Assembly (NCBI GenBank): GCA_016190005.1
Contig: JACPRK010000098.1
Location: 1-64,000 of the forward strand
Reading direction: 5' to 3'
Source: Candidatus Wallbacteria bacterium
Lineage (GTDB): Bacteria > Muiribacteriota > UBA6191 > JACPRK01
Length of the DNA: 64,000 nt
Position 1 is the stretch's first letter, and each line of letters starts with the position of its first letter. Below, in pieces: positions 1-64,000 of this stretch. Both the position numbers and the translations under genes were made by a program. The notes below the pieces were generated by a model. It was not told the DNA's origin. It worked only from the letters and a program-made list of their open reading frames with translations, and searched no databases.

Positions 1-2458
<2,458 letters not shown>

Positions 2459-2567
2459 CTTGATGGGGGTTTTGCTCGCTCGGCTCGACGCTTCGAGGTG
2501 ATCGACACGACGCGTTCGCCAGGGCGCAGCAGCAATCCTGCCCCGCGGACGCCAAAGAAGAGCCGCA

Positions 2568-2597
2568 AATCTACCAGCCCATGACGGTTTGCGTCAA
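2568..2597 (-). promoter_or_regulatory. Sigma-70-like promoter for the pyrophosphatase
   Basis: On the minus strand: TTGACG (2597-2592), an 18-nt spacer, then TAGATT (2573-2568). The -35 box overlaps the stop codon of the upstream peptidase gene. Predicted leader to ATG 2458 is about 100 nt. Confidence 0.55.
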
Positions 2598-5500
2598 GGG
2601 ACTGGCAAGCGAACTGCGCTGGCCGGCGGACGCGTCACCAGGACCACATAGCCGCGCCCGGCACGCAGGCCGTCACCCGGCTTTGCCGCGCTGCCCGGGA
2701 TGACGGTCTTGAAGCGCGAACCCGGCAGTGCCAGATCCACCGACTCGGTTACGAACTTCCCGCCCGTGCGCTCCAGGAGCTGCAGGGGCCCTTCGCCCAC
2801 CGGCACGCCGAACGGGTACGCCAGGATGTTGATGCCCCGGCGCAGACCAACCAGCTCCGTTCCAGCTGGCCATGCAACGCCGTCCAGCGTCCGGAACCTG
2901 TCCGATGGCAGGCCGACCAGGTAACCCTGGTTCCCCTCGAGCGCGAAGTCCGCGCTGCCGCCTGCCGGATCGTGCAGCTCCAGCTGGCCGTCGCCGCCTG
3001 GGCTCCCGGTCACGCGCACCACGAGCGAGGCTCCGAGCTCGCGCGCCAGGTCGGATGCCTTGTAGGGCCCGCCGGAGCTCGTGAATGGCTGCCGCTCCAG
3101 CGCCACGAGGTTGAGCCCGGCCTTCAGGTCGAGCGTGAACCCCGCCGTGGCCGTCGGAGGTGCCAGGGTCAGGCTTGCCAGCGAGCGCCGATTGTTTCCT
3201 TCGTCCAACTCCGCCACCCCGCCCGTGACGTCCGCGCTGGCGCTCAGCGTGTACGCCCCCGGGAAGAGGAGCCGCGGCAGCGAGTCCGTGCTGAAGGAGA
3301 GCGTCGTTCCACCACCTGCAGAGAGCGTCCCCACAACCAAGCTCTGCAGCACGAAGCTGGCCCCGCCCGCCGCGGCCGTCATGCGCACCTCCACCGTGAA
3401 TGGGCCTGACGCCTGGTCGCCCACGTTTCTCACGTCCACCACCAGCGGCACCGGTTGCCCCGCCGTCAGCGCCGCGGGACCGGAGAACGCGTTCAGCAGC
3501 AGGTCCGTCCCGCCCGGACCCGACACTTGCACCGAGTAGGGTCCCGTCACTCGCCCGTCATACCCCGTCACCCGCGCGAAGTAGGTCCCCGAACTCGCGG
3601 GCAGGAAGCCGCTGATGCGGCTGTTGTGCTCGCTGGTGGAGATGTCGTCGTTGGTCGCGAGCTCCGTGGTGCCGTCGGGGCCAAAGATGGTCAACACCGT
3701 GTCCAGGTCGTTTGGTGCCACGGTCCTGAGCGTGTAAGAAGCTCCAAACTGGACCGGGAACGCGTACCAATCGGAGTCACGCCCGTCGCCGATGTTGCCG
3801 GAGGCCGACCCGTTGGGCGCCATCCGGTCAGCCAGCGTCACCTCCGCCGCCGAATCGGGCCTGTCGTCGACGTGAAAGCGCCCGGGGCCGCTGCCCGTGC
3901 TCTGCCCGACCGACACGTTGAGGATGTAGGAGCCTGCCGAAAGACCGGCCGGGACCTGCGCCACGATGTGTCCGTCGTCGATGACCTGCAGCGGCGCCAG
4001 CGTCACGGTCTGACTTCCCGCCGTCATCGACACGGCCGTCGCCCCCGTGAAACCGAACCCCAGCACCAGGATGTCTGTGGGGGCGCGGTTGAGGAACGAC
4101 CTGGGCGAGGCCGAGCTGATCACCGGCGCCGTGCTGGCCGCAAGAATGCCCCGTTGCGAGAAGACCGTGCGCAGCGTTGCGATGTTGGTGCCGCCGTTCA
4201 GCTCGGCGTCTGCTGCCAGCACGGCGTTGGCATTGTCCTGGAAAGTGGCCGCCGGGGTGAGGCTGAAGTGGCTTTGCAGGAGCAGCCGAAGCATCGTCCT
4301 GTCCCCGCCCCCGGCGCCGCCGATCCGGTTGCGGCAATCCCAGAGCGCACCCGACCAGATCTCTCCGTCCCGGTGCTCCTCGTTCTGGATATCGCGCGGG
4401 TAGATCTTCGAGCCATCCACCCGCCGCAGCGCAGGCGGGTTCTGGCCCGAGTAGGCCGTCGCGTCCCAGTCGGCCACGACCGGCACGTTGAAGGTCTGAC
4501 CAGCCGCCGAGGTGCTCAGTACGGCGAAGATGTCGCCGAAGCCCTCGCCCAAGGCCCGCGCCTGGGAGCCGGCGCCGAAACCGGGGATCTGGTCGTCCTG
4601 AATGGCGTGGCCATACTCGTGACGAATGACGTCGCCGTCCTCGGCGTCGTCGACCCCGCCGTCGCCGAAAGACAGGCTCTTCGTGTCAGGGCTGTAATAG
4701 GAGTTGTCGTCACCAAACGCGTGCGCGTTGACGGAGAGCTGCCGGTTCATCACGTTGGAGAATCCCAGCTCGTTCTGGATGAACCGCTGCGAGGCGTCCA
4801 CGTGGTGATAGACCATCACTTCTTCAAAGCGCCGGTCCGACCGATTGAAGAGGAACTGCAAGCTCGGCACGTTGGTCGGAGCCAGCGTTCCCGAGCTGCC
4901 GCCAGCCGCCGTCTGCGAAAAGACGCTGGCGAACTGGCCGCGCAGCGCCCCCGAGCCGTCCAGTCCCAAGAGCGGCACCACGCTGTAGGCGGTGTCGGGC
5001 ACCGCCGCGGCCGAGTCTCCGTTGTCGAATAACGCGGTGGAGCGCGCCGCGACGACCGCGTTCGGGTCGAACACCCGGCCCACGCCGTCCACGAACCGCA
5101 GCCGGTTCCTCGACTCCAGCACTCTGCCGTCGATCGAATCGACCAGCACCTCCCAGTCGCCCAGCGGTGTCCCGGCGGGAATGGTCAGCCGCCAGGCCGG
5201 GCGGGCGGTCTTACTGGCGGGGTAGGCCACAGTCTCGGCACCGGTCTTGCTTCGGAGCACTCCGCGCACGGAAAGGTGCGCCAGCGCGATCGTGAGTGCC
5301 GCACTGGCAGAGACCGAGCGTGTCCCGGTCGCCAGTTCCAGCTGAGGCAAACTGTCGTTGGTCACCCCGCGAATTCGCCCCAACCTGTCCAGGTCTACGG
5401 CAACCCAGGCGCCGTGTACCGGCAGCCCTCCGATCGTCTGCCGGAATCGCACATGATGGCCCGTCACGCTGTCCTTGGTGTGGTGCTCCTGCAGTGAGCG

Positions 5501-5761
5501 GTTTCCGGACAGGACACCAAACGCCTCCCGGTGCCGTTCGAGGAACGACCGGGCCAGCGCTTGCGGTCCGCCCTTGCCGGCCGGTGTTGCCAGCCACCGC
5601 AGTCTCCTCACCGTTCCGGAGGACTCCTCTAACTCGGCAATCGCCCCACCGCCCGCTTCCTGCGTCAGCTTCGCCACGGCGGCCCGGCGGCCGGCCGGCG
5701 GCGCGGCAATGAGGCTCGAAGCCGTCCACGAGGCCACGAGCACCCAGACCAGTCGGTTCAT
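2594..5761 (-). CDS. Secreted zinc metallopeptidase (fungalysin/thermolysin-like) with TIG, PPC and CARDB domains
   Basis: Exported protease of 1055 residues. ATG 5761 gives a clean signal peptide (MNRLVWVLVASWTASSLIA); a GTG 18 bp upstream is possible. An FTP/PepSY-like propeptide fills about 40-230. The catalytic domain has HEYGH at 381-385 and the downstream zinc-ligand Glu in ALGEGFGDIF (about 406). Then come an IPT/TIG-like domain (about 540-635), a bacterial pre-peptidase C-terminal beta-sandwich (about 640-750) and a CARDB-like module (about 755-865). The final 190 residues hold two similar strands-and-loops units (LKAGLNLVAL, LRRGINILAYP) that I cannot assign. FTP plus HExxH fits M36; M4 is the alternative. 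Probably extracellular protein degradation. Confidence 0.88.
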   Translation of the reverse strand: MNRLVWVLVASWTASSLIAAPPAGRRAAVAKLTQEAGGGAIAELEESSGTVRRLRWLATPAGKGGPQALARSFLERHREAFGVLSGNRSLQEHHTKDSVTGHHVRFRQTIGGLPVHGAWVAVDLDRLGRIRGVTNDSLPQLELATGTRSVSASAALTIALAHLSVRGVLRSKTGAETVAYPASKTARPAWRLTIPAGTPLGDWEVLVDSIDGRVLESRNRLRFVDGVGRVFDPNAVVAARSTALFDNGDSAAAVPDTAYSVVPLLGLDGSGALRGQFASVFSQTAAGGSSGTLAPTNVPSLQFLFNRSDRRFEEVMVYHHVDASQRFIQNELGFSNVMNRQLSVNAHAFGDDNSYYSPDTKSLSFGDGGVDDAEDGDVIRHEYGHAIQDDQIPGFGAGSQARALGEGFGDIFAVLSTSAAGQTFNVPVVADWDATAYSGQNPPALRRVDGSKIYPRDIQNEEHRDGEIWSGALWDCRNRIGGAGGGDRTMLRLLLQSHFSLTPAATFQDNANAVLAADAELNGGTNIATLRTVFSQRGILAASTAPVISSASPRSFLNRAPTDILVLGFGFTGATAVSMTAGSQTVTLAPLQVIDDGHIVAQVPAGLSAGSYILNVSVGQSTGSGPGRFHVDDRPDSAAEVTLADRMAPNGSASGNIGDGRDSDWYAFPVQFGASYTLRTVAPNDLDTVLTIFGPDGTTELATNDDISTSEHNSRISGFLPASSGTYFARVTGYDGRVTGPYSVQVSGPGGTDLLLNAFSGPAALTAGQPVPLVVDVRNVGDQASGPFTVEVRMTAAAGGASFVLQSLVVGTLSAGGGTTLSFSTDSLPRLLFPGAYTLSASADVTGGVAELDEGNNRRSLASLTLAPPTATAGFTLDLKAGLNLVALERQPFTSSGGPYKASDLARELGASLVVRVTGSPGGDGQLELHDPAGGSADFALEGNQGYLVGLPSDRFRTLDGVAWPAGTELVGLRRGINILAYPFGVPVGEGPLQLLERTGGKFVTESVDLALPGSRFKTVIPGSAAKPGDGLRAGRGYVVLVTRPPASAVRLPVP

Positions 5762-5863
5762 CGTCGAGGAAAAGTACACGGAGTGACCCAGATCGCCTAA
5801 GCAAGAAACGTGCCGATATCCGGACCCTGCCTCACGTGGCGATGTGCGCCGGGCGTATTAACC

Positions 5864-8800
5864 ATGGGGCCGGAATCATTCATGGAAGAGATGGAAACTC
5901 GGGACCGCTACGTCGCCGACCTCGCCAGCGAGATGGAGGAGGTTCGAAAGTTCGCCGTCATCGGCTTGACCCAGAGCGGCGACCCGCAGGTGCTGCCGTT
6001 GCTCGAGCGAATGACGCGCGACGCCTCGCCCGCCGTTCGCTACTTCGCTCGGGTCGGCATGAACAAGATACGGCAGGAACGGGTCGAACCCAAAGGGGAC
6101 TGGGAGAGAGTCCTCGAAGAAGCCGCCGCCGACGACGTCGACCTGGCCGGCTGGCGCAGGCTCCTGACCGCCCCCGACTCCGAGCGCCGCGTAGAGGCCG
6201 CGCTGGCCACTTTCAAGCTGGTCGACCCGGCCATCTACGTCGTCCTTGCGGGCCGCCTGTCGGAAGAGCCCGAGCCGCGCGTCAAGGCGACTCTGGTGCG
6301 GGCCGTGGCCCGGTTCAAGAGGCCCGACAGCTTCGAGCTGCTCGCTCGGTTCCTGGCAGATCCCGACGGCCGCGTGCGCGCCAACGCCATCGAGGCGCTG
6401 GACGAGCTGGCCGATCCGCGCCTCAAGCCGCTGCTGGAGCCCAGGCTGGAAGACTCCGACAATCGCACTCGGGGCAATGCCCTGCGGGCCTTGGCGCGCT
6501 TCGACCGATCACGCGCCATGAAGGGCGCCGAAGCCATGGCCACTGCCCCGGAAGTCTGGATGCGCGCCACCGCCATCTGGCTGCTGGGCCAGCTGGGCGA
6601 CGACGACTCCGCGCACCTGCTGCGCCGCATGCTCCGCAAGGAGACCAGCGAGCTCCAACCCAAGGTGCACGCAGCCCTCGAGCTGCTTGCGTCCCGAGGG
6701 TGCAGGGCAGCGGCCGCTGCCCTCGAGGGAGCCAACTCCGAGCCGCCGGCGCCGCCCGCAGCCGCCGAAGTCGCTCGCCGCCTGGCGGCAGAAGCCTTCC
6801 GCGACCGGATGGACGCGGTCGCCGCCGCACTCGAGCTACCTGCTCCTGAGGCCCTGGGGCTCTTGCGAGACCGGCTGGCTGTCGAGGATCACCTGTTCGT
6901 CATCGCCCTCCTGGTCAAGGCCCTGGGCAAGGTCGGAGGCCCCGACGAGGTCAGGCTGCTCGCTGGCTATCTTCAGCACGCCGACGCGCGTGTTCGCGCC
7001 AACGCCATCGAGGGTCTGACTGCCACCGGCCTGCCCTCGATCTACTCGTTGGTGGAGCCCCTGCTTACGGACCCGAACAACCGCGTCCGCGCCAACGCCG
7101 CCCGCGTCGTCGCCGCCAAGGATTCTGACCGCGCCTTTGGCACGCTCAAGGAGATGCTGCTCGCTCCCGACCCGCTGCTGGCCGACTCCGCACTCTTCGC
7201 CTTGAAGGAGATCGGCACCGAGCAGATCGTCGAGATCCTCGAGATCGGCCTGCAGAACAAGAGCCAGGAGATCCAGCTCAAGGTCCTCAAAGTGCTGGAG
7301 GTGCTGGGTCGCACCAACAAGCTGGCCCGCGAGCTTCACGAGAAGTACCGCGAGCGCGGCGTGAGCGGCCGCTGGACTCGCGACTCGCTGCCGGTCCTCT
7401 TGCTGCGGATGAACGACGCCGATCCGCAGATCCGGCTCGACGCCCTCGAGAAGCTGGCCGAGTTCCCCGACGCCCGGGCTCGCAATCGCATCCGGCTCGC
7501 CACCAAGGACCGCGACGCGCGCGTGCACGTGCGTGCCGAGGCGATCGCAGCGGAGACCGACCTCGAGGAGAAGCGGCGTGGGCTCATCGCCACCTTGGGG
7601 CTGGCCGCCTACAAGAAGATGAAGGAGGCGCCCGATTTCCTGCCCGAGCTGGCCACTTTCCGGAATCGCATCCGCGACGCTTCCCAGCGTCTGGACCGGG
7701 GCGAGGACGTAGTGGACAGCGTCTCGTTGCGCCGCGAGCAGGTCCACGGCCTGGGCGAGCGGGTTCTGGTCCTTTTCCAGTCCGGCAAGGTCGACGATCC
7801 CGACCTCAAGGACCTCTGCCAGGCCGTCTTCTCCATCGAGCTCGAGCGCGACAACCGCCGGATGCGGGCCCAGGAGCCGCTGCGCCCGCCGTTCTGGGAG
7901 ACGGTCCCGCCGATGGTCTGGGGAGCGCTGGCACTGGCCGTCATGCTGATGGCCGCTGCCTGGTTGCTGGTCCCGTCGAGGAGCGGTCCGGTGCTCTGGC
8001 GCAAGGGCCGGGCGCCGGCCGCCCGGCTGGCGCCCGCAGGCGAGTTCCTGCTCGCGGCCGAGCCCGGTGGGAAAGTCGTCGCCTATCGCAAGAAGAACGG
8101 TGGCGTCTTCTGGGAGGCCAGCCCGGGACGCCGGGAGATGCACGCGCCCGTGGCGGCCAACGATCTGGTCTATGTAGCCGGAGATAGCGGAACCTTGCTG
8201 GCCTACCGCCAGGACACGGGTGAGCGGGCGCTTTCAGTGCAGGTGCCGGGGCAGATCCTCGCCCGCCCCGAGGCCGCGCCGGACGCACTTTTCGTGCTGG
8301 TTTCGACGCCTCCGAGCGGCGTCTCGGTGTTGCTCCTGGACCCGCACCGCGGCACACTCTTGCGTCGCGACGAGGTCGGCCCGGGCGAGGGCCAGGCGCT
8401 GCTCTTGACCCCCGTGACCGAGGTGGCAGTGGCAGGCGAGCGGTTGGTGGCGATCGAGCGCGCTTCCGGCAAGAAGCTGTGGGAGTACCGGGCCGAGGCC
8501 CCCTTTCTGCCTGCGCCCGGACCGGCGGCGCTCGGGGACCGCGTGGTGGCCATCGCGGGCCGCTCGGTGATGGCTCTGGACTCCATGGGCAAGCTCGTCT
8601 GGAGCCAGACGCTGGCGGAGGGTGAGCCTCCGACGGCTGGCCCATACGTGGTGGGCAACCAGATCGCCTTCGTCTGGGGCAACAAGCTGCACCTGCTCGC
8701 CGCAGACGGGGGCGTGCCGGTGGCCAGCCACGACCTGGGGCGGCGCTCGGCGTTCCCCCAGGTCTCGGGCGAGCGTTTCCTGTGGTCCCCGGAGCGCAAT

Positions 8801-8950
8801 GCGATCTCGCTTCTTTGGCTTCAGACCGGAAAGTCGGCGCTGGTCTCCGGGTTCGAGGGCGAACTCCTCGATCTGGCGGCGGACGCCGAAGCGATCTACG
8901 CCTCCACGGACAAGGGACTCCTGGCGTTGCGCGTGCCCGAGCCCCAGTAG
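5864..8950 (+). CDS. HEAT-repeat / transmembrane / PQQ-type beta-propeller protein
   Basis: Protein of 1028 residues with an unusual three-part layout. Residues about 15-550 are HEAT-like helical repeats (recurrent VRANAIEAL and ADPRLKPLLEP-type units). A charged helical linker follows, then one membrane segment at about 683-705 (MVWGALALAVMLMAAAWLLV), then a PQQ/BamB-like propeller to the end (repeats such as LVYVAGDSGTLLAYRQDTGE and KKLWEYRAEAP). No signal peptide precedes the HEAT part, so I infer a cytoplasmic HEAT array and an outward-facing propeller. The start is uncertain: ATG 5864, 5882 or 5891, or an upstream ATG at 5810 whose extra residues look non-native. It converges with the TPR gene, 6 bp apart. 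Function unknown; a scaffold is plausible. Confidence 0.85.
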   Translation: MGPESFMEEMETRDRYVADLASEMEEVRKFAVIGLTQSGDPQVLPLLERMTRDASPAVRYFARVGMNKIRQERVEPKGDWERVLEEAAADDVDLAGWRRLLTAPDSERRVEAALATFKLVDPAIYVVLAGRLSEEPEPRVKATLVRAVARFKRPDSFELLARFLADPDGRVRANAIEALDELADPRLKPLLEPRLEDSDNRTRGNALRALARFDRSRAMKGAEAMATAPEVWMRATAIWLLGQLGDDDSAHLLRRMLRKETSELQPKVHAALELLASRGCRAAAAALEGANSEPPAPPAAAEVARRLAAEAFRDRMDAVAAALELPAPEALGLLRDRLAVEDHLFVIALLVKALGKVGGPDEVRLLAGYLQHADARVRANAIEGLTATGLPSIYSLVEPLLTDPNNRVRANAARVVAAKDSDRAFGTLKEMLLAPDPLLADSALFALKEIGTEQIVEILEIGLQNKSQEIQLKVLKVLEVLGRTNKLARELHEKYRERGVSGRWTRDSLPVLLLRMNDADPQIRLDALEKLAEFPDARARNRIRLATKDRDARVHVRAEAIAAETDLEEKRRGLIATLGLAAYKKMKEAPDFLPELATFRNRIRDASQRLDRGEDVVDSVSLRREQVHGLGERVLVLFQSGKVDDPDLKDLCQAVFSIELERDNRRMRAQEPLRPPFWETVPPMVWGALALAVMLMAAAWLLVPSRSGPVLWRKGRAPAARLAPAGEFLLAAEPGGKVVAYRKKNGGVFWEASPGRREMHAPVAANDLVYVAGDSGTLLAYRQDTGERALSVQVPGQILARPEAAPDALFVLVSTPPSGVSVLLLDPHRGTLLRRDEVGPGEGQALLLTPVTEVAVAGERLVAIERASGKKLWEYRAEAPFLPAPGPAALGDRVVAIAGRSVMALDSMGKLVWSQTLAEGEPPTAGPYVVGNQIAFVWGNKLHLLAADGGVPVASHDLGRRSAFPQVSGERFLWSPERNAISLLWLQTGKSALVSGFEGELLDLAADAEAIYASTDKGLLALRVPEPQ

Positions 8951-8956
8951 CGGGCC

Positions 8957-11785
8957 TCAGTCGCCCGCGCGAGCGGGGGAGGGGAGGGACGCCGGTTCCG
9001 GAGTGAAAAGGTCCGCCAGGTGAACGCCGGCCAGCCGGGCGTCCGGCTGGCGTGCCGCGGCCTCGAGGGAATCGAGAGCGTGGGCGGCCTCGGCCGGCCT
9101 GGCGAGGGCCTCCGACACGAGCGCCAGCGCTTCGTGCAAGGTGACCAGGCGCGGCTCTGCGGCAGCCAGCCGGCCGAGCAGCTCCTCTGCGGCCTCCAGG
9201 AGCCCGGCCTGCTTCGACAGGCGCAGGAAGCTGCGGAGGATTCCGGCGTCCAGCGCTTGGTCCTCCAGCAGCCAGCGGGAGAACGGCTCCAGGAACGCCG
9301 CCGTGTCCCGGCGAGCCAGCGCGATCCGGATGAGCGGCGGTCCCCAACAGCGGTCGTAGCGGTAGCCCATGCGCTCGCCGATGCCCAGGTAGACTTGCGC
9401 CGCGGCCTTGTCGTCGCCTTGATCCAGAAGGAAGCGGGCGTACTCCAGCCGTAGCGCGAGGTCGTCCGGATAGGCCCGGATCGCCGGCCGGTAGTAGGAG
9501 CGGGCGGTCGAGAAGTCCTTGTCGGCGACGTGGTACCTGGCCTGGAAGGGCGCGTAGAGCGGGTTGCCCCGCGTCTTGAGAGTGAAGGCGCCCATCAGGT
9601 AGCCGGGCGAGGGATACGCCCGGATCCAGCGCACCAGGTCGGCGCAGATGGAGGGCGAGCCGGGATCGGCGTCCAGGGCGAGCAGGCCGGCGTGGGCGGC
9701 GGCGGTCGTCCGCTTCTCGGCGGCAAGCGAACGCCCGCGGGCCTGGAAGTAGAGTGCTCGTCCCGCTGTCCCGGCCGGGAGCACGCGCGCCGCGGCCGTG
9801 GCGGGGAAGCCGGCCGGCGACGACAGTCTGAGGACTTCGAGGAGCTTTCGAGTCCAGATGGGCGAACCCGGCGGGCGCGCCAGGCAAGGCTCCACCGTCG
9901 AGGCTGCCCGCTCGCGGTGCGCGAGCGCTAGTTGCTGGGTGCCGAGAGCAACCCGGATCTCCGGTGCGGCGCCTCCCGGCTGCCTCAGCCAATCCGCCAA
10001 GAGAGTCGAAAGAGCCGATCGCTCGCTCGAGGTCTTTGCTCGCGCTTCCAGCGCCTCGAGAAGTAGACCCAGCCACTCGGATCGGGACGGAGGCGCCGGA
10101 TGCAGGCGCGCCAGAGTGGCTAGCGTGAGGTCCGCTCGTCCCAGACCATCTGTCTGGCGCAAGAGCTCTGCGATCAGCCGCGGCTCTCCCGGGAGCGCCC
10201 GCAGGCCGGCCGCCAGAACGTCCAGGGCCCGAGCGCCGCGTCCTCCCGCCGCTTCGAGCCAGGCCGCCCTCAGGTACGGGTGCGCCTCGGGCGCCGGCCT
10301 GGCGCCGGCGGCGGGCACCGCCCGGGCGTCGATGACCCGCCGGTAGTGCGCCAGCGCGGCCTCCCTATCGCCCGCCCGCTCCAGGATGCGCGCGGCCGTG
10401 GTCCAGGCCTGCAGCGCCTGTGAGGTCGTCGACACAAGCATCGCCACGGCGCGCTCCCGCAGCGCGGGAAGTGTTCCCAGTCGCTCCAGGCACGCAAATG
10501 CCGGCCCGGGATCGCCGGGCCCATCGAGCGCGCGCCGAAGGTGCTCGAATGCACGCTCGTCACGGCGGTCGAGGATCGACAGCGACGCGAGCCCCACGAA
10601 GAGCTGTGCGGCCGCCTCCGACGTCCTTGGGCCGGCGGGGTGCGAGCCCTCGGCCACCGACGACAGCTGCGCGTGCTCCATCGACGCGAGCAGGCCGCAA
10701 CCTTCCTCGGCGAATCCTGCCCGTCCCATCAGGTCCGCTAGCCGCAACGTGGCTTCAAGCGATCGCCCTGCCCCCGCGCGCGCAGCGGCTGCCGCCCTCC
10801 GAGCCCAGAGCGCGGCCGCGGCGCGGTCTCCCATCCGCGCTCGGAGCGCCATGACGGCCGCGGCTGGGCCCGCACTCTCGGGCGATAGTCCGGCGCGATT
10901 CTGCAGCTCCCCGCAGAGCCTGCCGAAGGCCGCCGTCGCGGTCTCGGTCGCTGCCTGCGATTTCCCCCGGCGCCCCGGCCGCGGAATCCCCGAAGCCTCG
11001 CCGGTGCCCAGGGCCTCCCAGTAGCGCGTGGCCAGGTTCCAGAAGTCGCCGCCCTCTCCCGAAAGCGGGTCGGCAGCCAGCAGCACCTGGTCGAGCAGCC
11101 GGCGCCAGGCCAGCGGGCCGGCCAGGAGCCTGGCAAGCTGAGGCCGCCAGTCCAAACGGGCCCGCGCGCGCGCCAGCAACCAGAGCAAGAGGGCCCGCCC
11201 TCGTGGCCTTTCCTTCAGATGTCGACTCGCTACGGCTTCCAGGTGCTCGTAGACGCGGTCGATTCCGGGTGCCGCGGGCGCCAGCGGTTCGAGGAGCAGG
11301 GCCTCCAGCTCGGCCGTGGGTGCCAGCTCCGTGGTGGCCAAGGTGAGATGCGCCGAGAGCGCTCGCGCGGCCAGGCCCGGCAGCCGAGCGGCCAGCTCGA
11401 GTCCCGAGTCGGGATCGTCGGAAGCCAGCGCCGTATCGACCACGGCCTGTGCCAGCTCCGGCGTGAAGCCGTGCTCTCCGAGCGCCGCTCCCAGGATCGT
11501 GTAGGCCTGATCGTGGGCCTGGGCCCGGCGATACGCGGCCGCGATTTCGAGCGCCGCGTAAGTCGAGGTTCCGCCCGGGCGGCCCGTACTTCGGGCCTCC
11601 GGAGCCAGAGCCAGGGTGGCCACCATCTGGGGCGGCGCTCCCTGGACCGGCAGCGCGGCCACCAGCAGGACAGCGAGAATGAATGCCGCCCTCTGCGGGC
11701 CAGGCAACACCCGTCGGTTTCCAGGCTGGGGAGGCCGCTTCCCGGTAGATCCTCGGCCGACAATGCAAGTACTCACGTGCCGCAT
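8957..11785 (-). CDS. Large exported TPR-repeat protein
   Basis: 942 residues, Ala/Arg/Leu-rich and almost entirely helical, with many degenerate TPR units (e.g. ARILERAGDREAALAHYRRV, ALRLEYARFLLDQGDDKAA). A hydrophobic export segment (AAFILAVLLVAALPVQGA) sits at about 33-50 after an Arg-rich leader; an in-frame GTG about 75 nt downstream of ATG 11785 would give a more normal signal peptide. No catalytic motif is visible. Convergent with the HEAT-propeller gene; the two may act in the same envelope scaffold, but adjacency is the only support. Predicted periplasmic protein-interaction platform. Confidence 0.8.
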   Translation of the reverse strand: MRHVSTCIVGRGSTGKRPPQPGNRRVLPGPQRAAFILAVLLVAALPVQGAPPQMVATLALAPEARSTGRPGGTSTYAALEIAAAYRRAQAHDQAYTILGAALGEHGFTPELAQAVVDTALASDDPDSGLELAARLPGLAARALSAHLTLATTELAPTAELEALLLEPLAPAAPGIDRVYEHLEAVASRHLKERPRGRALLLWLLARARARLDWRPQLARLLAGPLAWRRLLDQVLLAADPLSGEGGDFWNLATRYWEALGTGEASGIPRPGRRGKSQAATETATAAFGRLCGELQNRAGLSPESAGPAAAVMALRARMGDRAAAALWARRAAAAARAGAGRSLEATLRLADLMGRAGFAEEGCGLLASMEHAQLSSVAEGSHPAGPRTSEAAAQLFVGLASLSILDRRDERAFEHLRRALDGPGDPGPAFACLERLGTLPALRERAVAMLVSTTSQALQAWTTAARILERAGDREAALAHYRRVIDARAVPAAGARPAPEAHPYLRAAWLEAAGGRGARALDVLAAGLRALPGEPRLIAELLRQTDGLGRADLTLATLARLHPAPPSRSEWLGLLLEALEARAKTSSERSALSTLLADWLRQPGGAAPEIRVALGTQQLALAHRERAASTVEPCLARPPGSPIWTRKLLEVLRLSSPAGFPATAAARVLPAGTAGRALYFQARGRSLAAEKRTTAAAHAGLLALDADPGSPSICADLVRWIRAYPSPGYLMGAFTLKTRGNPLYAPFQARYHVADKDFSTARSYYRPAIRAYPDDLALRLEYARFLLDQGDDKAAAQVYLGIGERMGYRYDRCWGPPLIRIALARRDTAAFLEPFSRWLLEDQALDAGILRSFLRLSKQAGLLEAAEELLGRLAAAEPRLVTLHEALALVSEALARPAEAAHALDSLEAAARQPDARLAGVHLADLFTPEPASLPSPARAGD

Positions 11786-11838
11786 GGATCATCGGACGGG
11801 GCCACGGCCGGCCATTACCCGGGGCCCCAAGCTGGGCT

Positions 11839-12219
11839 CTAGTAGGGCATTCCGAAGTTGATCTGGACGCCCTTGGTGTGGCCCTCGCAGGTCTTCGAGT
11901 CGTGGCTTGTCACCACCGCATAGATCCACTTCAGCGCCTCGATTCCCGTCACCTGGACGCTGCTGTCGTCCGAAGACCGGGTCCCCTGGACAGGGGGCGT
12001 CTGCTGGGTCGGGGCGGCAGCCGGCCGGGGGGCGCTGCTCCGGTCACCACGCGAAGGGAAGACCGGCGCCGCCGTCCGGAAGCTGGCGACCGCCGAAGGG
12101 GCGCTCCACTCGACCTGGACGGGGACCTGGGCGGCGAGCGCGAGCCGATCCTGGGCCTGGGCGGTGACGGCCGTAAGGGCCGCCGCCAGAAATGCCATCG
12201 TTGCCAGTTTTCGGTTCAT
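11839..12219 (-). CDS. Small secreted Pro/Ala-rich protein, probable sigma-54 target
   Basis: 126 residues. ATG 12219 is chosen because it begins a textbook signal peptide (cleavage after AQA, about residue 23) and is preceded by GAGGAGGAG at good spacing; the longer frame upstream has neither. A Pro/Ala/Thr-rich linker (about 50-80) leads to a conserved-looking tail, VQVTGIEALKWIYAVV, with a single Cys near the end and terminus NFGMPY. I recognise no family. It lies 0.4 kb from an NtrC-type regulator. The intervening DNA holds a -24/-12 element and dyad sites, so it is the best candidate target of that regulator. Confidence 0.75.
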   Translation of the reverse strand: MNRKLATMAFLAAALTAVTAQAQDRLALAAQVPVQVEWSAPSAVASFRTAAPVFPSRGDRSSAPRPAAAPTQQTPPVQGTRSSDDSSVQVTGIEALKWIYAVVTSHDSKTCEGHTKGVQINFGMPY

Positions 12220-12269
12220 CGGTCTCCTCCTCGGGGTGGTCGGGTCCAGTGGTTTGCGCCCCTTCCTGT

Positions 12270-12284
12270 ACAACGTCCGTGCCA
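12270..12284 (-). promoter_or_regulatory. Sigma-54 (-24/-12) promoter candidate for the small secreted gene
   Basis: Minus strand reads TGGCACGGACGTTGT. The -24 GG and the -12 doublet are separated by the canonical 10 nt; the doublet is GT instead of GC. Consensus for the family is TGGCAC-N5-TTGC. Predicted transcription start is near 12258, about 40 nt before ATG 12219. Confidence 0.5.
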
Positions 12285-12388
12285 TCCACTCTTCGGGCCG
12301 TCCATCTGGCCGCCAGAAGCCGCATGAACGCAGCACCAAGCAGCTTTCACGCTCGGCCGCTTGCTGCCCGGGGCCGGTGCTGGCGACG

Positions 12389-12422
12389 TTGCGCCCGCGC
12401 ACGGCCATGTTGCAGCCGTGCA
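12389..12422. promoter_or_regulatory. Two candidate enhancer (UAS) sites for the NtrC-type regulator
   Basis: GTTGCGCCCGCGCA (12389-12402) and GTTGCAGCCGTGCA (12409-12422) follow one pattern and lie 105-150 bp upstream of the sigma-54-like promoter, a usual enhancer distance. The second is repeated exactly at 15136-15149 beside the kinase gene. TGCA-type dyads resemble NtrC-family sites. Inference only. Confidence 0.4.
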
Positions 12423-12458
12423 TCACTCCGCCGCCGCCGCCGCCCGCGGGCCCGAGTG

Positions 12459-12531
12459 GGAAATCCCGTGGCGTCTACCAGTACCGGGTTTTTTCAAAAA
12501 ACCCGGTACAGGTAGACGCCACGGGATTTCC
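12459..12531. repeat. 73-bp near-perfect palindrome (REP-like hairpin)
   Basis: Two 36-nt arms around the central C at 12495, with one mismatch (A/A, 22 bases in from each end). The left arm starts GGAAATCCCGTGG and the right arm ends in its complement. The centre is TTTTTTCAAAAAA. It could terminate transcription of the flanking minus-strand regulator gene, but its perfection and its shared GGAAAT terminus with the hairpins at 18967 and 29269 suggest a small mobile or REP-like element. Confidence 0.8.
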
Positions 12532-12622
12532 GCCGCGCAGCCGTGTGTCATCCCGCCGCCTCCGCGACGGGGACTTCCCCATTGCCGGCGCGCTCGGCTG
12601 GCTGGTCTCCCAGGGGCCAGGC

Positions 12623-13978
<1,356 letters not shown>

Positions 13979-14006
13979 TGGCGGTGGGGGCGGGGGGTAG
14001 TGGCGC

Positions 14007-15020
14007 TCAGGCGGCCGCGGGCATCTCGTCGCCGCTGGAGGCGGGCAGGCTGATGTGGAACGTGGTGCCGGCCCCGGGCTTGGAGTCGACCCGAATCTCG
14101 CCGTGGTGGCGTTCGACGATCTGCTTCACGACGGACAGGCCCAGGCCGGTGCCTTCGGGGCGCGTGGTGTAGAAGGGGTCCCAGATGCGGTCGAGGTTTT
14201 CGGCCGGGATGCCGGGGCCGCTATCGCTGATGGAGAGAGCCACGGCGTGCGGCCCGGAGGCCGGCGCGGTCCGGGCGACGATCCGTCCGCCCGATCCGAG
14301 CGCGTGCGAGGCGTTCAGGAACAGCTCGAGCACCGCCTGATAAATCTGGTCCTCGTCGACCGTGGTGCTGGGGAGCCCCGGGTGGAGATGGCAGACGAGC
14401 TCGATGCCGCGCTTGCGGAGCTCGCCGCCGACGAAATCGGCCGAGCGAGCCAGGATGCCGTTGAGGTCGGCTGCGCGGAAGACCGGCTCCTTGGCGCGAG
14501 CGAAGCGCAATAGCGACGTGATCAGCCCGTTTAGCCGATCGATCTCCTCGGTGATGAAGACGCAGGCCTTGTGGTTCGGATCGTCTTCGGCGAAGCTCTC
14601 GCGCACCAGCGCGGCCGAGGAGCGGATGATGCCGAGGGGGTTGCGGATCTCGTGAGCCATGCTGGCCGAGAGCTCGCCGAGTGCCGCTAGCTTGGCGCTT
14701 CGCAGGAGCTGGTTCTGGCTTTCCACGAGCTTCTCGTACTGGTCGGCGATGATCTCGGCAGCTTCGCGGGCCAGCTGCCGGCGCTCGAAGAACATCGCCA
14801 GCAGATATCCGATTGCCGTCCACGTCACCATCACCCAGGCGAAGACCACCGCGGGCACCTCGTGACCGTTCCACAGGTGGCGGAAGCCGAGCCATCGAGC
14901 CGTGAGGAAGTCGACGGCGCCCGCGGAGGCTCCGAGGACGATGCCCCAGGTGCAGTACTGGATGCCGAAAGCGCACTTCTTGCCTTTTTCCATGGTGCGC
15001 CCGGGGTGAGCAAGTTCCAT
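14007..15020 (-). CDS. Membrane sensor histidine kinase, partner of the NtrC-type regulator
   Basis: About 337 residues from ATG 15020. Two membrane segments near the N-terminus enclose only a short loop, so little periplasmic sensing domain exists. Then comes an H-box (LSASMAHEIRNPLG, His about 123) and an HATPase domain with N-box NASHAL, G1 DSGPGIP, F-box WDPFYTT and G2 GTGLGLS. Stops 28 bp before the regulator start, indicating an operon. The start is uncertain: ATG 15020 overlaps a sigma-54-like element; ATG 14993 would follow a transcript from it, and a longer reading to 15155 is open but unconvincing. Confidence 0.9.
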   Translation of the reverse strand: MELAHPGRTMEKGKKCAFGIQYCTWGIVLGASAGAVDFLTARWLGFRHLWNGHEVPAVVFAWVMVTWTAIGYLLAMFFERRQLAREAAEIIADQYEKLVESQNQLLRSAKLAALGELSASMAHEIRNPLGIIRSSAALVRESFAEDDPNHKACVFITEEIDRLNGLITSLLRFARAKEPVFRAADLNGILARSADFVGGELRKRGIELVCHLHPGLPSTTVDEDQIYQAVLELFLNASHALGSGGRIVARTAPASGPHAVALSISDSGPGIPAENLDRIWDPFYTTRPEGTGLGLSVVKQIVERHHGEIRVDSKPGAGTTFHISLPASSGDEMPAAA

Positions 15021-15024
15021 GCCG
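15010..15024 (-). promoter_or_regulatory. Weak sigma-54-like element at the kinase start
   Basis: Minus strand CGGCATGGAACTTGC: GG and GC doublets 10 nt apart, with two departures from TGGCAC-N5-TTGC. If used, transcription begins near 14998 and translation at ATG 14993. It lies about 110 bp downstream of the dyad at 15134-15151. Confidence 0.3.
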
Positions 15025-15133
15025 CCAGTTCTTTCGCCCGCCGCCGTCCGCGCGCTCGTGCAGGCTGGAAGCGGGGTCTCGAACTCTTCGAGCTCGCCAA
15101 GCCTCCGACGCCTCAGCTTATCACGACCACTGC

Positions 15134-15151
15134 CGTTGCAGCCGTGCAACG
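15134..15151. promoter_or_regulatory. Perfect 7-bp inverted repeat, candidate operator or UAS
   Basis: CGTTGCA-GCCG-TGCAACG lies in the divergent region between the kinase and the SLH-like gene. Its core GTTGCAGCCGTGCA recurs exactly at 12409-12422. This suggests one regulator binds both ends of the two-component locus. Confidence 0.45.
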
Positions 15152-15206
15152 TCACTGTCGGGACCTTTGGCCGACCTCCGGGGCGAGCTGGCCGATAAGA
15201 GTCTCG

Positions 15207-15950
15207 ATGCGAAGCGCTTTCGTGCTCCTGCTGATCGCCTTGCTCGGGTCGTCAGTGGTCGAGGCCGGCTCGGGGCTCCTGGCGAAGCTGCGACCGCGAT
15301 ACTACGACCGGCGAATCGAGCACCGCCTGGGCCCGCGAAAGGTGCCGGTGCGCTCGGAGTTCATGGCCCCTTACTCGGATGATGCCCTCGGCTTCCTGAA
15401 GACGCGGGGGCTCCTCGACGGCTACCAGGGACCGGCGTTGGAAGACGACGAGGTGCTCGACCGGCGGTCGGCTGCGTTTCTGATTGGGAAGCTGGCGGCC
15501 TTCGTCGAGGCGCGCTGTGGGCGGGTGTTCCCCGAGGAGCTGGAGTACGTGACTCACGTCGTGGTGGAGCCCAACATGTGGGGTCACCGGCAGGTCGACC
15601 TGGCGCTTTCGACCGGTCTGATGCGGCCCTACTCCGTTCGCGACTGGTGGAACCGGCCGCTCAGCCGGTTCGAGCTGGCATCGATCGCGGCGCGAGCGAT
15701 CGACGGTCTGGCGACCCGATTGCGGATTTTCCGGTACTTCGACGGCGAGCCGAGCGCTCACTACCGCGACCTGCACGCGCTCCCCAGCCTGGCCTACGGC
15801 GATCTGGCGCGAGCGCTGAAGACGGGCGTGGTGGAAGGGGTCTCGGAAGAGCGGTTCGGCGGCAAGGACGCGATCCGGGGGCGGGAGATGGTCCGGACAC
15901 TGCGCCGGCTGGCCGTGATCGCCCTGGCCTACGATCCGCTGGGGGTCTGA
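15207..15950 (+). CDS. Exported protein with SLH-like repeats
   Basis: 247 residues; ATG 15207 begins a signal peptide (MRSAFVLLLIALLGSSVVEAG). Three segments resemble S-layer-homology units, with an aromatic-acidic opening, a G-rich turn and a closing R-x-E/R-x-E-like helix: about 53-100 (DDALGFLKTRGLLDGYQG), about 130-175, and about 190-245 (YGDLARALKTGVVEGVSEER). The match is by pattern only. SLH domains usually bind envelope polymers, so an envelope-anchored role is inferred. Divergent from the kinase gene; its last 22 bp overlap the convergent PAS gene. Confidence 0.7.
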   Translation: MRSAFVLLLIALLGSSVVEAGSGLLAKLRPRYYDRRIEHRLGPRKVPVRSEFMAPYSDDALGFLKTRGLLDGYQGPALEDDEVLDRRSAAFLIGKLAAFVEARCGRVFPEELEYVTHVVVEPNMWGHRQVDLALSTGLMRPYSVRDWWNRPLSRFELASIAARAIDGLATRLRIFRYFDGEPSAHYRDLHALPSLAYGDLARALKTGVVEGVSEERFGGKDAIRGREMVRTLRRLAVIALAYDPLGV

Positions 15951-17080
15951 AGTCTGGGCTTGCGCTGGGGGCGGCCCACGAGCCAGCCCCAGGCGATCTG
16001 ACGTCCGCCGCGCCCGGCGACCGGGAAGCCGGTGACGCTCCGCGGCGAGGGTCTTCCGGAGGCGATGCGCGGCCGTGCGGCAAAGTTCACGCGCTCGCCC
16101 GCGGCGCGCGCGCGCGTGAGGGCGTCGGTCGCGAGCAGCTCGTCCACCTTGGCTCCGATCAGCGCGTCTTCGGGCTTGCCGAACAGCGCCTCAGCGCTCT
16201 TGCTGGCGAAGAAGACGGTCCCGGAGGGATCGGTGAAGAGGAGCGCCTCGCCCATGTGGCGGGCGGCTTCCAGCATGAGTCCGGCGTCCTCACGGGCGCC
16301 TTCAAGCTCGGAGAGATCTTCGATGGTGGCGATCCGGAAACTGACGCGTCCCAGCTCGTCGGCGATGTCGGAGGCGCTGACTCGCACCGGCTTGGTGGTG
16401 CCGTCGGACGCCGTCAGCAGGGCCGGTTCACGGTCCGGGTTCGTGCGCGTCTGGCGTGGACCGCCGCCGAAGAGCCGCAAGTAGTCCGCCGTTTCGAAGA
16501 AGCGCGCCAACCCGACACCTGCCGGGACCCGGTTCCCGCGGTTGAACTGCTTCTCGAAGGCCGGGTTCGTGTAGAGGATGCTGCACTTGGCGTCGAGGAT
16601 CGCCAGGCCGATGGGAGCCAGCTCCGCCAGCCCGGTCATCAGGCGGCGCTCTAGCTCGGCAGCGGTCGGTTCCTCATCGGAACTGACCACGATCTCGACG
16701 GTGGCCGTGCCGCCGGGCAGGGCACAGGCTCGAACGCGGGCCGGGATCTCCTGGCCGCTGGCGTGGACCTTGATCCAATCGCCCTCCCAGCAGCGTCCGG
16801 CCTCGGCGACGGCGGCCGTCCGGGCCTGGCGGATCTCCTGCTTGACGTAGAGCGAGTTGGTCAGCTCGATGCCCAGGCCGACGATGAAGCCGCGGGTGAC
16901 TCCCAGCAGCTCGAGGGCGGCGTCATTGATGGCGCGCACGATGCCAGCCGGGTCGACAGCGAGGGCCGGGCGGGCGATGGAATCGACCAGCGGCTGGAGC
17001 TGCTCGGCCATCGAGGGCGCCGGCCCGGGAGCGGCGGGCGCGCTTGCGCCGGCCGGGGCAGTCCGCTCCTCTGGTTGCAC
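15929..17080 (-). CDS. Triple PAS-domain protein without an output domain
   Basis: 383 residues from a GTG start. Three PAS-like units: about 25-130 (QLQPLVDSIARPALAVDPAG), about 145-250 (AELAPIGLAILDAKCSILYT) and about 265-340 (GEALLFTDPSGTVFFASKSA). No histidine kinase, GGDEF, EAL, HTH or membrane segment follows; the C-terminus is a basic tail. It may sense a ligand or redox state and act through a partner. An extended -10 sits 6 nt before the start, so the mRNA may be leaderless. The C-terminal coding end overlaps the convergent SLH-like gene. Confidence 0.82.
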   Translation of the reverse strand: MQPEERTAPAGASAPAAPGPAPSMAEQLQPLVDSIARPALAVDPAGIVRAINDAALELLGVTRGFIVGLGIELTNSLYVKQEIRQARTAAVAEAGRCWEGDWIKVHASGQEIPARVRACALPGGTATVEIVVSSDEEPTAAELERRLMTGLAELAPIGLAILDAKCSILYTNPAFEKQFNRGNRVPAGVGLARFFETADYLRLFGGGPRQTRTNPDREPALLTASDGTTKPVRVSASDIADELGRVSFRIATIEDLSELEGAREDAGLMLEAARHMGEALLFTDPSGTVFFASKSAEALFGKPEDALIGAKVDELLATDALTRARAAGERVNFAARPRIASGRPSPRSVTGFPVAGRGGRQIAWGWLVGRPQRKPRLQTPSGS

Positions 17081-17086
17081 CGCGCG

Positions 17087-17095
17087 ATTCTAGCA
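17087..17095 (-). promoter_or_regulatory. Extended -10 element giving a probable leaderless mRNA (PAS gene)
   Basis: Minus strand TGCTAGAAT ends 6 nt before the GTG start at 17080, so transcription would start at or next to the start codon. No -35 box and no ribosome-binding site are visible. Confidence 0.45.
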
Positions 17096-17203
17096 CGCGG
17101 CGGCGCTTCCGGGCATCGCAAGGGCGCGTCGCGCTCGCCGGGCGGCTCGTGCTATTCTCGCCCGCGACCGGCGGCACGCCGCGCGGAGCAAAGGAGCGGA
17201 AAG

Positions 17204-17959
17204 GTGATTTCACTCGCGGGCAAGAGGGTGCTCATCACGGGGGCGACATCCGGGATCGGCGAAGCGTGCGCGCGCGCGTTCGCAGAGCTGGGCTGCTGCC
17301 TGGTCCTGACCGGAAGGCGGGATGACCGGCTCAAGGCACTGGCGGCGAGCCTGAGTAACTCGACCGGCGTGGAGCTGACGACCGTTGTGTTCGACGTGCG
17401 GGATCTGGACGGCATCCGCGCCATCCCGTGGCCGGCGATCGACATCCTCGTCAACAACGCGGGTCTGGGGGTCGGTCTGGACCCACTCCAGTCGGGCAAC
17501 ATCGAGGAGTGGGACGCGATGATCGACGCCAACGTGAAGGGGCTGCTCTACATGACGCGGGCCATCCTTCCCGGCATGGTGGAGCGCAAGGCCGGCCACG
17601 TCATCAACCTGGGAAGCGCAGCGGGCCACTGGGTCTACCCGGGCGGCAACGTCTACTGTGCGACCAAGCACGCGGTCAAGGCGTTGACGGAGGCGATGCG
17701 GCTCGACCTGGTCGGCACGGGAATCCGCGTCAGCTCGGTCGATCCCGGTATGGTCGAGACGGAGTTCAGCGTTGTGAGATTTCGGGGGGACGCCGAGCGC
17801 GCCCGCAAGGTGTACGAGGGGATGACGCCGCTCACCGCCGAAGACGTGGCGGACGTCATCGTGTTCTGCGCGACGCGGCGGCCGCATGTGAACATCAACC
17901 AGGTGATCATGATGCCGGTCGATCAGGCCGGCATCGGCACCGTGTGTCGCAGGAAGTGA
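17204..17959 (+). CDS. ydfG: Short-chain dehydrogenase, YdfG-like (NADP-dependent 3-hydroxy acid dehydrogenase)
   Basis: Likely oxidises L-allo-threonine, L-serine or 3-hydroxy acids with NADP+. 251 residues. GTG 17204 is chosen for the AAGGAG 7 nt upstream; the frame is open further upstream but overlaps the PAS gene. Rossmann motif TGATSGIG, NNAG, catalytic Tyr151 and Lys155 in YCATK, and Ser about 138. The stretches MTRAILPGMVERKAGHVIN and the tail HVNINQVIMMPVDQ closely follow E. coli YdfG. Substrate is inferred from that resemblance. Convergent with the TPR gene, 10 bp apart. Confidence 0.88.
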   Translation: MISLAGKRVLITGATSGIGEACARAFAELGCCLVLTGRRDDRLKALAASLSNSTGVELTTVVFDVRDLDGIRAIPWPAIDILVNNAGLGVGLDPLQSGNIEEWDAMIDANVKGLLYMTRAILPGMVERKAGHVINLGSAAGHWVYPGGNVYCATKHAVKALTEAMRLDLVGTGIRVSSVDPGMVETEFSVVRFRGDAERARKVYEGMTPLTAEDVADVIVFCATRRPHVNINQVIMMPVDQAGIGTVCRRK

Positions 17960-17969
17960 CGACGAGGAG

Positions 17970-18830
17970 CTACTGGCCCAGGCCTGGCGGGGCGTTGTTC
18001 GCGGGGGCGGGCGCGGCGGGAGCGGCCCCACCCGGTCGGGCCTTGGCGAGCTCTCCGGCGAGGAAGTCCGTCTTGCCGCCGAGTTTCTTGAGCTCGTCGA
18101 TGGCCGCCTGGGCCAGGTCGTACTCGCCCGAGTAGACCAGGGCCAGGGCGAAGTCGAACCAGCAGTCCTCGAGGCCTGGATTGATCCCTAGGGCTTGCTT
18201 GTACTGATCGATGGCCAGCGCGTACTGCTTCGTGTCGAGGTAGCGGCCACCGGCGGACTGGTACTGGGCTGCCAGCGCCTGCTGCGCCTCGGTCGGCGCC
18301 TTCTTCGGAACCGTGATGCCGAAGACGTTACCCGGTTCGAGGCCCTTGGACACGACCGTCGCGGGCTTCTCGGGCTCCTTGGGGCGGGCCTTGGTCAGCT
18401 CGGCGTTGAGGAAGGCGGTGTCGCCGCCCATCTTCTTGACCTTCTCGATGCAGAACTCGGCGAACTTGAACTCCCGCGCGTAAGTGTAGGCCAGCGCCAG
18501 GTCGAACCAGCAGTCCCTGAGGCCCGGGTTGATCTTGAGCGCCTCGCCGAGCCGGGCGACGGCCTTGCGGTAGTCCTTCTTGTTGAGGTACTGACCGCCT
18601 TCGCTGTGGAGCCTGTAGGCCTGCTCGAGCTCCTCGGGGGTGAGAGCCACGGCGGTGCTGGGCGGAGTTGCGCCGGCACCGGTCGTCGCGGCCGTGGCCG
18701 TGGCCGCGGGCTGCGCGGGCTGGGACGGGGCCGTCGTCGGCGTCGTCTGGGCGAGTGCGGATGTCGAGAAGATGCTCCCGGCGAGCAGGGCGACAAGCGC
18801 TGCGGTCACGGTTGTCTTGGGTACGCTCAT
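17970..18830 (-). CDS. Exported TPR protein with an internal duplication
   Basis: 286 residues. ATG 18830 follows GGAGG and begins a signal peptide ending STSALA. After a Thr/Ala/Pro-rich linker come two copies of a TPR unit of about 75 residues, each with INPGL(R/E)DCWFD and an A/G-E-aromatic helix, ending in ELTKARP or ELAKARP. The copies are separated by a linker of about 40 residues. The tail is Ala/Pro-rich. The shared DCWFD motif shows recent duplication. Periplasmic interaction protein; partner unknown. Confidence 0.82.
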   Translation of the reverse strand: MSVPKTTVTAALVALLAGSIFSTSALAQTTPTTAPSQPAQPAATATAATTGAGATPPSTAVALTPEELEQAYRLHSEGGQYLNKKDYRKAVARLGEALKINPGLRDCWFDLALAYTYAREFKFAEFCIEKVKKMGGDTAFLNAELTKARPKEPEKPATVVSKGLEPGNVFGITVPKKAPTEAQQALAAQYQSAGGRYLDTKQYALAIDQYKQALGINPGLEDCWFDFALALVYSGEYDLAQAAIDELKKLGGKTDFLAGELAKARPGGAAPAAPAPANNAPPGLGQ

Positions 18831-18916
18831 TGCAGCCTCCGCCGGTCGTCCTCGGGCCGGCACTCCGAATGCGGCTGGGTCCGTTCCAGGGCCGCACCCC
18901 CTGGGCTTTCATGAAC

Positions 18917-18946
18917 ATCCTGCCCGAGCCGGCAAAGGCAAGTCAA
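18917..18946 (-). promoter_or_regulatory. Sigma-70-like promoter for the duplicated TPR gene
   Basis: Minus strand TTGACT (18946-18941), 18-nt spacer, CAGGAT (18922-18917). Leader about 80 nt. Confidence 0.45.
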
Positions 18947-18966
18947 GCGCGGAACGCGCCCGGGTG

Positions 18967-19023
18967 GAAATGGAGGGCCACACGACTCATTTTCTGAAAA
19001 TGAGTCGTGTGTCCCTCCATTTC
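18967..19023. repeat. 57-bp hairpin, REP-like element
   Basis: Two 28-nt arms around the T at 18995 with a single mismatch. The arm begins GAAATGGAGGG and contains CACACGACTCATTTTC. The latter is shared almost exactly with the element at 29269-29330. It sits between divergently oriented genes. Confidence 0.8.
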
Positions 19024-19060
19024 GCGATTGGTGCGCGCGCCGGCGGGGCGTGATAAAACG

Positions 19061-19657
19061 GTGCGCGTGCGCGCGCACCCGAGGGCCAGAGCTGCATCGC
19101 TGAGACTGCTGACGGCGGGCGTCGGCTGCCTGGCATTGGCGGTCACCACGGCCGCGTTGGGAGCCGCGCATGGCTGGGCCGTGCCCGCAGGGCTCGCCCT
19201 TGCAGGGCTGGCGTTCGGGGCGGCCGGGCTGGCCGGCGTGCGTGGGCGATTGCTGTTTTCCTCCGTGTCGCTCCGTCTGGAGCAGGAGCCGCTCGAGCTG
19301 GGCGGTGCTGCGATCGTACGTCTGGAGTGCGAATCTGCCGGCGGCTTTCTGGCCGAGCGGCTTTCGCTCCACCTCCGCTGCCACGAGCGGGCCTTGCTTT
19401 GCGACCAAGGGCGCGAGCACGTGTTCGTCAAGAAAGTCTTCGAAAAGACGGTCGCGCTGGGGGAACGCCTCAGGGTGGAGCCTGGCGTGCGTCTGTCCTA
19501 CCCGGCCCAGTTTCGCCTACCCGCCGACCGCGCCCCGACGTTTGCGGCGGCCAGCTGCTCGCTGGAGTGGTCGGTGGTGCTCGAGGTCCAGCTCGCAGGC
19601 TGGCCCGCCGCCACGCGCGACTGGACCGTGGTGGTGGCCCCGGTGATCGCCGCATGA
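19061..19657 (+). CDS. Beta-rich membrane-anchored protein, first of an overlapping pair
   Basis: About 198 residues from GTG 19061; the frame is open back to a GTG inside the upstream hairpin, which I reject as start. Two hydrophobic segments at the N-terminus (LLTAGVGCLALAVTTAALGA and AVPAGLALAGLAFGAAGLAG) are followed by a beta-rich domain ending LEWSVVLEVQLAG...RDWTVVVAPV. The fold resembles arrestin-like or C2-like sandwiches, but this is a weak impression. Its stop overlaps the next start (ATGA), so translation is coupled. Family not recognised. Confidence 0.7.
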   Translation: MRVRAHPRARAASLRLLTAGVGCLALAVTTAALGAAHGWAVPAGLALAGLAFGAAGLAGVRGRLLFSSVSLRLEQEPLELGGAAIVRLECESAGGFLAERLSLHLRCHERALLCDQGREHVFVKKVFEKTVALGERLRVEPGVRLSYPAQFRLPADRAPTFAAASCSLEWSVVLEVQLAGWPAATRDWTVVVAPVIAA

Positions 19658-20073
19658 GCGAGCACACCGATTCCGGTTTCGACCTGACGCTCGAGCTGCC
19701 GCTGCCTCTGCCGGCGCCCGGCGCGCCGGAGCCCGTCCCCACGTTCGAGACCGGCGGCGCAGTCCCGTGCAGCCTCGCGATCCACTCAGCGCCCGGGTGC
19801 CATCAGAGCCGGTGCATCCTTCGACTCCAGTATCGTTGCCACGGCTCGGGAACACCCGAGACGGTCGTCGCTGCCAGCTGCGAAGTCGCCCTGCCGTCGC
19901 TCGGGGCCGGGGAGCGTCAGGTCGTTGTCCAGGAGCTGGCGATCCCCGTCGCCGGGCCGCCCAGCTACGCGGGCGAGCACGTCAAGATCGATTGGTCAGT
20001 GGTCTTGCAGGCGCCCGGCCGGCCGCCCTGCGAGTCGCCGATCCTCGTGCGCCCAGCCCGCAGGCGCCCCTGA
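19654..20073 (+). CDS. Small beta-rich protein, second of an overlapping pair
   Basis: 139 residues; ATG 19654 overlaps the preceding stop by 4 bp. No signal peptide or membrane segment. A Pro/Leu-rich start leads to a beta-rich domain (CSLAIHSAPGCHQSRCILRL, VKIDWSVVLQAPGR) with several Cys. The (L/I)xWSVVL strand near its end matches the same position in the upstream protein, so the two look like divergent copies of one fold, one anchored and one soluble. Function unknown. Confidence 0.7.
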   Translation: MSEHTDSGFDLTLELPLPLPAPGAPEPVPTFETGGAVPCSLAIHSAPGCHQSRCILRLQYRCHGSGTPETVVAASCEVALPSLGAGERQVVVQELAIPVAGPPSYAGEHVKIDWSVVLQAPGRPPCESPILVRPARRRP

Positions 20074-20084
20074 AGCCAGCGCCC

Positions 20085-20251
20085 GACTGCAGGCTGTAGC
20101 CTCCGGGCCCGCAGCAACTACTCCGAGTGCCCAACCTGCTCACGTGACTTCTCCCGCAGAGAGCGAACGAGCCCACCGAGAACCTTGCTCGTCTCGCGGC
20201 GCTGGTGGGTGATAGCGTCCAGGGCCTTACCTGCAGCCTGCAGTCTGCAGT
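20085..20251. repeat. Inverted pair of heptamer repeats, CTGCAGY unit
   Basis: CTGCAGC, CTGCAGT, CTGCAGT run in tandem at 20231-20251. The opposite strand of 20085-20099 reads CTACAGC CTGCAGT, so the same heptamers flank the interval in inverted orientation. Confidence 0.65.
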
Positions 20252-20289
20252 CGGGGGCGACGCTTGATCACGGTGAGACGGAGCGACTC

Positions 20290-20398
20290 TTGGACCACAA
20301 AGGCTCGAAGTCACGAAGAGCGGCACGAAGGGATGGCTGATTGGTGAAGACTCTTCGTGCTGTCCTTCATGTCTTGAGTCTTGGTGGCTTGGTAACTT
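20290..20398. repeat. Imperfect inverted repeat of CACGAAG-type sequence
   Basis: The left arm (ACCACAAAGGCTCGAAGTCA, then CGAAGAGCGGCACGAAG) corresponds to the reverse complement of the right arm (CCACCAAGACTCAAGACATG, then AAGGACAGCACGAAG). This low-complexity style is seen in intergenic repeats of many environmental bacteria. Confidence 0.6.
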
Positions 20399-20461
20399 CG
20401 TCGCTACGCAACGACGCGCCTTCTCATTTCCTTGCGTCGCTCCCATCGCCGGCATCCTCGA

Positions 20462-20490
20462 TTGACTTTGTATTTTGCCTCTGCTATTGT
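20462..20490 (+). promoter_or_regulatory. Sigma-70-like promoter for GDH
   Basis: TTGACT, exactly 17 nt, TATTGT. Predicted leader to ATG 20543 about 45 nt. Confidence 0.65.
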
Positions 20491-20542
20491 CTGCGCCCCC
20501 GCCGAACCCTGACCGGGCCGATGCCGGCCGCTTTTGCTTGCC

Positions 20543-23500
20543 ATGGAATCCGCACTCCAGAGCACACTCGACGCCGCCAAGAACCAGCTCCAGCCTGACG
20601 AGCTCGAGCTCTTCAGCTCCTTCGTCGAGCTCTACTTTCCCGCCATCCCGAAGCGCTATCGGAGCTTTCTCGAAGGCGACGATCTGACCGATTTCCTGCT
20701 CGCGCGGTGGCAGTTCTTCAAGCCCCGCGTCGAGGGCTCGTGCAACGTGCGAGTCTACTCGCCGTCGAGCGCGCAGGAAGCCTGGAACCTCAACGTCTCC
20801 GTGCTGGAGGCGCGGCTCGAGGACAGGCCCTTCATCGTCGACTCCCTCAAGGAGCTCCTTCGGACCCGCGGACTGGAGGTCCTCCTGACCGTCCATCCCG
20901 TGCTGGCCGTGGACCGCGACGAGACCGGCCGCCTTCGCAGCCTGGCCAGCGGCCGCGCGTCGGGTCGCCGCGAGGCCTACGTCTACATGCACTTCGACAG
21001 GCTCGAGGCGCGCGAAGATCAGGAGGCCCTGGAGCGCACGACCCGTGACATGCTCCAGATGGTCTGTGCCGCGGTCGACGACTACCCCCACGTCCGTGAC
21101 GCGGTCCGCCAGGTCGCCGACGAGCTCATCGAAAGCCCTGACCTCTATCCGGGCGGCCGCTCCACCCAGGAGCAGAAGCGACACTTCTTCCTGTGGCTGC
21201 TGGACGGGAATTTCACCTGCCTGGCCGCACGGCGGCTCGAGCGCCAGGGCGAGGGCTTCGTCCCCATCGAGGGCGCCATCTGGGGCCTATTCCGGCGCGA
21301 CCGGACGCCCCCCGGTTTCGTGCGGACTCTCGAGGAGGAGCTCTCCGCGACCTTCGAGGCCGCTCTCTCCCGCGAGTTCACGCTCACCGTGACCCGCATC
21401 GGGCTCCACTCGCCCGTCCACCGTTTCGACGAGATGGACTACATCTCGATTCGCAAGCGCCGCCCGGACGGAACCATCGGCGACGTGATGGAGATCGTCG
21501 GCCTGTTCACGACCTCCGCGCTGCTCGAGAAGCCGACCCGAATCCCGCTCATCAAGGACAAGATCGCGCTCGTCTTGCGCACACTGGGCTACCTGGAGAA
21601 CTCCTACTCCTACAAGACCGCAGCCTCGATCCTCACTTCGCTTCCGAAGGAGGCGCTCTTCAACTCGACGGAGCAAGACCTGGTCGAGGAGGTCGACGCG
21701 CTGATGTCGGCCGCCGAGGGAGAGGAGGTCCTCATCAGTCTGCGACCGAAGCCCGAGAAGAACCGGATGACGGTGACCATCCGGATGCCGGATCGCAACT
21801 ACTCCATTCCGGTCCGCGATCGCCTCTTGGCGCGGCTCAGGGATGAGCTGCAACCGGCTGTGATGCGGGACTACCACTGCTTTGGCGAGGGCGAGGTGAG
21901 CCGGCTTCACATCTACATGTTCGGGCCCCGCTTGCCCGAGGACTCCCGGAGGCTCTGGCAGCTGGGCGAGGAGCTGGAAGACGTCGTCCGAACCTGGCAG
22001 GACCGGCTCCTGGCCTCCATCGAGGAACAGTGGCCCGGGCCAGCGAGCAAGGAGCTGGGGCGGGTCTACTCCAACGCTTTCCCTGCGACCTACCAGGCGT
22101 CCAACTCGGTCGACTCGGCCCTCTGGGACATCCGCAACCTCGAGCAGCTCTCCCTGGTCGCGCCGATCCAGGTCGGGATCTACCGCGAAAGGCACCCGGC
22201 CCCCGGCACCCCCGAGGTCACCGAGGTCCGCATCTACAGGCGCGAAAAGGTCGTTCTCTCCGAGATCATGCCGATCCTCTCGAACCTCGGTCTGATGGTG
22301 ATCGAGGAGCGTGCCGCGGAGGTGAAGCTCTTCGCGCCCGGGCCGGCCTACATCCACTCGTTCCACGTGCGCTGCACTGACGGGCAGCCGATCCCGGAAG
22401 ACCGGATGGCGCCGCTGTCGGAGTGCCTCAAGCGCGTGCGCATGGGCCAGGCCGACAGCGATCCCCTGAACGGCCTGGTGTTGACCGGCGGACTCTCCTG
22501 GCAGGCCGCTGACCTCTTCCTGGCGTACAGGAACCTGATGATGCAGGTCCGCCGGACCAGCTCGACGCTGGCGGTCAACGACGCGCTCCTCAAGTACTCC
22601 CACGTGACTCGAGCGCTGTTTCAACTCTTCGAGGCGCGTTTCGATCCGGGGCTCGGTGCCAGCCGCCACGGCGCGCTCAACTCGGCGCGTGAAGAGGCCG
22701 CCAAACAGCTCGAGAAGGTCGACAGCATCAACGCCGATCGCGTGCTGCGGTCGCTCAGGGACTTGATCGAAGCGACCGTACGGACCAACTTTTACCTGAC
22801 TGTCCCCGACGGGCTGCGCTCGATCAGCCTGAAGATCGCCAGTGGGCAGCTCCCAGACATCCCCCATCCGAAGCCCCACTGCGAGATCTATGTCCATGCG
22901 CCGGGCGTCGAGGCCGTGCACCTTCGAGGCGGCAAAGTGGCGCGTGGCGGCATCCGCTGGAGCGACCGGCCAGACGATTTCCGCACTGAGATTCTGGGGT
23001 TGATGAAGACGCAGATGGTCAAGAACTCCGTCATCGTCCCCGTCGGCTCCAAGGGCGGTTTCGTCCTCAAGAAGACCTTTCCCGACCGCAAAACCCTCAA
23101 CGAGGAGATGGTCCGGCAGTACACGGTCTTCATGCACGGACTCCTGTCCCTCACGGACAATATCGTGCAGGGCTCGCCGGTGCCTCCACCCGACATCGTC
23201 TGCCACGACGACGCCGATCCGTACCTGGTGGTCGCGGCCGACAAGGGCACGGCCAACATGTCGGACACGGCGAATTCCATCTCGAAGTCTTTCGGCTTCT
23301 GGCTGGGCGACGCGTTCGCCTCGGGCGGGAGTGCGGGGTACTCCCACAAGGCGATGGGGATCACCGCGCGCGGCGGCTGGGAGTGCGTCAAGCGTCACTT
23401 CCGCGAGATGGGTATCGACCTCGACACGCGCGAGATCACCTGCGTCGGCATAGGCGACATGTCGGGTGACGTCTTCGGCAACGGCATGCTGCTCTCTCGC

Positions 23501-25336
23501 AAGCTGAAGCTGATCGCCGCCTTCGATCACCGCCACATCTTTATCGATCCCGATCCGGACCCCGAGGCGAGCCTCCTGGAGCGGCAACGGATGTTCAAGC
23601 TGCCGACCAGCTCCTGGGCCGACTACAACCGCGAGCTGATCAGCGTCGGGGGCGGCGTCTTCAGTCGAGGCGAGAAGAAGATCCAGCTCTCCAGCGAGGC
23701 GCGCGAGCTGATCGGCATCGAAGCCCAGACCGTGAACGGCGAAGAGCTGATCCGCTGCATCCTGCGCGCCAAGTGCGACCTGCTCTGGAACGGCGGCATC
23801 GGCACCTACATCAAGAGCAGCCGCGAGACCAACCTCGACGTCGGCGACAAGGCCAACGACGAGGTGCGAGTGAATGGCGCCCAGGTACGGGCCCTGGTAG
23901 TCGGGGAGGGCGGCAACCTGGGGGCCACGCAGCTCGGTCGCATCGAGTATGCGCGCAAAGGCGGCCGGATCAACACCGACGCCATCGACAACTCGGGCGG
24001 CGTCGACTGCTCCGACCACGAGGTCAACCTCAAGATACTCTTCAAGCTCCTTATCGAAGAGGGCTGCGTCGGCGACGAAGAGGAGCGCAACCGGATCCTC
24101 GCTGACCTGACGGACCAGGTCGGGGCCGCCGTGCTGCAGAACAACTACCTGCAGAGCGCGCTGCTCTCGATGGACGAGTCGAGAAGCCGGACGGAAGTCG
24201 AGCCGTTCATTGGCCTGATCGACTTCCTCGTGAAGCGTGGGCTGGTCGACCGGGACAAGGACCACATCCCGTCCGACGAGGAGCTCCGCAGCGGTCGCAC
24301 GCTCGGTCAGACGATCCCCAGGCCGGTCCTGGCGCTGCTGACGGGATGGGCCAAGAAAGTCCTATACGAGCAGATCCTGGAGGGGCCGCTTCCCGACCGA
24401 GACTACTATCGCAAGTTCTTCATCGAGTACTTCCCTCCATCCGTCTGGCAGCGGTTCGGTGAAGCCTGTCTGCGTCATCATCTGCGCCGCGAGATCATCG
24501 CCACCTGCTTGGCCAACCGCATTGTCAACCAGGCCGGAATCTGCTTCGTGCACCGTCTCTGCCAGGAGTCCGGCGATGAGGTCGCGGAGGTCGTCCGGAT
24601 CTACATCCTGGTCAACGACCTGCTGGAGGGCGATCGCATCCGGGCCGAGATTCACGCCCTGGACAACAAGGCGCCCGCACGGCTCCAGTACCAGCAGCTG
24701 CTGGCACTGGAGGAGACCATCTATGCGATCGGGCTCCGCATCCTGCGGACCAAGTTGCAGCAGGAGATCAACAAGGACGTCGTGTCGCGCTACGCGCCCG
24801 AGGTCCGGGAGCTGATGCTCCGGATGCGGGAGCACGTCTCACCCGACATCCGTCAGAAACTGATCGCAGACGAGAAGTCGCTCGAGGATCAAGGGTTCCC
24901 TCACGCGCTGGCCCAGGAGCTGGCGACCATCCCGTTCATGAAGCCGGTGCTGACGATGGTCGGCATCCGGGAGCAGGCCCAGACCTCGCTGGAAATGGTG
25001 GCTGGTCTCTGGTACCGGCTGGGGGACGAGCTGTTCCTGCACTACCTCGCGAGCGCCGTCGAGCAGATCCCGCTCCACGATGACTGGGATCGCGAGCTAC
25101 GCGACAGCGTCATGCGGGACCTGGGCCGCTACCACCGGAACCTGACCGCGCAGGTCCTGCAGACCCGCGATGGCCAGGAGGGAATCGGAGACACCCTGGA
25201 TCGCTTCCTGCGCGACAGGAAGAAGCCCTATGCCCGCCTCAAGGTCGGCGTGACGCGTCTCAAGAGCAGTGGAGCGCCCGGCCTCATTCCTGTACAGGTC
25301 CTGAAAGAGAACTACGAAGAGATGCTCTCCAAGTAA
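20543..25336 (+). CDS. NAD-specific glutamate dehydrogenase, large (about 180 kDa) type
   Basis: Oxidatively deaminates glutamate to 2-oxoglutarate, feeding the TCA cycle. 1597 residues from ATG 20543 (a TTG 9 bp upstream is in frame), normal for the family. The first 700 residues are the ACT-like and helical regulatory part, typically allosterically controlled. The catalytic domain (about 790-1230) has GGIRWSDRPDDFRTEILGLM, the catalytic Lys in QMVKNSVIVPVGSKGGF and the dinucleotide-binding GIGDMSGDVFGNGM. It has its own promoter. It is followed after 14 bp by a tiny ribosomal-type gene. Confidence 0.95.
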   Translation: MESALQSTLDAAKNQLQPDELELFSSFVELYFPAIPKRYRSFLEGDDLTDFLLARWQFFKPRVEGSCNVRVYSPSSAQEAWNLNVSVLEARLEDRPFIVDSLKELLRTRGLEVLLTVHPVLAVDRDETGRLRSLASGRASGRREAYVYMHFDRLEAREDQEALERTTRDMLQMVCAAVDDYPHVRDAVRQVADELIESPDLYPGGRSTQEQKRHFFLWLLDGNFTCLAARRLERQGEGFVPIEGAIWGLFRRDRTPPGFVRTLEEELSATFEAALSREFTLTVTRIGLHSPVHRFDEMDYISIRKRRPDGTIGDVMEIVGLFTTSALLEKPTRIPLIKDKIALVLRTLGYLENSYSYKTAASILTSLPKEALFNSTEQDLVEEVDALMSAAEGEEVLISLRPKPEKNRMTVTIRMPDRNYSIPVRDRLLARLRDELQPAVMRDYHCFGEGEVSRLHIYMFGPRLPEDSRRLWQLGEELEDVVRTWQDRLLASIEEQWPGPASKELGRVYSNAFPATYQASNSVDSALWDIRNLEQLSLVAPIQVGIYRERHPAPGTPEVTEVRIYRREKVVLSEIMPILSNLGLMVIEERAAEVKLFAPGPAYIHSFHVRCTDGQPIPEDRMAPLSECLKRVRMGQADSDPLNGLVLTGGLSWQAADLFLAYRNLMMQVRRTSSTLAVNDALLKYSHVTRALFQLFEARFDPGLGASRHGALNSAREEAAKQLEKVDSINADRVLRSLRDLIEATVRTNFYLTVPDGLRSISLKIASGQLPDIPHPKPHCEIYVHAPGVEAVHLRGGKVARGGIRWSDRPDDFRTEILGLMKTQMVKNSVIVPVGSKGGFVLKKTFPDRKTLNEEMVRQYTVFMHGLLSLTDNIVQGSPVPPPDIVCHDDADPYLVVAADKGTANMSDTANSISKSFGFWLGDAFASGGSAGYSHKAMGITARGGWECVKRHFREMGIDLDTREITCVGIGDMSGDVFGNGMLLSRKLKLIAAFDHRHIFIDPDPDPEASLLERQRMFKLPTSSWADYNRELISVGGGVFSRGEKKIQLSSEARELIGIEAQTVNGEELIRCILRAKCDLLWNGGIGTYIKSSRETNLDVGDKANDEVRVNGAQVRALVVGEGGNLGATQLGRIEYARKGGRINTDAIDNSGGVDCSDHEVNLKILFKLLIEEGCVGDEEERNRILADLTDQVGAAVLQNNYLQSALLSMDESRSRTEVEPFIGLIDFLVKRGLVDRDKDHIPSDEELRSGRTLGQTIPRPVLALLTGWAKKVLYEQILEGPLPDRDYYRKFFIEYFPPSVWQRFGEACLRHHLRREIIATCLANRIVNQAGICFVHRLCQESGDEVAEVVRIYILVNDLLEGDRIRAEIHALDNKAPARLQYQQLLALEETIYAIGLRILRTKLQQEINKDVVSRYAPEVRELMLRMREHVSPDIRQKLIADEKSLEDQGFPHALAQELATIPFMKPVLTMVGIREQAQTSLEMVAGLWYRLGDELFLHYLASAVEQIPLHDDWDRELRDSVMRDLGRYHRNLTAQVLQTRDGQEGIGDTLDRFLRDRKKPYARLKVGVTRLKSSGAPGLIPVQVLKENYEEMLSK

Positions 25337-25350
25337 TCGGGAGGTGACCG

Positions 25351-25443
25351 ATGTCGAGTGTCGTCAAGAAGCGCCGGAAGAAGATCCGCCGTCATAAGCA
25401 CAAGAAGTTGCTCCGCAAGACCCGCCACCAGCGCAAGAAGTAG
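25351..25443 (+). CDS. 30-residue basic ribosomal protein, bS22 / mS38 (AURKAIP1/COX24) family
   Basis: Thirty residues, about half Lys/Arg: MSSVVKKRRKKIRRHKHKKL, then LRKTRHQRKK. The order SVVKKRRKK...KHKKLLRKTR matches the mycobacterial bS22 protein and the C-terminal part of mitochondrial mS38, which binds the decoding region of the small subunit. A strong GGGAGGTG lies just before ATG 25351. It follows GDH by 14 bp, so read-through from that promoter is likely. Recognised from pattern; the length is typical of the bacterial forms. Confidence 0.85.
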   Translation: MSSVVKKRRKKIRRHKHKKLLRKTRHQRKK

Positions 25444-25529
25444 CTGGCAGCCGGCAGCGGACACGGACGGCAGGCCCTCGGGCCGCTGTCCGTTGTCTGC
25501 TGTCGGGAAGTCGTCGGGATTTCCGGCCG

Positions 25530-25886
25530 TTACTTCGCGGGGGGGGCGGAAGGCTCCGCGTTGTCAGGGGCCTTGGGGGCCGACTTGCTCAGCTCCGCCT
25601 GAATCTTCTCGAGCGACGCTTCCATGCGAAGCCGGGCGGAGTGGTCTTCCTTGCGCTGATGGTCGAGCAGGTTCACCAGCTGGGAAAAGCGCGCATCCAG
25701 GGACTGAAGGCGCGTCTCGAGAGTCTGGACCTGGCCCTGCAGGTTGGCGATGCTGTTCTCGATGAGCGCCAGGCGGCGCTCGGCGTCCGTGACCCGCCAG
25801 TTGAGCTGGCCGACGTCCTGGGCGAGAGCCGCCGCCGCTGCGAAAGGAAGGGCGACAAGCAGGGCGAGCAGGTTCCGGGGTCTCAT
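25530..25886 (-). CDS. Small exported coiled-coil protein
   Basis: 118 residues: signal peptide (MRPRNLLALLVALPFAAAAA, cleavage after ALA), then a continuous heptad-rich helix (ERRLALIENSIANLQGQVQT, LETRLQSLDARFSQLVNLLD) and a Pro/Ala tail. AAGGAGAG lies 5 nt before the start. It resembles the coiled-coil part of YbgF/CpoB-type proteins but lacks the TPR half. Divergent from the secretin gene; it may stabilise that system, though only position suggests this. Confidence 0.78.
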   Translation of the reverse strand: MRPRNLLALLVALPFAAAAALAQDVGQLNWRVTDAERRLALIENSIANLQGQVQTLETRLQSLDARFSQLVNLLDHQRKEDHSARLRMEASLEKIQAELSKSAPKAPDNAEPSAPPAK

Positions 25887-26023
25887 TGCGCTCTCCTTTT
25901 CTGGAGCAGATCGCGCCTTCCGAGGCGGGCCGGGCCGGTCGTGGCAAAGCCGGGTTCAGCCTGGAGTTGCGAGTTGCCGATGAGGGAGTGAGGGGGGGAA
26001 GGCCTTGCCGGGAGAAACATAGC

Positions 26024-27859
26024 ATGTCGCTCATTCACGCGCTAGCCGCGCTCTTGCTGGTCACGACGGTCGCCTCGGCCGAGAATGCGGCACCCGAGCC
26101 GCTCGACAAGCCTGGGTCCGTGTCTATCACGATCAAGGGCGCTCCGGTTCAGAGTGTCATCGAGAGCATCGTGATGAACGGCAACTACGACTTCGTGACG
26201 TCAGGCGAGTTCGCCGACACGGTGAACCTATCGCTCTCTGGCGTGTCGATCCAGGACGCGCTCGATACCCTTACCCAGATCACCGGCCTCGAGTACCGCG
26301 TGGAAGGCCGCATCATCACGCTCTACGGGAAGAACGCGCCGTCGGAGTACACGCGCGTCTATAAGCTCGGCGTAGCCAGCGCCCAGCAGATCTCGGGCGA
26401 GCTGACGGCGCTGGTCGCCGGCGCCGCTGCCGCCGGTGGCGCCCCGGCCGCGGCAGCAGGACCCTCGCCCCTGGCGGCGCTGGCGGCTTCCGGGGCCGGC
26501 GGTGCGGCCGCAGGTGTCGGCGGGGCACCGGGCGGCGGCGGCGTGATCGTGGACCGCGCACACAACCAGCTCATCATCACGACACGCCCCAGTGTCCACC
26601 GCAAGATCGAGAAGGTGCTCCAGACCCTCGACGTGGCGCAGAAGGGCGAGTTGACCAAGTTTCGCGTCTATGAGCTGAAGTACATCACTGCCAGCCTCCT
26701 GAAGAACGCCATCAAGTTTCAGTTGCCGGGATTCAACGACAACCAGTTCCTGGAGCTGTCGGGCCAGGGCGTCGTCGTCCAGAGCCCGGTCGGCGGGGGA
26801 ACCCCGGGCCTCCCGGGAGCGGCCGCTGGCGCCGCCGCGGCCGCCCCTGCCCCAGCCGCCGCGGGGGCCGCCTCCCAGCTTGGCGTCAGCGCCGAACAGG
26901 TGGGCACGAGCAATACCCGCCGAGTCCTCGTCACGGAGACCGAGGACAACCTCAACTTCATCGCCAAGCTGCTCAATGAGCTGGATCGGCCGCTGAAGCA
27001 GATCTACGCGGAGATCACGCTGATGAAGGTGAGCCGCAACGAGCGCGATCAGTTCGGCGCTGGCTTGCGAGGTGTCGTCAACCAGTCCGGCCGCCAGACT
27101 CCACTCACGGAGTTCTTCAGCAACCTGGGCAGCGGTGCCGCCAACTTCCAGCTCAGGTTCGGCACCATCGGGCCGGAGCAGTTCAGCGTGCTCTTCGACT
27201 ACCTGAAGTCCCGCCAGCGCGGCGAGGTCATCGCCAGTCCGCGCATGCTCGTCCAGGAAGGCCAAGAAGCCAAGATCAACATCACGCAGCAGTTCCCGGT
27301 CCTCGAGACCGAGGTCGCCCAGGGCGTGCCGGTCACGAAGGTGAAGTTCACCGACGTCGGCACCATCCTGCGCTTCACGCCCAGCGTCTTTGCGGACGGT
27401 ACCATCCGGCTCTCCATCAACCCCGAGATCAGCAACGTCCTGAGGACCGTCGCCGTCGGCCAGAGCGGCGAGGTGCCCGTCAAGGACACCAACATCATCA
27501 GCACCGTGCTGAACGTCCGCAATGGCTACACAGCCATCATCGGCGGCCTGAAAGCCCAGAACATGAGCAAGAACTTCGACGCGCAGCCCTTCCTGGGCCG
27601 GCTGCCTATCGTAGGCCGGCTCTTCCACCGCCACTCCGATTCCAACGAAGTCAACGACCTCATCTTCTCGCTGACGCCGAAGATCGTCGAGCAGAACGAC
27701 TACATGCTCAATTCCGGCAAGCCCGACGAATCGGCGGCCAGCCTCAAGCATCGCTTCGTCGAGTCCGGCAAGATTGGCACCGTGGTGTTCGAGGACCGCG
27801 TCCTGAACCACTTCTACGGCAAGGACTCCTCGATCGGCACCGGCAGGGGACGGCTCTGA
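26024..27859 (+). CDS. Outer-membrane secretin (PilQ/GspD family)
   Basis: Forms the outer-membrane pore for pilus extension or type II secretion. 611 residues from ATG 26024 (GGGAGA upstream, signal peptide to ASA). An STN-like domain (about 28-95) precedes two N-domains, each followed or interrupted by Ala/Gly/Pro-rich inserts (about 135-180 and 255-290). The secretin core has EVIASPRMLVQEGQEAKINI, the VPV..V.FTDVGTILRFTP strand and the terminal RLPIVGRLFHRHSDSN...DLIFSLTPKIV. No pilot-dependent S-domain is evident. The long low-complexity inserts are unusual. The partner PilMNOP genes are 7-10 kb away. Confidence 0.93.
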   Translation: MSLIHALAALLLVTTVASAENAAPEPLDKPGSVSITIKGAPVQSVIESIVMNGNYDFVTSGEFADTVNLSLSGVSIQDALDTLTQITGLEYRVEGRIITLYGKNAPSEYTRVYKLGVASAQQISGELTALVAGAAAAGGAPAAAAGPSPLAALAASGAGGAAAGVGGAPGGGGVIVDRAHNQLIITTRPSVHRKIEKVLQTLDVAQKGELTKFRVYELKYITASLLKNAIKFQLPGFNDNQFLELSGQGVVVQSPVGGGTPGLPGAAAGAAAAAPAPAAAGAASQLGVSAEQVGTSNTRRVLVTETEDNLNFIAKLLNELDRPLKQIYAEITLMKVSRNERDQFGAGLRGVVNQSGRQTPLTEFFSNLGSGAANFQLRFGTIGPEQFSVLFDYLKSRQRGEVIASPRMLVQEGQEAKINITQQFPVLETEVAQGVPVTKVKFTDVGTILRFTPSVFADGTIRLSINPEISNVLRTVAVGQSGEVPVKDTNIISTVLNVRNGYTAIIGGLKAQNMSKNFDAQPFLGRLPIVGRLFHRHSDSNEVNDLIFSLTPKIVEQNDYMLNSGKPDESAASLKHRFVESGKIGTVVFEDRVLNHFYGKDSSIGTGRGRL

Positions 27860-27862
27860 CGG

Positions 27863-28116
27863 GAAGCTAGAAGGCAGAAGTTGGAAGTGGGAAGACCGAA
27901 GACCAGGTTGCAGCGGCTAGCGGAGAGAGCGGAGTCGCAATGCTAGGCTTGGGCGGGGGCTGTCCCCGACCGTCTGTGTGTTCGACAGGGGCTCGTCGCT
28001 CCTCGGATCCGGACACTCCGGTTGCGACTGACGCCGCACAGTTAGTCGCTGGTGGGGGACTTCACCCGAGCGCCCGGGCTTCCAGCTTCTATCTTCCACC
28101 TTCCATCTTCGGCTTC
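27863..28116. repeat. Two inverted heptamer arrays, GAAGNNN unit
   Basis: 27863-27904 is six consecutive heptamers GAAGNNN (CTA, GCA, TTG, TGG, ACC, ACC as variable triplets). 28076-28116 is five heptamers NNNCTTC plus a partial unit, i.e. the same repeat inverted. They lie between the convergent ends of the secretin and phosphofructokinase genes. Confidence 0.75.
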
Positions 28117-28117
28117 C

Positions 28118-29218
28118 TCACGCCCCCAAGGAGATGCCGACGTCGCGGGCGGTGACGATCAGGTCGCCCTTGGGATCGACGGTGTTCAGCCGGCCGCAGG
28201 CCTCGACGATGTCGACGTCGACGATGCTGGGCGTTCGGAGCGCGACCATCCGCCCGAATCCGCCGCGGGCAACCAGGTCGATGGCGGCAGCGCCGAAGCG
28301 CGTTCCCAGCAGTCGGTCGAAGCTCGTCGGGCGCCCGCCGCGTTGCAGGTGGCCCAGCACCGTTACGCGGGTCTCCACGCCCGTGCGCTCCTCGATGGCT
28401 CGCGCGACACGATCACCCACTCCGCCCAGCCGCACGACGCCGTCCGCGGTCTTGCCGATCGAGCTGATGTCGCCGCCGGCGGGCATCGCCCCTTCTGCCA
28501 CGACGACAATGCTGAACTTGCTGTGCTTCTCCCGGTGCTTGATGGCGGCGCAGACCTTGTCGATTTCGTACGGAATCTCGGGAATCAAGATGATGTCCGC
28601 ACCGCCGCTGATGCCGGCCCGCAGCGCGATCCAGCCCGCGTGGCGCCCCATCACCTCCAGCACCATCGCCCGGTGGTGACTCTCCGCCGTCGTGTGCAGG
28701 CGGTCGAGGGCCTCGGTGGCCGTGTTGACGGCGGTGTCGAAACCGAACGTGATGTCCGTCGCGGAGAGGTCGTTATCGATCGTCTTGGGGACGCCGACCA
28801 CCGGCATGCCCATCTTGTAGAGGTCGCGCGCGATGCCGAGCGAGCCCTCGCCGCCGATGACCACGAGCGCGTCCATCCCTGCGTCCCGAAAGCTCGCCAG
28901 GATGCGCTTGCTCGAGTCGACGACCTTTTCGACCCCGCCTCGCTTTACCACCATCCGGAACGGATTGCCCCGGTTGGTCGTCCCCAGGATCGTGCCGCCG
29001 CGCTGCAGGATTCCCCGCACTGAGCCGAGCGTGAGCTCCTTGATGGAACCCTTCCGCAGGAAGCCCTCGAAGCCGTCCTCGATGCCCAGGACCTTCCACT
29101 TGTAGCGGCCGATGGCCGTCTTCACTGCGGCCCGGATCACCGCGTTCAGTCCCGGACAGTCGCCGCCCCCGGTCAGGATTCCGATGCACTTGATCGTGTT
29201 GCGTCGAACGTAGGCCAC
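28118..29218 (-). CDS. pfkA: 6-phosphofructokinase, group III type
   Basis: Phosphorylates fructose 6-phosphate in glycolysis. 366 residues from a GTG start behind AAGGAGG. Motifs: TGGGDCPGLNAVIR, GTTNRGNPF, GGEGS (own residues 122-126), PKTIDNDLSATDITFGFDTA with the catalytic Asp, MGRHAGW and the effector/substrate loop LGHLQRGG. It has Gly (ATP-type) in GGEGS but Lys in PKTIDND (pyrophosphate-type), the mixed combination found in group III enzymes, so the phosphoryl donor cannot be fixed from sequence. Expressed alone; a REP-like hairpin is just upstream. Confidence 0.93.
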   Translation of the reverse strand: MAYVRRNTIKCIGILTGGGDCPGLNAVIRAAVKTAIGRYKWKVLGIEDGFEGFLRKGSIKELTLGSVRGILQRGGTILGTTNRGNPFRMVVKRGGVEKVVDSSKRILASFRDAGMDALVVIGGEGSLGIARDLYKMGMPVVGVPKTIDNDLSATDITFGFDTAVNTATEALDRLHTTAESHHRAMVLEVMGRHAGWIALRAGISGGADIILIPEIPYEIDKVCAAIKHREKHSKFSIVVVAEGAMPAGGDISSIGKTADGVVRLGGVGDRVARAIEERTGVETRVTVLGHLQRGGRPTSFDRLLGTRFGAAAIDLVARGGFGRMVALRTPSIVDVDIVEACGRLNTVDPKGDLIVTARDVGISLGA

Positions 29219-29268
29219 CGATTCGCCCTCCTTGAGCTCCCGACGGACGACGGCATCCTACAACACCC

Positions 29269-29330
29269 GGGAAATTGGGGACACACGACTCATTTTCCGG
29301 ACGGAGACGATTCGTGTGGCCCCGATTCCC
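29269..29330. repeat. Imperfect REP-like hairpin
   Basis: The left arm GGGAAATTGGGG followed by ACACACGACTCATTTTCC pairs imperfectly with the right arm ending GTGTGGCCCCGATTCCC. The core CACACGACTCATTTTC is identical to that in 18967-19023. It abuts the stop of the Ig-like gene and may double as a terminator. Confidence 0.65.
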
Positions 29331-32300
29331 TACTGACCGGTGGCGACGAAGTCCCTCTTGAAGAAGGACATCGCCTGCCTGCAAGAGTCGGCGCCGCTGA
29401 AGCCGACCACCGTGAGCGAGAACGATCCGCCCTTCTTGAGGCGGAAGTCCGAGTCGCCGTCGGCGTTCCCGAGGCGCTTCAGGGCGAGGGTGAAGGTGCC
29501 GGGCGAGGACTCTGTCGTGTTGGTGCCGTCGATGGCGATGGCGAAATCCGACGCGAATTTGAATGTGGGATCCGCGCCGTCCTTGGCGATGCCTGTGACG
29601 ATGAAGTTGTTCGTCAGCGTGCTAGCACCGACGTCATTGGTGTCTACGACGTCCCCATCGAACTGCACCGTGATGAGCCTGGTATCCGTCGCCACTGGGC
29701 TGGTGTCGACCGATGTAAAGGTAATGGCCGGCGGCGAGGGCGGCGCGCCCAGCGTGAAACTGGTCTGCGCCGGCTTGATCGGGTTTCCCGATCTGTCCGA
29801 AATGCGGTTGGAGAGCTCGATCAGATAGAGCCGGTTGACGGGGGTGAGCCTGTCGGGTTCCGTGGGACTGAACCTGAGACGATACGAGTTTGCGGGGACC
29901 GTCAACGCTTCGACGAAACTGAGCGTCAGTGGACTCGGATTGCTGGCCAAAGAAGTCAGATCGCACCCAGTCGCGACGAAGTAGTTGTCCTTGTTGATGA
30001 CCGACGTGAGGTCCGAGCTCGAATCGTCCGACATTGGCTCGGAGAAGCTGAAGATGATGTTCGTGAGTGGATTGATGATGACCGAATTGTTGGGAGGATT
30101 CGTTGCAGTCAACTCAGGCTGCGTGCGGTCCCCTGGGCCTGTGCCAGGCTGGTCCGCCGTCTGGAACTGGACGGCGACCCGGGTGACCTTGAGGCTGTTC
30201 CCGGCCGTATCCTGGATGCGGGTCGAAGGGATGAAAGAATAAGCTGTGTTGCCCCTCAAAGTGGCCCCAGGGCTCAGAAGCACCGAGTTGGGAGGAAACG
30301 GAAGCAGTGTGGCGGTCGCGATCCCCGGGTTGTCCAGAGATGAAAACAGCTCATAATTACCCGGGTGCAACGCCGAGGTGAGGGCCCTCGTGCTGGTCAC
30401 GGAGGTCGGATTGTCGGGATCGAAGACCGCCGTATTGAAGTTCACCAGCTTCGAGAAGGTCACCGTGATTTGAGCGTCCTTCAAGACTGCTTGGGAAAGG
30501 TGGGCCGGGTTGGTCTCCTTGACCTCCGGCGGCGTCGTATCCCGGCTCGTGCCGACAACCTTCGCTGTCTTGAACCTGATGGCGGTCGGCTCCAGGGCAT
30601 TGCCGGCAATGTCCTTGATGGCGCTCGAGAGCACCAGGATGTAGTCCGTGTCCCCGAAGAGGCCGCCCGGCGTCACGATCAGGCTGTTGGGTGGCGATTC
30701 GGTGGGCTCAGCGTCCGTCGAGGGCGGGAAGCTGCCTGTCGGCGAGGTGAGCGTGAAGTTCGCCCGACTCACAGCTGTGGACGTCAGGGGTTCGCTGAAC
30801 GTGAGCAGGATTTTCGTGTCGGGATCGACGTCCACGGCACCGTCCGACGGGTTGGAGGTCCGGAGGACCGGGCTGACGACATCCCGGCCACCACCCGGAG
30901 GCGGGGGGTCTATGGTGGTGAAATTCCCGCTCTTGGGAACGAGGGGGTTCCCCACCTTGTCGGTCAGGCCGCTGCCGACGAAGAGCGTGTACTTCGTGCC
31001 GGGAAGCAGCTTGGTGGTCTTGCCCCGATCGGTGAAGCCGGCCTCGACCTTCATGATCGACTTGTTACCGGCGAAGCCGGAGGCGGTGACCACCGGGTAC
31101 GGTCCCCCGGACGTGGTGATGAGCACGTTCCTGAGAGAGCCTGTCACCGGCGAGGGCTCCCGCACGCCGAAAGTGCGGTCGTCCATGAGCTCCGTGAAAG
31201 TCACGAAGATGTCCGAGTTGGTCGAGACGGATGTGCCTTCCGAGGGGTTGACACTGACCACGGCGGGGGGGACCCTCTCGCCTGCAAATCCCTGTATAAG
31301 TCGAGTCCTGAAGAAGATGGGTGCAGTCGGAGCCAGAGCGTTTCCGGCAGAATCCGTGATCGTATTGTCCCTGGGAAACACCAGGGCATACGTCGTGTCG
31401 ACGAGCAGGGGAGGCTCGGTCGGCGAGTTCGCCTTGGGTGTGAGCGAGACGAAGTTCTTGAAGACCGTCGGCCGCTCGAACTCCACATTGGTCGCCGAGC
31501 CTTCGGCTCTCAGCTGGTAGTTCGCCGTGATCTCTGCAGCCGTTGGCGTCACGCCCGGAGAAGTCGGCGACATGTTCTCACTGAACACCAGGACGATGTT
31601 GGTGAAGGGATCGATATCCGTGGCACCCCGAGGCGGCGTTGAACCGACCAGCACGGGCGGGGTCTTGTCGGCCCCGGCGACCCCGGTGACGTTGGCGGTC
31701 TGGAAGGTCAGGGTAAACGGCTTCAGCGCATTGCCCTGGGGATCGGTGATCCCGCCTGACATGATCAAGGCGTACTTCGTGTCCGACAGCAGTGGCGTGG
31801 TCGTCGGCGAGATCTCGAGCGTGGTGGGCGTGATCGCCAGGACGTCGAACCGGATGGGTGTCGCAGACCCGTCTGCCGTGAGCCGGAAGTTGGCCGTGTT
31901 CAGCGAAGCGTCGAGCGTCGCCTTGCTGACGGCCTCCGTGAACGTGAGGAAGATGGCGCTGTCGACGCCAACGGTAGAGTTCCGTGTCGGGAAGACGCTA
32001 CCCTCGACGACCTCGGGTTGGCGCGTGTCTCCTGGCTCACCGGGGATGTCCAGCGTCGTGAAGGTGATCGGTCCTGTGGTTTGCAGCGCGTTGCCATTTC
32101 CGTCGACGAGTAGACTCGAACTGAGCGAGAGCGAGTACGACGTGTTGACCCGCAATCGCCCGAAGTCGAGAGTCACCAGGTTCCCATCTGCCGTGGCCGT
32201 GAGAGGATTCGTCACTGAACCTGGGGTCAAGGTGTAGTTAGCCTTGGTCTGCGCTGCGGCCACGCCAAGCGGTTCACTGAAGAGCAGCCTGACCTTGGTG

Positions 32301-34162
32301 GAGGGGTCCACGAGGGTAGCGCCTCGCAAGGGTTCGCTGCTCAGAAGAGAAGGCTTGTTCTTGTCCCCGGGCTGCCCAGGAGATACTGCGGCGGTCCGGA
32401 AGCCGATGACGGTGTTCGCGAGCGAGTTGGACCGCTTGTCCTTGAGTGAGCTGCCCAACCTCAGCACGTAGTCGCGCTCACCATCCAGCGGGGGAGTGGC
32501 CGCAGCGAGCTCCACTCTCGAAGGACTCGACGCCGTCAGCCTCAAAGGAACGTCCGTGGTCCCCTGCGTCAAGGAGTAGAAACTGGTGGTCGTCAAGGCC
32601 ACGGGGTCCATGACTTCGCTGAACTGCAGGACCACGGAGGAGTTGACATTGACGTTGCGGTCGCCGTCCTTGGGCGTGGAGAAGTTCGTCAGGAGTTCGG
32701 GAGGCGTCCGGTCTCCTGGCTGTCCCGGGACCTCCTTCGTAGAGAACTGAAAGCTTGCCCCGGGGAAGGCCAGGCCCGCTCGATCCCGGAAGTTCGAAAC
32801 CGCAACCGAGTAGGTGACGCCGCCCTCGAGGGCGGGGGTGGCCGTGAAGATGCGTTCGTCTGCCGATGGCGTGATGGGTCCTGCCGCCGGCGCCGAGTTG
32901 TTGTCGCCGGAGATGGTCACTGGGGTGCCAGTGAAGGTGACGGGCTCGGAAAACGTCAGCACGATAGGAGTGAGCCTATCGACCTGAGTCTCTCCGGGTG
33001 TCGGGTTGGTGCTGAGCGTTGGCACGGTCAGGTCCGCGTCGGGGACTCCCTGCAGGTCGGCCGTCGAGATCCGGAGATCGAGTCCGGCCAACCGATTCCC
33101 CGCGATGTCCGCCACCGGCCGGGGCTCTTTCCCCTCGGTGATGGAGAGAGTCCAGGTCGAGTTTCCCACCATCGGCTTGCTGGGTTGCAGCTGCACGGTG
33201 TTGGGAGTGATGAACCGGATGGAGGAGGGTGAGATATCGCGGCTGATACCCGAAAGTGACGTCAGCACGTAGTTCTTCGGAAAGGTCGTGCCCGGGCCCA
33301 TGGGTTCACTGAAGACGAGCGTGAACGAAGTTCTCGGATCGACCTGGGAGGTCTTGGAGCTCGGAACCGAGGACTCTAGCTTTGGCGGCTCCGTGTCGCG
33401 AACGATGATCTGGTTCTTCTCGGGGTTGGACGCGGGGTTGCTGCGTAGGTTTCCGATCGCCACGACGACAGGGCCGCTCTGGACCCCGGCGGGAAGCAGG
33501 ACCACGATCTTCTCGTTGCTCCAAACGGGCGCGGTGCCGGCCGAGATCAACGTGCCGTTGGCTCTGGTGAACAGCACGGAAGAGGAGGCCTGGGCGTCGC
33601 CGAAATTGGCGCCGGTGATGGTCACCGGCTGGCCCTGGACAGCTCCAACAGGCGAGATGGTGTCGATCGTCGGGACGGAGGCGGGCAAAATGTCGATCGA
33701 ACTGATGTTGGACTCGACTCCGCCGGCGGCCCGGCCTCCCCTCAACTGGACCTGAACGCCGATGGACTGGGCTTCCGTCAGGCTGGAGAGCAGGAGAACC
33801 CGGATGGAATCGCTGGTCCAATCCGTGGGCGCCGCGACAGTTCCCGCACTCAGCTTGGTGCGTCCGGAGTTCAGAAGGAAGAGGACCTCACTCGAGTCGA
33901 ACTGAACGACGCCGAAGTTCCTTCCCTTGATCCTGATGAACTGGTTGGCCGAGAGGGGTCTGCCGGCCACCTCGCCGGCCACGCTGTCGATGACCGGAAT
34001 CGCCGTGGCCACGGCCAGGGCTTGAGTGGCATCGGCGCGCCTGGGCTGCGTCGGACTGTTTTCCCAGCTCTCTCCACATCCGCTTGCCGCCAGCGCGAGG
34101 ACCAGCCAGAAAGCCCAGAGGACTGACTGTCCCACGACGTTCCTGCTACTGACCTCGCGCAT
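29330..34162 (-). CDS. Giant lipoprotein with TIG and repeated SbsA-type Ig-like domains
   Basis: 1610 residues. AAGGAGG precedes ATG 34162; lipobox LAASGC gives lipidation at Cys 29. Two IPT/TIG-like units (about 55-240) precede some ten Ig-like units of 110-130 residues. Each opens like PPVLVGSTPPRGATDIDP, followed by (V/L)xFSExM and later NYxLxxxG, the SbsA/Big_5 pattern, and most end in (T)xVPGxPGD-like linkers before DxxPP. A non-canonical last unit holds the only other Cys residues. Predicted long stalk at the cell surface or in the periplasm. It is 50 bp downstream of the PilP-like gene and may be co-transcribed with it. Confidence 0.9.
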   Translation of the reverse strand: MREVSSRNVVGQSVLWAFWLVLALAASGCGESWENSPTQPRRADATQALAVATAIPVIDSVAGEVAGRPLSANQFIRIKGRNFGVVQFDSSEVLFLLNSGRTKLSAGTVAAPTDWTSDSIRVLLLSSLTEAQSIGVQVQLRGGRAAGGVESNISSIDILPASVPTIDTISPVGAVQGQPVTITGANFGDAQASSSVLFTRANGTLISAGTAPVWSNEKIVVLLPAGVQSGPVVVAIGNLRSNPASNPEKNQIIVRDTEPPKLESSVPSSKTSQVDPRTSFTLVFSEPMGPGTTFPKNYVLTSLSGISRDISPSSIRFITPNTVQLQPSKPMVGNSTWTLSITEGKEPRPVADIAGNRLAGLDLRISTADLQGVPDADLTVPTLSTNPTPGETQVDRLTPIVLTFSEPVTFTGTPVTISGDNNSAPAAGPITPSADERIFTATPALEGGVTYSVAVSNFRDRAGLAFPGASFQFSTKEVPGQPGDRTPPELLTNFSTPKDGDRNVNVNSSVVLQFSEVMDPVALTTTSFYSLTQGTTDVPLRLTASSPSRVELAAATPPLDGERDYVLRLGSSLKDKRSNSLANTVIGFRTAAVSPGQPGDKNKPSLLSSEPLRGATLVDPSTKVRLLFSEPLGVAAAQTKANYTLTPGSVTNPLTATADGNLVTLDFGRLRVNTSYSLSLSSSLLVDGNGNALQTTGPITFTTLDIPGEPGDTRQPEVVEGSVFPTRNSTVGVDSAIFLTFTEAVSKATLDASLNTANFRLTADGSATPIRFDVLAITPTTLEISPTTTPLLSDTKYALIMSGGITDPQGNALKPFTLTFQTANVTGVAGADKTPPVLVGSTPPRGATDIDPFTNIVLVFSENMSPTSPGVTPTAAEITANYQLRAEGSATNVEFERPTVFKNFVSLTPKANSPTEPPLLVDTTYALVFPRDNTITDSAGNALAPTAPIFFRTRLIQGFAGERVPPAVVSVNPSEGTSVSTNSDIFVTFTELMDDRTFGVREPSPVTGSLRNVLITTSGGPYPVVTASGFAGNKSIMKVEAGFTDRGKTTKLLPGTKYTLFVGSGLTDKVGNPLVPKSGNFTTIDPPPPGGGRDVVSPVLRTSNPSDGAVDVDPDTKILLTFSEPLTSTAVSRANFTLTSPTGSFPPSTDAEPTESPPNSLIVTPGGLFGDTDYILVLSSAIKDIAGNALEPTAIRFKTAKVVGTSRDTTPPEVKETNPAHLSQAVLKDAQITVTFSKLVNFNTAVFDPDNPTSVTSTRALTSALHPGNYELFSSLDNPGIATATLLPFPPNSVLLSPGATLRGNTAYSFIPSTRIQDTAGNSLKVTRVAVQFQTADQPGTGPGDRTQPELTATNPPNNSVIINPLTNIIFSFSEPMSDDSSSDLTSVINKDNYFVATGCDLTSLASNPSPLTLSFVEALTVPANSYRLRFSPTEPDRLTPVNRLYLIELSNRISDRSGNPIKPAQTSFTLGAPPSPPAITFTSVDTSPVATDTRLITVQFDGDVVDTNDVGASTLTNNFIVTGIAKDGADPTFKFASDFAIAIDGTNTTESSPGTFTLALKRLGNADGDSDFRLKKGGSFSLTVVGFSGADSCRQAMSFFKRDFVATGQ

Positions 34163-34212
34163 TGGGTGCCTCCTTCCGGACCCGCGCTTGCCGCGCGTCC
34201 TCCGGACCTGCT

Positions 34213-34668
34213 TCAGGGAATGGGTTTCGTGTACTGCGTGCCGCCGAAGTCGAAGACGGCGACGTCGTCCTTGATCTCGACGATTCGCGCCCCTTCGACG
34301 GTGTCCCCGACACCGTAGGAGCCACGCCCGATGAAGAGCTTCACCTGGCGCCCCATCTTCATCTTGCCCGAGACAGTGAACTCGGGCATGCCGGCCGGCT
34401 GCTGAACCGCCTTGGGCTGGGCCGGGCCCGCCTTCGTCGACACTGGCGCCGCCGACAAGTAGTGCCCGAACGGGAATGCCACGTCACCGGCGCCCTTGGC
34501 CTTCGACGAGCGCTCCTCGAGAGCCTTCTTCGTCAGCTCGGTCATCTTTTTCAGATTGGGTGGATCTTCAGGCGCGGCCTCTTCGGCGCGCACGCTGATG
34601 GCTCCCAGGCTCAACATGCCCGACAACATGAACGGCAAGACTCCAAGAACGACACGTGTAGACATCAC
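34213..34668 (-). CDS. PilP/GspC-like pilus assembly protein
   Basis: 151 residues: signal-like N-terminus (VVLGVLPFMLSGMLSLGAIS), a helical spacer with many Lys/Glu, then a C-terminal beta domain (VKLFIGRGSYGVGDTVEGAR, IVEIKDDVAVFDFGG) like the homology region of PilP and GspC. These domains link the PilMNO platform to the secretin. No lipobox Cys, unlike classical PilP. Position just after PilO supports the call. Own promoter candidate upstream. Assignment is moderate. Confidence 0.7.
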   Translation of the reverse strand: MMSTRVVLGVLPFMLSGMLSLGAISVRAEEAAPEDPPNLKKMTELTKKALEERSSKAKGAGDVAFPFGHYLSAAPVSTKAGPAQPKAVQQPAGMPEFTVSGKMKMGRQVKLFIGRGSYGVGDTVEGARIVEIKDDVAVFDFGGTQYTKPIP

Positions 34669-34702
34669 GCTCCATCTCCTTTATCGGCAGTCTGCGCTTG
34701 AG

Positions 34703-34730
34703 AATATACTTTCGGGCCCCGTTTTCGTAA
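34703..34730 (-). promoter_or_regulatory. Promoter candidate for the PilP-like gene
   Basis: Minus strand TTACGA (34730-34725), 16-nt spacer, TATATT (34708-34703). It lies inside the 170-bp gap that separates this gene from PilO. Confidence 0.4.
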
Positions 34731-34838
34731 GCAACAACCGGACCCGCTTGGCGCGGCGTGGATCGCACCTCTTCAGGCCGCATTCCGGTCGACCGTGCTC
34801 GCTAGCGTGCTCGAGCTGGCACGGGACCGTTCACTCGC

Positions 34839-35540
34839 TCAGGGTCCCGAGGGGTTTACCAGGCCGTCGCTGGCGTCCAGCGCGCTCACGATCAGGGTCG
34901 CATTCACGGCGCTGCCGGAGGCGCCTTTCTGCCAGACATCCAGCATAGTCAAATCCAAGAAGTAGCTCTGGTCGGCCAGCCTCTCCAGAAACCCCAGGAA
35001 GGCGCCGAATTCGCCGGCGGCGGAGTACTTGAATCGAACCTGGTCCACACCCAGGTAGTTCCAGACTTTGTTCTTCCCCTCCGGCAGGCTGGGCTTGTCA
35101 TTGGGGTCGGTAATGTCGTTGGCGCGGGCGGCAAGATCCTCCTCCTGCACCAGCTTCGACTGGTAGAGGAAGTGCTCCGGATCGAGCGGGTCCCGCGGAT
35201 TCAACGTCAGACCGGCCGCGGCGGCCGAGACTTGCTCAGAGATGCTGAAGGTGTCGTAGTACTTGGCGTTGCGTTCGCCCTGACGGCCCTTCGGGTTCAC
35301 GAACCGGCCCAGCAGCGCCTTCAGCTCGGCCTCGATGGCCTTCTGGCTGGCGGCGGCTTCCTCGAGTTCCTTCTTGGCTCGCTCGTAGGCATCCCTCTTC
35401 TCCTTGAGCTCCGCGACGTCCTTGGCCAGTCGCATCCGCTTGGCCTTCTCGGGCCCGGCCATCCCGACGTGACCGAACCAGCCCAACCCGATCACCACCG
35501 CCATGTAGACTGCCAGGGCCTTTTTCTGATTCTCGTCCAT
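34839..35540 (-). CDS. pilO: PilO-like pilus alignment protein
   Basis: 233 residues: one N-terminal membrane segment (ALAVYMAVVIGLGWFGHVGM), a coiled coil (AELKEKRDAYERAKKELEEA), and a ferredoxin-like C-terminal domain with VRFKYSAAGEFGAFLGFLER, the typical PilO stretch. PilO pairs with PilN in the inner membrane. Starts 12 bp after the PilM-PilN fusion, so the two are co-transcribed. Topology and position make the call firm although sequence conservation is weak. Confidence 0.82.
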   Translation of the reverse strand: MDENQKKALAVYMAVVIGLGWFGHVGMAGPEKAKRMRLAKDVAELKEKRDAYERAKKELEEAAASQKAIEAELKALLGRFVNPKGRQGERNAKYYDTFSISEQVSAAAAGLTLNPRDPLDPEHFLYQSKLVQEEDLAARANDITDPNDKPSLPEGKNKVWNYLGVDQVRFKYSAAGEFGAFLGFLERLADQSYFLDLTMLDVWQKGASGSAVNATLIVSALDASDGLVNPSGP

Positions 35541-35552
35541 GATCTGGGCTGC

Positions 35553-37379
35553 TCAATCCCCCTTCAGCGTTCCGCTCAACTGGAAGTAGAACTGACAGTC
35601 GGGAGTCTTGTCGAGCGTCTCCGCCGCGTAAGGGTTGGCGCCCGTCGAGGTCTCGATCAGTTGCGGCTGTTCCAGATCGGAGAAGTGTCCGGCCTCCGTG
35701 AGCTTTCGAGAAAAGCTGAACACCTGGTCGCGACCCCTGGCCTCCCCGCTCAGCTTGAAAGTCAGGCGCATCTTCTCCTGTTTGCCGGCCATCGAGCCGT
35801 CCGCGGCCCGCGTCCCGGCGAAGCGTGGATACGTGGTGAACACCTGGAACCGGTTGATCTTCACCAGGCCTTGCGAGGCGGCACCCATCTCCTTGAACAG
35901 GGCGCCCCAGGCCGGCTTGCCTCCTGCGACCTCGCGCAAGAGCTCCAGCTTTGCCTTCGTCCCTGCTTCTTGGAGGCGCGCCTCGGCGTACTTGGTGAAC
36001 CAAGTCTTCGCCTCGGCCAAGGCATTCTGGGCCGCTACTTTCTCCTTGAGCAGCTTGCCACGTGCCGACCACGCCTCGTAGTACTCGTAGCCGACGGCCA
36101 GCATGACCACGACCAGCACGATGTGCGCCCACTGCGGGATGCTTTCCGCGAGGTTCGCGCCAGCGCCCGTGGCGGCCCCTGCAGATTGGGTTCCCTCGAG
36201 CTGCAGCCCGATGTTGAAGCTGTCGGCCTCGTCCGTCAGGGCAGCCAACCCGCCGCCGATTGCCGCCGCGAAGTGCAAGGAGGACGGGGCTGCCTCGGGC
36301 TTGGCGCCGCCCAGCGCCTCGAGTGGGTCCAGTACCTGGACCGATTGAGACAGCTGCTCGGCAGCGCGAACGAAGAAGCCGTCGGTCGAGACCAGTCCGC
36401 CCGTCAAGAAGATGTGCTCGGCGCCCTTGCGAACGGCCATGACGGTCGCCATGGAGGTGTTGAAGTCTGTGGCGCTGACCGTCGAGAAGTAGTCGAGCGA
36501 CAGCCGGATCTTCGTGCACAGCTCTTCGCAGACGTTGTCCGTCGTCTCCTCGTAGGCCGCCGGATTGGTGATCGGCAGACCCAGCGAGGCGATTCGGTCG
36601 GCGTCGCCGGTCACGCCAACCTTGGCCATGAAGTCGGAGAACTGCGGAAAGGTGAGCTGGAAGAAGTTCCTTTCGGCCGACAGGTTGCGCAGCTCGTTGA
36701 AGAAGTCGCGCGCGCCCATGTGGAGCGCCTTGTGGAAGACGACCTTGCCTTCCTTGAAGGCGACCATGTTGGCGGAGTTGTAGCCCAGGTCGACTACGCA
36801 GGAGATGGTCGACATCACGTCGGGGCGGCCCGAGAAAGCGGTGCGGAAAAGCTCCTGGTAAGCGAAGAGCTTGGGGAAGGCCCCTCCGAACGGAATCTTG
36901 CGTGAGACGCAGATCTCCTGGAGCTCCTTGAGGATGTCGTACTTGACGCAGGTGTGCGCGGCGACCACTTGGAACTGCGCGCCCTGGGGCTTCTCGCGCA
37001 GACGGAAGCTCTTCTTCAGCGTCACCTCGAGCGCGCTGGTGCCCTCGGCTGCGACGAACTTGTTGAGCGAATCTTCCAGGGCGATATCGATCCCGGCCGG
37101 CTCCTGGTTGTTCAGGTAGGCGATGCTGATCGGCATCAGCCACTCGGCCACGATGTAGTAGAGCGGGACCTTCCTGTCGATGGCGCCCGCGTTCACCAGG
37201 CCGTCGATGGCCGTGCGCACGTCGTTCAAGTAGCGCGTCGGCTCGGAGAAGCTGTCCTTCAGCGTCACCGCATTAAGCCGCTCGGCTACCGGATTTCCAC
37301 TCTTGGTGGAGACCGTGACCGCCTTGATGAGGTGGCTGCCGAGGTCGACGACCTGGACTTCCTGGAGTTTTTTTGCCAT
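35553..37379 (-). CDS. PilM-PilN fusion protein of the type IV pilus platform
   Basis: 608 residues from ATG 37379. Residues 1 to about 395 are an FtsA/actin-like PilM: VQVVDLGSHLIKAVTV as phosphate-1 loop, SCVVDLGYNSANMVAFKEGK as phosphate-2, and HIFLTGGLVSTDGF as the adenosine motif. A Gly/Ala linker leads to a membrane segment (about 413-432, AHIVLVVVMLAVGYEYYEAW), a coiled coil and a PilN-like domain to the end. In most bacteria PilM is a separate cytoplasmic protein that binds the short N-terminal tail of PilN; here the two are covalently joined, which fits that contact. First gene of the minus-strand run to PilO. Confidence 0.87.
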   Translation of the reverse strand: MAKKLQEVQVVDLGSHLIKAVTVSTKSGNPVAERLNAVTLKDSFSEPTRYLNDVRTAIDGLVNAGAIDRKVPLYYIVAEWLMPISIAYLNNQEPAGIDIALEDSLNKFVAAEGTSALEVTLKKSFRLREKPQGAQFQVVAAHTCVKYDILKELQEICVSRKIPFGGAFPKLFAYQELFRTAFSGRPDVMSTISCVVDLGYNSANMVAFKEGKVVFHKALHMGARDFFNELRNLSAERNFFQLTFPQFSDFMAKVGVTGDADRIASLGLPITNPAAYEETTDNVCEELCTKIRLSLDYFSTVSATDFNTSMATVMAVRKGAEHIFLTGGLVSTDGFFVRAAEQLSQSVQVLDPLEALGGAKPEAAPSSLHFAAAIGGGLAALTDEADSFNIGLQLEGTQSAGAATGAGANLAESIPQWAHIVLVVVMLAVGYEYYEAWSARGKLLKEKVAAQNALAEAKTWFTKYAEARLQEAGTKAKLELLREVAGGKPAWGALFKEMGAASQGLVKINRFQVFTTYPRFAGTRAADGSMAGKQEKMRLTFKLSGEARGRDQVFSFSRKLTEAGHFSDLEQPQLIETSTGANPYAAETLDKTPDCQFYFQLSGTLKGD

Positions 37380-37395
37380 CGAGAGTCCGCAAGAT

Positions 37396-37422
37396 ATTAT
37401 CACAGCGCGACCCGACCGCCAA
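37396..37422 (-). promoter_or_regulatory. Extended -10 promoter candidate for pilMN-O
   Basis: Minus strand TGTGATAAT (37404-37396), with a TTGGCG 15 nt upstream of the GATAAT. The leader to ATG 37379 would be about 10 nt. The same short region separates it from the divergent glycosyltransferase gene. Confidence 0.45.
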
Positions 37423-37465
37423 ACCGGTTGCCTGCCCGAGCGCCGTAAGGGACAATGGTCGCCTC

Positions 37466-38605
37466 ATGGGCAGCTCCTTCACGGTGGCCGTGGACGCCCG
37501 GGCGGCCAGCGGCGCCTACACGGGGATCGGCCGCTACACGATGGCGCTCGTGACCGCGCTCCGAGATGCGGCGCCGGATCTCTCGATGCTGGTCATCGTC
37601 ACCGAAGCCGCGCGGGCCGGATTTGGTGTGCTCGAGGGGCCTCGCGTGGAGCTGCACGCCACCTCGATGGAGGTCTCCCGGCACCCGGCGGCAGACTTCT
37701 GGCTTCACGTGACGCTGCCGGCCCTGATGCGGCAGCGATCGATCCCGTTGCTTTTCTCCTGCGCCAACTATCTGCCCGCGCTCTCGGGCGGCGCCCGGCG
37801 AATTCTGACCATCCACGACCTGGTGCCTTTCCGGCATCCGGAGCTGGACCCGTGGACCTTCGTCGTCTACCTGCGCAGCATGTTGCGCCTGGGTGCCCGC
37901 GTGGCGGACCGGATCGTGGCCGTGTCCGAAGCGACGGCCGGCGAGATCGTCGAGATTCTCGGAGTCGATCGCCAGCGGATCGACGTGATTTACAATGGCG
38001 TGCAGCCCGCGTTCAGGAAGCTCTCCGCCGAGGAGCTCGAGCGGCGCCGGCTCGACGCTGTTGGCGACGGGCCATTCCTTCTGGGGGTCGGGGCGCGCAT
38101 CCCGCGTAAGAACTTCGGGCGGCTCATCGAGGCCGTGGCGCTGCTGCGCAAGCGCGGCTTTCCGCATCGGCTGGTCATCGCGGGGCCGCCCGGCCTGAGC
38201 CAGCCGGAGCTGGAACGGCTGGTCGAGGCGCACGGCCTCGGCAGCGCCGTCGTCTTCATCGGCTACGCGGATGACGAGATGCTCCTCACGCTCTACAACC
38301 GGGCCGCGCTCTTCGTCTACCCGTCGATCTACGAGGGTTTCGGGATTCCGATGATCGAGGCGATGGCCTGCGGGACGCCCGTCGCCTGCTCGCGGACCAG
38401 CTGCATGCCCGAAGTAGCCGGGGATGCCGCGCAGTACTTCGACCCGTACGACGCGGCCTCCATCGCCACCGCCTGCGAGGCCGCCCTGGCGGAGGGCGGC
38501 CAGGTGCGCGCCGATCGCATCGCGCTCGGCTTCGCGCGCGCGGCCCGCTTCACGTGGGAAGAGGCTGCGCGGCAGACTGCGGCCGTTTTCCGGAGGACGC
38601 TGTGA
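37466..38605 (+). CDS. Glycosyltransferase, GT4 (GT-B) family
   Basis: 379 residues from ATG 37466. N-terminal donor-independent half with an SGAYTGIGRYT loop and LTIHDLVPFRHPE; C-terminal half with GVGARIPRKNFGRLIEA, and the nucleotide-sugar EX7E motif in YPSIYEGFGIPMIEAMACG (Glu ... Glu). Probably adds mannose- or rhamnose-like residues to an envelope glycan. Its stop overlaps the start of the next methyltransferase (GTGA), so the two are translationally coupled. Divergent from pilMN. Confidence 0.9.
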   Translation: MGSSFTVAVDARAASGAYTGIGRYTMALVTALRDAAPDLSMLVIVTEAARAGFGVLEGPRVELHATSMEVSRHPAADFWLHVTLPALMRQRSIPLLFSCANYLPALSGGARRILTIHDLVPFRHPELDPWTFVVYLRSMLRLGARVADRIVAVSEATAGEIVEILGVDRQRIDVIYNGVQPAFRKLSAEELERRRLDAVGDGPFLLGVGARIPRKNFGRLIEAVALLRKRGFPHRLVIAGPPGLSQPELERLVEAHGLGSAVVFIGYADDEMLLTLYNRAALFVYPSIYEGFGIPMIEAMACGTPVACSRTSCMPEVAGDAAQYFDPYDAASIATACEAALAEGGQVRADRIALGFARAARFTWEEAARQTAAVFRRTL

Positions 38606-39387
38606 GCCCTTCGTCCGAAGGCTACCTGCAGTTCACGGCCTACGCGTCGGAGCCCGGCGGACTGACGCGACTCGACGCCGTGATCGACGCCGTGGAGCGA
38701 TTTCGCGCCGGCCGTCCGGCTTCTGCGATTCCCATCCTGGACGTCGGATGCGGAACGGGCAACTTAGCGAAGCCTCTCGCGTCCCTGGGTTACCCGATGT
38801 TGGGAATCGACATCGACGGGGCAAGCGTCGAGGAAGCCGCCCGGGACGCCCGGCTTCCGAACGCTCGCTTTGCTCAGGCCGACCCGCTGACGTATCGATC
38901 GGAGTCGCTCTACGGCGTCGTGGTGCTCTCCGAAGTGCTCGAACACCTCCCCGAGCCTGCCCGGATGCTGAACCATCTACACGAGCTGCTGGTGCCGGGG
39001 GGACTACTCGTACTGACGGTGCCGAACGGGTACGGCCCCTGGGAGGCAATGAACTTCGCCAAGAAGGCGCTGGCACGCTGTGGCCTGGGCGGACCCCTCC
39101 TGGCCTTTCAGAGGGCTTTCGGGTTCGGCAAGGCGACGCTGCAATCCCGGAACCCGCACCTGGAGCACGTGCAGTTCTTTACCCGCCACAAGTTGCGCAA
39201 ACTGGTCAGCCAGGCCGGCTTCGATGTCGCGCGGGAGCGCAACCTATCGACTCTGATCGGCGTATTCCCATTTTCGTGGCTCTTTCGCAGGACCCCGGCA
39301 CTGGAAGCGCTGGATCGTGGGCTGGCGGCCTGGCTACCCGCGCCGCTTGCGAGCAGCTGGCTCCTGGAACTCCGCCGCAGAGACTGA
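38602..39387 (+). CDS. Class I SAM-dependent methyltransferase (UbiG-like), glycan-associated
   Basis: 261 residues from GTG 38602, behind GGAGG and overlapping the preceding stop by 4 bp. SAM motif I ILDVGCGTGNLAKPLASLGY; motif II around VVLSEVLEHLPEP; post-II LVPGGLLVLTVPNGYG. The C-terminal half has the long HVQFFTRHKLRKLVSQAGF segment common in methyltransferases of polysaccharide clusters. Substrate is probably a sugar or lipid-linked glycan, inferred from coupling to the GT4 gene. Confidence 0.87.
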   Translation: MSPSSEGYLQFTAYASEPGGLTRLDAVIDAVERFRAGRPASAIPILDVGCGTGNLAKPLASLGYPMLGIDIDGASVEEAARDARLPNARFAQADPLTYRSESLYGVVVLSEVLEHLPEPARMLNHLHELLVPGGLLVLTVPNGYGPWEAMNFAKKALARCGLGGPLLAFQRAFGFGKATLQSRNPHLEHVQFFTRHKLRKLVSQAGFDVARERNLSTLIGVFPFSWLFRRTPALEALDRGLAAWLPAPLASSWLLELRRRD

Positions 39388-39469
39388 GCCGGCAGCGTGT
39401 ACGAGTCTGAGGGGGGTCATCCGGGAGGCGCCGACTGCCGATGACTGACTCCGGAGGACTCGCACCGTC

Positions 39470-40156
39470 ATGAAAGCTGCCATTCACGTCTTCGCCACCT
39501 TTCTTGTGCTGTCATTCGGTCTTCTCTGGCAGGCCGGTTGCAACCTAGATTCGGGGCTGCAAGATCCGCTGCGTCCACGGGCCGATCTGCAAGTCACCAG
39601 CTTCAGCCCCGCCCAGATAACCCGGCGGCGCGTGATCACGGGCGGAGTCGAAACGCTTCGAAGCGCTGATGGGCTCTCGATTCAGACTCGCCCCATCACG
39701 CTCGACATCTTCCCACAGCCAAATGTAACCGTCCGCATCAACAACGGCGTGTCGGCGCTCATCACCGGATACTCGGTGACCTACAACCTGCAGGCTCCTG
39801 GTAACCCTCCGTCGGGGTTGCCCCTCTTCGGCGGCGCTCTGAACGTCTTCGTCGATGCGGCCCCCGTCAACTCCAACGAGGGTTTGAGTCTCGGCAACGG
39901 GCCCTCGGGCGCCACGGAAAACCCGCTTCCTGGTGCACCCGAGCAGGTCGCGGGCTTTGGCAATGGCCTGACGACGTTCACCGCCGCCGTCATCTCTCCG
40001 GAAGCCAGGACATTCCTAGTACTCAACTCCAGCATCCTCGTCGCCAACATCACGTTTTTCGTCCAGGACATCAACGGCAACAACTTCACGGTGCCGGCTG
40101 CCGTCGCACTGTCGGGCGTCGTGGTCGTGTCCGGCGAAAACGTCCAGGGCAGTTGA
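39470..40156 (+). CDS. Lipoprotein of unknown function
   Basis: 228 residues. Signal peptide with lipobox WQAGC (Cys 24). The mature part is beta-rich, Asn/Pro/Gly-rich, without Cys or known motifs; there is a Ser/Thr-rich strand pattern (VTVRINNGVSALITGYSVTY and FVQDINGNNFTVPAAVALSG). It looks like an Ig-like or pilin-like sandwich on the outer membrane. Located between the methyltransferase and PilB. I do not recognise the family. Confidence 0.75.
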   Translation: MKAAIHVFATFLVLSFGLLWQAGCNLDSGLQDPLRPRADLQVTSFSPAQITRRRVITGGVETLRSADGLSIQTRPITLDIFPQPNVTVRINNGVSALITGYSVTYNLQAPGNPPSGLPLFGGALNVFVDAAPVNSNEGLSLGNGPSGATENPLPGAPEQVAGFGNGLTTFTAAVISPEARTFLVLNSSILVANITFFVQDINGNNFTVPAAVALSGVVVVSGENVQGS

Positions 40157-40328
40157 GTCAGCACGATCGCCGCCGAGGGTGTGGAGGACGCCTACACCGT
40201 AAGCCCCAGGTCACAGGAGCCTCCGGTGGCTACTGGGGGGCCGGGACGTGTAAGCTAGAATCGGAGCGCAGACCGTTCGAGGCGCTGGTAGCGCCGGTTT
40301 CGAGTTCCGGGAGGACCGACGAACACGC

Positions 40329-42023
40329 ATGATCCGACGCGAGAGGGTTGGCGACATCCTCATCAGGGCCGGGAAAATCACCGAGGAGCAGCTCAACCGT
40401 GCCCTCGAGGAGCAGCCCAAGACCCACAAACGGGTCGGTGACGTTCTCGTCGACCTGGGCTTCATCAAAGAGGAGGAGCTGGCCGACACGCTGGCGTTGC
40501 AGCTCAAGATCCCCCGCGTGCACCTGGCGGATTCGACGCCGGTCCGCGAGGCGGTCGACATGCTGCCGTTCGAGTTCTTGATGAAGAACCAGGTCTGTCC
40601 GGTCAAGGTGACCGACGGGCGGCTGGAGCTTGCGGTCTGCGACCCGCTCAACATCTTCCTGGTCGACGACATCGAGCACAAGACCGGTCTGAAGGTGAAG
40701 ACCTTCATCGAGACTCCCTCGGCCATCAAGAAGGCGCTGGAAGAGGCCCACCCGAAGGACGCCAAGATGATGGAGCGGGTGGCGCTCGATCTGGCGGGGC
40801 AGGAGGCCTCGGGCGGGGACGACGACACCGGAAAGGCAATCGACCTCGACAAGATCGAGGGGCCGATCGTGGCGCTGGCTCACCAGATCATCGAGAAGGG
40901 AATCAGCGAGAAGGCCAGCGACATCCATGTCGAACCGTCCGTGCAATCGCTGCGCGTGCGGTTCCGGATCGACGGAGTGCTCCAGGAAATCATCAAGATC
41001 CCGCCCAGCATCATGAAGTTCCAGGGCGAGCTGATCAGCCGCCTGAAGCTGATGGCGAACATGGATATCTCGGAGAAGCGGCTTCCACAGGACGGCCGCA
41101 TCAGGGTGACCGCGGGCGAGCGGGTGGTCGACCTGCGCGTGAACTCACTGCCGGTGGCCAGAGGCGAGAAGATCTGTATCCGCATCCTGGGGTCCAGCGG
41201 CGGAGCAAAGACGCTCGCCGACCTGGGGTTCTCGAAGCTGAGCTTCAAGATCTTCGAGGACCTCATTCGGCATCCGAACGGGCTGATCCTGGTGACGGGC
41301 CCCACGGGAAGCGGCAAGACGTCAACCCTCTACGCAGCGCTCGATACGGTCTACAACCCGGGATTGAACATCTGCACGGTCGAAGACCCGATCGAGTACA
41401 ACATCCCGTACTTCAACCAGACGCAGATCAACAGCGCCATCGGAATGACGTTCGGGACGGTGCTGCGCGCGCTGTTGCGCCAGGACCCCAACGTGATCCT
41501 GATCGGTGAGATCCGTGATACGGAGACCGCGAAGATCGCTGTCGAGTCGGCGCTTACCGGCCACCTGGTCTTCTCGACGCTTCACACGAACAGTGCCGCT
41601 GCGACCGTTGCGCGTCTCACGGAGCTGGAGGTAGAGCCGTACATGGTGGCGAGCGTGCTGCTGGGCGTGGTGGCCCAGCGGCTCTGTCGCAGGCTCTGCA
41701 TGAAGTGCAAGCGTGAGGCCCCGGCGTCCACTGAGCTGATCGAGTTCCTGGAAAAGCATGGCAAGAAGGTCGAGAACCCGAAGATGTGGATCCCGGTCGG
41801 CTGCAAGTATTGCAAGGAGTCCGGGTACTCGGGCCGGCAGGCCATCCACGAGATCTTGATCAACTCGCCGACGCTGCGAGAGGACGTGCTGTCGCATGCG
41901 GATAGCGAGTCGATCGCCGAGCATGCGAAGCAGCGCGGCTTCGTGACGCTGGTTGAGGATGGCTATCTGAAGGTGCTGCAAGGCATCACGAGCGTCGAAG
42001 AAGTGCGGCGCGTCGCGAGGTAG
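40329..42023 (+). CDS. pilB: PilB/GspE-type assembly ATPase
   Basis: Cytoplasmic motor that powers pilus extension or T2SS. 564 residues, normal. An MshEN-like N-domain (about 1-150, RVGDILIRAGKITEEQL) with a possible second half; then the ATPase with Walker A GPTGSGKT (324-331), the Asp box, Walker B VILIGEIRD and His box HLVFSTLHTNSAAAT. A tetracysteine zinc site is visible (CRRLCMKCK and later CKYCKESGYSGR). It stands alone between a lipoprotein and glycan genes; the PilC platform protein and PilT are not in the window. Confidence 0.94.
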   Translation: MIRRERVGDILIRAGKITEEQLNRALEEQPKTHKRVGDVLVDLGFIKEEELADTLALQLKIPRVHLADSTPVREAVDMLPFEFLMKNQVCPVKVTDGRLELAVCDPLNIFLVDDIEHKTGLKVKTFIETPSAIKKALEEAHPKDAKMMERVALDLAGQEASGGDDDTGKAIDLDKIEGPIVALAHQIIEKGISEKASDIHVEPSVQSLRVRFRIDGVLQEIIKIPPSIMKFQGELISRLKLMANMDISEKRLPQDGRIRVTAGERVVDLRVNSLPVARGEKICIRILGSSGGAKTLADLGFSKLSFKIFEDLIRHPNGLILVTGPTGSGKTSTLYAALDTVYNPGLNICTVEDPIEYNIPYFNQTQINSAIGMTFGTVLRALLRQDPNVILIGEIRDTETAKIAVESALTGHLVFSTLHTNSAAATVARLTELEVEPYMVASVLLGVVAQRLCRRLCMKCKREAPASTELIEFLEKHGKKVENPKMWIPVGCKYCKESGYSGRQAIHEILINSPTLREDVLSHADSESIAEHAKQRGFVTLVEDGYLKVLQGITSVEEVRRVAR

Positions 42024-42028
42024 CGGGG

Positions 42029-42053
42029 CAGGCTTCAGGCCTCAGGCGTCAGG
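42029..42053. repeat. Heptamer array, CAGGCNT unit
   Basis: CAGGCTT CAGGCCT CAGGCGT followed by CAGG, directly after the PilB stop codon. Confidence 0.7.
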
Positions 42054-42139
42054 GGACGGGGGGCAATTGGCGGGCATCCCGGTGTGTGCTCCGAGCTTCG
42101 CACCTTCTGGGAGGCTGTGAAGAAACTCCCTGGAACCGA

Positions 42140-42207
42140 TCGCCCGGAGCCTGTCGAGGGACCATAGCTGCTTCGATACTGGGCTTCGACGAGCTCAGCC
42201 CGAGCGG
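42140..42207. repeat. REP-like imperfect inverted repeat
   Basis: CCGGAGCCTGTCGAGGGACC on the left pairs imperfectly with GGGCTTCGACGAGCTCAGCC on the right. This GAGCCTGTCGA / TTCGACGAGCTC style is a common intergenic element in many bacterial genomes. Confidence 0.65.
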
Positions 42208-42241
42208 TTCTTGGGGGGACTTTGGAGAGACTCACAGCCTC

Positions 42242-42305
42242 TGACTTCTACCTTCCACCTTCCGTCTTCCTCCCCCGCTGGCTACTCCCTTCTCGATTCT
42301 CGATT
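42242..42305. repeat. Heptamer arrays, NNNCTTC and CTCGATT units
   Basis: TGACTTC TACCTTC CACCTTC CGTCTTC (42242-42269) matches the array at 28076-28116 in period and sequence (25-base stretch with two differences). A second tandem, CTCGATT twice, occupies 42292-42305. Confidence 0.7.
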
Positions 42306-42314
42306 CTCCCCACC

Positions 42315-42343
42315 TTGACCATCCGCGGCGCTGCGCCTAAACT
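42315..42343 (+). promoter_or_regulatory. Promoter of the GT2 gene, probably giving a leaderless mRNA
   Basis: TTGACC, 17-nt spacer, TAAACT, with the -10 ending 7 nt before ATG 42351. Transcription should begin at or next to the start codon; no ribosome-binding site is present. Confidence 0.6.
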
Positions 42344-42350
42344 ACGGCGC

Positions 42351-43130
42351 ATGCCGTTCGTCGAAGGTTCTCCCTGGCCCAATCCCGAGCTTCGTCCGCG
42401 GACACAGAAGGTGGCGGTCATCATGCCGGCCTACTGGGCGGAGAAGACCATCGAGGCGACCTGGAACGCGATCCCGAAGGAGTGGGTCGACGACATCATC
42501 TTGACGGATGACGCGAGCGGCGATCGGACCGTGGAGATATCTCGCGGTCTGGGCATCCATGTGCTGGTGCACCCGGTGAACCGGGGGTACGGCGGAAACC
42601 AGAAGACCTGCTACGCGGAGGCGCTGCGGCGTGGGGCCGACATCGTGGTCATGGTGCATCCCGATCATCAGTACGACCCGCAGGCGATCCCGCGGCTGAT
42701 CCTCCCGATCCTCGACGGCTCGGCCGATGCAGTGTTCGGGTCGCGGATGCTGGGTCGGCGGTTCGTAGAGGGCGGCATGCCGCGCTGGAAGTTCGTCGCC
42801 AACGTGCTGCTGACGGCCGCAGAGAATGTCGTCTTCAACATGTATCTGACGGAGTACCACAGCGGGTTCCGGGCCTACTCGCGGCGCTACCTCGAGGCGA
42901 TAGCTTTCGAAGAGAACTCCGACGGCTTCGTCTTCGACACGGAGATCATTGCCCAGGGCGTGCTCAAGGAGATGCGGATCGAGGAGATCCCGATCACCAC
43001 CCGCTATTTCCCGGAGGCCTCGCAAATCGGTTTCGGCCGCAGCTGCATCTACGGTCTGCGAATCCTTGTGACGATGGGCAAGTTCGTGCTCCACAACCTG
43101 GGCATCGCCTGTTTCCCGCAGTTCCGATGA
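42351..43130 (+). CDS. GT2-family glycosyltransferase
   Basis: 259 residues from ATG 42351. GT-A fold: VAVIMPAYWAEKTIEATWNA, DDASGDRT, then HPVNRGYGGNQKTCYAEALR and the DxD-like HPDHQYDP. Resembles dolichyl-phosphate-mannose-synthase-like enzymes but lacks the C-terminal membrane helices, so it probably acts as a soluble or peripheral cytoplasmic transferase. Its stop overlaps the next start (ATGA), coupling it to a methyltransferase. Confidence 0.9.
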   Translation: MPFVEGSPWPNPELRPRTQKVAVIMPAYWAEKTIEATWNAIPKEWVDDIILTDDASGDRTVEISRGLGIHVLVHPVNRGYGGNQKTCYAEALRRGADIVVMVHPDHQYDPQAIPRLILPILDGSADAVFGSRMLGRRFVEGGMPRWKFVANVLLTAAENVVFNMYLTEYHSGFRAYSRRYLEAIAFEENSDGFVFDTEIIAQGVLKEMRIEEIPITTRYFPEASQIGFGRSCIYGLRILVTMGKFVLHNLGIACFPQFR

Positions 43131-43890
43131 GCGGTCAGGGCGGCGCACTTCCAAGCTCCATGGGGCTTGGGTACGTCTACTTCGATTATGTCAACCCGGC
43201 CGTCATGCGCCTGCTGGGCACCGGCCAGAGCGTGCTCGACGTCGGCTGCGGCACCGGAGCGCTGGCTCGCGCGGCGCAGGACGCCGGCAACCGCGTCACC
43301 GGCGTGGAGCTCTGGGAGCCGGCCGCCGTGAAAGCGCGGGAACGCGTCGGACGGGTGGTGGTCCACGACGTCACCGACACGGCTGGGCTGACGGCGGCGC
43401 TGGGCGAGCAGTTCGACGTGCTCGTGTTCGCCGACGTGCTGGAGCACCTGCCCGATCCGCTGCGAGTTCTTTCCGGCATGCGCGCGCTGGTGAAGCCCGG
43501 AGGGCGGGTGCTGGTCTCGCTGCCGAACGTGGCGGCGTGGACCGTCAGACTGGGACTACTCGCTGGCTCTTTCGAGTATGCCGAGTCGGGTATCATGGAC
43601 CGGACGCACCTGCGGTTCTTCACACGCGCCAGCGGACGTCGGATGGTCGAAGCCGCCGGGTTTTCGGTCGGCCGGATCGGCGTGACGCCCCACATGGCGC
43701 GGGCGATCTGGCCCTTGCTCAAGAGCTGTTTCCGAAGCGGGCACGGCGAGGAGGACGCGGGCGCGGTCCTGGCTTCTCCGGCCTACCAGACGTATGCACG
43801 CTGGGTGGAGCCCGTGGAGACCTTCATCGCCAGGCTCTGGCCCGGCATGCTGGCCACGCAGTTCGTCTTCGAGGGCCGGCGACCGGGCAC

Positions 43891-43894
<4 letters not shown>
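43127..43894 (+). CDS. Class I SAM-dependent methyltransferase
   Basis: 255 residues, ATG 43127 overlapping the GT2 stop. Motif I SVLDVGCGTGALARAAQDAG; acidic loop VTGVELWEPAA; motif II FDVLVFADVLEHLPDPLRVL; post-II VKPGGRVLVSLPNVAAW. The C-terminal half has MDRTHLRFFTRASGRRMVEA, the same module as in the methyltransferase at 38602. Likely methylates a glycan or its lipid carrier. Its last 4 bp overlap the convergent rmlB gene. Confidence 0.87.
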
Positions 43895-44937
<1,043 letters not shown>

Positions 44938-44962
44938 TGGTAGCCTCTCCTGAAGGCGCGGA

Positions 44963-44991
44963 AAGCTACCAAGCCGGCCCGCCCAAGTCAA
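44963..44991 (-). promoter_or_regulatory. Sigma-70-like promoter for rmlB
   Basis: Minus strand TTGACT (44991-44986), 17 nt, TAGCTT (44968-44963). The leader is about 20 nt. Confidence 0.6.
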
Positions 44992-45003
44992 GCTCCCCCG
45001 CCC

Positions 45004-46209
45004 TCAACCCGGCGGAGGCGGGCTTCCGGCGAGGTGCCCGGCCAGGATCTCCTCGATGCGCGCCGCCCGGTGGTCCCAGGTCGACTGTCGCGCCAGGGCC
45101 AGCCGAGCCTCGCGCCGCGCCCCGTCTGCGCCGAGCTCCTGCCTCACGGCGGCTGGCCACCGGTCCGGTGAGCTCGCGAAGGGGATCAGCCCTTCGAACT
45201 CCTTCAGGCTCTCCAGCGGCGCCGAGACGACCGGCTTGCCCGTCGCGAGGAACTCGAAAAACTTGAGTGGAAAGACGAAACGAGTATGTTCAGTGAGCCG
45301 GTAAGGCAACACCAGGCAGTCCATCGAGGCCAGGAGCTCCGGGAGCAGCCGGTAGGGCCACTGACCCAGCACGTGCACGTTGGGCAGCAGGGCCAGGCGA
45401 GAGAGCTCGGCGTTGGCGCCGGCCGTTTCGGCCGGCCCTGCCAGGACCAGCGAGAGCTCCGGGGCCTTCGTGGCCAGGGCCGAGAGGGAAGCGTAGTCGA
45501 CCTTGTAGGGATCGAGCGCGCCGACGAAGCCCACGCGCGGCCGGGGTATCGCCGCCAGCTCCTGCGGCTCCGCCAGCGGCTCCTGGGCCCGCGCAAAGTG
45601 GGCATACTCGCCGACGTTCGGCACGTAGTAGCTGCACGGGTTCTCCAGCCGCCGCCGCTCCCAGAGCGGACGGGAGGTCGCCGTCACGCAGCTGGCGCGC
45701 GCCACCAGCAGCGCCTCCGCGCGCCGTACGGCTGCCGCCAGGCGTGGCCGCGACGCGATGTGCGGCTGGCTGGCGATGTCGTCGACGCAGTCATAGAGCG
45801 TGACGGCCGGTCGCAGGTGAGAAAGGAGCCGTACTCCCTCGGGGTAGTAGACGACGTAGGCCCAGCTGGGGCCGAAAGCCAGGCCTCTCATGGAGCGTTC
45901 TATCCAGCCGGCCAGGATTCGCCAGGCGACCGACAGAAGCGGCCCGGGTCCGCGCCGCAACGGCAAGCAGAGCGGCGACAGCACCTGGACGCCCGACTCC
46001 GTCCGGCTCGAGCCGCACCAGGAAAACGGCACGCCGCCCGGGCCTTCCCCGCGGTGGCCCGTCAGCCGCTCCCTGAGCACGAATCTCGAGAACCCGGGCT
46101 CCACGTAGAGGACCCGGTGGCCTCGCCCGGCCAGCCGCGCGGCGATGTGCTGCTTGTTGGTCCAGAGCGGTTCGTCCCAGTACGCGCTCGCGAAGACGAC
46201 GACGTCCAT
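45004..46209 (-). CDS. Glycosyltransferase of GT-B fold
   Basis: 401 residues. N-terminal WTNKQHIAARLAGRGHRVLYVEPG, central YDCVDDIASQP, then GFVGALDPYKVDYASLSALA and YRLTEHTRFVFPLKFFEFLATGKPVVS, the donor-binding region of GT4/GT1-like enzymes (here with Glu and Lys-Phe-Phe-Glu). Common in cyanobacterial and proteobacterial polysaccharide clusters. Ten bp downstream of the next GT gene, so co-transcribed with it. Confidence 0.86.
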   Translation of the reverse strand: MDVVVFASAYWDEPLWTNKQHIAARLAGRGHRVLYVEPGFSRFVLRERLTGHRGEGPGGVPFSWCGSSRTESGVQVLSPLCLPLRRGPGPLLSVAWRILAGWIERSMRGLAFGPSWAYVVYYPEGVRLLSHLRPAVTLYDCVDDIASQPHIASRPRLAAAVRRAEALLVARASCVTATSRPLWERRRLENPCSYYVPNVGEYAHFARAQEPLAEPQELAAIPRPRVGFVGALDPYKVDYASLSALATKAPELSLVLAGPAETAGANAELSRLALLPNVHVLGQWPYRLLPELLASMDCLVLPYRLTEHTRFVFPLKFFEFLATGKPVVSAPLESLKEFEGLIPFASSPDRWPAAVRQELGADGARREARLALARQSTWDHRAARIEEILAGHLAGSPPPPG

Positions 46210-46219
46210 TTGCTACGTT

Positions 46220-47365
46220 CTACCTTCCGGTTGCCATCCCCCGCTCCCGGAGAACCTCTTCGTACTGGCCCGCGATGGCGTCCACCATCGGACCCTCGGC
46301 AAACTCGGCTAGCGCGCGCGCGCGAGCGGCAGCCGCCAGCCCGTGTCGTCGCGCCCGGTCGGCGGCCAGCGACCCGATCGCGCCGGCCAGGGCGGCCGCG
46401 TCGGCGGGCGGCACCAGCAGCCCGTCGAGGTCATGGCGAATCAGCTCGACATTGCCGTCGACCGCCGTGGCGATGCACGGCAGACCCGCGGCCATGGCCT
46501 CCATCAAGGTGAGGGGAAGACCTTCCCAGAGCGACGGGAGGGCGAAGATGTCCATCCCGGGCAAGAGCGCCGCGACGTCGCGCCGGGCGCCCAGGAAGCG
46601 CACTCGGTTCGCAATGCCCAGCGCGGCGGCTTGCCGCTCGAGCGCATCCCGGAGCTCGCCGCCACCGATGAGCGCCAGGTAGAGCTCGGGCATCCGAGGC
46701 GCCAGTGCGGCGAACGCTTCGAGCAGATGTGACTGCCCCTTCTGCACGTGGAGCCGCCCGACCGTGCCGACGATCAGCGCGCCCTGCGGGACGGTTGCTT
46801 CCCGGCGCAGCAGGGCCGGGTCCCCCGAGGTCTGGTAGGGTGCGAGATCGATGCCGTTGCGGATGACGCGGGTCCGGGCGGCCGGCGCGACGCCTGCGGC
46901 GAGCGCCTTGTCGTAGTCGGATCGGCAGACGCAGAGGATGCGGTCTGCGAGCGGCGCCAGTGCCATCTCGAGCCAGATCATCCCTTGACGCTTCCACCAT
47001 TGCGGATAGTTCAGGTAGTGGATGCCGTGGATCGTATGGATGCGGCCGACCCGGGAGAGCCCGGCGCAGGCGAGCCTGCCCCAGAGGCCGGCCACGCCGC
47101 CGTGCGTGTGGACCACGGAGTACCGGCGCTCCCGAACGAGCGACCTGAGCGCCATGACCGGGCTGGGGTCGACGCTCTTGACCACGGGGCACGGCACGTG
47201 CGGAACTCCGAGCTCGCGCAGCTGCTCCACCAGCGGACCTCCGGGAGCAGAGCCGACCTCGACTTCGAAGCGGGCGCGATCGAGCATCCTCGCCAGCGCC
47301 AGCACGTGCTGCTGGCCGCCGCCCAGCATCGGCAGGTCGATCAGCTCGAGCACTCGGACGGGCAT
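46220..47365 (-). CDS. GT4-family glycosyltransferase
   Basis: 381 residues. The N-terminus has the acceptor loop LELIDLPMLGGGQQHVLALA and the HTHGGVAGLWGRLA motif; the C-terminal half has GTVGRLHVQKGQSHLLEAFA and FALPSLWEGLPLTLMEAMAA with the EX7E pair. Similar to EpsD/EpsF-type enzymes of extracellular polysaccharide clusters. First gene of a two-gene unit with the following GT. Confidence 0.9.
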   Translation of the reverse strand: MPVRVLELIDLPMLGGGQQHVLALARMLDRARFEVEVGSAPGGPLVEQLRELGVPHVPCPVVKSVDPSPVMALRSLVRERRYSVVHTHGGVAGLWGRLACAGLSRVGRIHTIHGIHYLNYPQWWKRQGMIWLEMALAPLADRILCVCRSDYDKALAAGVAPAARTRVIRNGIDLAPYQTSGDPALLRREATVPQGALIVGTVGRLHVQKGQSHLLEAFAALAPRMPELYLALIGGGELRDALERQAAALGIANRVRFLGARRDVAALLPGMDIFALPSLWEGLPLTLMEAMAAGLPCIATAVDGNVELIRHDLDGLLVPPADAAALAGAIGSLAADRARRHGLAAAARARALAEFAEGPMVDAIAGQYEEVLRERGMATGR

Positions 47366-47411
47366 GGTGCGCCGGCCTTACCGACGGCCCGGCAGGTTCC
47401 TTGTCTCGCGG

Positions 47412-47870
47412 CTATCGACCGGAGGCCTTCGCCACCGCGGTGACCCGCGCCCGGACCTCGTCATAGGACGGATAGGGTTGAATTCGCGATGGGTGGTCGA
47501 CGGCGTAGGAGTCGGTCCCCGGAACGCGTTTGAGCAGCCAGCAGACGTCCAGTCCCTCCTCGAACCTCAGATCCTTGGCGGTGAGACTCGACTTGAACGT
47601 TCCGTCCGGGCCCGGGTTTCCCCGCTTTCCCGGGAATGCCAGGACGATACCATGGCCGTCCGGGACCTGCCCTTTGAGGACCTCGGAGGCTTCGATGTAC
47701 CCGTGGTCGGTTGCTGCCGGCCCGGGCTCTGCGCGCATCACGTAGGCGAGCTTCCCAATGACGACGAGGTCGCTCGAGGCGATGAGCTGTTCGAGCGGGA
47801 CCAGCTCCCAGGCAGCTGAGACGGAGCAGCAGGAGAGGCAGATGGCGAGGGACACGATCAGGTTCTTCAT
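47412..47870 (-). CDS. Small exported protein of unknown function
   Basis: 152 residues with a signal peptide (MKNLIVSLAICLSCCSVSAA). The mature N-terminus, PLEQLIASSDLVVIGKLAYV, is a pattern seen in several uncharacterised exported families in which an OB-like or beta domain follows. Later there is a KGQVPDGHGIVLAFPG stretch and one Cys. No catalytic motif. Divergent from the permease gene across a 96-bp gap. Confidence 0.75.
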   Translation of the reverse strand: MKNLIVSLAICLSCCSVSAAWELVPLEQLIASSDLVVIGKLAYVMRAEPGPAATDHGYIEASEVLKGQVPDGHGIVLAFPGKRGNPGPDGTFKSSLTAKDLRFEEGLDVCWLLKRVPGTDSYAVDHPSRIQPYPSYDEVRARVTAVAKASGR

Positions 47871-47966
47871 ACAAAAGGACTATCGGACTTCCTTGAATTG
47901 TCCCGAAGAGCCGTGCTGTGCAGCGGCGTACGCATTGGGTTAAGCTGCGCCCGGGGAGGAGTGGCG

Positions 47967-49118
47967 ATGAGCAGGTCGAATTTGGCGCTTTCCGAGGAAC
48001 CGGTGCGGGGCGAGCGGTCGGAGACCCATTCCCGCTCGGCCCTCGACGTGCCCTCGGCCCAGGGTGCCGACGCGGCCGGACCGCCCCCAGATGCTGGGAT
48101 TCCCCCTCGCTGGAGGCCTGTGCTGGCCGTGGCGCGCCGGGTGGCGATCTGGGCAGCCTTCTTCGGCGGCTGCTGGCTGCTGATCGATTTCCTGTCTCTG
48201 GTCATCATCACCTTCATCGTCTGCTACATCCTCAACAGCCTGACCACCTCGATCATCGAGAAGTTCGCCTTCCGCAGGCGTGTGGTCGTGGCCGCCATCT
48301 TCAGCTGTCTGGCCGTGATCATTGCGGTCGGCATCATCGTCGTCTTCCCGCGGGCCGTGGACGAGGGCAAGCGGTTCTACAACGAGTTGCCCCAGACCAT
48401 CCGCAAGGTGGAGCAGTCGGCCTCCCAGCTCATCGAGAGCAGTCTCTACGAACGGATCCAGTCGCTGGGCGTTGAGTCCGGAGTCCACGAGACTGTGGGC
48501 GTTCTGGCCAAGAAGGCGACGTCGGGCGTGAAGGACTTCTTGAAGTTCCTCTTCCACCTGTTTCTTTCCCTCATCCTGGCCTGTCTCATCCTGCTCGACC
48601 TGCCCAAGATGACCTCCGGGGTGCAGGCGCTGGCGCACTCGAGGCTGGGGCCCGTCTACGACGAGCTGGCTCCGCATCTTCTGAAGTTTTTCGAGATGCT
48701 CGGGAAGGTGTTCGAGGCGCAGGTGCTGATCGCCACCGTGAACACGATCGTCACGTTCCTCGGGCTCGTGCTGCTCGGGATTCCTTACAGCCTCATGCTC
48801 TCGACGACGGTCTTCTTCTGCGGGTTCATCCCGGTGCTGGGAGTGTTCGTCAGCTCCGCGCCGATCGTGCTGGTGGCGTTCAACGTCGGCGGCTTCCTGC
48901 TCAGCGCCAAGGCGATCGCGCTCATCACCTTCATCCACATCCTGGAGGCCTATGTCCTCAACCCCCAGATCATGGGGGAGCACCTGGCCGTCCACCCGCT
49001 GGTGGTCATCGTGGTGCTGTTGCTGGGAGAGACGTTCTTCGGCGTCTGGGGGCTGCTCCTGGGCGTACCCGTCACGCTCTACGTCTTCCGCGACCTGCTA
49101 CAGGCCGCGCCGGCCTGA
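47967..49118 (+). CDS. PerM/AI-2E-family membrane permease
   Basis: 383 residues from ATG 47967, behind GGGGAGGAG; the frame upstream is open but has no site. About 60 hydrophilic residues precede seven or eight membrane segments (AFFGGCWLLIDFLSLVIITF, VVVAAIFSCLAVIIAVGIIV, and a C-terminal LLLGETFFGVWGLLLGVPVT, which is the family's conserved end). Family members export autoinducer-2 (TqsA) or Na+ (some), or have unknown substrates, so the substrate here is open. Confidence 0.9.
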   Translation: MSRSNLALSEEPVRGERSETHSRSALDVPSAQGADAAGPPPDAGIPPRWRPVLAVARRVAIWAAFFGGCWLLIDFLSLVIITFIVCYILNSLTTSIIEKFAFRRRVVVAAIFSCLAVIIAVGIIVVFPRAVDEGKRFYNELPQTIRKVEQSASQLIESSLYERIQSLGVESGVHETVGVLAKKATSGVKDFLKFLFHLFLSLILACLILLDLPKMTSGVQALAHSRLGPVYDELAPHLLKFFEMLGKVFEAQVLIATVNTIVTFLGLVLLGIPYSLMLSTTVFFCGFIPVLGVFVSSAPIVLVAFNVGGFLLSAKAIALITFIHILEAYVLNPQIMGEHLAVHPLVVIVVLLLGETFFGVWGLLLGVPVTLYVFRDLLQAAPA

Positions 49119-49169
49119 GTCGGTCTCGGAGTTCCCGCGCAACCGAGTGCGGCGACCGCGCTTTCTCGT

Positions 49170-50462
49170 TTAGCCGGCGAGCGCCTTCCGGCCGTTCAGG
49201 CGGCTCTGGATGCGGCTCACCTCCGTCTTGGTGGTGCGGAACCTGAGGACGATCCGGTCCTGGTGGTACTCGATGCTGGAGATGCGGGCGTTCTGGAAGA
49301 TCCGGTTGATGAGCGAGCCCTGGTCGTAGTCTATGGCCATTTCGACGTCGACCATGCGGTCCTCGAAGAAGCCGTAGATCCTGCGGCGCAGTTCCTCCAG
49401 GCCGTCGCCCGTGACGGCGCTGACGCAGACGGCGCTGGGATAGATGCTGCGCACGATGACCGGCAGCTTGCTCTGGGGGAGAAGGTCGATCTTATTGAAC
49501 ACCGTGATGTAGGGCTTGCGGTCCAGGGCGAATTCCTTGAGCGCGGCGCGGCTGGCCTCCATCTTCTCCTTGAACCGGGCGTCCGTGAGGTCAACGACGT
49601 CGAGCAGGAGATCGGCCGAACCGGCCTCCTCGAAGGTGCTCCGGAAGCTGGCGACCAGCGAGTGGGGCAGCTTGCGGATGAACCCGACCGTGTCCGATAG
49701 CAGGATGGGCGGCTTCTCACCCGGGACGATGGCGCGGATGCTGGAGTCGAGCGTGGCGAACAGCTTGTCTTCGACCAGCAGCCGGGAGTCAGTCAGCCGG
49801 TTCATCAGGGTCGACTTGCCGCTGTTGGTGTAGCCGACGATCGCCACTCGGAAGTTCTCCTCGCGAGCGCGCCGTCGCGTCTCTCGTTGCTGCTCCACCT
49901 TGGAGAGGCGCTCCTTTAGAACGGCGATCCGGTTGCGCACGTAACGGCGGTCCAGCTCGAGCTGTTTCTCGCCGATGCCGCGTTGCACCTTGCCTCCGCC
50001 GATCTGGCGGGAAAGGTGGCTCCACTGGTGCGTCAGCCTGGGCAGCACGTACTCCATTTGCGCCAGCTCGACCTGCAGCTTCGATTCGTAGGTGCGCGCG
50101 CGGCTGGCGAAGATGTCGAGGATGACGCCGCACCGATCGCGAACGGGAAGCCCCATCACCTTCTCCAGGTTCTTGACCTGGCCCGGCGAAAGGTCCTCGT
50201 CGAAGATGACGCTGTTGGCGCCGATGCGCTTGCAGCGGTCCCGGATCTCGAGCGCCTTGCCTCGTCCGATGAAGGTGGAGGGATCGGGCTTGGGTCTGGC
50301 CTGGATGATCTGGTCGGCGACTTCGGTGCCCAGCGTCTGGCAGAGCGCCCCCAGCTCCTTCATCTCGTCGTCGAGGTCCTCGCGACTCGTTTCGGGCAGC
50401 CTCAGCGCCACCAGAATCGCCCTGTCGGGCTCGCTCGTTTGTCTCTCGTCCGGGACTGGCAT
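49170..50462 (-). CDS. hflX: Ribosome-associated GTPase HflX
   Basis: Splits stalled or hibernating 70S ribosomes under stress. 430 residues. The N-terminal HflX domain has SVIFDEDLSPGQVKNLEKVM and the family hallmark QMEYVLPRLTHQWSHLSRQI, then GGGKVQRGIGEKQLE. The GTPase domain has G1 GYTNSGKS, G2 with TLD, G3 DTVGFI, G4 NKID and G5 SAVTGDG. All present. A C-terminal extension is short. Monocistronic; promoter unclear. Confidence 0.96.
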   Translation of the reverse strand: MPVPDERQTSEPDRAILVALRLPETSREDLDDEMKELGALCQTLGTEVADQIIQARPKPDPSTFIGRGKALEIRDRCKRIGANSVIFDEDLSPGQVKNLEKVMGLPVRDRCGVILDIFASRARTYESKLQVELAQMEYVLPRLTHQWSHLSRQIGGGKVQRGIGEKQLELDRRYVRNRIAVLKERLSKVEQQRETRRRAREENFRVAIVGYTNSGKSTLMNRLTDSRLLVEDKLFATLDSSIRAIVPGEKPPILLSDTVGFIRKLPHSLVASFRSTFEEAGSADLLLDVVDLTDARFKEKMEASRAALKEFALDRKPYITVFNKIDLLPQSKLPVIVRSIYPSAVCVSAVTGDGLEELRRRIYGFFEDRMVDVEMAIDYDQGSLINRIFQNARISSIEYHQDRIVLRFRTTKTEVSRIQSRLNGRKALAG

Positions 50463-50546
50463 CCTACGTTCGCGTCTGATGATACCGCGTGCTCCCGCCC
50501 GGTGAGACGGCCGTGCGGCGGCGCGCGTGCGGACGGGCTGAGCTGC

Positions 50547-51059
50547 TCAGGAGTTCTTCCAGAACATCAGCCGCTCCCAGAACGGCTTCTCGTCGTCGTC
50601 GTCGCCCTTGTCCGGGCGGCCCTTGGCGCTCTTCTCGAGAATCCGGGAGACGGAGAGGTAGTAGCGCTCCTGGTACTTGCTGACCTGGCCCTTGACGTGG
50701 AACTCGCGCTCGCCGAACGCGGCGCGCTGCTCCATGCGCCAGAGGTTCTGGTTCTCCAGCACCACGAAGATCTCGCTGGTAGCCGTCTTGAGCACGATGC
50801 GGCCATCTCGCGTGGAGTAGAGGGTTCCGCTCAGCTCGACCTTCTGGCCTTCCGAGTAGCTCGATGCAGTGGCGGCATGATTTCCGGAAGCGCCTGCCGC
50901 GGAAGCGATGACGGCCGCGGGGCTGGGGGGAGTGGGAGCGCTCTGGGCGCCGGCCGTCGCCGGCGCGGGGGGGGCGGCTGCGGCGGGTGTGGCCTCCTGG
51001 GCGGGAGCCTGGCAGGTCAGGGCTAGGGTCGAGACGATGCCCAGCATGAGACGACGCAT
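50547..51059 (-). CDS. Exported protein of unknown function with an OB-like domain
   Basis: 170 residues from ATG 51059; a GGAG lies rather far upstream. Signal peptide to QAPAQ, a Pro/Ala-rich linker (about 24-55), then a beta-rich domain: QKVELSGTLYSTRDGRIVLK, TATSEIFVVLENQNLWRM, HVKGQVSKYQERYYLSVSRI. The GxLxxxDGxxxLxxxxxxxxVVLE pattern suggests an OB-type or YgiW-like sandwich. It ends in an acidic stretch followed by FWERLMFWKNS. No catalytic residues seen. Confidence 0.78.
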   Translation of the reverse strand: MRRLMLGIVSTLALTCQAPAQEATPAAAAPPAPATAGAQSAPTPPSPAAVIASAAGASGNHAATASSYSEGQKVELSGTLYSTRDGRIVLKTATSEIFVVLENQNLWRMEQRAAFGEREFHVKGQVSKYQERYYLSVSRILEKSAKGRPDKGDDDDEKPFWERLMFWKNS

Positions 51060-51198
51060 GGTTTTGCCGAATCTCCTTTCGTCGATTCCCCGGGCCGCCG
51101 GGGCGGCAGGAAGGGGCTTCTCCCCTCTGTATCGACAAAAGGGCCTCGGCAATTGACGATCGCACGCGATGCCGGTCCGAGCCGCCGTCTGGATGGGC

Positions 51199-51408
51199 TC
51201 AGACGCAGGCCAGGGCGATCACGCGCACGGCGCGTGTCCCGAAGTCGTCCCGCCCCAGCTCGAACTCCACCGGGCACCCCTCGCGCAATCGATCAGCGCC
51301 TTGCACGTCGGAGCGATGGCAGAAAGTCGGCGCCACTCGCCCTTCGGGACGAATGAAAACATAGGTTCCCCTGCGACTAAACGAAGAGACCTGGCCACGG
51401 ATTCTCAC
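51199..51408 (-). CDS. Cold-shock-domain protein, divergent
   Basis: 69 residues from GTG 51408, behind GGGGAGG. The pattern RGQVSSFSRRGTYVFIRPEG...TFCHRSDVQGADRLREGCPVEF fits a cold-shock OB fold of typical length. RNP1 is altered (RGTYVFI instead of KG-F/Y-GFI) and RNP2 reads TFCHRS, with Cys for Val. Nucleic-acid binding is therefore likely but may be weakened. A near-consensus promoter and a leader of about 58 nt precede it. Confidence 0.75.
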   Translation of the reverse strand: MRIRGQVSSFSRRGTYVFIRPEGRVAPTFCHRSDVQGADRLREGCPVEFELGRDDFGTRAVRVIALACV

Positions 51409-51472
51409 GATACTGCCTCCCCTGTTCTGGTTTCCCTGGCATGTGTCGACCACGTTTTCCGAGGTTCGCGGC

Positions 51473-51501
51473 ATTTTAGAGATCCCGAGCCTCCATGTCA
51501 A
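51473..51501 (-). promoter_or_regulatory. Near-consensus sigma-70 promoter for the cold-shock gene
   Basis: Minus strand TTGACA (51501-51496), 17 nt, TAAAAT (51478-51473). Predicted untranslated leader about 58 nt, which could carry cold regulation. Confidence 0.7.
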
Positions 51502-51523
51502 GCCCGTGAGGAGCTGCGGGACC

Positions 51524-51552
51524 TTGACGGGCGGGTGTAGAGGTTGTACCTT
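51524..51552 (+). promoter_or_regulatory. Sigma-70-like promoter for fabL
   Basis: TTGACG, 17 nt, TACCTT; start expected near 51559, leader about 37 nt. It diverges from the cold-shock promoter 23 bp away. Confidence 0.55.
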
Positions 51553-51595
51553 CGGGCCCCGCTCCAGACAGAGCGGGCGACAGGAGGCACCACCG

Positions 51596-52348
51596 ATGGA
51601 TCTGGCAGGCAAGACGGCGTTCGTCACGGGTAGCTCGCGCGGCGTGGGCAAGGCGATCGCCCGGGAGCTGGCGGCTCGTGGCGCCGACATCGTCGTTCAT
51701 TACCTCTCGAGCGAGGAAGGGGCGCTCGACACCGTCCGGCAGGCCGAGGCGCTCGGCAGGCGGGCCTTCACGGTCCGCGGCAATGTCTCCAATCCCGAAG
51801 ATCTGTCCGAGATCTTCGGGACGATCCGGGAGAAGGCCGGTGCGCTCGATATCTTCGTCAGCAATGCCGCGACCGGCAAGCTGTCGCCGGCCATGGAGAT
51901 GACCGCGCGAGGCTGGGAGAAGACTCTCGACACCAACGCGCGCGCCTTCCTGCTGGGCGCCCAGCGGGCCGTGCCGCTGATGGAGGGGCGCAAGGGGACG
52001 ATCATCAGCATTTCCAGCCTGGGGAGCCACAAGTACATCCCGAACTACGTGGCCGTCGGGGCCTCCAAGGCCGCCCTGGAGTCGCTGACTCGCACGCTCG
52101 CCGTGGAGTTGGGTCCTCGGAACATCCGCGTCAACTGCGTGAGCACGGGTGTCCTCGACACCGACGCGTTGAAGCACTTTCCGACGCGAGACCAGATGAT
52201 CGAGCTGGCGATAAAGCGCACGCCGCTGGGGCGGATGGGTACCCCCGAAGACGTGGCGAAGGTGGTCGCAATGCTCTGCGGCGACGACGCCGACTGGATC
52301 TGCGGCCAGGTGATCGTGGCCGACGGCGGCTACAGTCTGCTCAGCTAG
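51596..52348 (+). CDS. fabL: Enoyl-ACP reductase III
   Basis: Reduces trans-2-enoyl-ACP in fatty-acid elongation with NADPH. 250 residues from ATG 51596, behind AGGAGG. TGSSRGVG dinucleotide motif. Tyr151 and Lys158 are separated by six residues (YVAVGASK), the enoyl-reductase spacing rather than YxxxK of ordinary SDRs. ISISSLGSHKYIPNYVAVG and TDALKHFPTRDQM follow Bacillus FabL closely. The ketoreductase FabG is the alternative, but the spacing argues against it. Probable second or sole ENR, a triclosan-resistant type in B. subtilis. Confidence 0.85.
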   Translation: MDLAGKTAFVTGSSRGVGKAIARELAARGADIVVHYLSSEEGALDTVRQAEALGRRAFTVRGNVSNPEDLSEIFGTIREKAGALDIFVSNAATGKLSPAMEMTARGWEKTLDTNARAFLLGAQRAVPLMEGRKGTIISISSLGSHKYIPNYVAVGASKAALESLTRTLAVELGPRNIRVNCVSTGVLDTDALKHFPTRDQMIELAIKRTPLGRMGTPEDVAKVVAMLCGDDADWICGQVIVADGGYSLLS

Positions 52349-52364
52349 GCGCGCCCGCGCCCCG

Positions 52365-52736
52365 TCAGTGTGTCGACGCCTGGTGCTGCGAGGCGACTTC
52401 CTTGATGTAGTCGAAGAGAATTCGCAGCTTCACGGGCTTCTCGAAGAACTTGGCGTCCTTCGGGATTTTCCAAAACGTCTCCGGCGTTCCCGAAAGGAAC
52501 ACGAAGGGCATCCCGCCGCGGTTCTCGGCGTGGATCTTGTGGTAGAGCTCGACCCCGTCCATGTTCCTCATCTTCACGTCGCTGATGATGATGTCGTAGC
52601 GGGCGTCGCAGATCTTCTGGTAAGCCTCTTCGGCGCTCTGGGCTTGCTCGACCCTGAAGTCTTCCGACTCGAGCTGGCACATCTCGACCAGCATGTCGCA
52701 GATGCCGGGTTCGTCGTCGATGATCAGGATTTTCAT
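52365..52736 (-). CDS. Single-domain response regulator
   Basis: 123 residues, receiver domain only: acidic D7-D8, phospho-acceptor D53 in IIISDVKMRNMDG, Thr/Ser in FLSGTP, and Lys in FFEKPV. No DNA-binding output, so it acts by protein contact or phosphorelay. It is 26 bp after the GAF-kinase gene, which makes that kinase its partner. Confidence 0.92.
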   Translation of the reverse strand: MKILIIDDEPGICDMLVEMCQLESEDFRVEQAQSAEEAYQKICDARYDIIISDVKMRNMDGVELYHKIHAENRGGMPFVFLSGTPETFWKIPKDAKFFEKPVKLRILFDYIKEVASQHQASTH

Positions 52737-52762
52737 TCCAGCCCCTCTCTGGTTGCGACCAG

Positions 52763-54067
52763 TCAGGCCTGCTCGGCCGGCAACGTGAAGGTGAAGCGGC
52801 TACCTTTTCCGACCTCGCTCCGCACCGCCAGCCGGCCGCCGTGCGCCTCGACCAGGCCCCGGGCGATGGCGAGCCCCAGGCCCAGCCCCCCCGACTTGAA
52901 CTCGACCGTGCCGGAGGTGTGGTGTCGATAGTCTCCGATCTGATAGCACTTCTGAAAGATGTTGTCCAATTCCTCTCGCGGGATTCCGATTCCGGTGTCG
53001 GTCACGCTGACGGCGAGCTGTCCGCTTCCGCAGAGCTCCGCGTCGATTGCGATTTTGCCTCCGTCGGGCGTGAACCGGATGGCATTCAACAGCAGATTGC
53101 TCAGGACAGTGTAAACGCGCGTGCGATCGCCGTTGCACCTGGGAAGAGGCGATGGCAGCTGGCTCGAGAGCTCCTGGCTACGAAGCTCCAGGAAGCCAGA
53201 GGACTCGCGCGCGACCTCGTCGACCACGTCCTGCAGTGGAAAGAGTGTTCGAGTCAACTTGACCTGGCGGTCGTCGAGCTGGCTCATGTTGGTGAGATCG
53301 TAGCTCAGGCGCGTGAGCCGATCGACCTGCTTCTTCATGACGCCCAGAAAGCGGCGGTGTTCCTCGCTGGCCGGGGACATCAGCATGATGTCCGTGTACC
53401 CCTTGAGGCTGACCAGGGGGGTTCGCAGCTCGTGGCTGGCGATGGCGATGAAGGCCGTCTTCATTTCATCGAGCTCCTGGAGCTTGCGGTGGGCCTGGCT
53501 GAGCCGCGTATAGAGCTGAGCGTGGTCGATCGCGACGGCCACCAGGTTCGCCAATGCCAGGAAGAACGCCTTGTCGTCGTCGCCGAACACGCCGTGGTCG
53601 CGCTTGTTGCAGGCCTCCAGCGCGCCCAGCGTCTTGCCGTGGAGCTTCAGAGGCACGCAGAGCAAGGAGCGCGTCACGAACCCGCTGGCCTGGTCCACCT
53701 TCGCATTGAAGCGCGGGTCGGACCGCACGTCCTCGACGCAAACCGGCTCACCGGCCTGAACCACCCAGCCGGCGACCCCTTCGCCCCGGTTCATCCGGTA
53801 ACCGGTGAGGGTGCCCTCGCTCTCGCCCGTGGCGAGGTAGAAGTTGAGCTCCCCTGATTCGTCGTCCTGCAAAATCACCGAGGACGCCTCGGCGGCGACC
53901 GCTTCGCTGGCCAGGCAGATCGTTTGCGCAAGCGTCGCAGGCAGCTCCAGGCTGGAGTTCAAGAGATGGCTGGCGCGCACGAGCGCGGCCATCTGGGACG
54001 TCGAAAAATCGGCCGTATCGTCGGCCCGGTGAATGGAGCCTTCCATAGAGTTCGTCCGGCGAGTCAT
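52763..54067 (-). CDS. GAF-domain sensor histidine kinase
   Basis: 434 residues from ATG 54067 (ATG 54046 is an alternative). No membrane segment. A GAF domain (about 30-175, with [20 protein letters not shown] and [10 protein letters not shown]) is followed by a coiled coil, the H-box [19 protein letters not shown], and HATPase motifs [13 protein letters not shown] and [19 protein letters not shown]. Cytoplasmic sensor, likely of a small ligand or redox state. Operon with the downstream single-domain regulator. The frame continues upstream to 54940 but opposes the methyltransferase gene. Confidence 0.92.
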
Positions 54068-54205
54068 TATAGCAACCGCGCGGCGGTCCACGACGGGCGC
54101 GGCGCTGAGAGTGGCGGTGGAGAGTGACGTTCCCATGAAGCTCGACACGAAGAAACGCACGCCCAGCCTGGGACGCAAGCCCGGTGGGCGAACCCCGAGG
54201 CCCGC

Positions 54206-55117
54206 ATGAAGGCGCCGGGTCGACCGCTCGGCCGCTGGAATAGGGAGAAAAGACCCGGGCCGTCGGGCAGATTTCCGCAGGCGCGGCAAGAGGGCCGCGC
54301 TCCAGGGGGGCGAGGATCGGCGACGAGCTGGGACCGTGTGGCTCAATGGTATGACGGTCTGGTTGGGCAGAAGGGAAGCGATTTCCACCGCTCGATCATC
54401 ATCCCGGGGGCCGTTCGACTTCTGGAATGTCGGGCGGGGGATCGGGTCCTGGATGTCGGATGCGGCCAAGGAGTGCTCTGCAGGGAGTTGGCCAAGTTGG
54501 GTGTGGAGGCTGTCGGTGTCGATGCCTCCGAGGAGTTGATCGAGGCGGCGCGCGCCCGCTCCCGGCCCGCGCGGGAGCCACATGGCGGGCGCGGGCGGCC
54601 TGGCCGAGAGAGGCTGCCCAGGTACCTGGCGCTGGCGGCACAGGCCCTCGAATCTCTGGCGGAACCGGCCTTCGACGCCGCGGCGTGCCTGCTGGCGATT
54701 CAGAACATGGACCCGTTCGAGCCTGTCCTCCTCGGCTGCGCGGCGCGCCTGAAGGCAGGGGGGCGGCTGGTTCTCGTGATGATGCACCCCTCGTTTCGCA
54801 TTCCGCGCCAGAGCGGGTGGGGGTGGGACGAGGCCCGGCAGCTCCAGTATCGCCGGGTGGATGCGTACCTGGGGCCGTTGAAGGTGCCGATCCAGGCGCA
54901 TCCCGGCAATGCGCCGGATCTGTACACCTGGAGCTTCCACCGCCCGCTGGAGGCGTACGTCGGGGCGCTGGTGAGAGCGGGGTTCCTCATCGATCGCCTC
55001 GAGGAGTGGCCGTCGGACAGGAAGAGCGAGCCGGGGACGCGCTCCCGGGCGGAGAACAGGGCCCGGGCCGAGATTCCCCTCTTCATGGCGTTGCGAGCGG
55101 TGAAGTCCGGCAGCTAG
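54206..55117 (+). CDS. SAM-dependent methyltransferase
   Basis: 303 residues. About 40 basic, Pro/Gly-rich residues precede the fold: [13 protein letters not shown], motif [34 protein letters not shown], motif [22 protein letters not shown], and [20 protein letters not shown]. The MMHPSFR-type end is typical of small-molecule or cyclopropane-like branches, but the substrate is unknown. A later in-frame start, after the disordered N-terminus, is possible. Divergent from the GAF-kinase. Confidence 0.83.
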
Positions 55118-55160
55118 CCTGGACCGGGAGCCGCGGCGCCCGTCCGGCGAGGGTGCTCCC

Positions 55161-55358
55161 TCAGGCCTCGTAGCCGGCTTCTTCTACCGCGGCGACCAGG
55201 GCTTCACGGGTGGCCGTGGTGTGCTCCACGGTGGCGGTCCCGGCGGCCAGGTCGACTTTCACGGACTGCACGCCCGGGACTTCCGTCAGCGCTTCGGTGA
55301 CGTGGCGCACGCAGTTCTGGCAGGTCATTCCTCGGACGGCGAGGACTGTGGTTGGCAC
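55161..55358 (-). CDS. copZ: Copper chaperone CopZ-like (heavy-metal-associated domain)
   Basis: 65 residues from a GTG start behind AAGGAG. GMTCQNC is the metal-binding loop of the HMA fold; the [14 protein letters not shown] and AVEEAGYEA strands complete it. Probably carries Cu(I) to a P-type ATPase, which is not in the window. 24 bp downstream of the next gene, so possibly co-transcribed. Confidence 0.88.
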
Positions 55359-55382
55359 GGAGGGGGCTCCTTTCCTACCGGA

Positions 55383-55850
55383 TTACGCCGGGGTCTGCGG
55401 CGCGGCCAGGTCCCGCTTGTGATCGGCGTCGTAGCGGCGATCGTAGACGAAACCCAGGATGCACTCCTTGGCGGAGAGGAAGGAGGCGAAGAAGAGCATC
55501 TTTCGCATCTCCTCCAGGTCGATGCTGCCCTCGGCGATGAGGGTCTGGGCGTTGTCTCGCTGGCGGGCGATTTCGCGCAGGTGGGCCAGCAGCGCGCTGC
55601 GATCGGGGTTCTGCCCGAGGCTCGACTTGACGTCGCCCAGAAGCTCTTCCTGGGATATCTTGACGTATCGGCGGATCTCGGCGACGCGCTCGTCGCTGCG
55701 GTAGAACGCCTCGACCAGCTCCTCGACCGGGACTTCGGCGATGCCGGCGCCCCGCGCGACGATCTGGCGATAGCGACGACGGTCGCGGACCGTCTGGAAG
55801 CCCCAGAAGAAGCCGAAGACGATGACCAGATTGACGATGATGTACTCCAC
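55383..55850 (-). CDS. Single-pass membrane protein, unknown function
   Basis: About 155 residues from GTG 55850, behind GAGAGG; the open frame upstream has no good start. An N-terminal membrane segment (IIVNLVIVFGFFWGFQTVRD) is followed by a charged helical cytoplasmic domain (EELVEAFYRSDERVAEIRRY, LREIARQRDNAQTLIAEGSI) and a short Cys-containing loop (SAKECILGFVYDRRY). I recognise no family. Upstream of copZ. Confidence 0.68.
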   Translation of the reverse strand: MEYIIVNLVIVFGFFWGFQTVRDRRRYRQIVARGAGIAEVPVEELVEAFYRSDERVAEIRRYVKISQEELLGDVKSSLGQNPDRSALLAHLREIARQRDNAQTLIAEGSIDLEEMRKMLFFASFLSAKECILGFVYDRRYDADHKRDLAAPQTPA

Positions 55851-56166
55851 CCGAGACCTCTCGACGGTCAAGCCGGGCAACCGGTTCGTGGCCGCCCTCG
55901 CGGGGGCAGGATACACGGTTGCCTCCGGGGGCTCCAGCGCACAAAACCGGCAGGGGGGCCGCATCTAATGGATGGACCTGATTCGCGAGCCCGAGGCGCT
56001 ACCCGGTGATGGGCCGCACGGGGTGCGGGTTTTCGGCATCGGGCGCCGGTTTCTGCCCTGCTTGGAGCTTGCATTTGTCGGTGGCTTAGTGCTAAAACAC
56101 AGGGCCCCGCGAAACGTGCACGAGAGGTCGCGAGCGCGTCCTCTTGCCGTCCATCGGGCGAATCCC
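55851..56166. other. 316-bp intergenic region without a clear feature
   Basis: Between the divergent membrane protein and BamA. I see no RNA gene, strong dyad or convincing promoter. The frame open from 55972 into bamA is not supported as coding. Confidence 0.6.
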
Positions 56167-58002
56167 ATGAAAATCAGACCCAGCCTTCAAAGACTGTCCA
56201 TCCTCGCGCTCGTGACCGCGCTGGCGGCCTCCGGGGCCGCTCTGGCCCTGGCCAAGACGGCGACCAAGGAGGACCAGCCCGCCGGCCTGGCCAAGATTCT
56301 GGGCGAGGAGCCGAAGAAGGGGGCCAAGCAGAAGCCGCTCAAGATCACCGGCTTCGAGATCGTTGGCAACCAGAACGTGAGCGAGCAGGTCATCCTGCTC
56401 ACCTTGGAGTCGAAGATCGGCAAGGACTTCTCGCAGGAGCTGGTCGACCGCGACGTGCGCGCCCTGAGAAACCTCGGCTACTTCTCGACCATCGTCCCCC
56501 AGATCACGCCCTACCGCAGCGGCGTCAAGGTGGTCTACCGGGTCGTCGAGAACCCGTACATCAAGGACGTGAAGATCAGCGGCAACGGGCTGGTCTCGAC
56601 GGCCGACATCCTCAAGGCGCTCAACGTGAAGAAGAACGCCATCCTCAATGTGAGCCAGCTCCAGGAGGCGATCAAGAGGATCAACAAGCTCTACAGCGAC
56701 AAGGGGCTGGCCTACTGCGGCATCCTGAACCAGGACCAGTTCGGAATCGACTCGACGACGCAGATCCTCTCGATCCGGATTGCCGAGCCGAAGCTCAGAG
56801 AGGTGAAGGTCACGGGCAACAAGAAAACCAAGAACAAGGTCATCACCCGTGAGATGTTCTTGAAGAAGGGCGATGTCGTCCGCACCGAGGACCTCAAGCG
56901 CAGTCTGAGGAACGTTTACAACCTCGGATACTTCGAGGACGTGAAGCCCCCGGAGCCCAAGCTCACGATCGACAAGCAGTTCATGGATCTCGAGATGGAG
57001 GTCAAGGAGCAGAAGACGGGTAGCGCCAGCTTCGGCGGCGGCTACAGCAGCGTCAACGGCGTGATCGGGTTCCTCGACTTGGCGGAGAGCAACTTCCGCG
57101 GCAACGGCCAGACGATTCGCGCGAAGATCCAGTTCGGCGGCGAGAAGAGCTACGTGCTGAGCTTCGTGGAGCCGTGGTTCCAGGACCGGCCCGTCAGCCT
57201 GGGGCTGTCGCTCTTCAAGACCGCGGTCGATCGGCAGGAGATCCAGAACCGATCGGTCGTGAGCCGCTTCCGTGAGCGCCGCGACGGGCAGTCGGTCACG
57301 GGCGGCTGGCGGGTAGGGCGGGACCAGCGGCTGGCCACGACGTTCACCAATGAGAATGTGGAAGTCAACGGCCTGGGCGGACTCGGGTTCGGACTTCCGG
57401 CCGACCTGCAGCGGCTCGACAAGAATGCGGACGGCAAGGTGGAGTACGGCGAGCAGTCGCTGCGGCTGACGTGGACGAGCGACGATCGGGACAACCCGAT
57501 GAACCCGCACAGCGGCCAGAGGCTGAGCTTGACGGGTGGCGTCACCGGCGTGTTCCTGAAGGGGCCCAACGGGTTCTACCAGTACACCGGCGACTACCGC
57601 AGGTACCGCACCTTCGACGATGTGGCCGACGGTCTCACGTTGGCCGGGCGGGTGCGAGCCGGTCACACCTCGGTGGTGGACGGCGAGCTCAGGTTCATCG
57701 ACCGGTTTGCGCTGGGCGGCACGGACACCCTGCGCGGTTTCGAGGACCGCGAATTCACCGGCAAGGACTTCCTGCTGGGCAACATCGAGGTGCGCAAGCA
57801 GTTCACGAAGATGTTCGGGTTGGCGGCCTTCGTCGATTCGGGCGATGCGTTCAGCAGCGACGGCCGCGACCTCGACCTGAAGAGCTCTTACGGCCTGGGG
57901 CTGCGCCTCAACACGCCGCTTGGACCGTTCCGACTGGACTACGGCAAGCCGTTCGACGATCGAGACGGCCGCTTCCACTTCGGCATCGGCCAGCAGTTCT
58001 GA
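56167..58002 (+). CDS. bamA: BamA/Omp85 outer-membrane assembly protein with an EF-hand-like loop
   Basis: Inserts beta-barrel proteins into the outer membrane. 611 residues from ATG 56167, which begins a signal peptide (about 1-29). Three POTRA domains (about 57-135, 136-215 and 216-290: KITGFEIVGNQNVSEQVILL, IKDVKISGNGLVSTADILKA, LREVKVTGNKKTKNKVITRE), then a 16-stranded-type barrel with the terminal FHFGIGQQF. Classical BamA has five POTRAs; three are typical of shorter Omp85 members (TamA has three). An EF-hand-like loop DKNADGKVEYGE (418-429) lies in a barrel loop. A lone bam gene; no Bam lipoproteins nearby. Confidence 0.92.
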   Translation: MKIRPSLQRLSILALVTALAASGAALALAKTATKEDQPAGLAKILGEEPKKGAKQKPLKITGFEIVGNQNVSEQVILLTLESKIGKDFSQELVDRDVRALRNLGYFSTIVPQITPYRSGVKVVYRVVENPYIKDVKISGNGLVSTADILKALNVKKNAILNVSQLQEAIKRINKLYSDKGLAYCGILNQDQFGIDSTTQILSIRIAEPKLREVKVTGNKKTKNKVITREMFLKKGDVVRTEDLKRSLRNVYNLGYFEDVKPPEPKLTIDKQFMDLEMEVKEQKTGSASFGGGYSSVNGVIGFLDLAESNFRGNGQTIRAKIQFGGEKSYVLSFVEPWFQDRPVSLGLSLFKTAVDRQEIQNRSVVSRFRERRDGQSVTGGWRVGRDQRLATTFTNENVEVNGLGGLGFGLPADLQRLDKNADGKVEYGEQSLRLTWTSDDRDNPMNPHSGQRLSLTGGVTGVFLKGPNGFYQYTGDYRRYRTFDDVADGLTLAGRVRAGHTSVVDGELRFIDRFALGGTDTLRGFEDREFTGKDFLLGNIEVRKQFTKMFGLAAFVDSGDAFSSDGRDLDLKSSYGLGLRLNTPLGPFRLDYGKPFDDRDGRFHFGIGQQF

Positions 58003-58070
58003 CGGGCCCGATCGTGGCGCTTGGCAAAGGGGCCGGGTCGCGATAAAGGGCGGTTGGGCTTCATTTCTAC

Positions 58071-58100
58071 TTGCCCACGTCTTGCGATACGACCTATAAT
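58071..58100 (+). promoter_or_regulatory. Strong sigma-70-like promoter
   Basis: TTGCCC, 18 nt, perfect TATAAT; start expected near 58107, leader about 45 nt to ATG 58152. It drives the tandem paralogous pair. Confidence 0.7.
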
Positions 58101-58151
58101 CTGCCCGGCCGGGACCGGTTCTCCGGCCATCTCGAAAGGAGAGGGTGCCAC

Positions 58152-58958
58152 ATGTCGAGGAATTCAGCCGCCATCGGTCTAGCGGCTCTGCTGCTGGCGG
58201 GTGTCGTCGGGGCGGCGGAGCCCGTGCTTCTCCAGTACAAGTTCCAGAAGGGCGAGCCGCTGCGCTATCGCCTTCAGATGAAGAGCAAGTCGACCTTCAG
58301 CATGCCGGATGGCAAGAAGGAATCGCAGGACATGGCGAGCAGCATGGAGCTGACGCAGGAGCTGATCGAGGCCAAGGCCGACGGCAGCTACCGCGTCTCC
58401 GTGTCCGTCGAGAAGGCCACCCAGACCGTCAACGGTCAGGAGAAGCCGTTTCCGACCCAGCCGGGGCCGCAGCTGATGACGATGCTGCCGAGCGGCAAGG
58501 TCCTGGACGCCCAGGGCCCCGATCCGGGCACTGCGGGCCAGATGCAGATGGTTTTCCCGACCAAAGCGGTCAACGAGGGCGAAGGCTGGGAGCAGGTCGG
58601 TCGCTTGACGAACCCGCTGCCGCTGGAGACCGTGACCAAGTACACGCTCGATAAGGCAGCGGCGCCTGCACCGGGCGGCGGCACGGCTGCGCTGGTCAAG
58701 AGCGACATGACGATCGCCAGCGAGAAGAGCCCGGGCGGCGAACAGGTGAACGCCGGCACCAAGGGCACGCTGTACTTCGACGTGGCGGGCGGCCGCATCC
58801 TCAAGAGCGACGCGAAGGCCAAGTTCAGCTTCACGATGCCCGTTCAGGTGCCCGGCATGCCGCAGGCACAGAACGTGAACGTGAACCTGGAGATGGACAT
58901 CAGCATCGAGCTCGTGAAGGGCTCGGCCGGTTCCGAGAAGCCGTCCGGCGGCAATTGA
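58152..58958 (+). CDS. Exported beta-rich protein (DUF6263-like), first of a tandem pair
   Basis: 268 residues from ATG 58152, behind GGAGAGGG. Signal peptide to VVGAAE; then LQYKFQKGEPLRYRLQMKSK, the TFSMPDG motif, SSMELTQELIEAK and QMVFPTKAVNEGEGWEQVGR. The pattern fits the DUF6263-like beta family, function unknown. Expressed from a strong promoter. The TGA overlaps a possible TTG start of the paralogue, but its ATG with SD is further downstream. Confidence 0.82.
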   Translation: MSRNSAAIGLAALLLAGVVGAAEPVLLQYKFQKGEPLRYRLQMKSKSTFSMPDGKKESQDMASSMELTQELIEAKADGSYRVSVSVEKATQTVNGQEKPFPTQPGPQLMTMLPSGKVLDAQGPDPGTAGQMQMVFPTKAVNEGEGWEQVGRLTNPLPLETVTKYTLDKAAAPAPGGGTAALVKSDMTIASEKSPGGEQVNAGTKGTLYFDVAGGRILKSDAKAKFSFTMPVQVPGMPQAQNVNVNLEMDISIELVKGSAGSEKPSGGN

Positions 58959-59011
58959 ACAGGGTCCTCGCCACCGTACGAGCGGTGAGCCAGGGAGGAG
59001 TTGCTTTCGCG

Positions 59012-59833
59012 ATGAATCGTTTCGCTGTCCGTAACGTTCGGGCCGTTCTGGCCGTGCTTGCCGTCGTCGGGACGGTGCTGGCCGCGGAGCCCGTTCAACT
59101 GCAGTACAAGTTCGAGAAGGACGCCCCGCTGCGTTACAAGCTCCTGATGAAGAGCCGGGCGACTTTCTCGATGCCCGACGGCGCCGTCGAAAACCAGAAC
59201 ATGACCAGCTCGATGGAGCTGGAGCAGGAGTTGCTCGAGAAGCAGGCGGACGGCAACTTCAAGGTGGCGGTCACCATCCTGAACGCCAGCCAGAGCGTGA
59301 ACGGCCAGGCCCGGCAGATTCCAGTCGCCCAGGGGCACAGCCAGGTCATCACCATGAAGCCCAACGGCGAGGTGCTGGGCGATAACAAGGCGGCCCAGTC
59401 GACTGCAAGCTCGCAGCTGCAGATGGTCTTCCCGGCCAAGGCCGTCTCGGAAGGAGAGACGTGGGAGCAGAAGACCCACATCTCCGAGCCGATCCCGCTG
59501 GAGACTTCCACGCGCTACACGCTGGACAAGGTGGAGACGACCTATCCCGGCTACGGCAAGACGGCGCTCATCAAGTCCTCGATGGGCATCCAGAATGACA
59601 AGACGGCGACGGGCGACCAGGTGAACTCGACCACGAAAGGGAACCTCTGGTTCGACGCGGCCAAGGGCTGCATCGTTCGCAGCAAGGCCGCATCCAGCTT
59701 CAAGTTCGACCTGCCCGTCAACATCCCGGGTGTCATCAACTCGACCGTGAAGGTGAGCCTGGATCTCGACATCGAGATCGCACTCGCCAGCATCTTCTCC
59801 GGGCAGCCGGAGGAAGGCGGCAAGCAGAAGTAG
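59012..59833 (+). CDS. Exported beta-rich protein (DUF6263-like), second of a tandem pair
   Basis: 273 residues from ATG 59012; GGGAGGAG is 12 nt upstream. Signal peptide to TVLAAE. It aligns along its whole length with the preceding protein: LQYKFEKDAPLRYKLLMKSR, TFSMPDG, SSMELEQELLEKQ, QMVFPAKAVSEGETWEQKTH. So the two arose by tandem duplication and diverged considerably. No catalytic residues; a lipid- or ligand-binding envelope role is possible but speculative. Confidence 0.82.
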   Translation: MNRFAVRNVRAVLAVLAVVGTVLAAEPVQLQYKFEKDAPLRYKLLMKSRATFSMPDGAVENQNMTSSMELEQELLEKQADGNFKVAVTILNASQSVNGQARQIPVAQGHSQVITMKPNGEVLGDNKAAQSTASSQLQMVFPAKAVSEGETWEQKTHISEPIPLETSTRYTLDKVETTYPGYGKTALIKSSMGIQNDKTATGDQVNSTTKGNLWFDAAKGCIVRSKAASSFKFDLPVNIPGVINSTVKVSLDLDIEIALASIFSGQPEEGGKQK

Positions 59834-59904
59834 ACCGCGAGCCGGGGTTTAACCGGCCGGTCCGGAGTCCGAGATGTGAACAAACGCAAGGCGGGGGGAG
59901 CGAG

Positions 59905-59944
59905 GAAGCCGTTCCAGGAATGTCGGGAGCGGCTTTCTCATTTC
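59905..59944 (+). terminator. Candidate intrinsic terminator after the paralogous pair
   Basis: Stem GAAGCCGTTCC with GGAGCGGCTTTC, loop of about 10 nt, followed by a T-rich stretch. One wobble pair. It lies 70 bp past the stop. Confidence 0.4.
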
Positions 59945-60016
59945 CGGGCCCGGAGAGCCGCCGGGGGGGCATGGTGCGCCGTTTCGCGTTTTCGGTGGTG
60001 TACCCTCGCTCCTGAG

Positions 60017-60454
60017 ATGCGAGCCCGAAGAGACCTGCGCGGCATCACGCTGCTGGAACTGATGATGGCGATAGCCATCTTGTCGTTTGCGCTCTTGCCG
60101 CTCTCGATGGTGATGCGGAGCGGCTCCAAGACCGTCGAGGGCACCCGCGACATCGCGGGCGCGGTCTGCTTCGCTCAGGCGACTCTGGAGCAGTGCCGCA
60201 GCTACCCCTACGAGCTCTTGCGCCGGGAGCCGGGCACGTCTGCCGGCGAGGAGACCGCCGAGGAAGCCATGAAGCGCGCGGCCACCTTCACGATGGGGCG
60301 CATCACCTACACGCGCCAGGTCACCATCCGGCCGGTCTCGGCCGGCAGCGGCTTCGACGGCCGCCTGATGCATCTGAGGATCACCTGGCAACCCAAGGAC
60401 GGCGAGAAGCCGCTCGAGTACGAGACGTGGTCGGTCTTCAGCGACGTGAAATGA
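60017..60454 (+). CDS. Minor prepilin, PilV/GspI-like
   Basis: 145 residues from ATG 60017. Short basic leader with prepilin peptidase site RG|ITLLELMMAIAIL (Gly at -1, Glu at +5), then the hydrophobic N-helix and a beta-rich head with two Cys (VCFAQATLEQC). First of three overlapping pilin-type genes (ATGA junction to the next). Minor pilins prime assembly of the pilus or pseudopilus. Confidence 0.87.
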   Translation: MRARRDLRGITLLELMMAIAILSFALLPLSMVMRSGSKTVEGTRDIAGAVCFAQATLEQCRSYPYELLRREPGTSAGEETAEEAMKRAATFTMGRITYTRQVTIRPVSAGSGFDGRLMHLRITWQPKDGEKPLEYETWSVFSDVK

Positions 60455-61125
60455 GAGTGGGTTCAGCTGTCGGGTCCGTTCGGGCGCGCGGTGCCTTCAC
60501 GGTCGTCGAGGTATCGGTGGCGGCCTTCATCCTGGCGCTTGTCTTCCTGATGGGCTTCACCTTCCTGACGGGCGAGGGGCGAGGCGTGGCGCAGATGACC
60601 CAGGACCTCGACATCAACGCCACGGTCGAGGCGGCCTTCAGCCAGCTCTCGCGGGACGTGCGCGCCTCGAGCGAGGTGCTGACTCCCGGGCTCATCGACG
60701 CCAAGGACGCGCCGCCCAGGTTCGAGTACGGCAAGACAAGCCTCTGCGTGCTCAAGCAGTCCTATCTCGACTGCCGCTCGACGCCCGTCAGCCGCGTCTC
60801 CTCGGTGGTGAAGTACTGGCTCGACAAGCCGGTGCGGGTCGGAGACCTGCCGGGCGGCGAGGTCGGCGTCACCTACAGCCTCTACCGGCGCGTCAACGAC
60901 CAGCCCGGCTCCGAGCCGGAGAAGCCGATCCTGACGGGCATCCAGGAGCTGACGTTCTACCGGACCAAGAAAGTGCCGGGCGCCTCGGGGCCGAACGGAA
61001 CGGGATACTACGTCCTCCACATGAACATGAAGGTCGCGGCCTTGAGGCGTGGAACGGGCACCTACGTGTTCAAGGGCTATGCGGCGCAGATGGAGACGAT
61101 GGTGAAGCTCAGGGGAGGACTCTGA
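60451..61125 (+). CDS. Minor prepilin, PilW/GspJ-like, with Ala at the cleavage site
   Basis: 224 residues, ATG overlapping the previous stop. Leader ending GA|FTVVEVSVAAFILAL: Glu at +5 requires cleavage after Ala, not the usual Gly. The head has LSRDVRASSEVLTPG, resembling GspJ/PilW. Two Cys (SLCVLKQSYLDC). Overlaps the following PilX-like gene by 1-3 bp. Prepilin peptidase tolerates Ala at -1 in some phyla; processing here is inferred. Confidence 0.85.
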   Translation: MRVGSAVGSVRARGAFTVVEVSVAAFILALVFLMGFTFLTGEGRGVAQMTQDLDINATVEAAFSQLSRDVRASSEVLTPGLIDAKDAPPRFEYGKTSLCVLKQSYLDCRSTPVSRVSSVVKYWLDKPVRVGDLPGGEVGVTYSLYRRVNDQPGSEPEKPILTGIQELTFYRTKKVPGASGPNGTGYYVLHMNMKVAALRRGTGTYVFKGYAAQMETMVKLRGGL

Positions 61126-63545
61126 TGCGTACCGCGAGGCGGGGCATGGCGCTGCCGATCATCGTGGCCATCGTGTTCGTGCTGGCGGCGCTGATCCTGG
61201 CGTTCAACACCTACTCCAGCTCCCGCATCCGCGCCACGGGCGCCGTGCTGAACGGCTTTTCGGCGCTGGCCGCGGCCGAGGCCGGCATCCACTGCGTGCT
61301 CCTCGAGATGCGCAACAGTCAGGGCTGGGCCACACACGAGCTCGAGCTCACCTCCGACGGCGAGTTCGAGTGGAAAGATGAAATCAGTCGACCGGTTCGG
61401 ATGGACGCCGATAGCGTGCTCGCCATCGAGAAGGGCGCCAAGGGCACCTACTCCGGAAAGCTGGGCAGCGGCCCCTTCGCCACTGAGTTCAAGGTGCGGG
61501 CCGGCCAGGTTCCGCTCACCGACGACCCGAACACGCCCTCCATCGACGAGTCGAACCGATACGTGCGCATCGAAAGCATCGGCAAGAAGAAGGACCCGAC
61601 CGGAAAGCAGGACCGCTACACGAAGATCGTCGTCTTCGGCGAGGTGAGCAACTTCACCGAGTACGTCGTCTACGACGGGGAAAAGGTCATCCTCGGAATG
61701 GGCTCGCACAACGACTCCAACCACGCCAACGTCTTCGCCGACGGCCGCATCTACGGCCACGAGGCCGTCAAGCTCGGCAACATCGAGCGCAACGGCACGC
61801 TGCAGAAGTTCGTGAACCTCGACTGCATCCGCAGCGCCGGCGGCATCGAGATCAAGGACGCCTACCAGGTCACCTTCCAGAAGCCGAAGGCGCTGGCGGG
61901 AAAGCCAATCGATCTTGGCCCGTCCAACGACTCCGACGGCCCGTCCGCCATCGAGACCGCGAGCGGAAATGTGCTGGACGGCGAACGAGGCGGCGCGCTG
62001 TCGCTGCCCAAACTGGACAAGGAGTTCTATCGACGCCAGGCCCAGCGCGCCGGCATCGACGTGAGCGATCTGCCGCCCAGGAAAGAGTACGTGCCGCTCT
62101 ACCCGGGCGAGCTGCCCGCCGATGTCATCGAGCTCGACTTCGGCAGGCCGGGCTACGACGGCTCCGACACGCCGCCGGATGACCAGGAGACGCTCAAGAA
62201 GCCCTATCCGGCCGACTTCAACGGGCTCATCTACTCCTCGAAGCCGGTCACGGTGTGGGGCTGTCCGGACCGCGACGTCACAATCTTCTGCGAGGCAGAC
62301 ATCTTCATCAGCGGCGACTTCAACATCCACCCGGCCCACCGGCAGAACTACCGCCAGAAATTCGAGACGCCTGCGGGGACGCCCATCGACGGCACACCGT
62401 TCTACCAGTACCGCAAGGACGACGAGGAGAAGTGGGTCAGCAGCACGACCGGCGAGCCCGTCGACGGCAAGGAGAGGGAACGAGTCGCCTCCGCCCTCAT
62501 CTCGATGGGGCGCGTCTGGTTCGACTACCGGCACCCCTCGCGCTACCTGGCCAATGAGCTCAGGGGCCTGATCAAGCTGGAGATGATCGGAGGGCTGCTG
62601 GGCGACGAGACGAAGGCCTACGATTGGGTCAAACGGGCGGATAACAACCCGGCCCCGCCACCGATTCCAGCCGCTTCGATCAAGACGCCGGGCGCCGACG
62701 GCGCCGACGACCTCACGTTCGAGCTGCAGAGCTACTTGGGTCGCGGCGGCTCGGGCTCGCTGTCGAACTTGCAGGTGACGACCGCCAGCTACGAGGTCAT
62801 CCGGCAGGCGTTCGTGGCCGCGGTCGCCGACGGCCAGCTCACGCGCGACGACCTCGACGGGGCGGCCGGCAAGCCGGGCGTCCTCGATGTGATCGTGAAG
62901 CAGTTGCAGGCCGATGAGCGAGAGCTGGCCCAGTTCTGGCCCTCCACTAACGATCCCGACCTCAAGGACCTCACGCCGCCGATGCTGGGCGGCTTCACTG
63001 CCCCCCAAAGGCTCTACGACCTGGTCTACGACGAGCGCAACGCTGGCCTGACCCAGCACCCTCCGAACGGCAAGTACAGTGACCTCGAGGGAAGCAAGCC
63101 CGACATGCTCGAAGACGAGCTCTACATGCCGCAGATGAGCATGTACGCGATGATCTTCATCAACGCCCGCCGCAACGACGACCCCTCCGAGGGAATCACC
63201 GACGACCCCCAGAGCATGAACCGCCGCTTCGACGACCTGGGCAACGCCCGCGGCCGCAAGGTCCACTTCCTGACCACCATCCTCGGGCTCGAGGAGCAGA
63301 AGCGAGGCGGCGTCACCAACATCACCACGCCTCTCGTGCAGCGCTTCGTCGGCAGCGAGATCCGGCTGGCCCAGGTCGCCAGCTACCCGCCCGCCTTGAA
63401 GACCGGCAACTACTGGCCGCCGCTGCGCCGGCGCATCTATGACCGGACGCTCTCGGTCCATCCGCCCCCGATGATCCCTCAGATGGTGGAGCTAAGAAGC
63501 TGGCAACAGCTGGGCGCCGAGAAGAAGGACTTCGAGGAGTTCTAG
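61125..63545 (+). CDS. Large PilX-like pilus assembly protein
   Basis: 806 residues, far longer than ordinary PilX (about 160-200). The N-terminus RRGMALPIIVAIVFVLAALILAF lacks a Glu at +5 and has the PilX/GspK-style start, with AAEAGIHCVLLEMRNSQGWA behind it. The remaining 700 residues are a beta-rich, Asp-rich domain of unknown type (e.g. VTVWGCPDRDVTIFCEADIF, ISGDFNIHPAHRQN), like other giant environmental PilX-like proteins. It is the last gene of the three-gene prepilin run and may cap the pilus tip. Confidence 0.85.
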   Translation: MRTARRGMALPIIVAIVFVLAALILAFNTYSSSRIRATGAVLNGFSALAAAEAGIHCVLLEMRNSQGWATHELELTSDGEFEWKDEISRPVRMDADSVLAIEKGAKGTYSGKLGSGPFATEFKVRAGQVPLTDDPNTPSIDESNRYVRIESIGKKKDPTGKQDRYTKIVVFGEVSNFTEYVVYDGEKVILGMGSHNDSNHANVFADGRIYGHEAVKLGNIERNGTLQKFVNLDCIRSAGGIEIKDAYQVTFQKPKALAGKPIDLGPSNDSDGPSAIETASGNVLDGERGGALSLPKLDKEFYRRQAQRAGIDVSDLPPRKEYVPLYPGELPADVIELDFGRPGYDGSDTPPDDQETLKKPYPADFNGLIYSSKPVTVWGCPDRDVTIFCEADIFISGDFNIHPAHRQNYRQKFETPAGTPIDGTPFYQYRKDDEEKWVSSTTGEPVDGKERERVASALISMGRVWFDYRHPSRYLANELRGLIKLEMIGGLLGDETKAYDWVKRADNNPAPPPIPAASIKTPGADGADDLTFELQSYLGRGGSGSLSNLQVTTASYEVIRQAFVAAVADGQLTRDDLDGAAGKPGVLDVIVKQLQADERELAQFWPSTNDPDLKDLTPPMLGGFTAPQRLYDLVYDERNAGLTQHPPNGKYSDLEGSKPDMLEDELYMPQMSMYAMIFINARRNDDPSEGITDDPQSMNRRFDDLGNARGRKVHFLTTILGLEEQKRGGVTNITTPLVQRFVGSEIRLAQVASYPPALKTGNYWPPLRRRIYDRTLSVHPPPMIPQMVELRSWQQLGAEKKDFEEF

Positions 63546-63546
63546 G

Positions 63547-63581
63547 GAGTAGCGAGTAGTGAGTAGCGAGTAGTGAGTAGC
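63547..63581. repeat. Heptamer array, GAGTAGY unit
   Basis: Five perfect tandem heptamers, GAGTAGC and GAGTAGT alternating, starting one base after the stop codon of the PilX-like gene. Confidence 0.8.
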
Positions 63582-63688
63582 CTGGGGCGCGGTCGACCCG
63601 CGGGAGCCCGCCAGCAGGCTCAAGCCCGGGCAGCGCACTCGGCCAGCCTTGCCGACCTCCCCGGCCGCGTGTATCTTCTGGTCTCCCG

Positions 63689-64000
63689 ATGGCCTCGCTG
63701 CTCTCCGTTCAAAACGTCACCGCCAGCTACGGCTCGCGCGTGCTGTTCGAGGGCGTCTCACTCGCCATCGCCGACGGCGACCGTCTGGGGATGATCGGCC
63801 CCAACGGAGCCGGAAAATCGACCTTGCTGCGCATCCTCGCCGGCAGCGAAGAGCCAGATTCAGGCGTCCGGTCTCTGCGCTCGAACACTCGTCTTGCGAT
63901 GGTCCCGCAAGCCCCGGCCTTCGAGCAAGGCTTGACCGTCGACGAGGTGCTCGGGCGCGCCCTGGGCGCCTGTGGCCTGGGCGAGGCGACCGCCCGCATC
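63689..64000 (+). CDS. ABC-F family ATPase (5' part only)
   Basis: 104 codons visible from ATG 63689 to the right edge. LLSVQNVTASYGSRVLFEGV, Walker A GPNGAGKST, and Q-loop LAMVPQAP. No membrane segment. Start of a typical ABC-F protein (Uup/EttA-type), which act on the ribosome. The second ATPase domain is outside the window, so the exact subfamily cannot be set. Confidence 0.88.
   Translation, partial: MASLLSVQNVTASYGSRVLFEGVSLAIADGDRLGMIGPNGAGKSTLLRILAGSEEPDSGVRSLRSNTRLAMVPQAPAFEQGLTVDEVLGRALGACGLGEATARI

Follow-up and report, generated by a model that had tools for sequence, protein, structure and literature searches.

The actin-like protein PilM and its membrane partner PilN have been described both as separate proteins and as single chains. 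Where they are separate, as in Thermus (2ych/4bhq), Pseudomonas (5eou) and Myxococcus (3jc8), the two chains are joined by a peptide alone: the first eight residues of PilN bind a channel in PilM, and PilF is stimulated by PilMN, with no effect of PilM alone (PMC6325625). In type II secretion, GspL/PulL has been described as a fusion of PilM and PilN (PMC10191384), and the PilMN pair has been called a GspL orthologue (PMC4471445). PilM and PilN have also been reported to be fused in the type IV pilus system of C. difficile (PMC6916266, citing Melville and Craig 2013), and it has been suggested that the contact motif is different in monoderms (PMC6916266). Since these fusions are in the literature, a covalent PilM-PilN arrangement is already known in both type II secretion and type IV pili. 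A first-pass annotation of the DNA described here had implied that a covalent form is exceptional; the published cases, together with a GspL encoded by the same genome, do not support this.

Here, we describe a PilM-PilN fusion encoded in a 64,000-nucleotide stretch of a Candidatus Wallbacteria genome (the window; Table 1). Like GspL/PulL, the protein carries a cytoplasmic actin-like domain, one membrane helix and a periplasmic ferredoxin-like domain in one chain, and like the C. difficile protein, with which we compare it by description only, it joins PilM to PilN in a type IV pilus system, although C. difficile is a monoderm. With the separate PilM and PilN proteins it shares both folds, the ATP-site residues and the INLL docking motif, but not their division into two chains. 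We consider it very probable that the gene encodes a natural fusion, a subunit that couples the cytoplasm to the periplasm in one of the several type IV filament machines of a diderm bacterium. What the present case adds is the wide occurrence of the fusion in a diderm phylum, where it coexists with split copies and GspL, and the retention of the docking asparagine.

Table 1. Features of the fusion locus in the window.
Feature	Position	Strand	Basis
Fused PilM-PilN protein, 608 aa	35553..37379	-	ORF, homologues, PDB profile matches, Foldseek
PilM-like actin-fold domain, residues about 1-385; D12/G14/K19, G199, G327-G328 conserved	36225..37379	-	AF2 model, PDB matches, conservation, hhalign 96% to split PilM
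Linker motif D-S-F-N389-I-G-L, probable equivalent of the INLL(P) peptide at the PilN N-terminus	36204..36224	-	Conservation; alignment to 5eou_A
Membrane segment, about residues 417-436	36072..36131	-	Hydropathy; helix 417-485 in AF2 model
PilN-like periplasmic ferredoxin-like domain, about residues 486-608	35556..35924	-	hhalign 84% to split PilN; profile matches to 4bhq and 3jc8 PilN; strand order in model
Probable PilO, 233 aa, starting 12 nt downstream of the fusion	34839..35540	-	Position; 212-213 aa gene after fusions of class relatives; Pfam PilO after L009 fusion; direct profile similarity weak
Possible PilP/GspB-like periplasmic protein, 151 aa	34213..34668	-	T2SSB E=0.014 (weak) and position
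Putative lipoprotein, 1610 aa, Big_5 Ig-like repeats and TIG domain, after the PilP-like gene	29330..34162	-	Domain matches; role in system inferred
Secretin (PilQ-like), probably of the same system	25886..27859	+	PF00263 2.6e-38; best match is G007 secretin beside lipoprotein, PilB and PilC
Putative lipoprotein, small, with NGVS..I..YSV.Y motif; immediately precedes PilB	39470..40156	+	L085, L074 and L121 have similar lipoproteins next to secretin/PilB genes
PilB/GspE-type assembly ATPase with MshEN domain, 3 kb from the fusion	40329..42023	+	PF00437 1.1e-125, PF05157 6.5e-18

The first-pass annotation had read a single 608-residue frame with a linker and one membrane segment, and this description holds: the frame runs intact from ATG to stop, and hydropathy reveals a single membrane segment at about residues 411-436, within a long predicted helix. 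Its coordinates were also right, but it left the strand unstated; the gene lies on the minus strand, and a stop codon interrupts the plus-strand reading of the same interval.

The identity of the protein as PilM plus PilN is firm, with PilM structures ranking first for the AF2 model and the family profile separately matching both parts. Searches of Pfam, NCBIfam and the PDB with the window protein alone gave a weak match to PilM and none to PilN; its match to PF11104 (PilM_2; E=1e-4, 21.8 bits) falls below the curated cut-off of 27, while 20 of 24 fused relatives match this model at E<=0.001. A profile built from the 24 fused proteins (A2) matches solved PilM structures at values of 1.6e-48 (3jc8) to 1e-30. 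An alignment of the fused proteins of the window's class (the focus class) scores 96% in hhalign against the phylum's split PilM over residues 9-393, and 98.9% against the other fused family from end to end (residues 6-589), with secretin, ATPase and phosphofructokinase controls at <=0.6%. The AF2 model calculated from the 24-sequence A2 alignment (pLDDT 75.4, pTM 0.60; a first AlphaFold run on a 7-row alignment reached pLDDT 51 and was set aside) comprises an actin-like domain, a long helix spanning residues 417-485, and a C-terminal domain of order alpha-beta-beta-alpha-beta-beta. In a Foldseek search of the PDB with this model, the ten best matches are all PilM, including 2ych (PilM-PilN) and 5eou (PilM:PilN1-12), with TM-scores up to 0.75 by target. 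The ATP-site residues D12, G14 and K19 (DxGSxxxK), G199 (the second glycine motif) and G327 and G328 (GG) are conserved in the aligned family, and K19 would be the equivalent of Lys26 of Thermus PilM, which is required for ATP binding (PMC6325625).

The C-terminal half was assigned to PilN through relatives and profiles rather than through the window protein alone. A coiled coil separates the membrane segment from the PilN-type domain, and the focus-class alignment scores 84% in hhalign against the phylum's split PilN (residues 418-584). A part of the A2 profile distinct from that matching PilM finds solved PilN structures (3jc8_Na, 9.7e-10; 4bhq, 1.2e-8), and a C-terminal profile (A3) ranks PilN on top (4bhq, 2.5e-9; 3jc8, 1.5e-7), with no GspL chain among the PDB matches listed. 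PF05137 is matched by 10 of 15 C-terminal pieces, that of the window not among them, and in another family of the phylum one fusion (L009) has both PF11104 and PF05137 above cut-off, followed by PF04350 PilO. The first-pass annotation had made its fusion reading depend on a PilN-like C-terminal half, and by the hhalign and A2/A3 profile matches this half does behave as PilN. The case also helps annotation, because the window protein escapes standard models.

Between the last helix of PilM and the membrane segment, the fused proteins carry a hydrophobic-Asn-hydrophobic motif, about 28 residues ahead of the latter. The column of N389 holds asparagine in 23 of 24 fused proteins other than GspL and aspartate in the remaining one, a conservation equal to that of the ATP-site residues. 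A HMMER alignment to 5eou_A, a crystal chain carrying PilM and PilN residues 1-12 as one chain, sets this asparagine on that of the PilN peptide ARINLL. The window's form of the motif, FNIGL, is degenerate, while one fused member (L093) retains RINLL, and split PilN proteins of the phylum mostly begin with MIxINLL or MIxINLI. Because a near-invariant asparagine thus lies in a motif that matches the PilN docking peptide, the usual PilM-PilN contact is probably kept in cis by the linker. The retention of a near-invariant docking asparagine in the linker of fused proteins is new here. The first-pass annotation had set a covalent joining against non-covalent docking of the peptide; with the docking motif still in the linker, this contrast is probably mistaken and the two kinds of joining probably coexist. 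Its companion statement, that a covalent form would fix stoichiometry and provide a tether to the membrane, holds by construction, with a ratio of 1:1.

One way to explain the locus without a fusion is that a sequencing or assembly error joined two genes, a concern voiced in the first-pass annotation and lent some weight by the source, a metagenome-assembled genome that is 72.7% complete. The presence of the fused frame in other genomes refutes this. Six genomes of the class share the frame, as does most of the phylum; in four further class members, fused frames span 631-632 residues at 20-23% identity to the window protein, and in each case the next gene is the size of PilO (212-213 residues). 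The gene is present once in the window genome, and its nearest public relative, on contig JACQZN010000025.1 (labelled Candidatus Wallbacteria), is 95% identical with no indels. These two copies differ at 132 codons but just 29 residues (dN 0.023, dS 0.30, dN/dS about 0.08 overall), and dN is much lower than dS in all four parts of the protein (PilM, linker, membrane segment plus coil, and PilN), which indicates purifying selection over the junction. Codon-position GC is continuous across the junction, with third-position GC staying high in one frame. The linker shows no convincing internal start, offering just TTG at codons 368 and 378; GTG codons lie inside the membrane segment, and neither these nor the TTGs have an obvious ribosome site. 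The fusion is a natural frame rather than a frameshift, and we put the chance of an artefact at next to nil. We judge it very improbable, too, that the natural fusion has left the filament machinery to become a membrane-tethered actin-like protein with another function, in the manner of FtsA or MreB. The sequence is very divergent, and FtsA and MreB follow directly after PilM among the structural matches; against this, PilM outranks FtsA in all comparisons, the protein has a PilN domain, its gene lies close to secretin, PilB and PilO-like genes, and in a class relative the best matches of that secretin and PilB sit in one cluster.

A further reading, that the protein is a divergent GspL of a type II secretion system, deserves more weight but is still unlikely. 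The domain order is the same (PMC10191384), and the window genome does contain a type II secretion system. That system, however, has its own GspL, a separate 516-residue PilM_2 plus PilN protein on another contig (C112), followed by a PF04612 T2SSM gene and with GspF and GspK homologues near, whereas the fusion locus lacks gspC-K, including the pseudopilin genes gspG-K, and gspM, and instead has PilO-like, PilP-like, secretin and PilB neighbors. The C-terminal domain also lies nearer to PilN than to GspL by profile. In a tree of PilM domains, the focus group and the groups fB, fA and f6 are each recovered at 100/100, while GspL (92/81) falls with split PilM groups on one side (92/96), apart from the focus group; fused and split forms are separated by at least two changes. 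A clade of the focus group plus GspL is borderline rejected (p-AU 0.044), a clade of the focus group plus fB is compatible with the data (p-AU 0.40), and one clade of all fused proteins including GspL, which would favor the GspL reading, is not rejected (p-AU 0.125). Too divergent to anchor the comparison, the GspL and HofM sequences of E. coli K-12 were left out, and the second tree also omits the very long branches L105, L064, L092, L095, L107 and L033 and five near-duplicates. Tree placement and p-AU tests thus favor, without proving, an origin of the window fusion separate from that of GspL, in an unrooted tree that does not distinguish fusion from fission.

The natural fusion is widespread. 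All 40 genomes examined from the phylum have PilM_2 matches, and the survey of fused and split forms proposed in the first-pass annotation finds an unbroken fused frame other than GspL in 32 of them (frames of >=539 residues matching A2 at E <1e-90), beside split copies in many; one genome (G027) encodes two split PilM genes together with both fA and fB fusions. Full-length fused homologues extend across the class at about 22% identity. Unbroken fused frames also occur in other phyla (for example, 651 residues in G055, 670 in G133 and 533 in G114), an unsorted set some of which may be GspL. In the phylum's split operons, pilM and pilN are spaced by -1 to +9 nt in 28 of 29 cases and share a frame in about 12 of 29, such that loss of one stop codon would yield a fusion; we propose that the fusion probably arose in this way, by loss of the pilM stop codon in a tightly packed pilM-pilN operon. 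Genomes that have a natural single-chain PilM-PilN with its docking peptide, and also split pairs and GspL, make it possible to compare the arrangements directly and to ask whether pilus assembly requires the pair to separate. Should fused forms function while the peptide is docked in cis, assembly cannot depend on PilM leaving the platform. Separately, we note that canonical PilM (E about 1e-60), present in nearly all other genomes of the phylum, was not found in the three genomes of the window's genus (G000, G001 and G002), where genome incompleteness may explain its absence.

Of the components expected of a type IVa pilus machine (assembly ATPase, secretin, PilM, PilN and PilO, and the platform protein PilC), the window holds PilB, a secretin and PilM-PilN plus a probable PilO. 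Neither a pilin nor a PilC gene was recognized in its cluster; PilC adjoins the corresponding genes in G007, a class relative, and in fB loci. The cluster in G007 comprises, in order, the best match of the window secretin (5e-86), a lipoprotein, the best match of the window ATPase outside the genus (3e-162) and PilC, and thus shares the lipoprotein-ATPase order of the window; the nearest relatives of the window ATPase outside the genus are G007 ATPases, and the fused gene of G007 lies apart from this cluster. The fB loci, found in other families, encode ATPase, PilC, fused PilM-PilN, PilO, a PilP-like protein, a secretin in two frames and a lipoprotein that shares the NGVS..I..YSV.Y motif with that of the window. 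Given the shared cluster order and lipoprotein motif, the focus system is probably the form that the fB system takes in this class. In a tree of assembly ATPases, the window protein joins class relatives alone and not the fB-locus ATPases, so it is the fused protein, the secretin and the lipoprotein that link the two systems. The 151-residue product downstream of PilO gave a negative hhalign result against PilP-like proteins of other loci. One genome of the window's genus (G000, 73% complete) has 33 matches to the type II/IV secretion ATPase model PF00437; with many type IV filament ATPases per genome, the focus system would be one machine among several. In the same genome, two frames (C56 and C12) have three PF00437 matches each, and PilB, PilT-like and PilC genes stand together on contig C63.

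We propose that the window fusion would work like GspL of type II secretion and the fused PilM/PilN of C. difficile. The linker motif may dock in the PilM-domain cleft of the same chain, or of a neighboring chain in a ring. The PilM domain would bind ATP and would recruit and stimulate the PilB ATPase encoded nearby; the single helix would then relay motion to the periplasmic domain, which would pair with PilO, and PilP would provide the link to the secretin. We also raise a broader possibility, one that we hold to be somewhat doubtful: that the phylum at large has diderm type IV filament machines with a covalent PilM-PilN independent of GspL, a docking peptide held in cis and an unusual outer-membrane part, made up of a two-protein secretin in one branch, the small NGVS-motif lipoprotein and giant Ig-like lipoproteins.

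Several observations concern the secretins and the lipoproteins. The 1610-residue putative lipoprotein directly after the PilP-like gene has about ten Big_5 Ig-like repeats, and two fB clusters (L085 and L074) are likewise followed by large proteins that are secreted or lipid-anchored. NGVS-motif lipoproteins of other loci (L085:15362-16189, L074:14629-15240 and L121:9735-10484) show that this family accompanies secretin or PilB genes across the phylum. Finally, at least four genomes encode the fB secretin in two neighboring genes, one for an STN/Secretin_N protein and the other for a short secretin-barrel protein (L085:12553-14379 and 14376-15365 on the plus strand; L074:11040-14629; L078:4856-8764; L084:5820-8281), and the barrel-part gene of L085 has an apparent signal peptide of its own.
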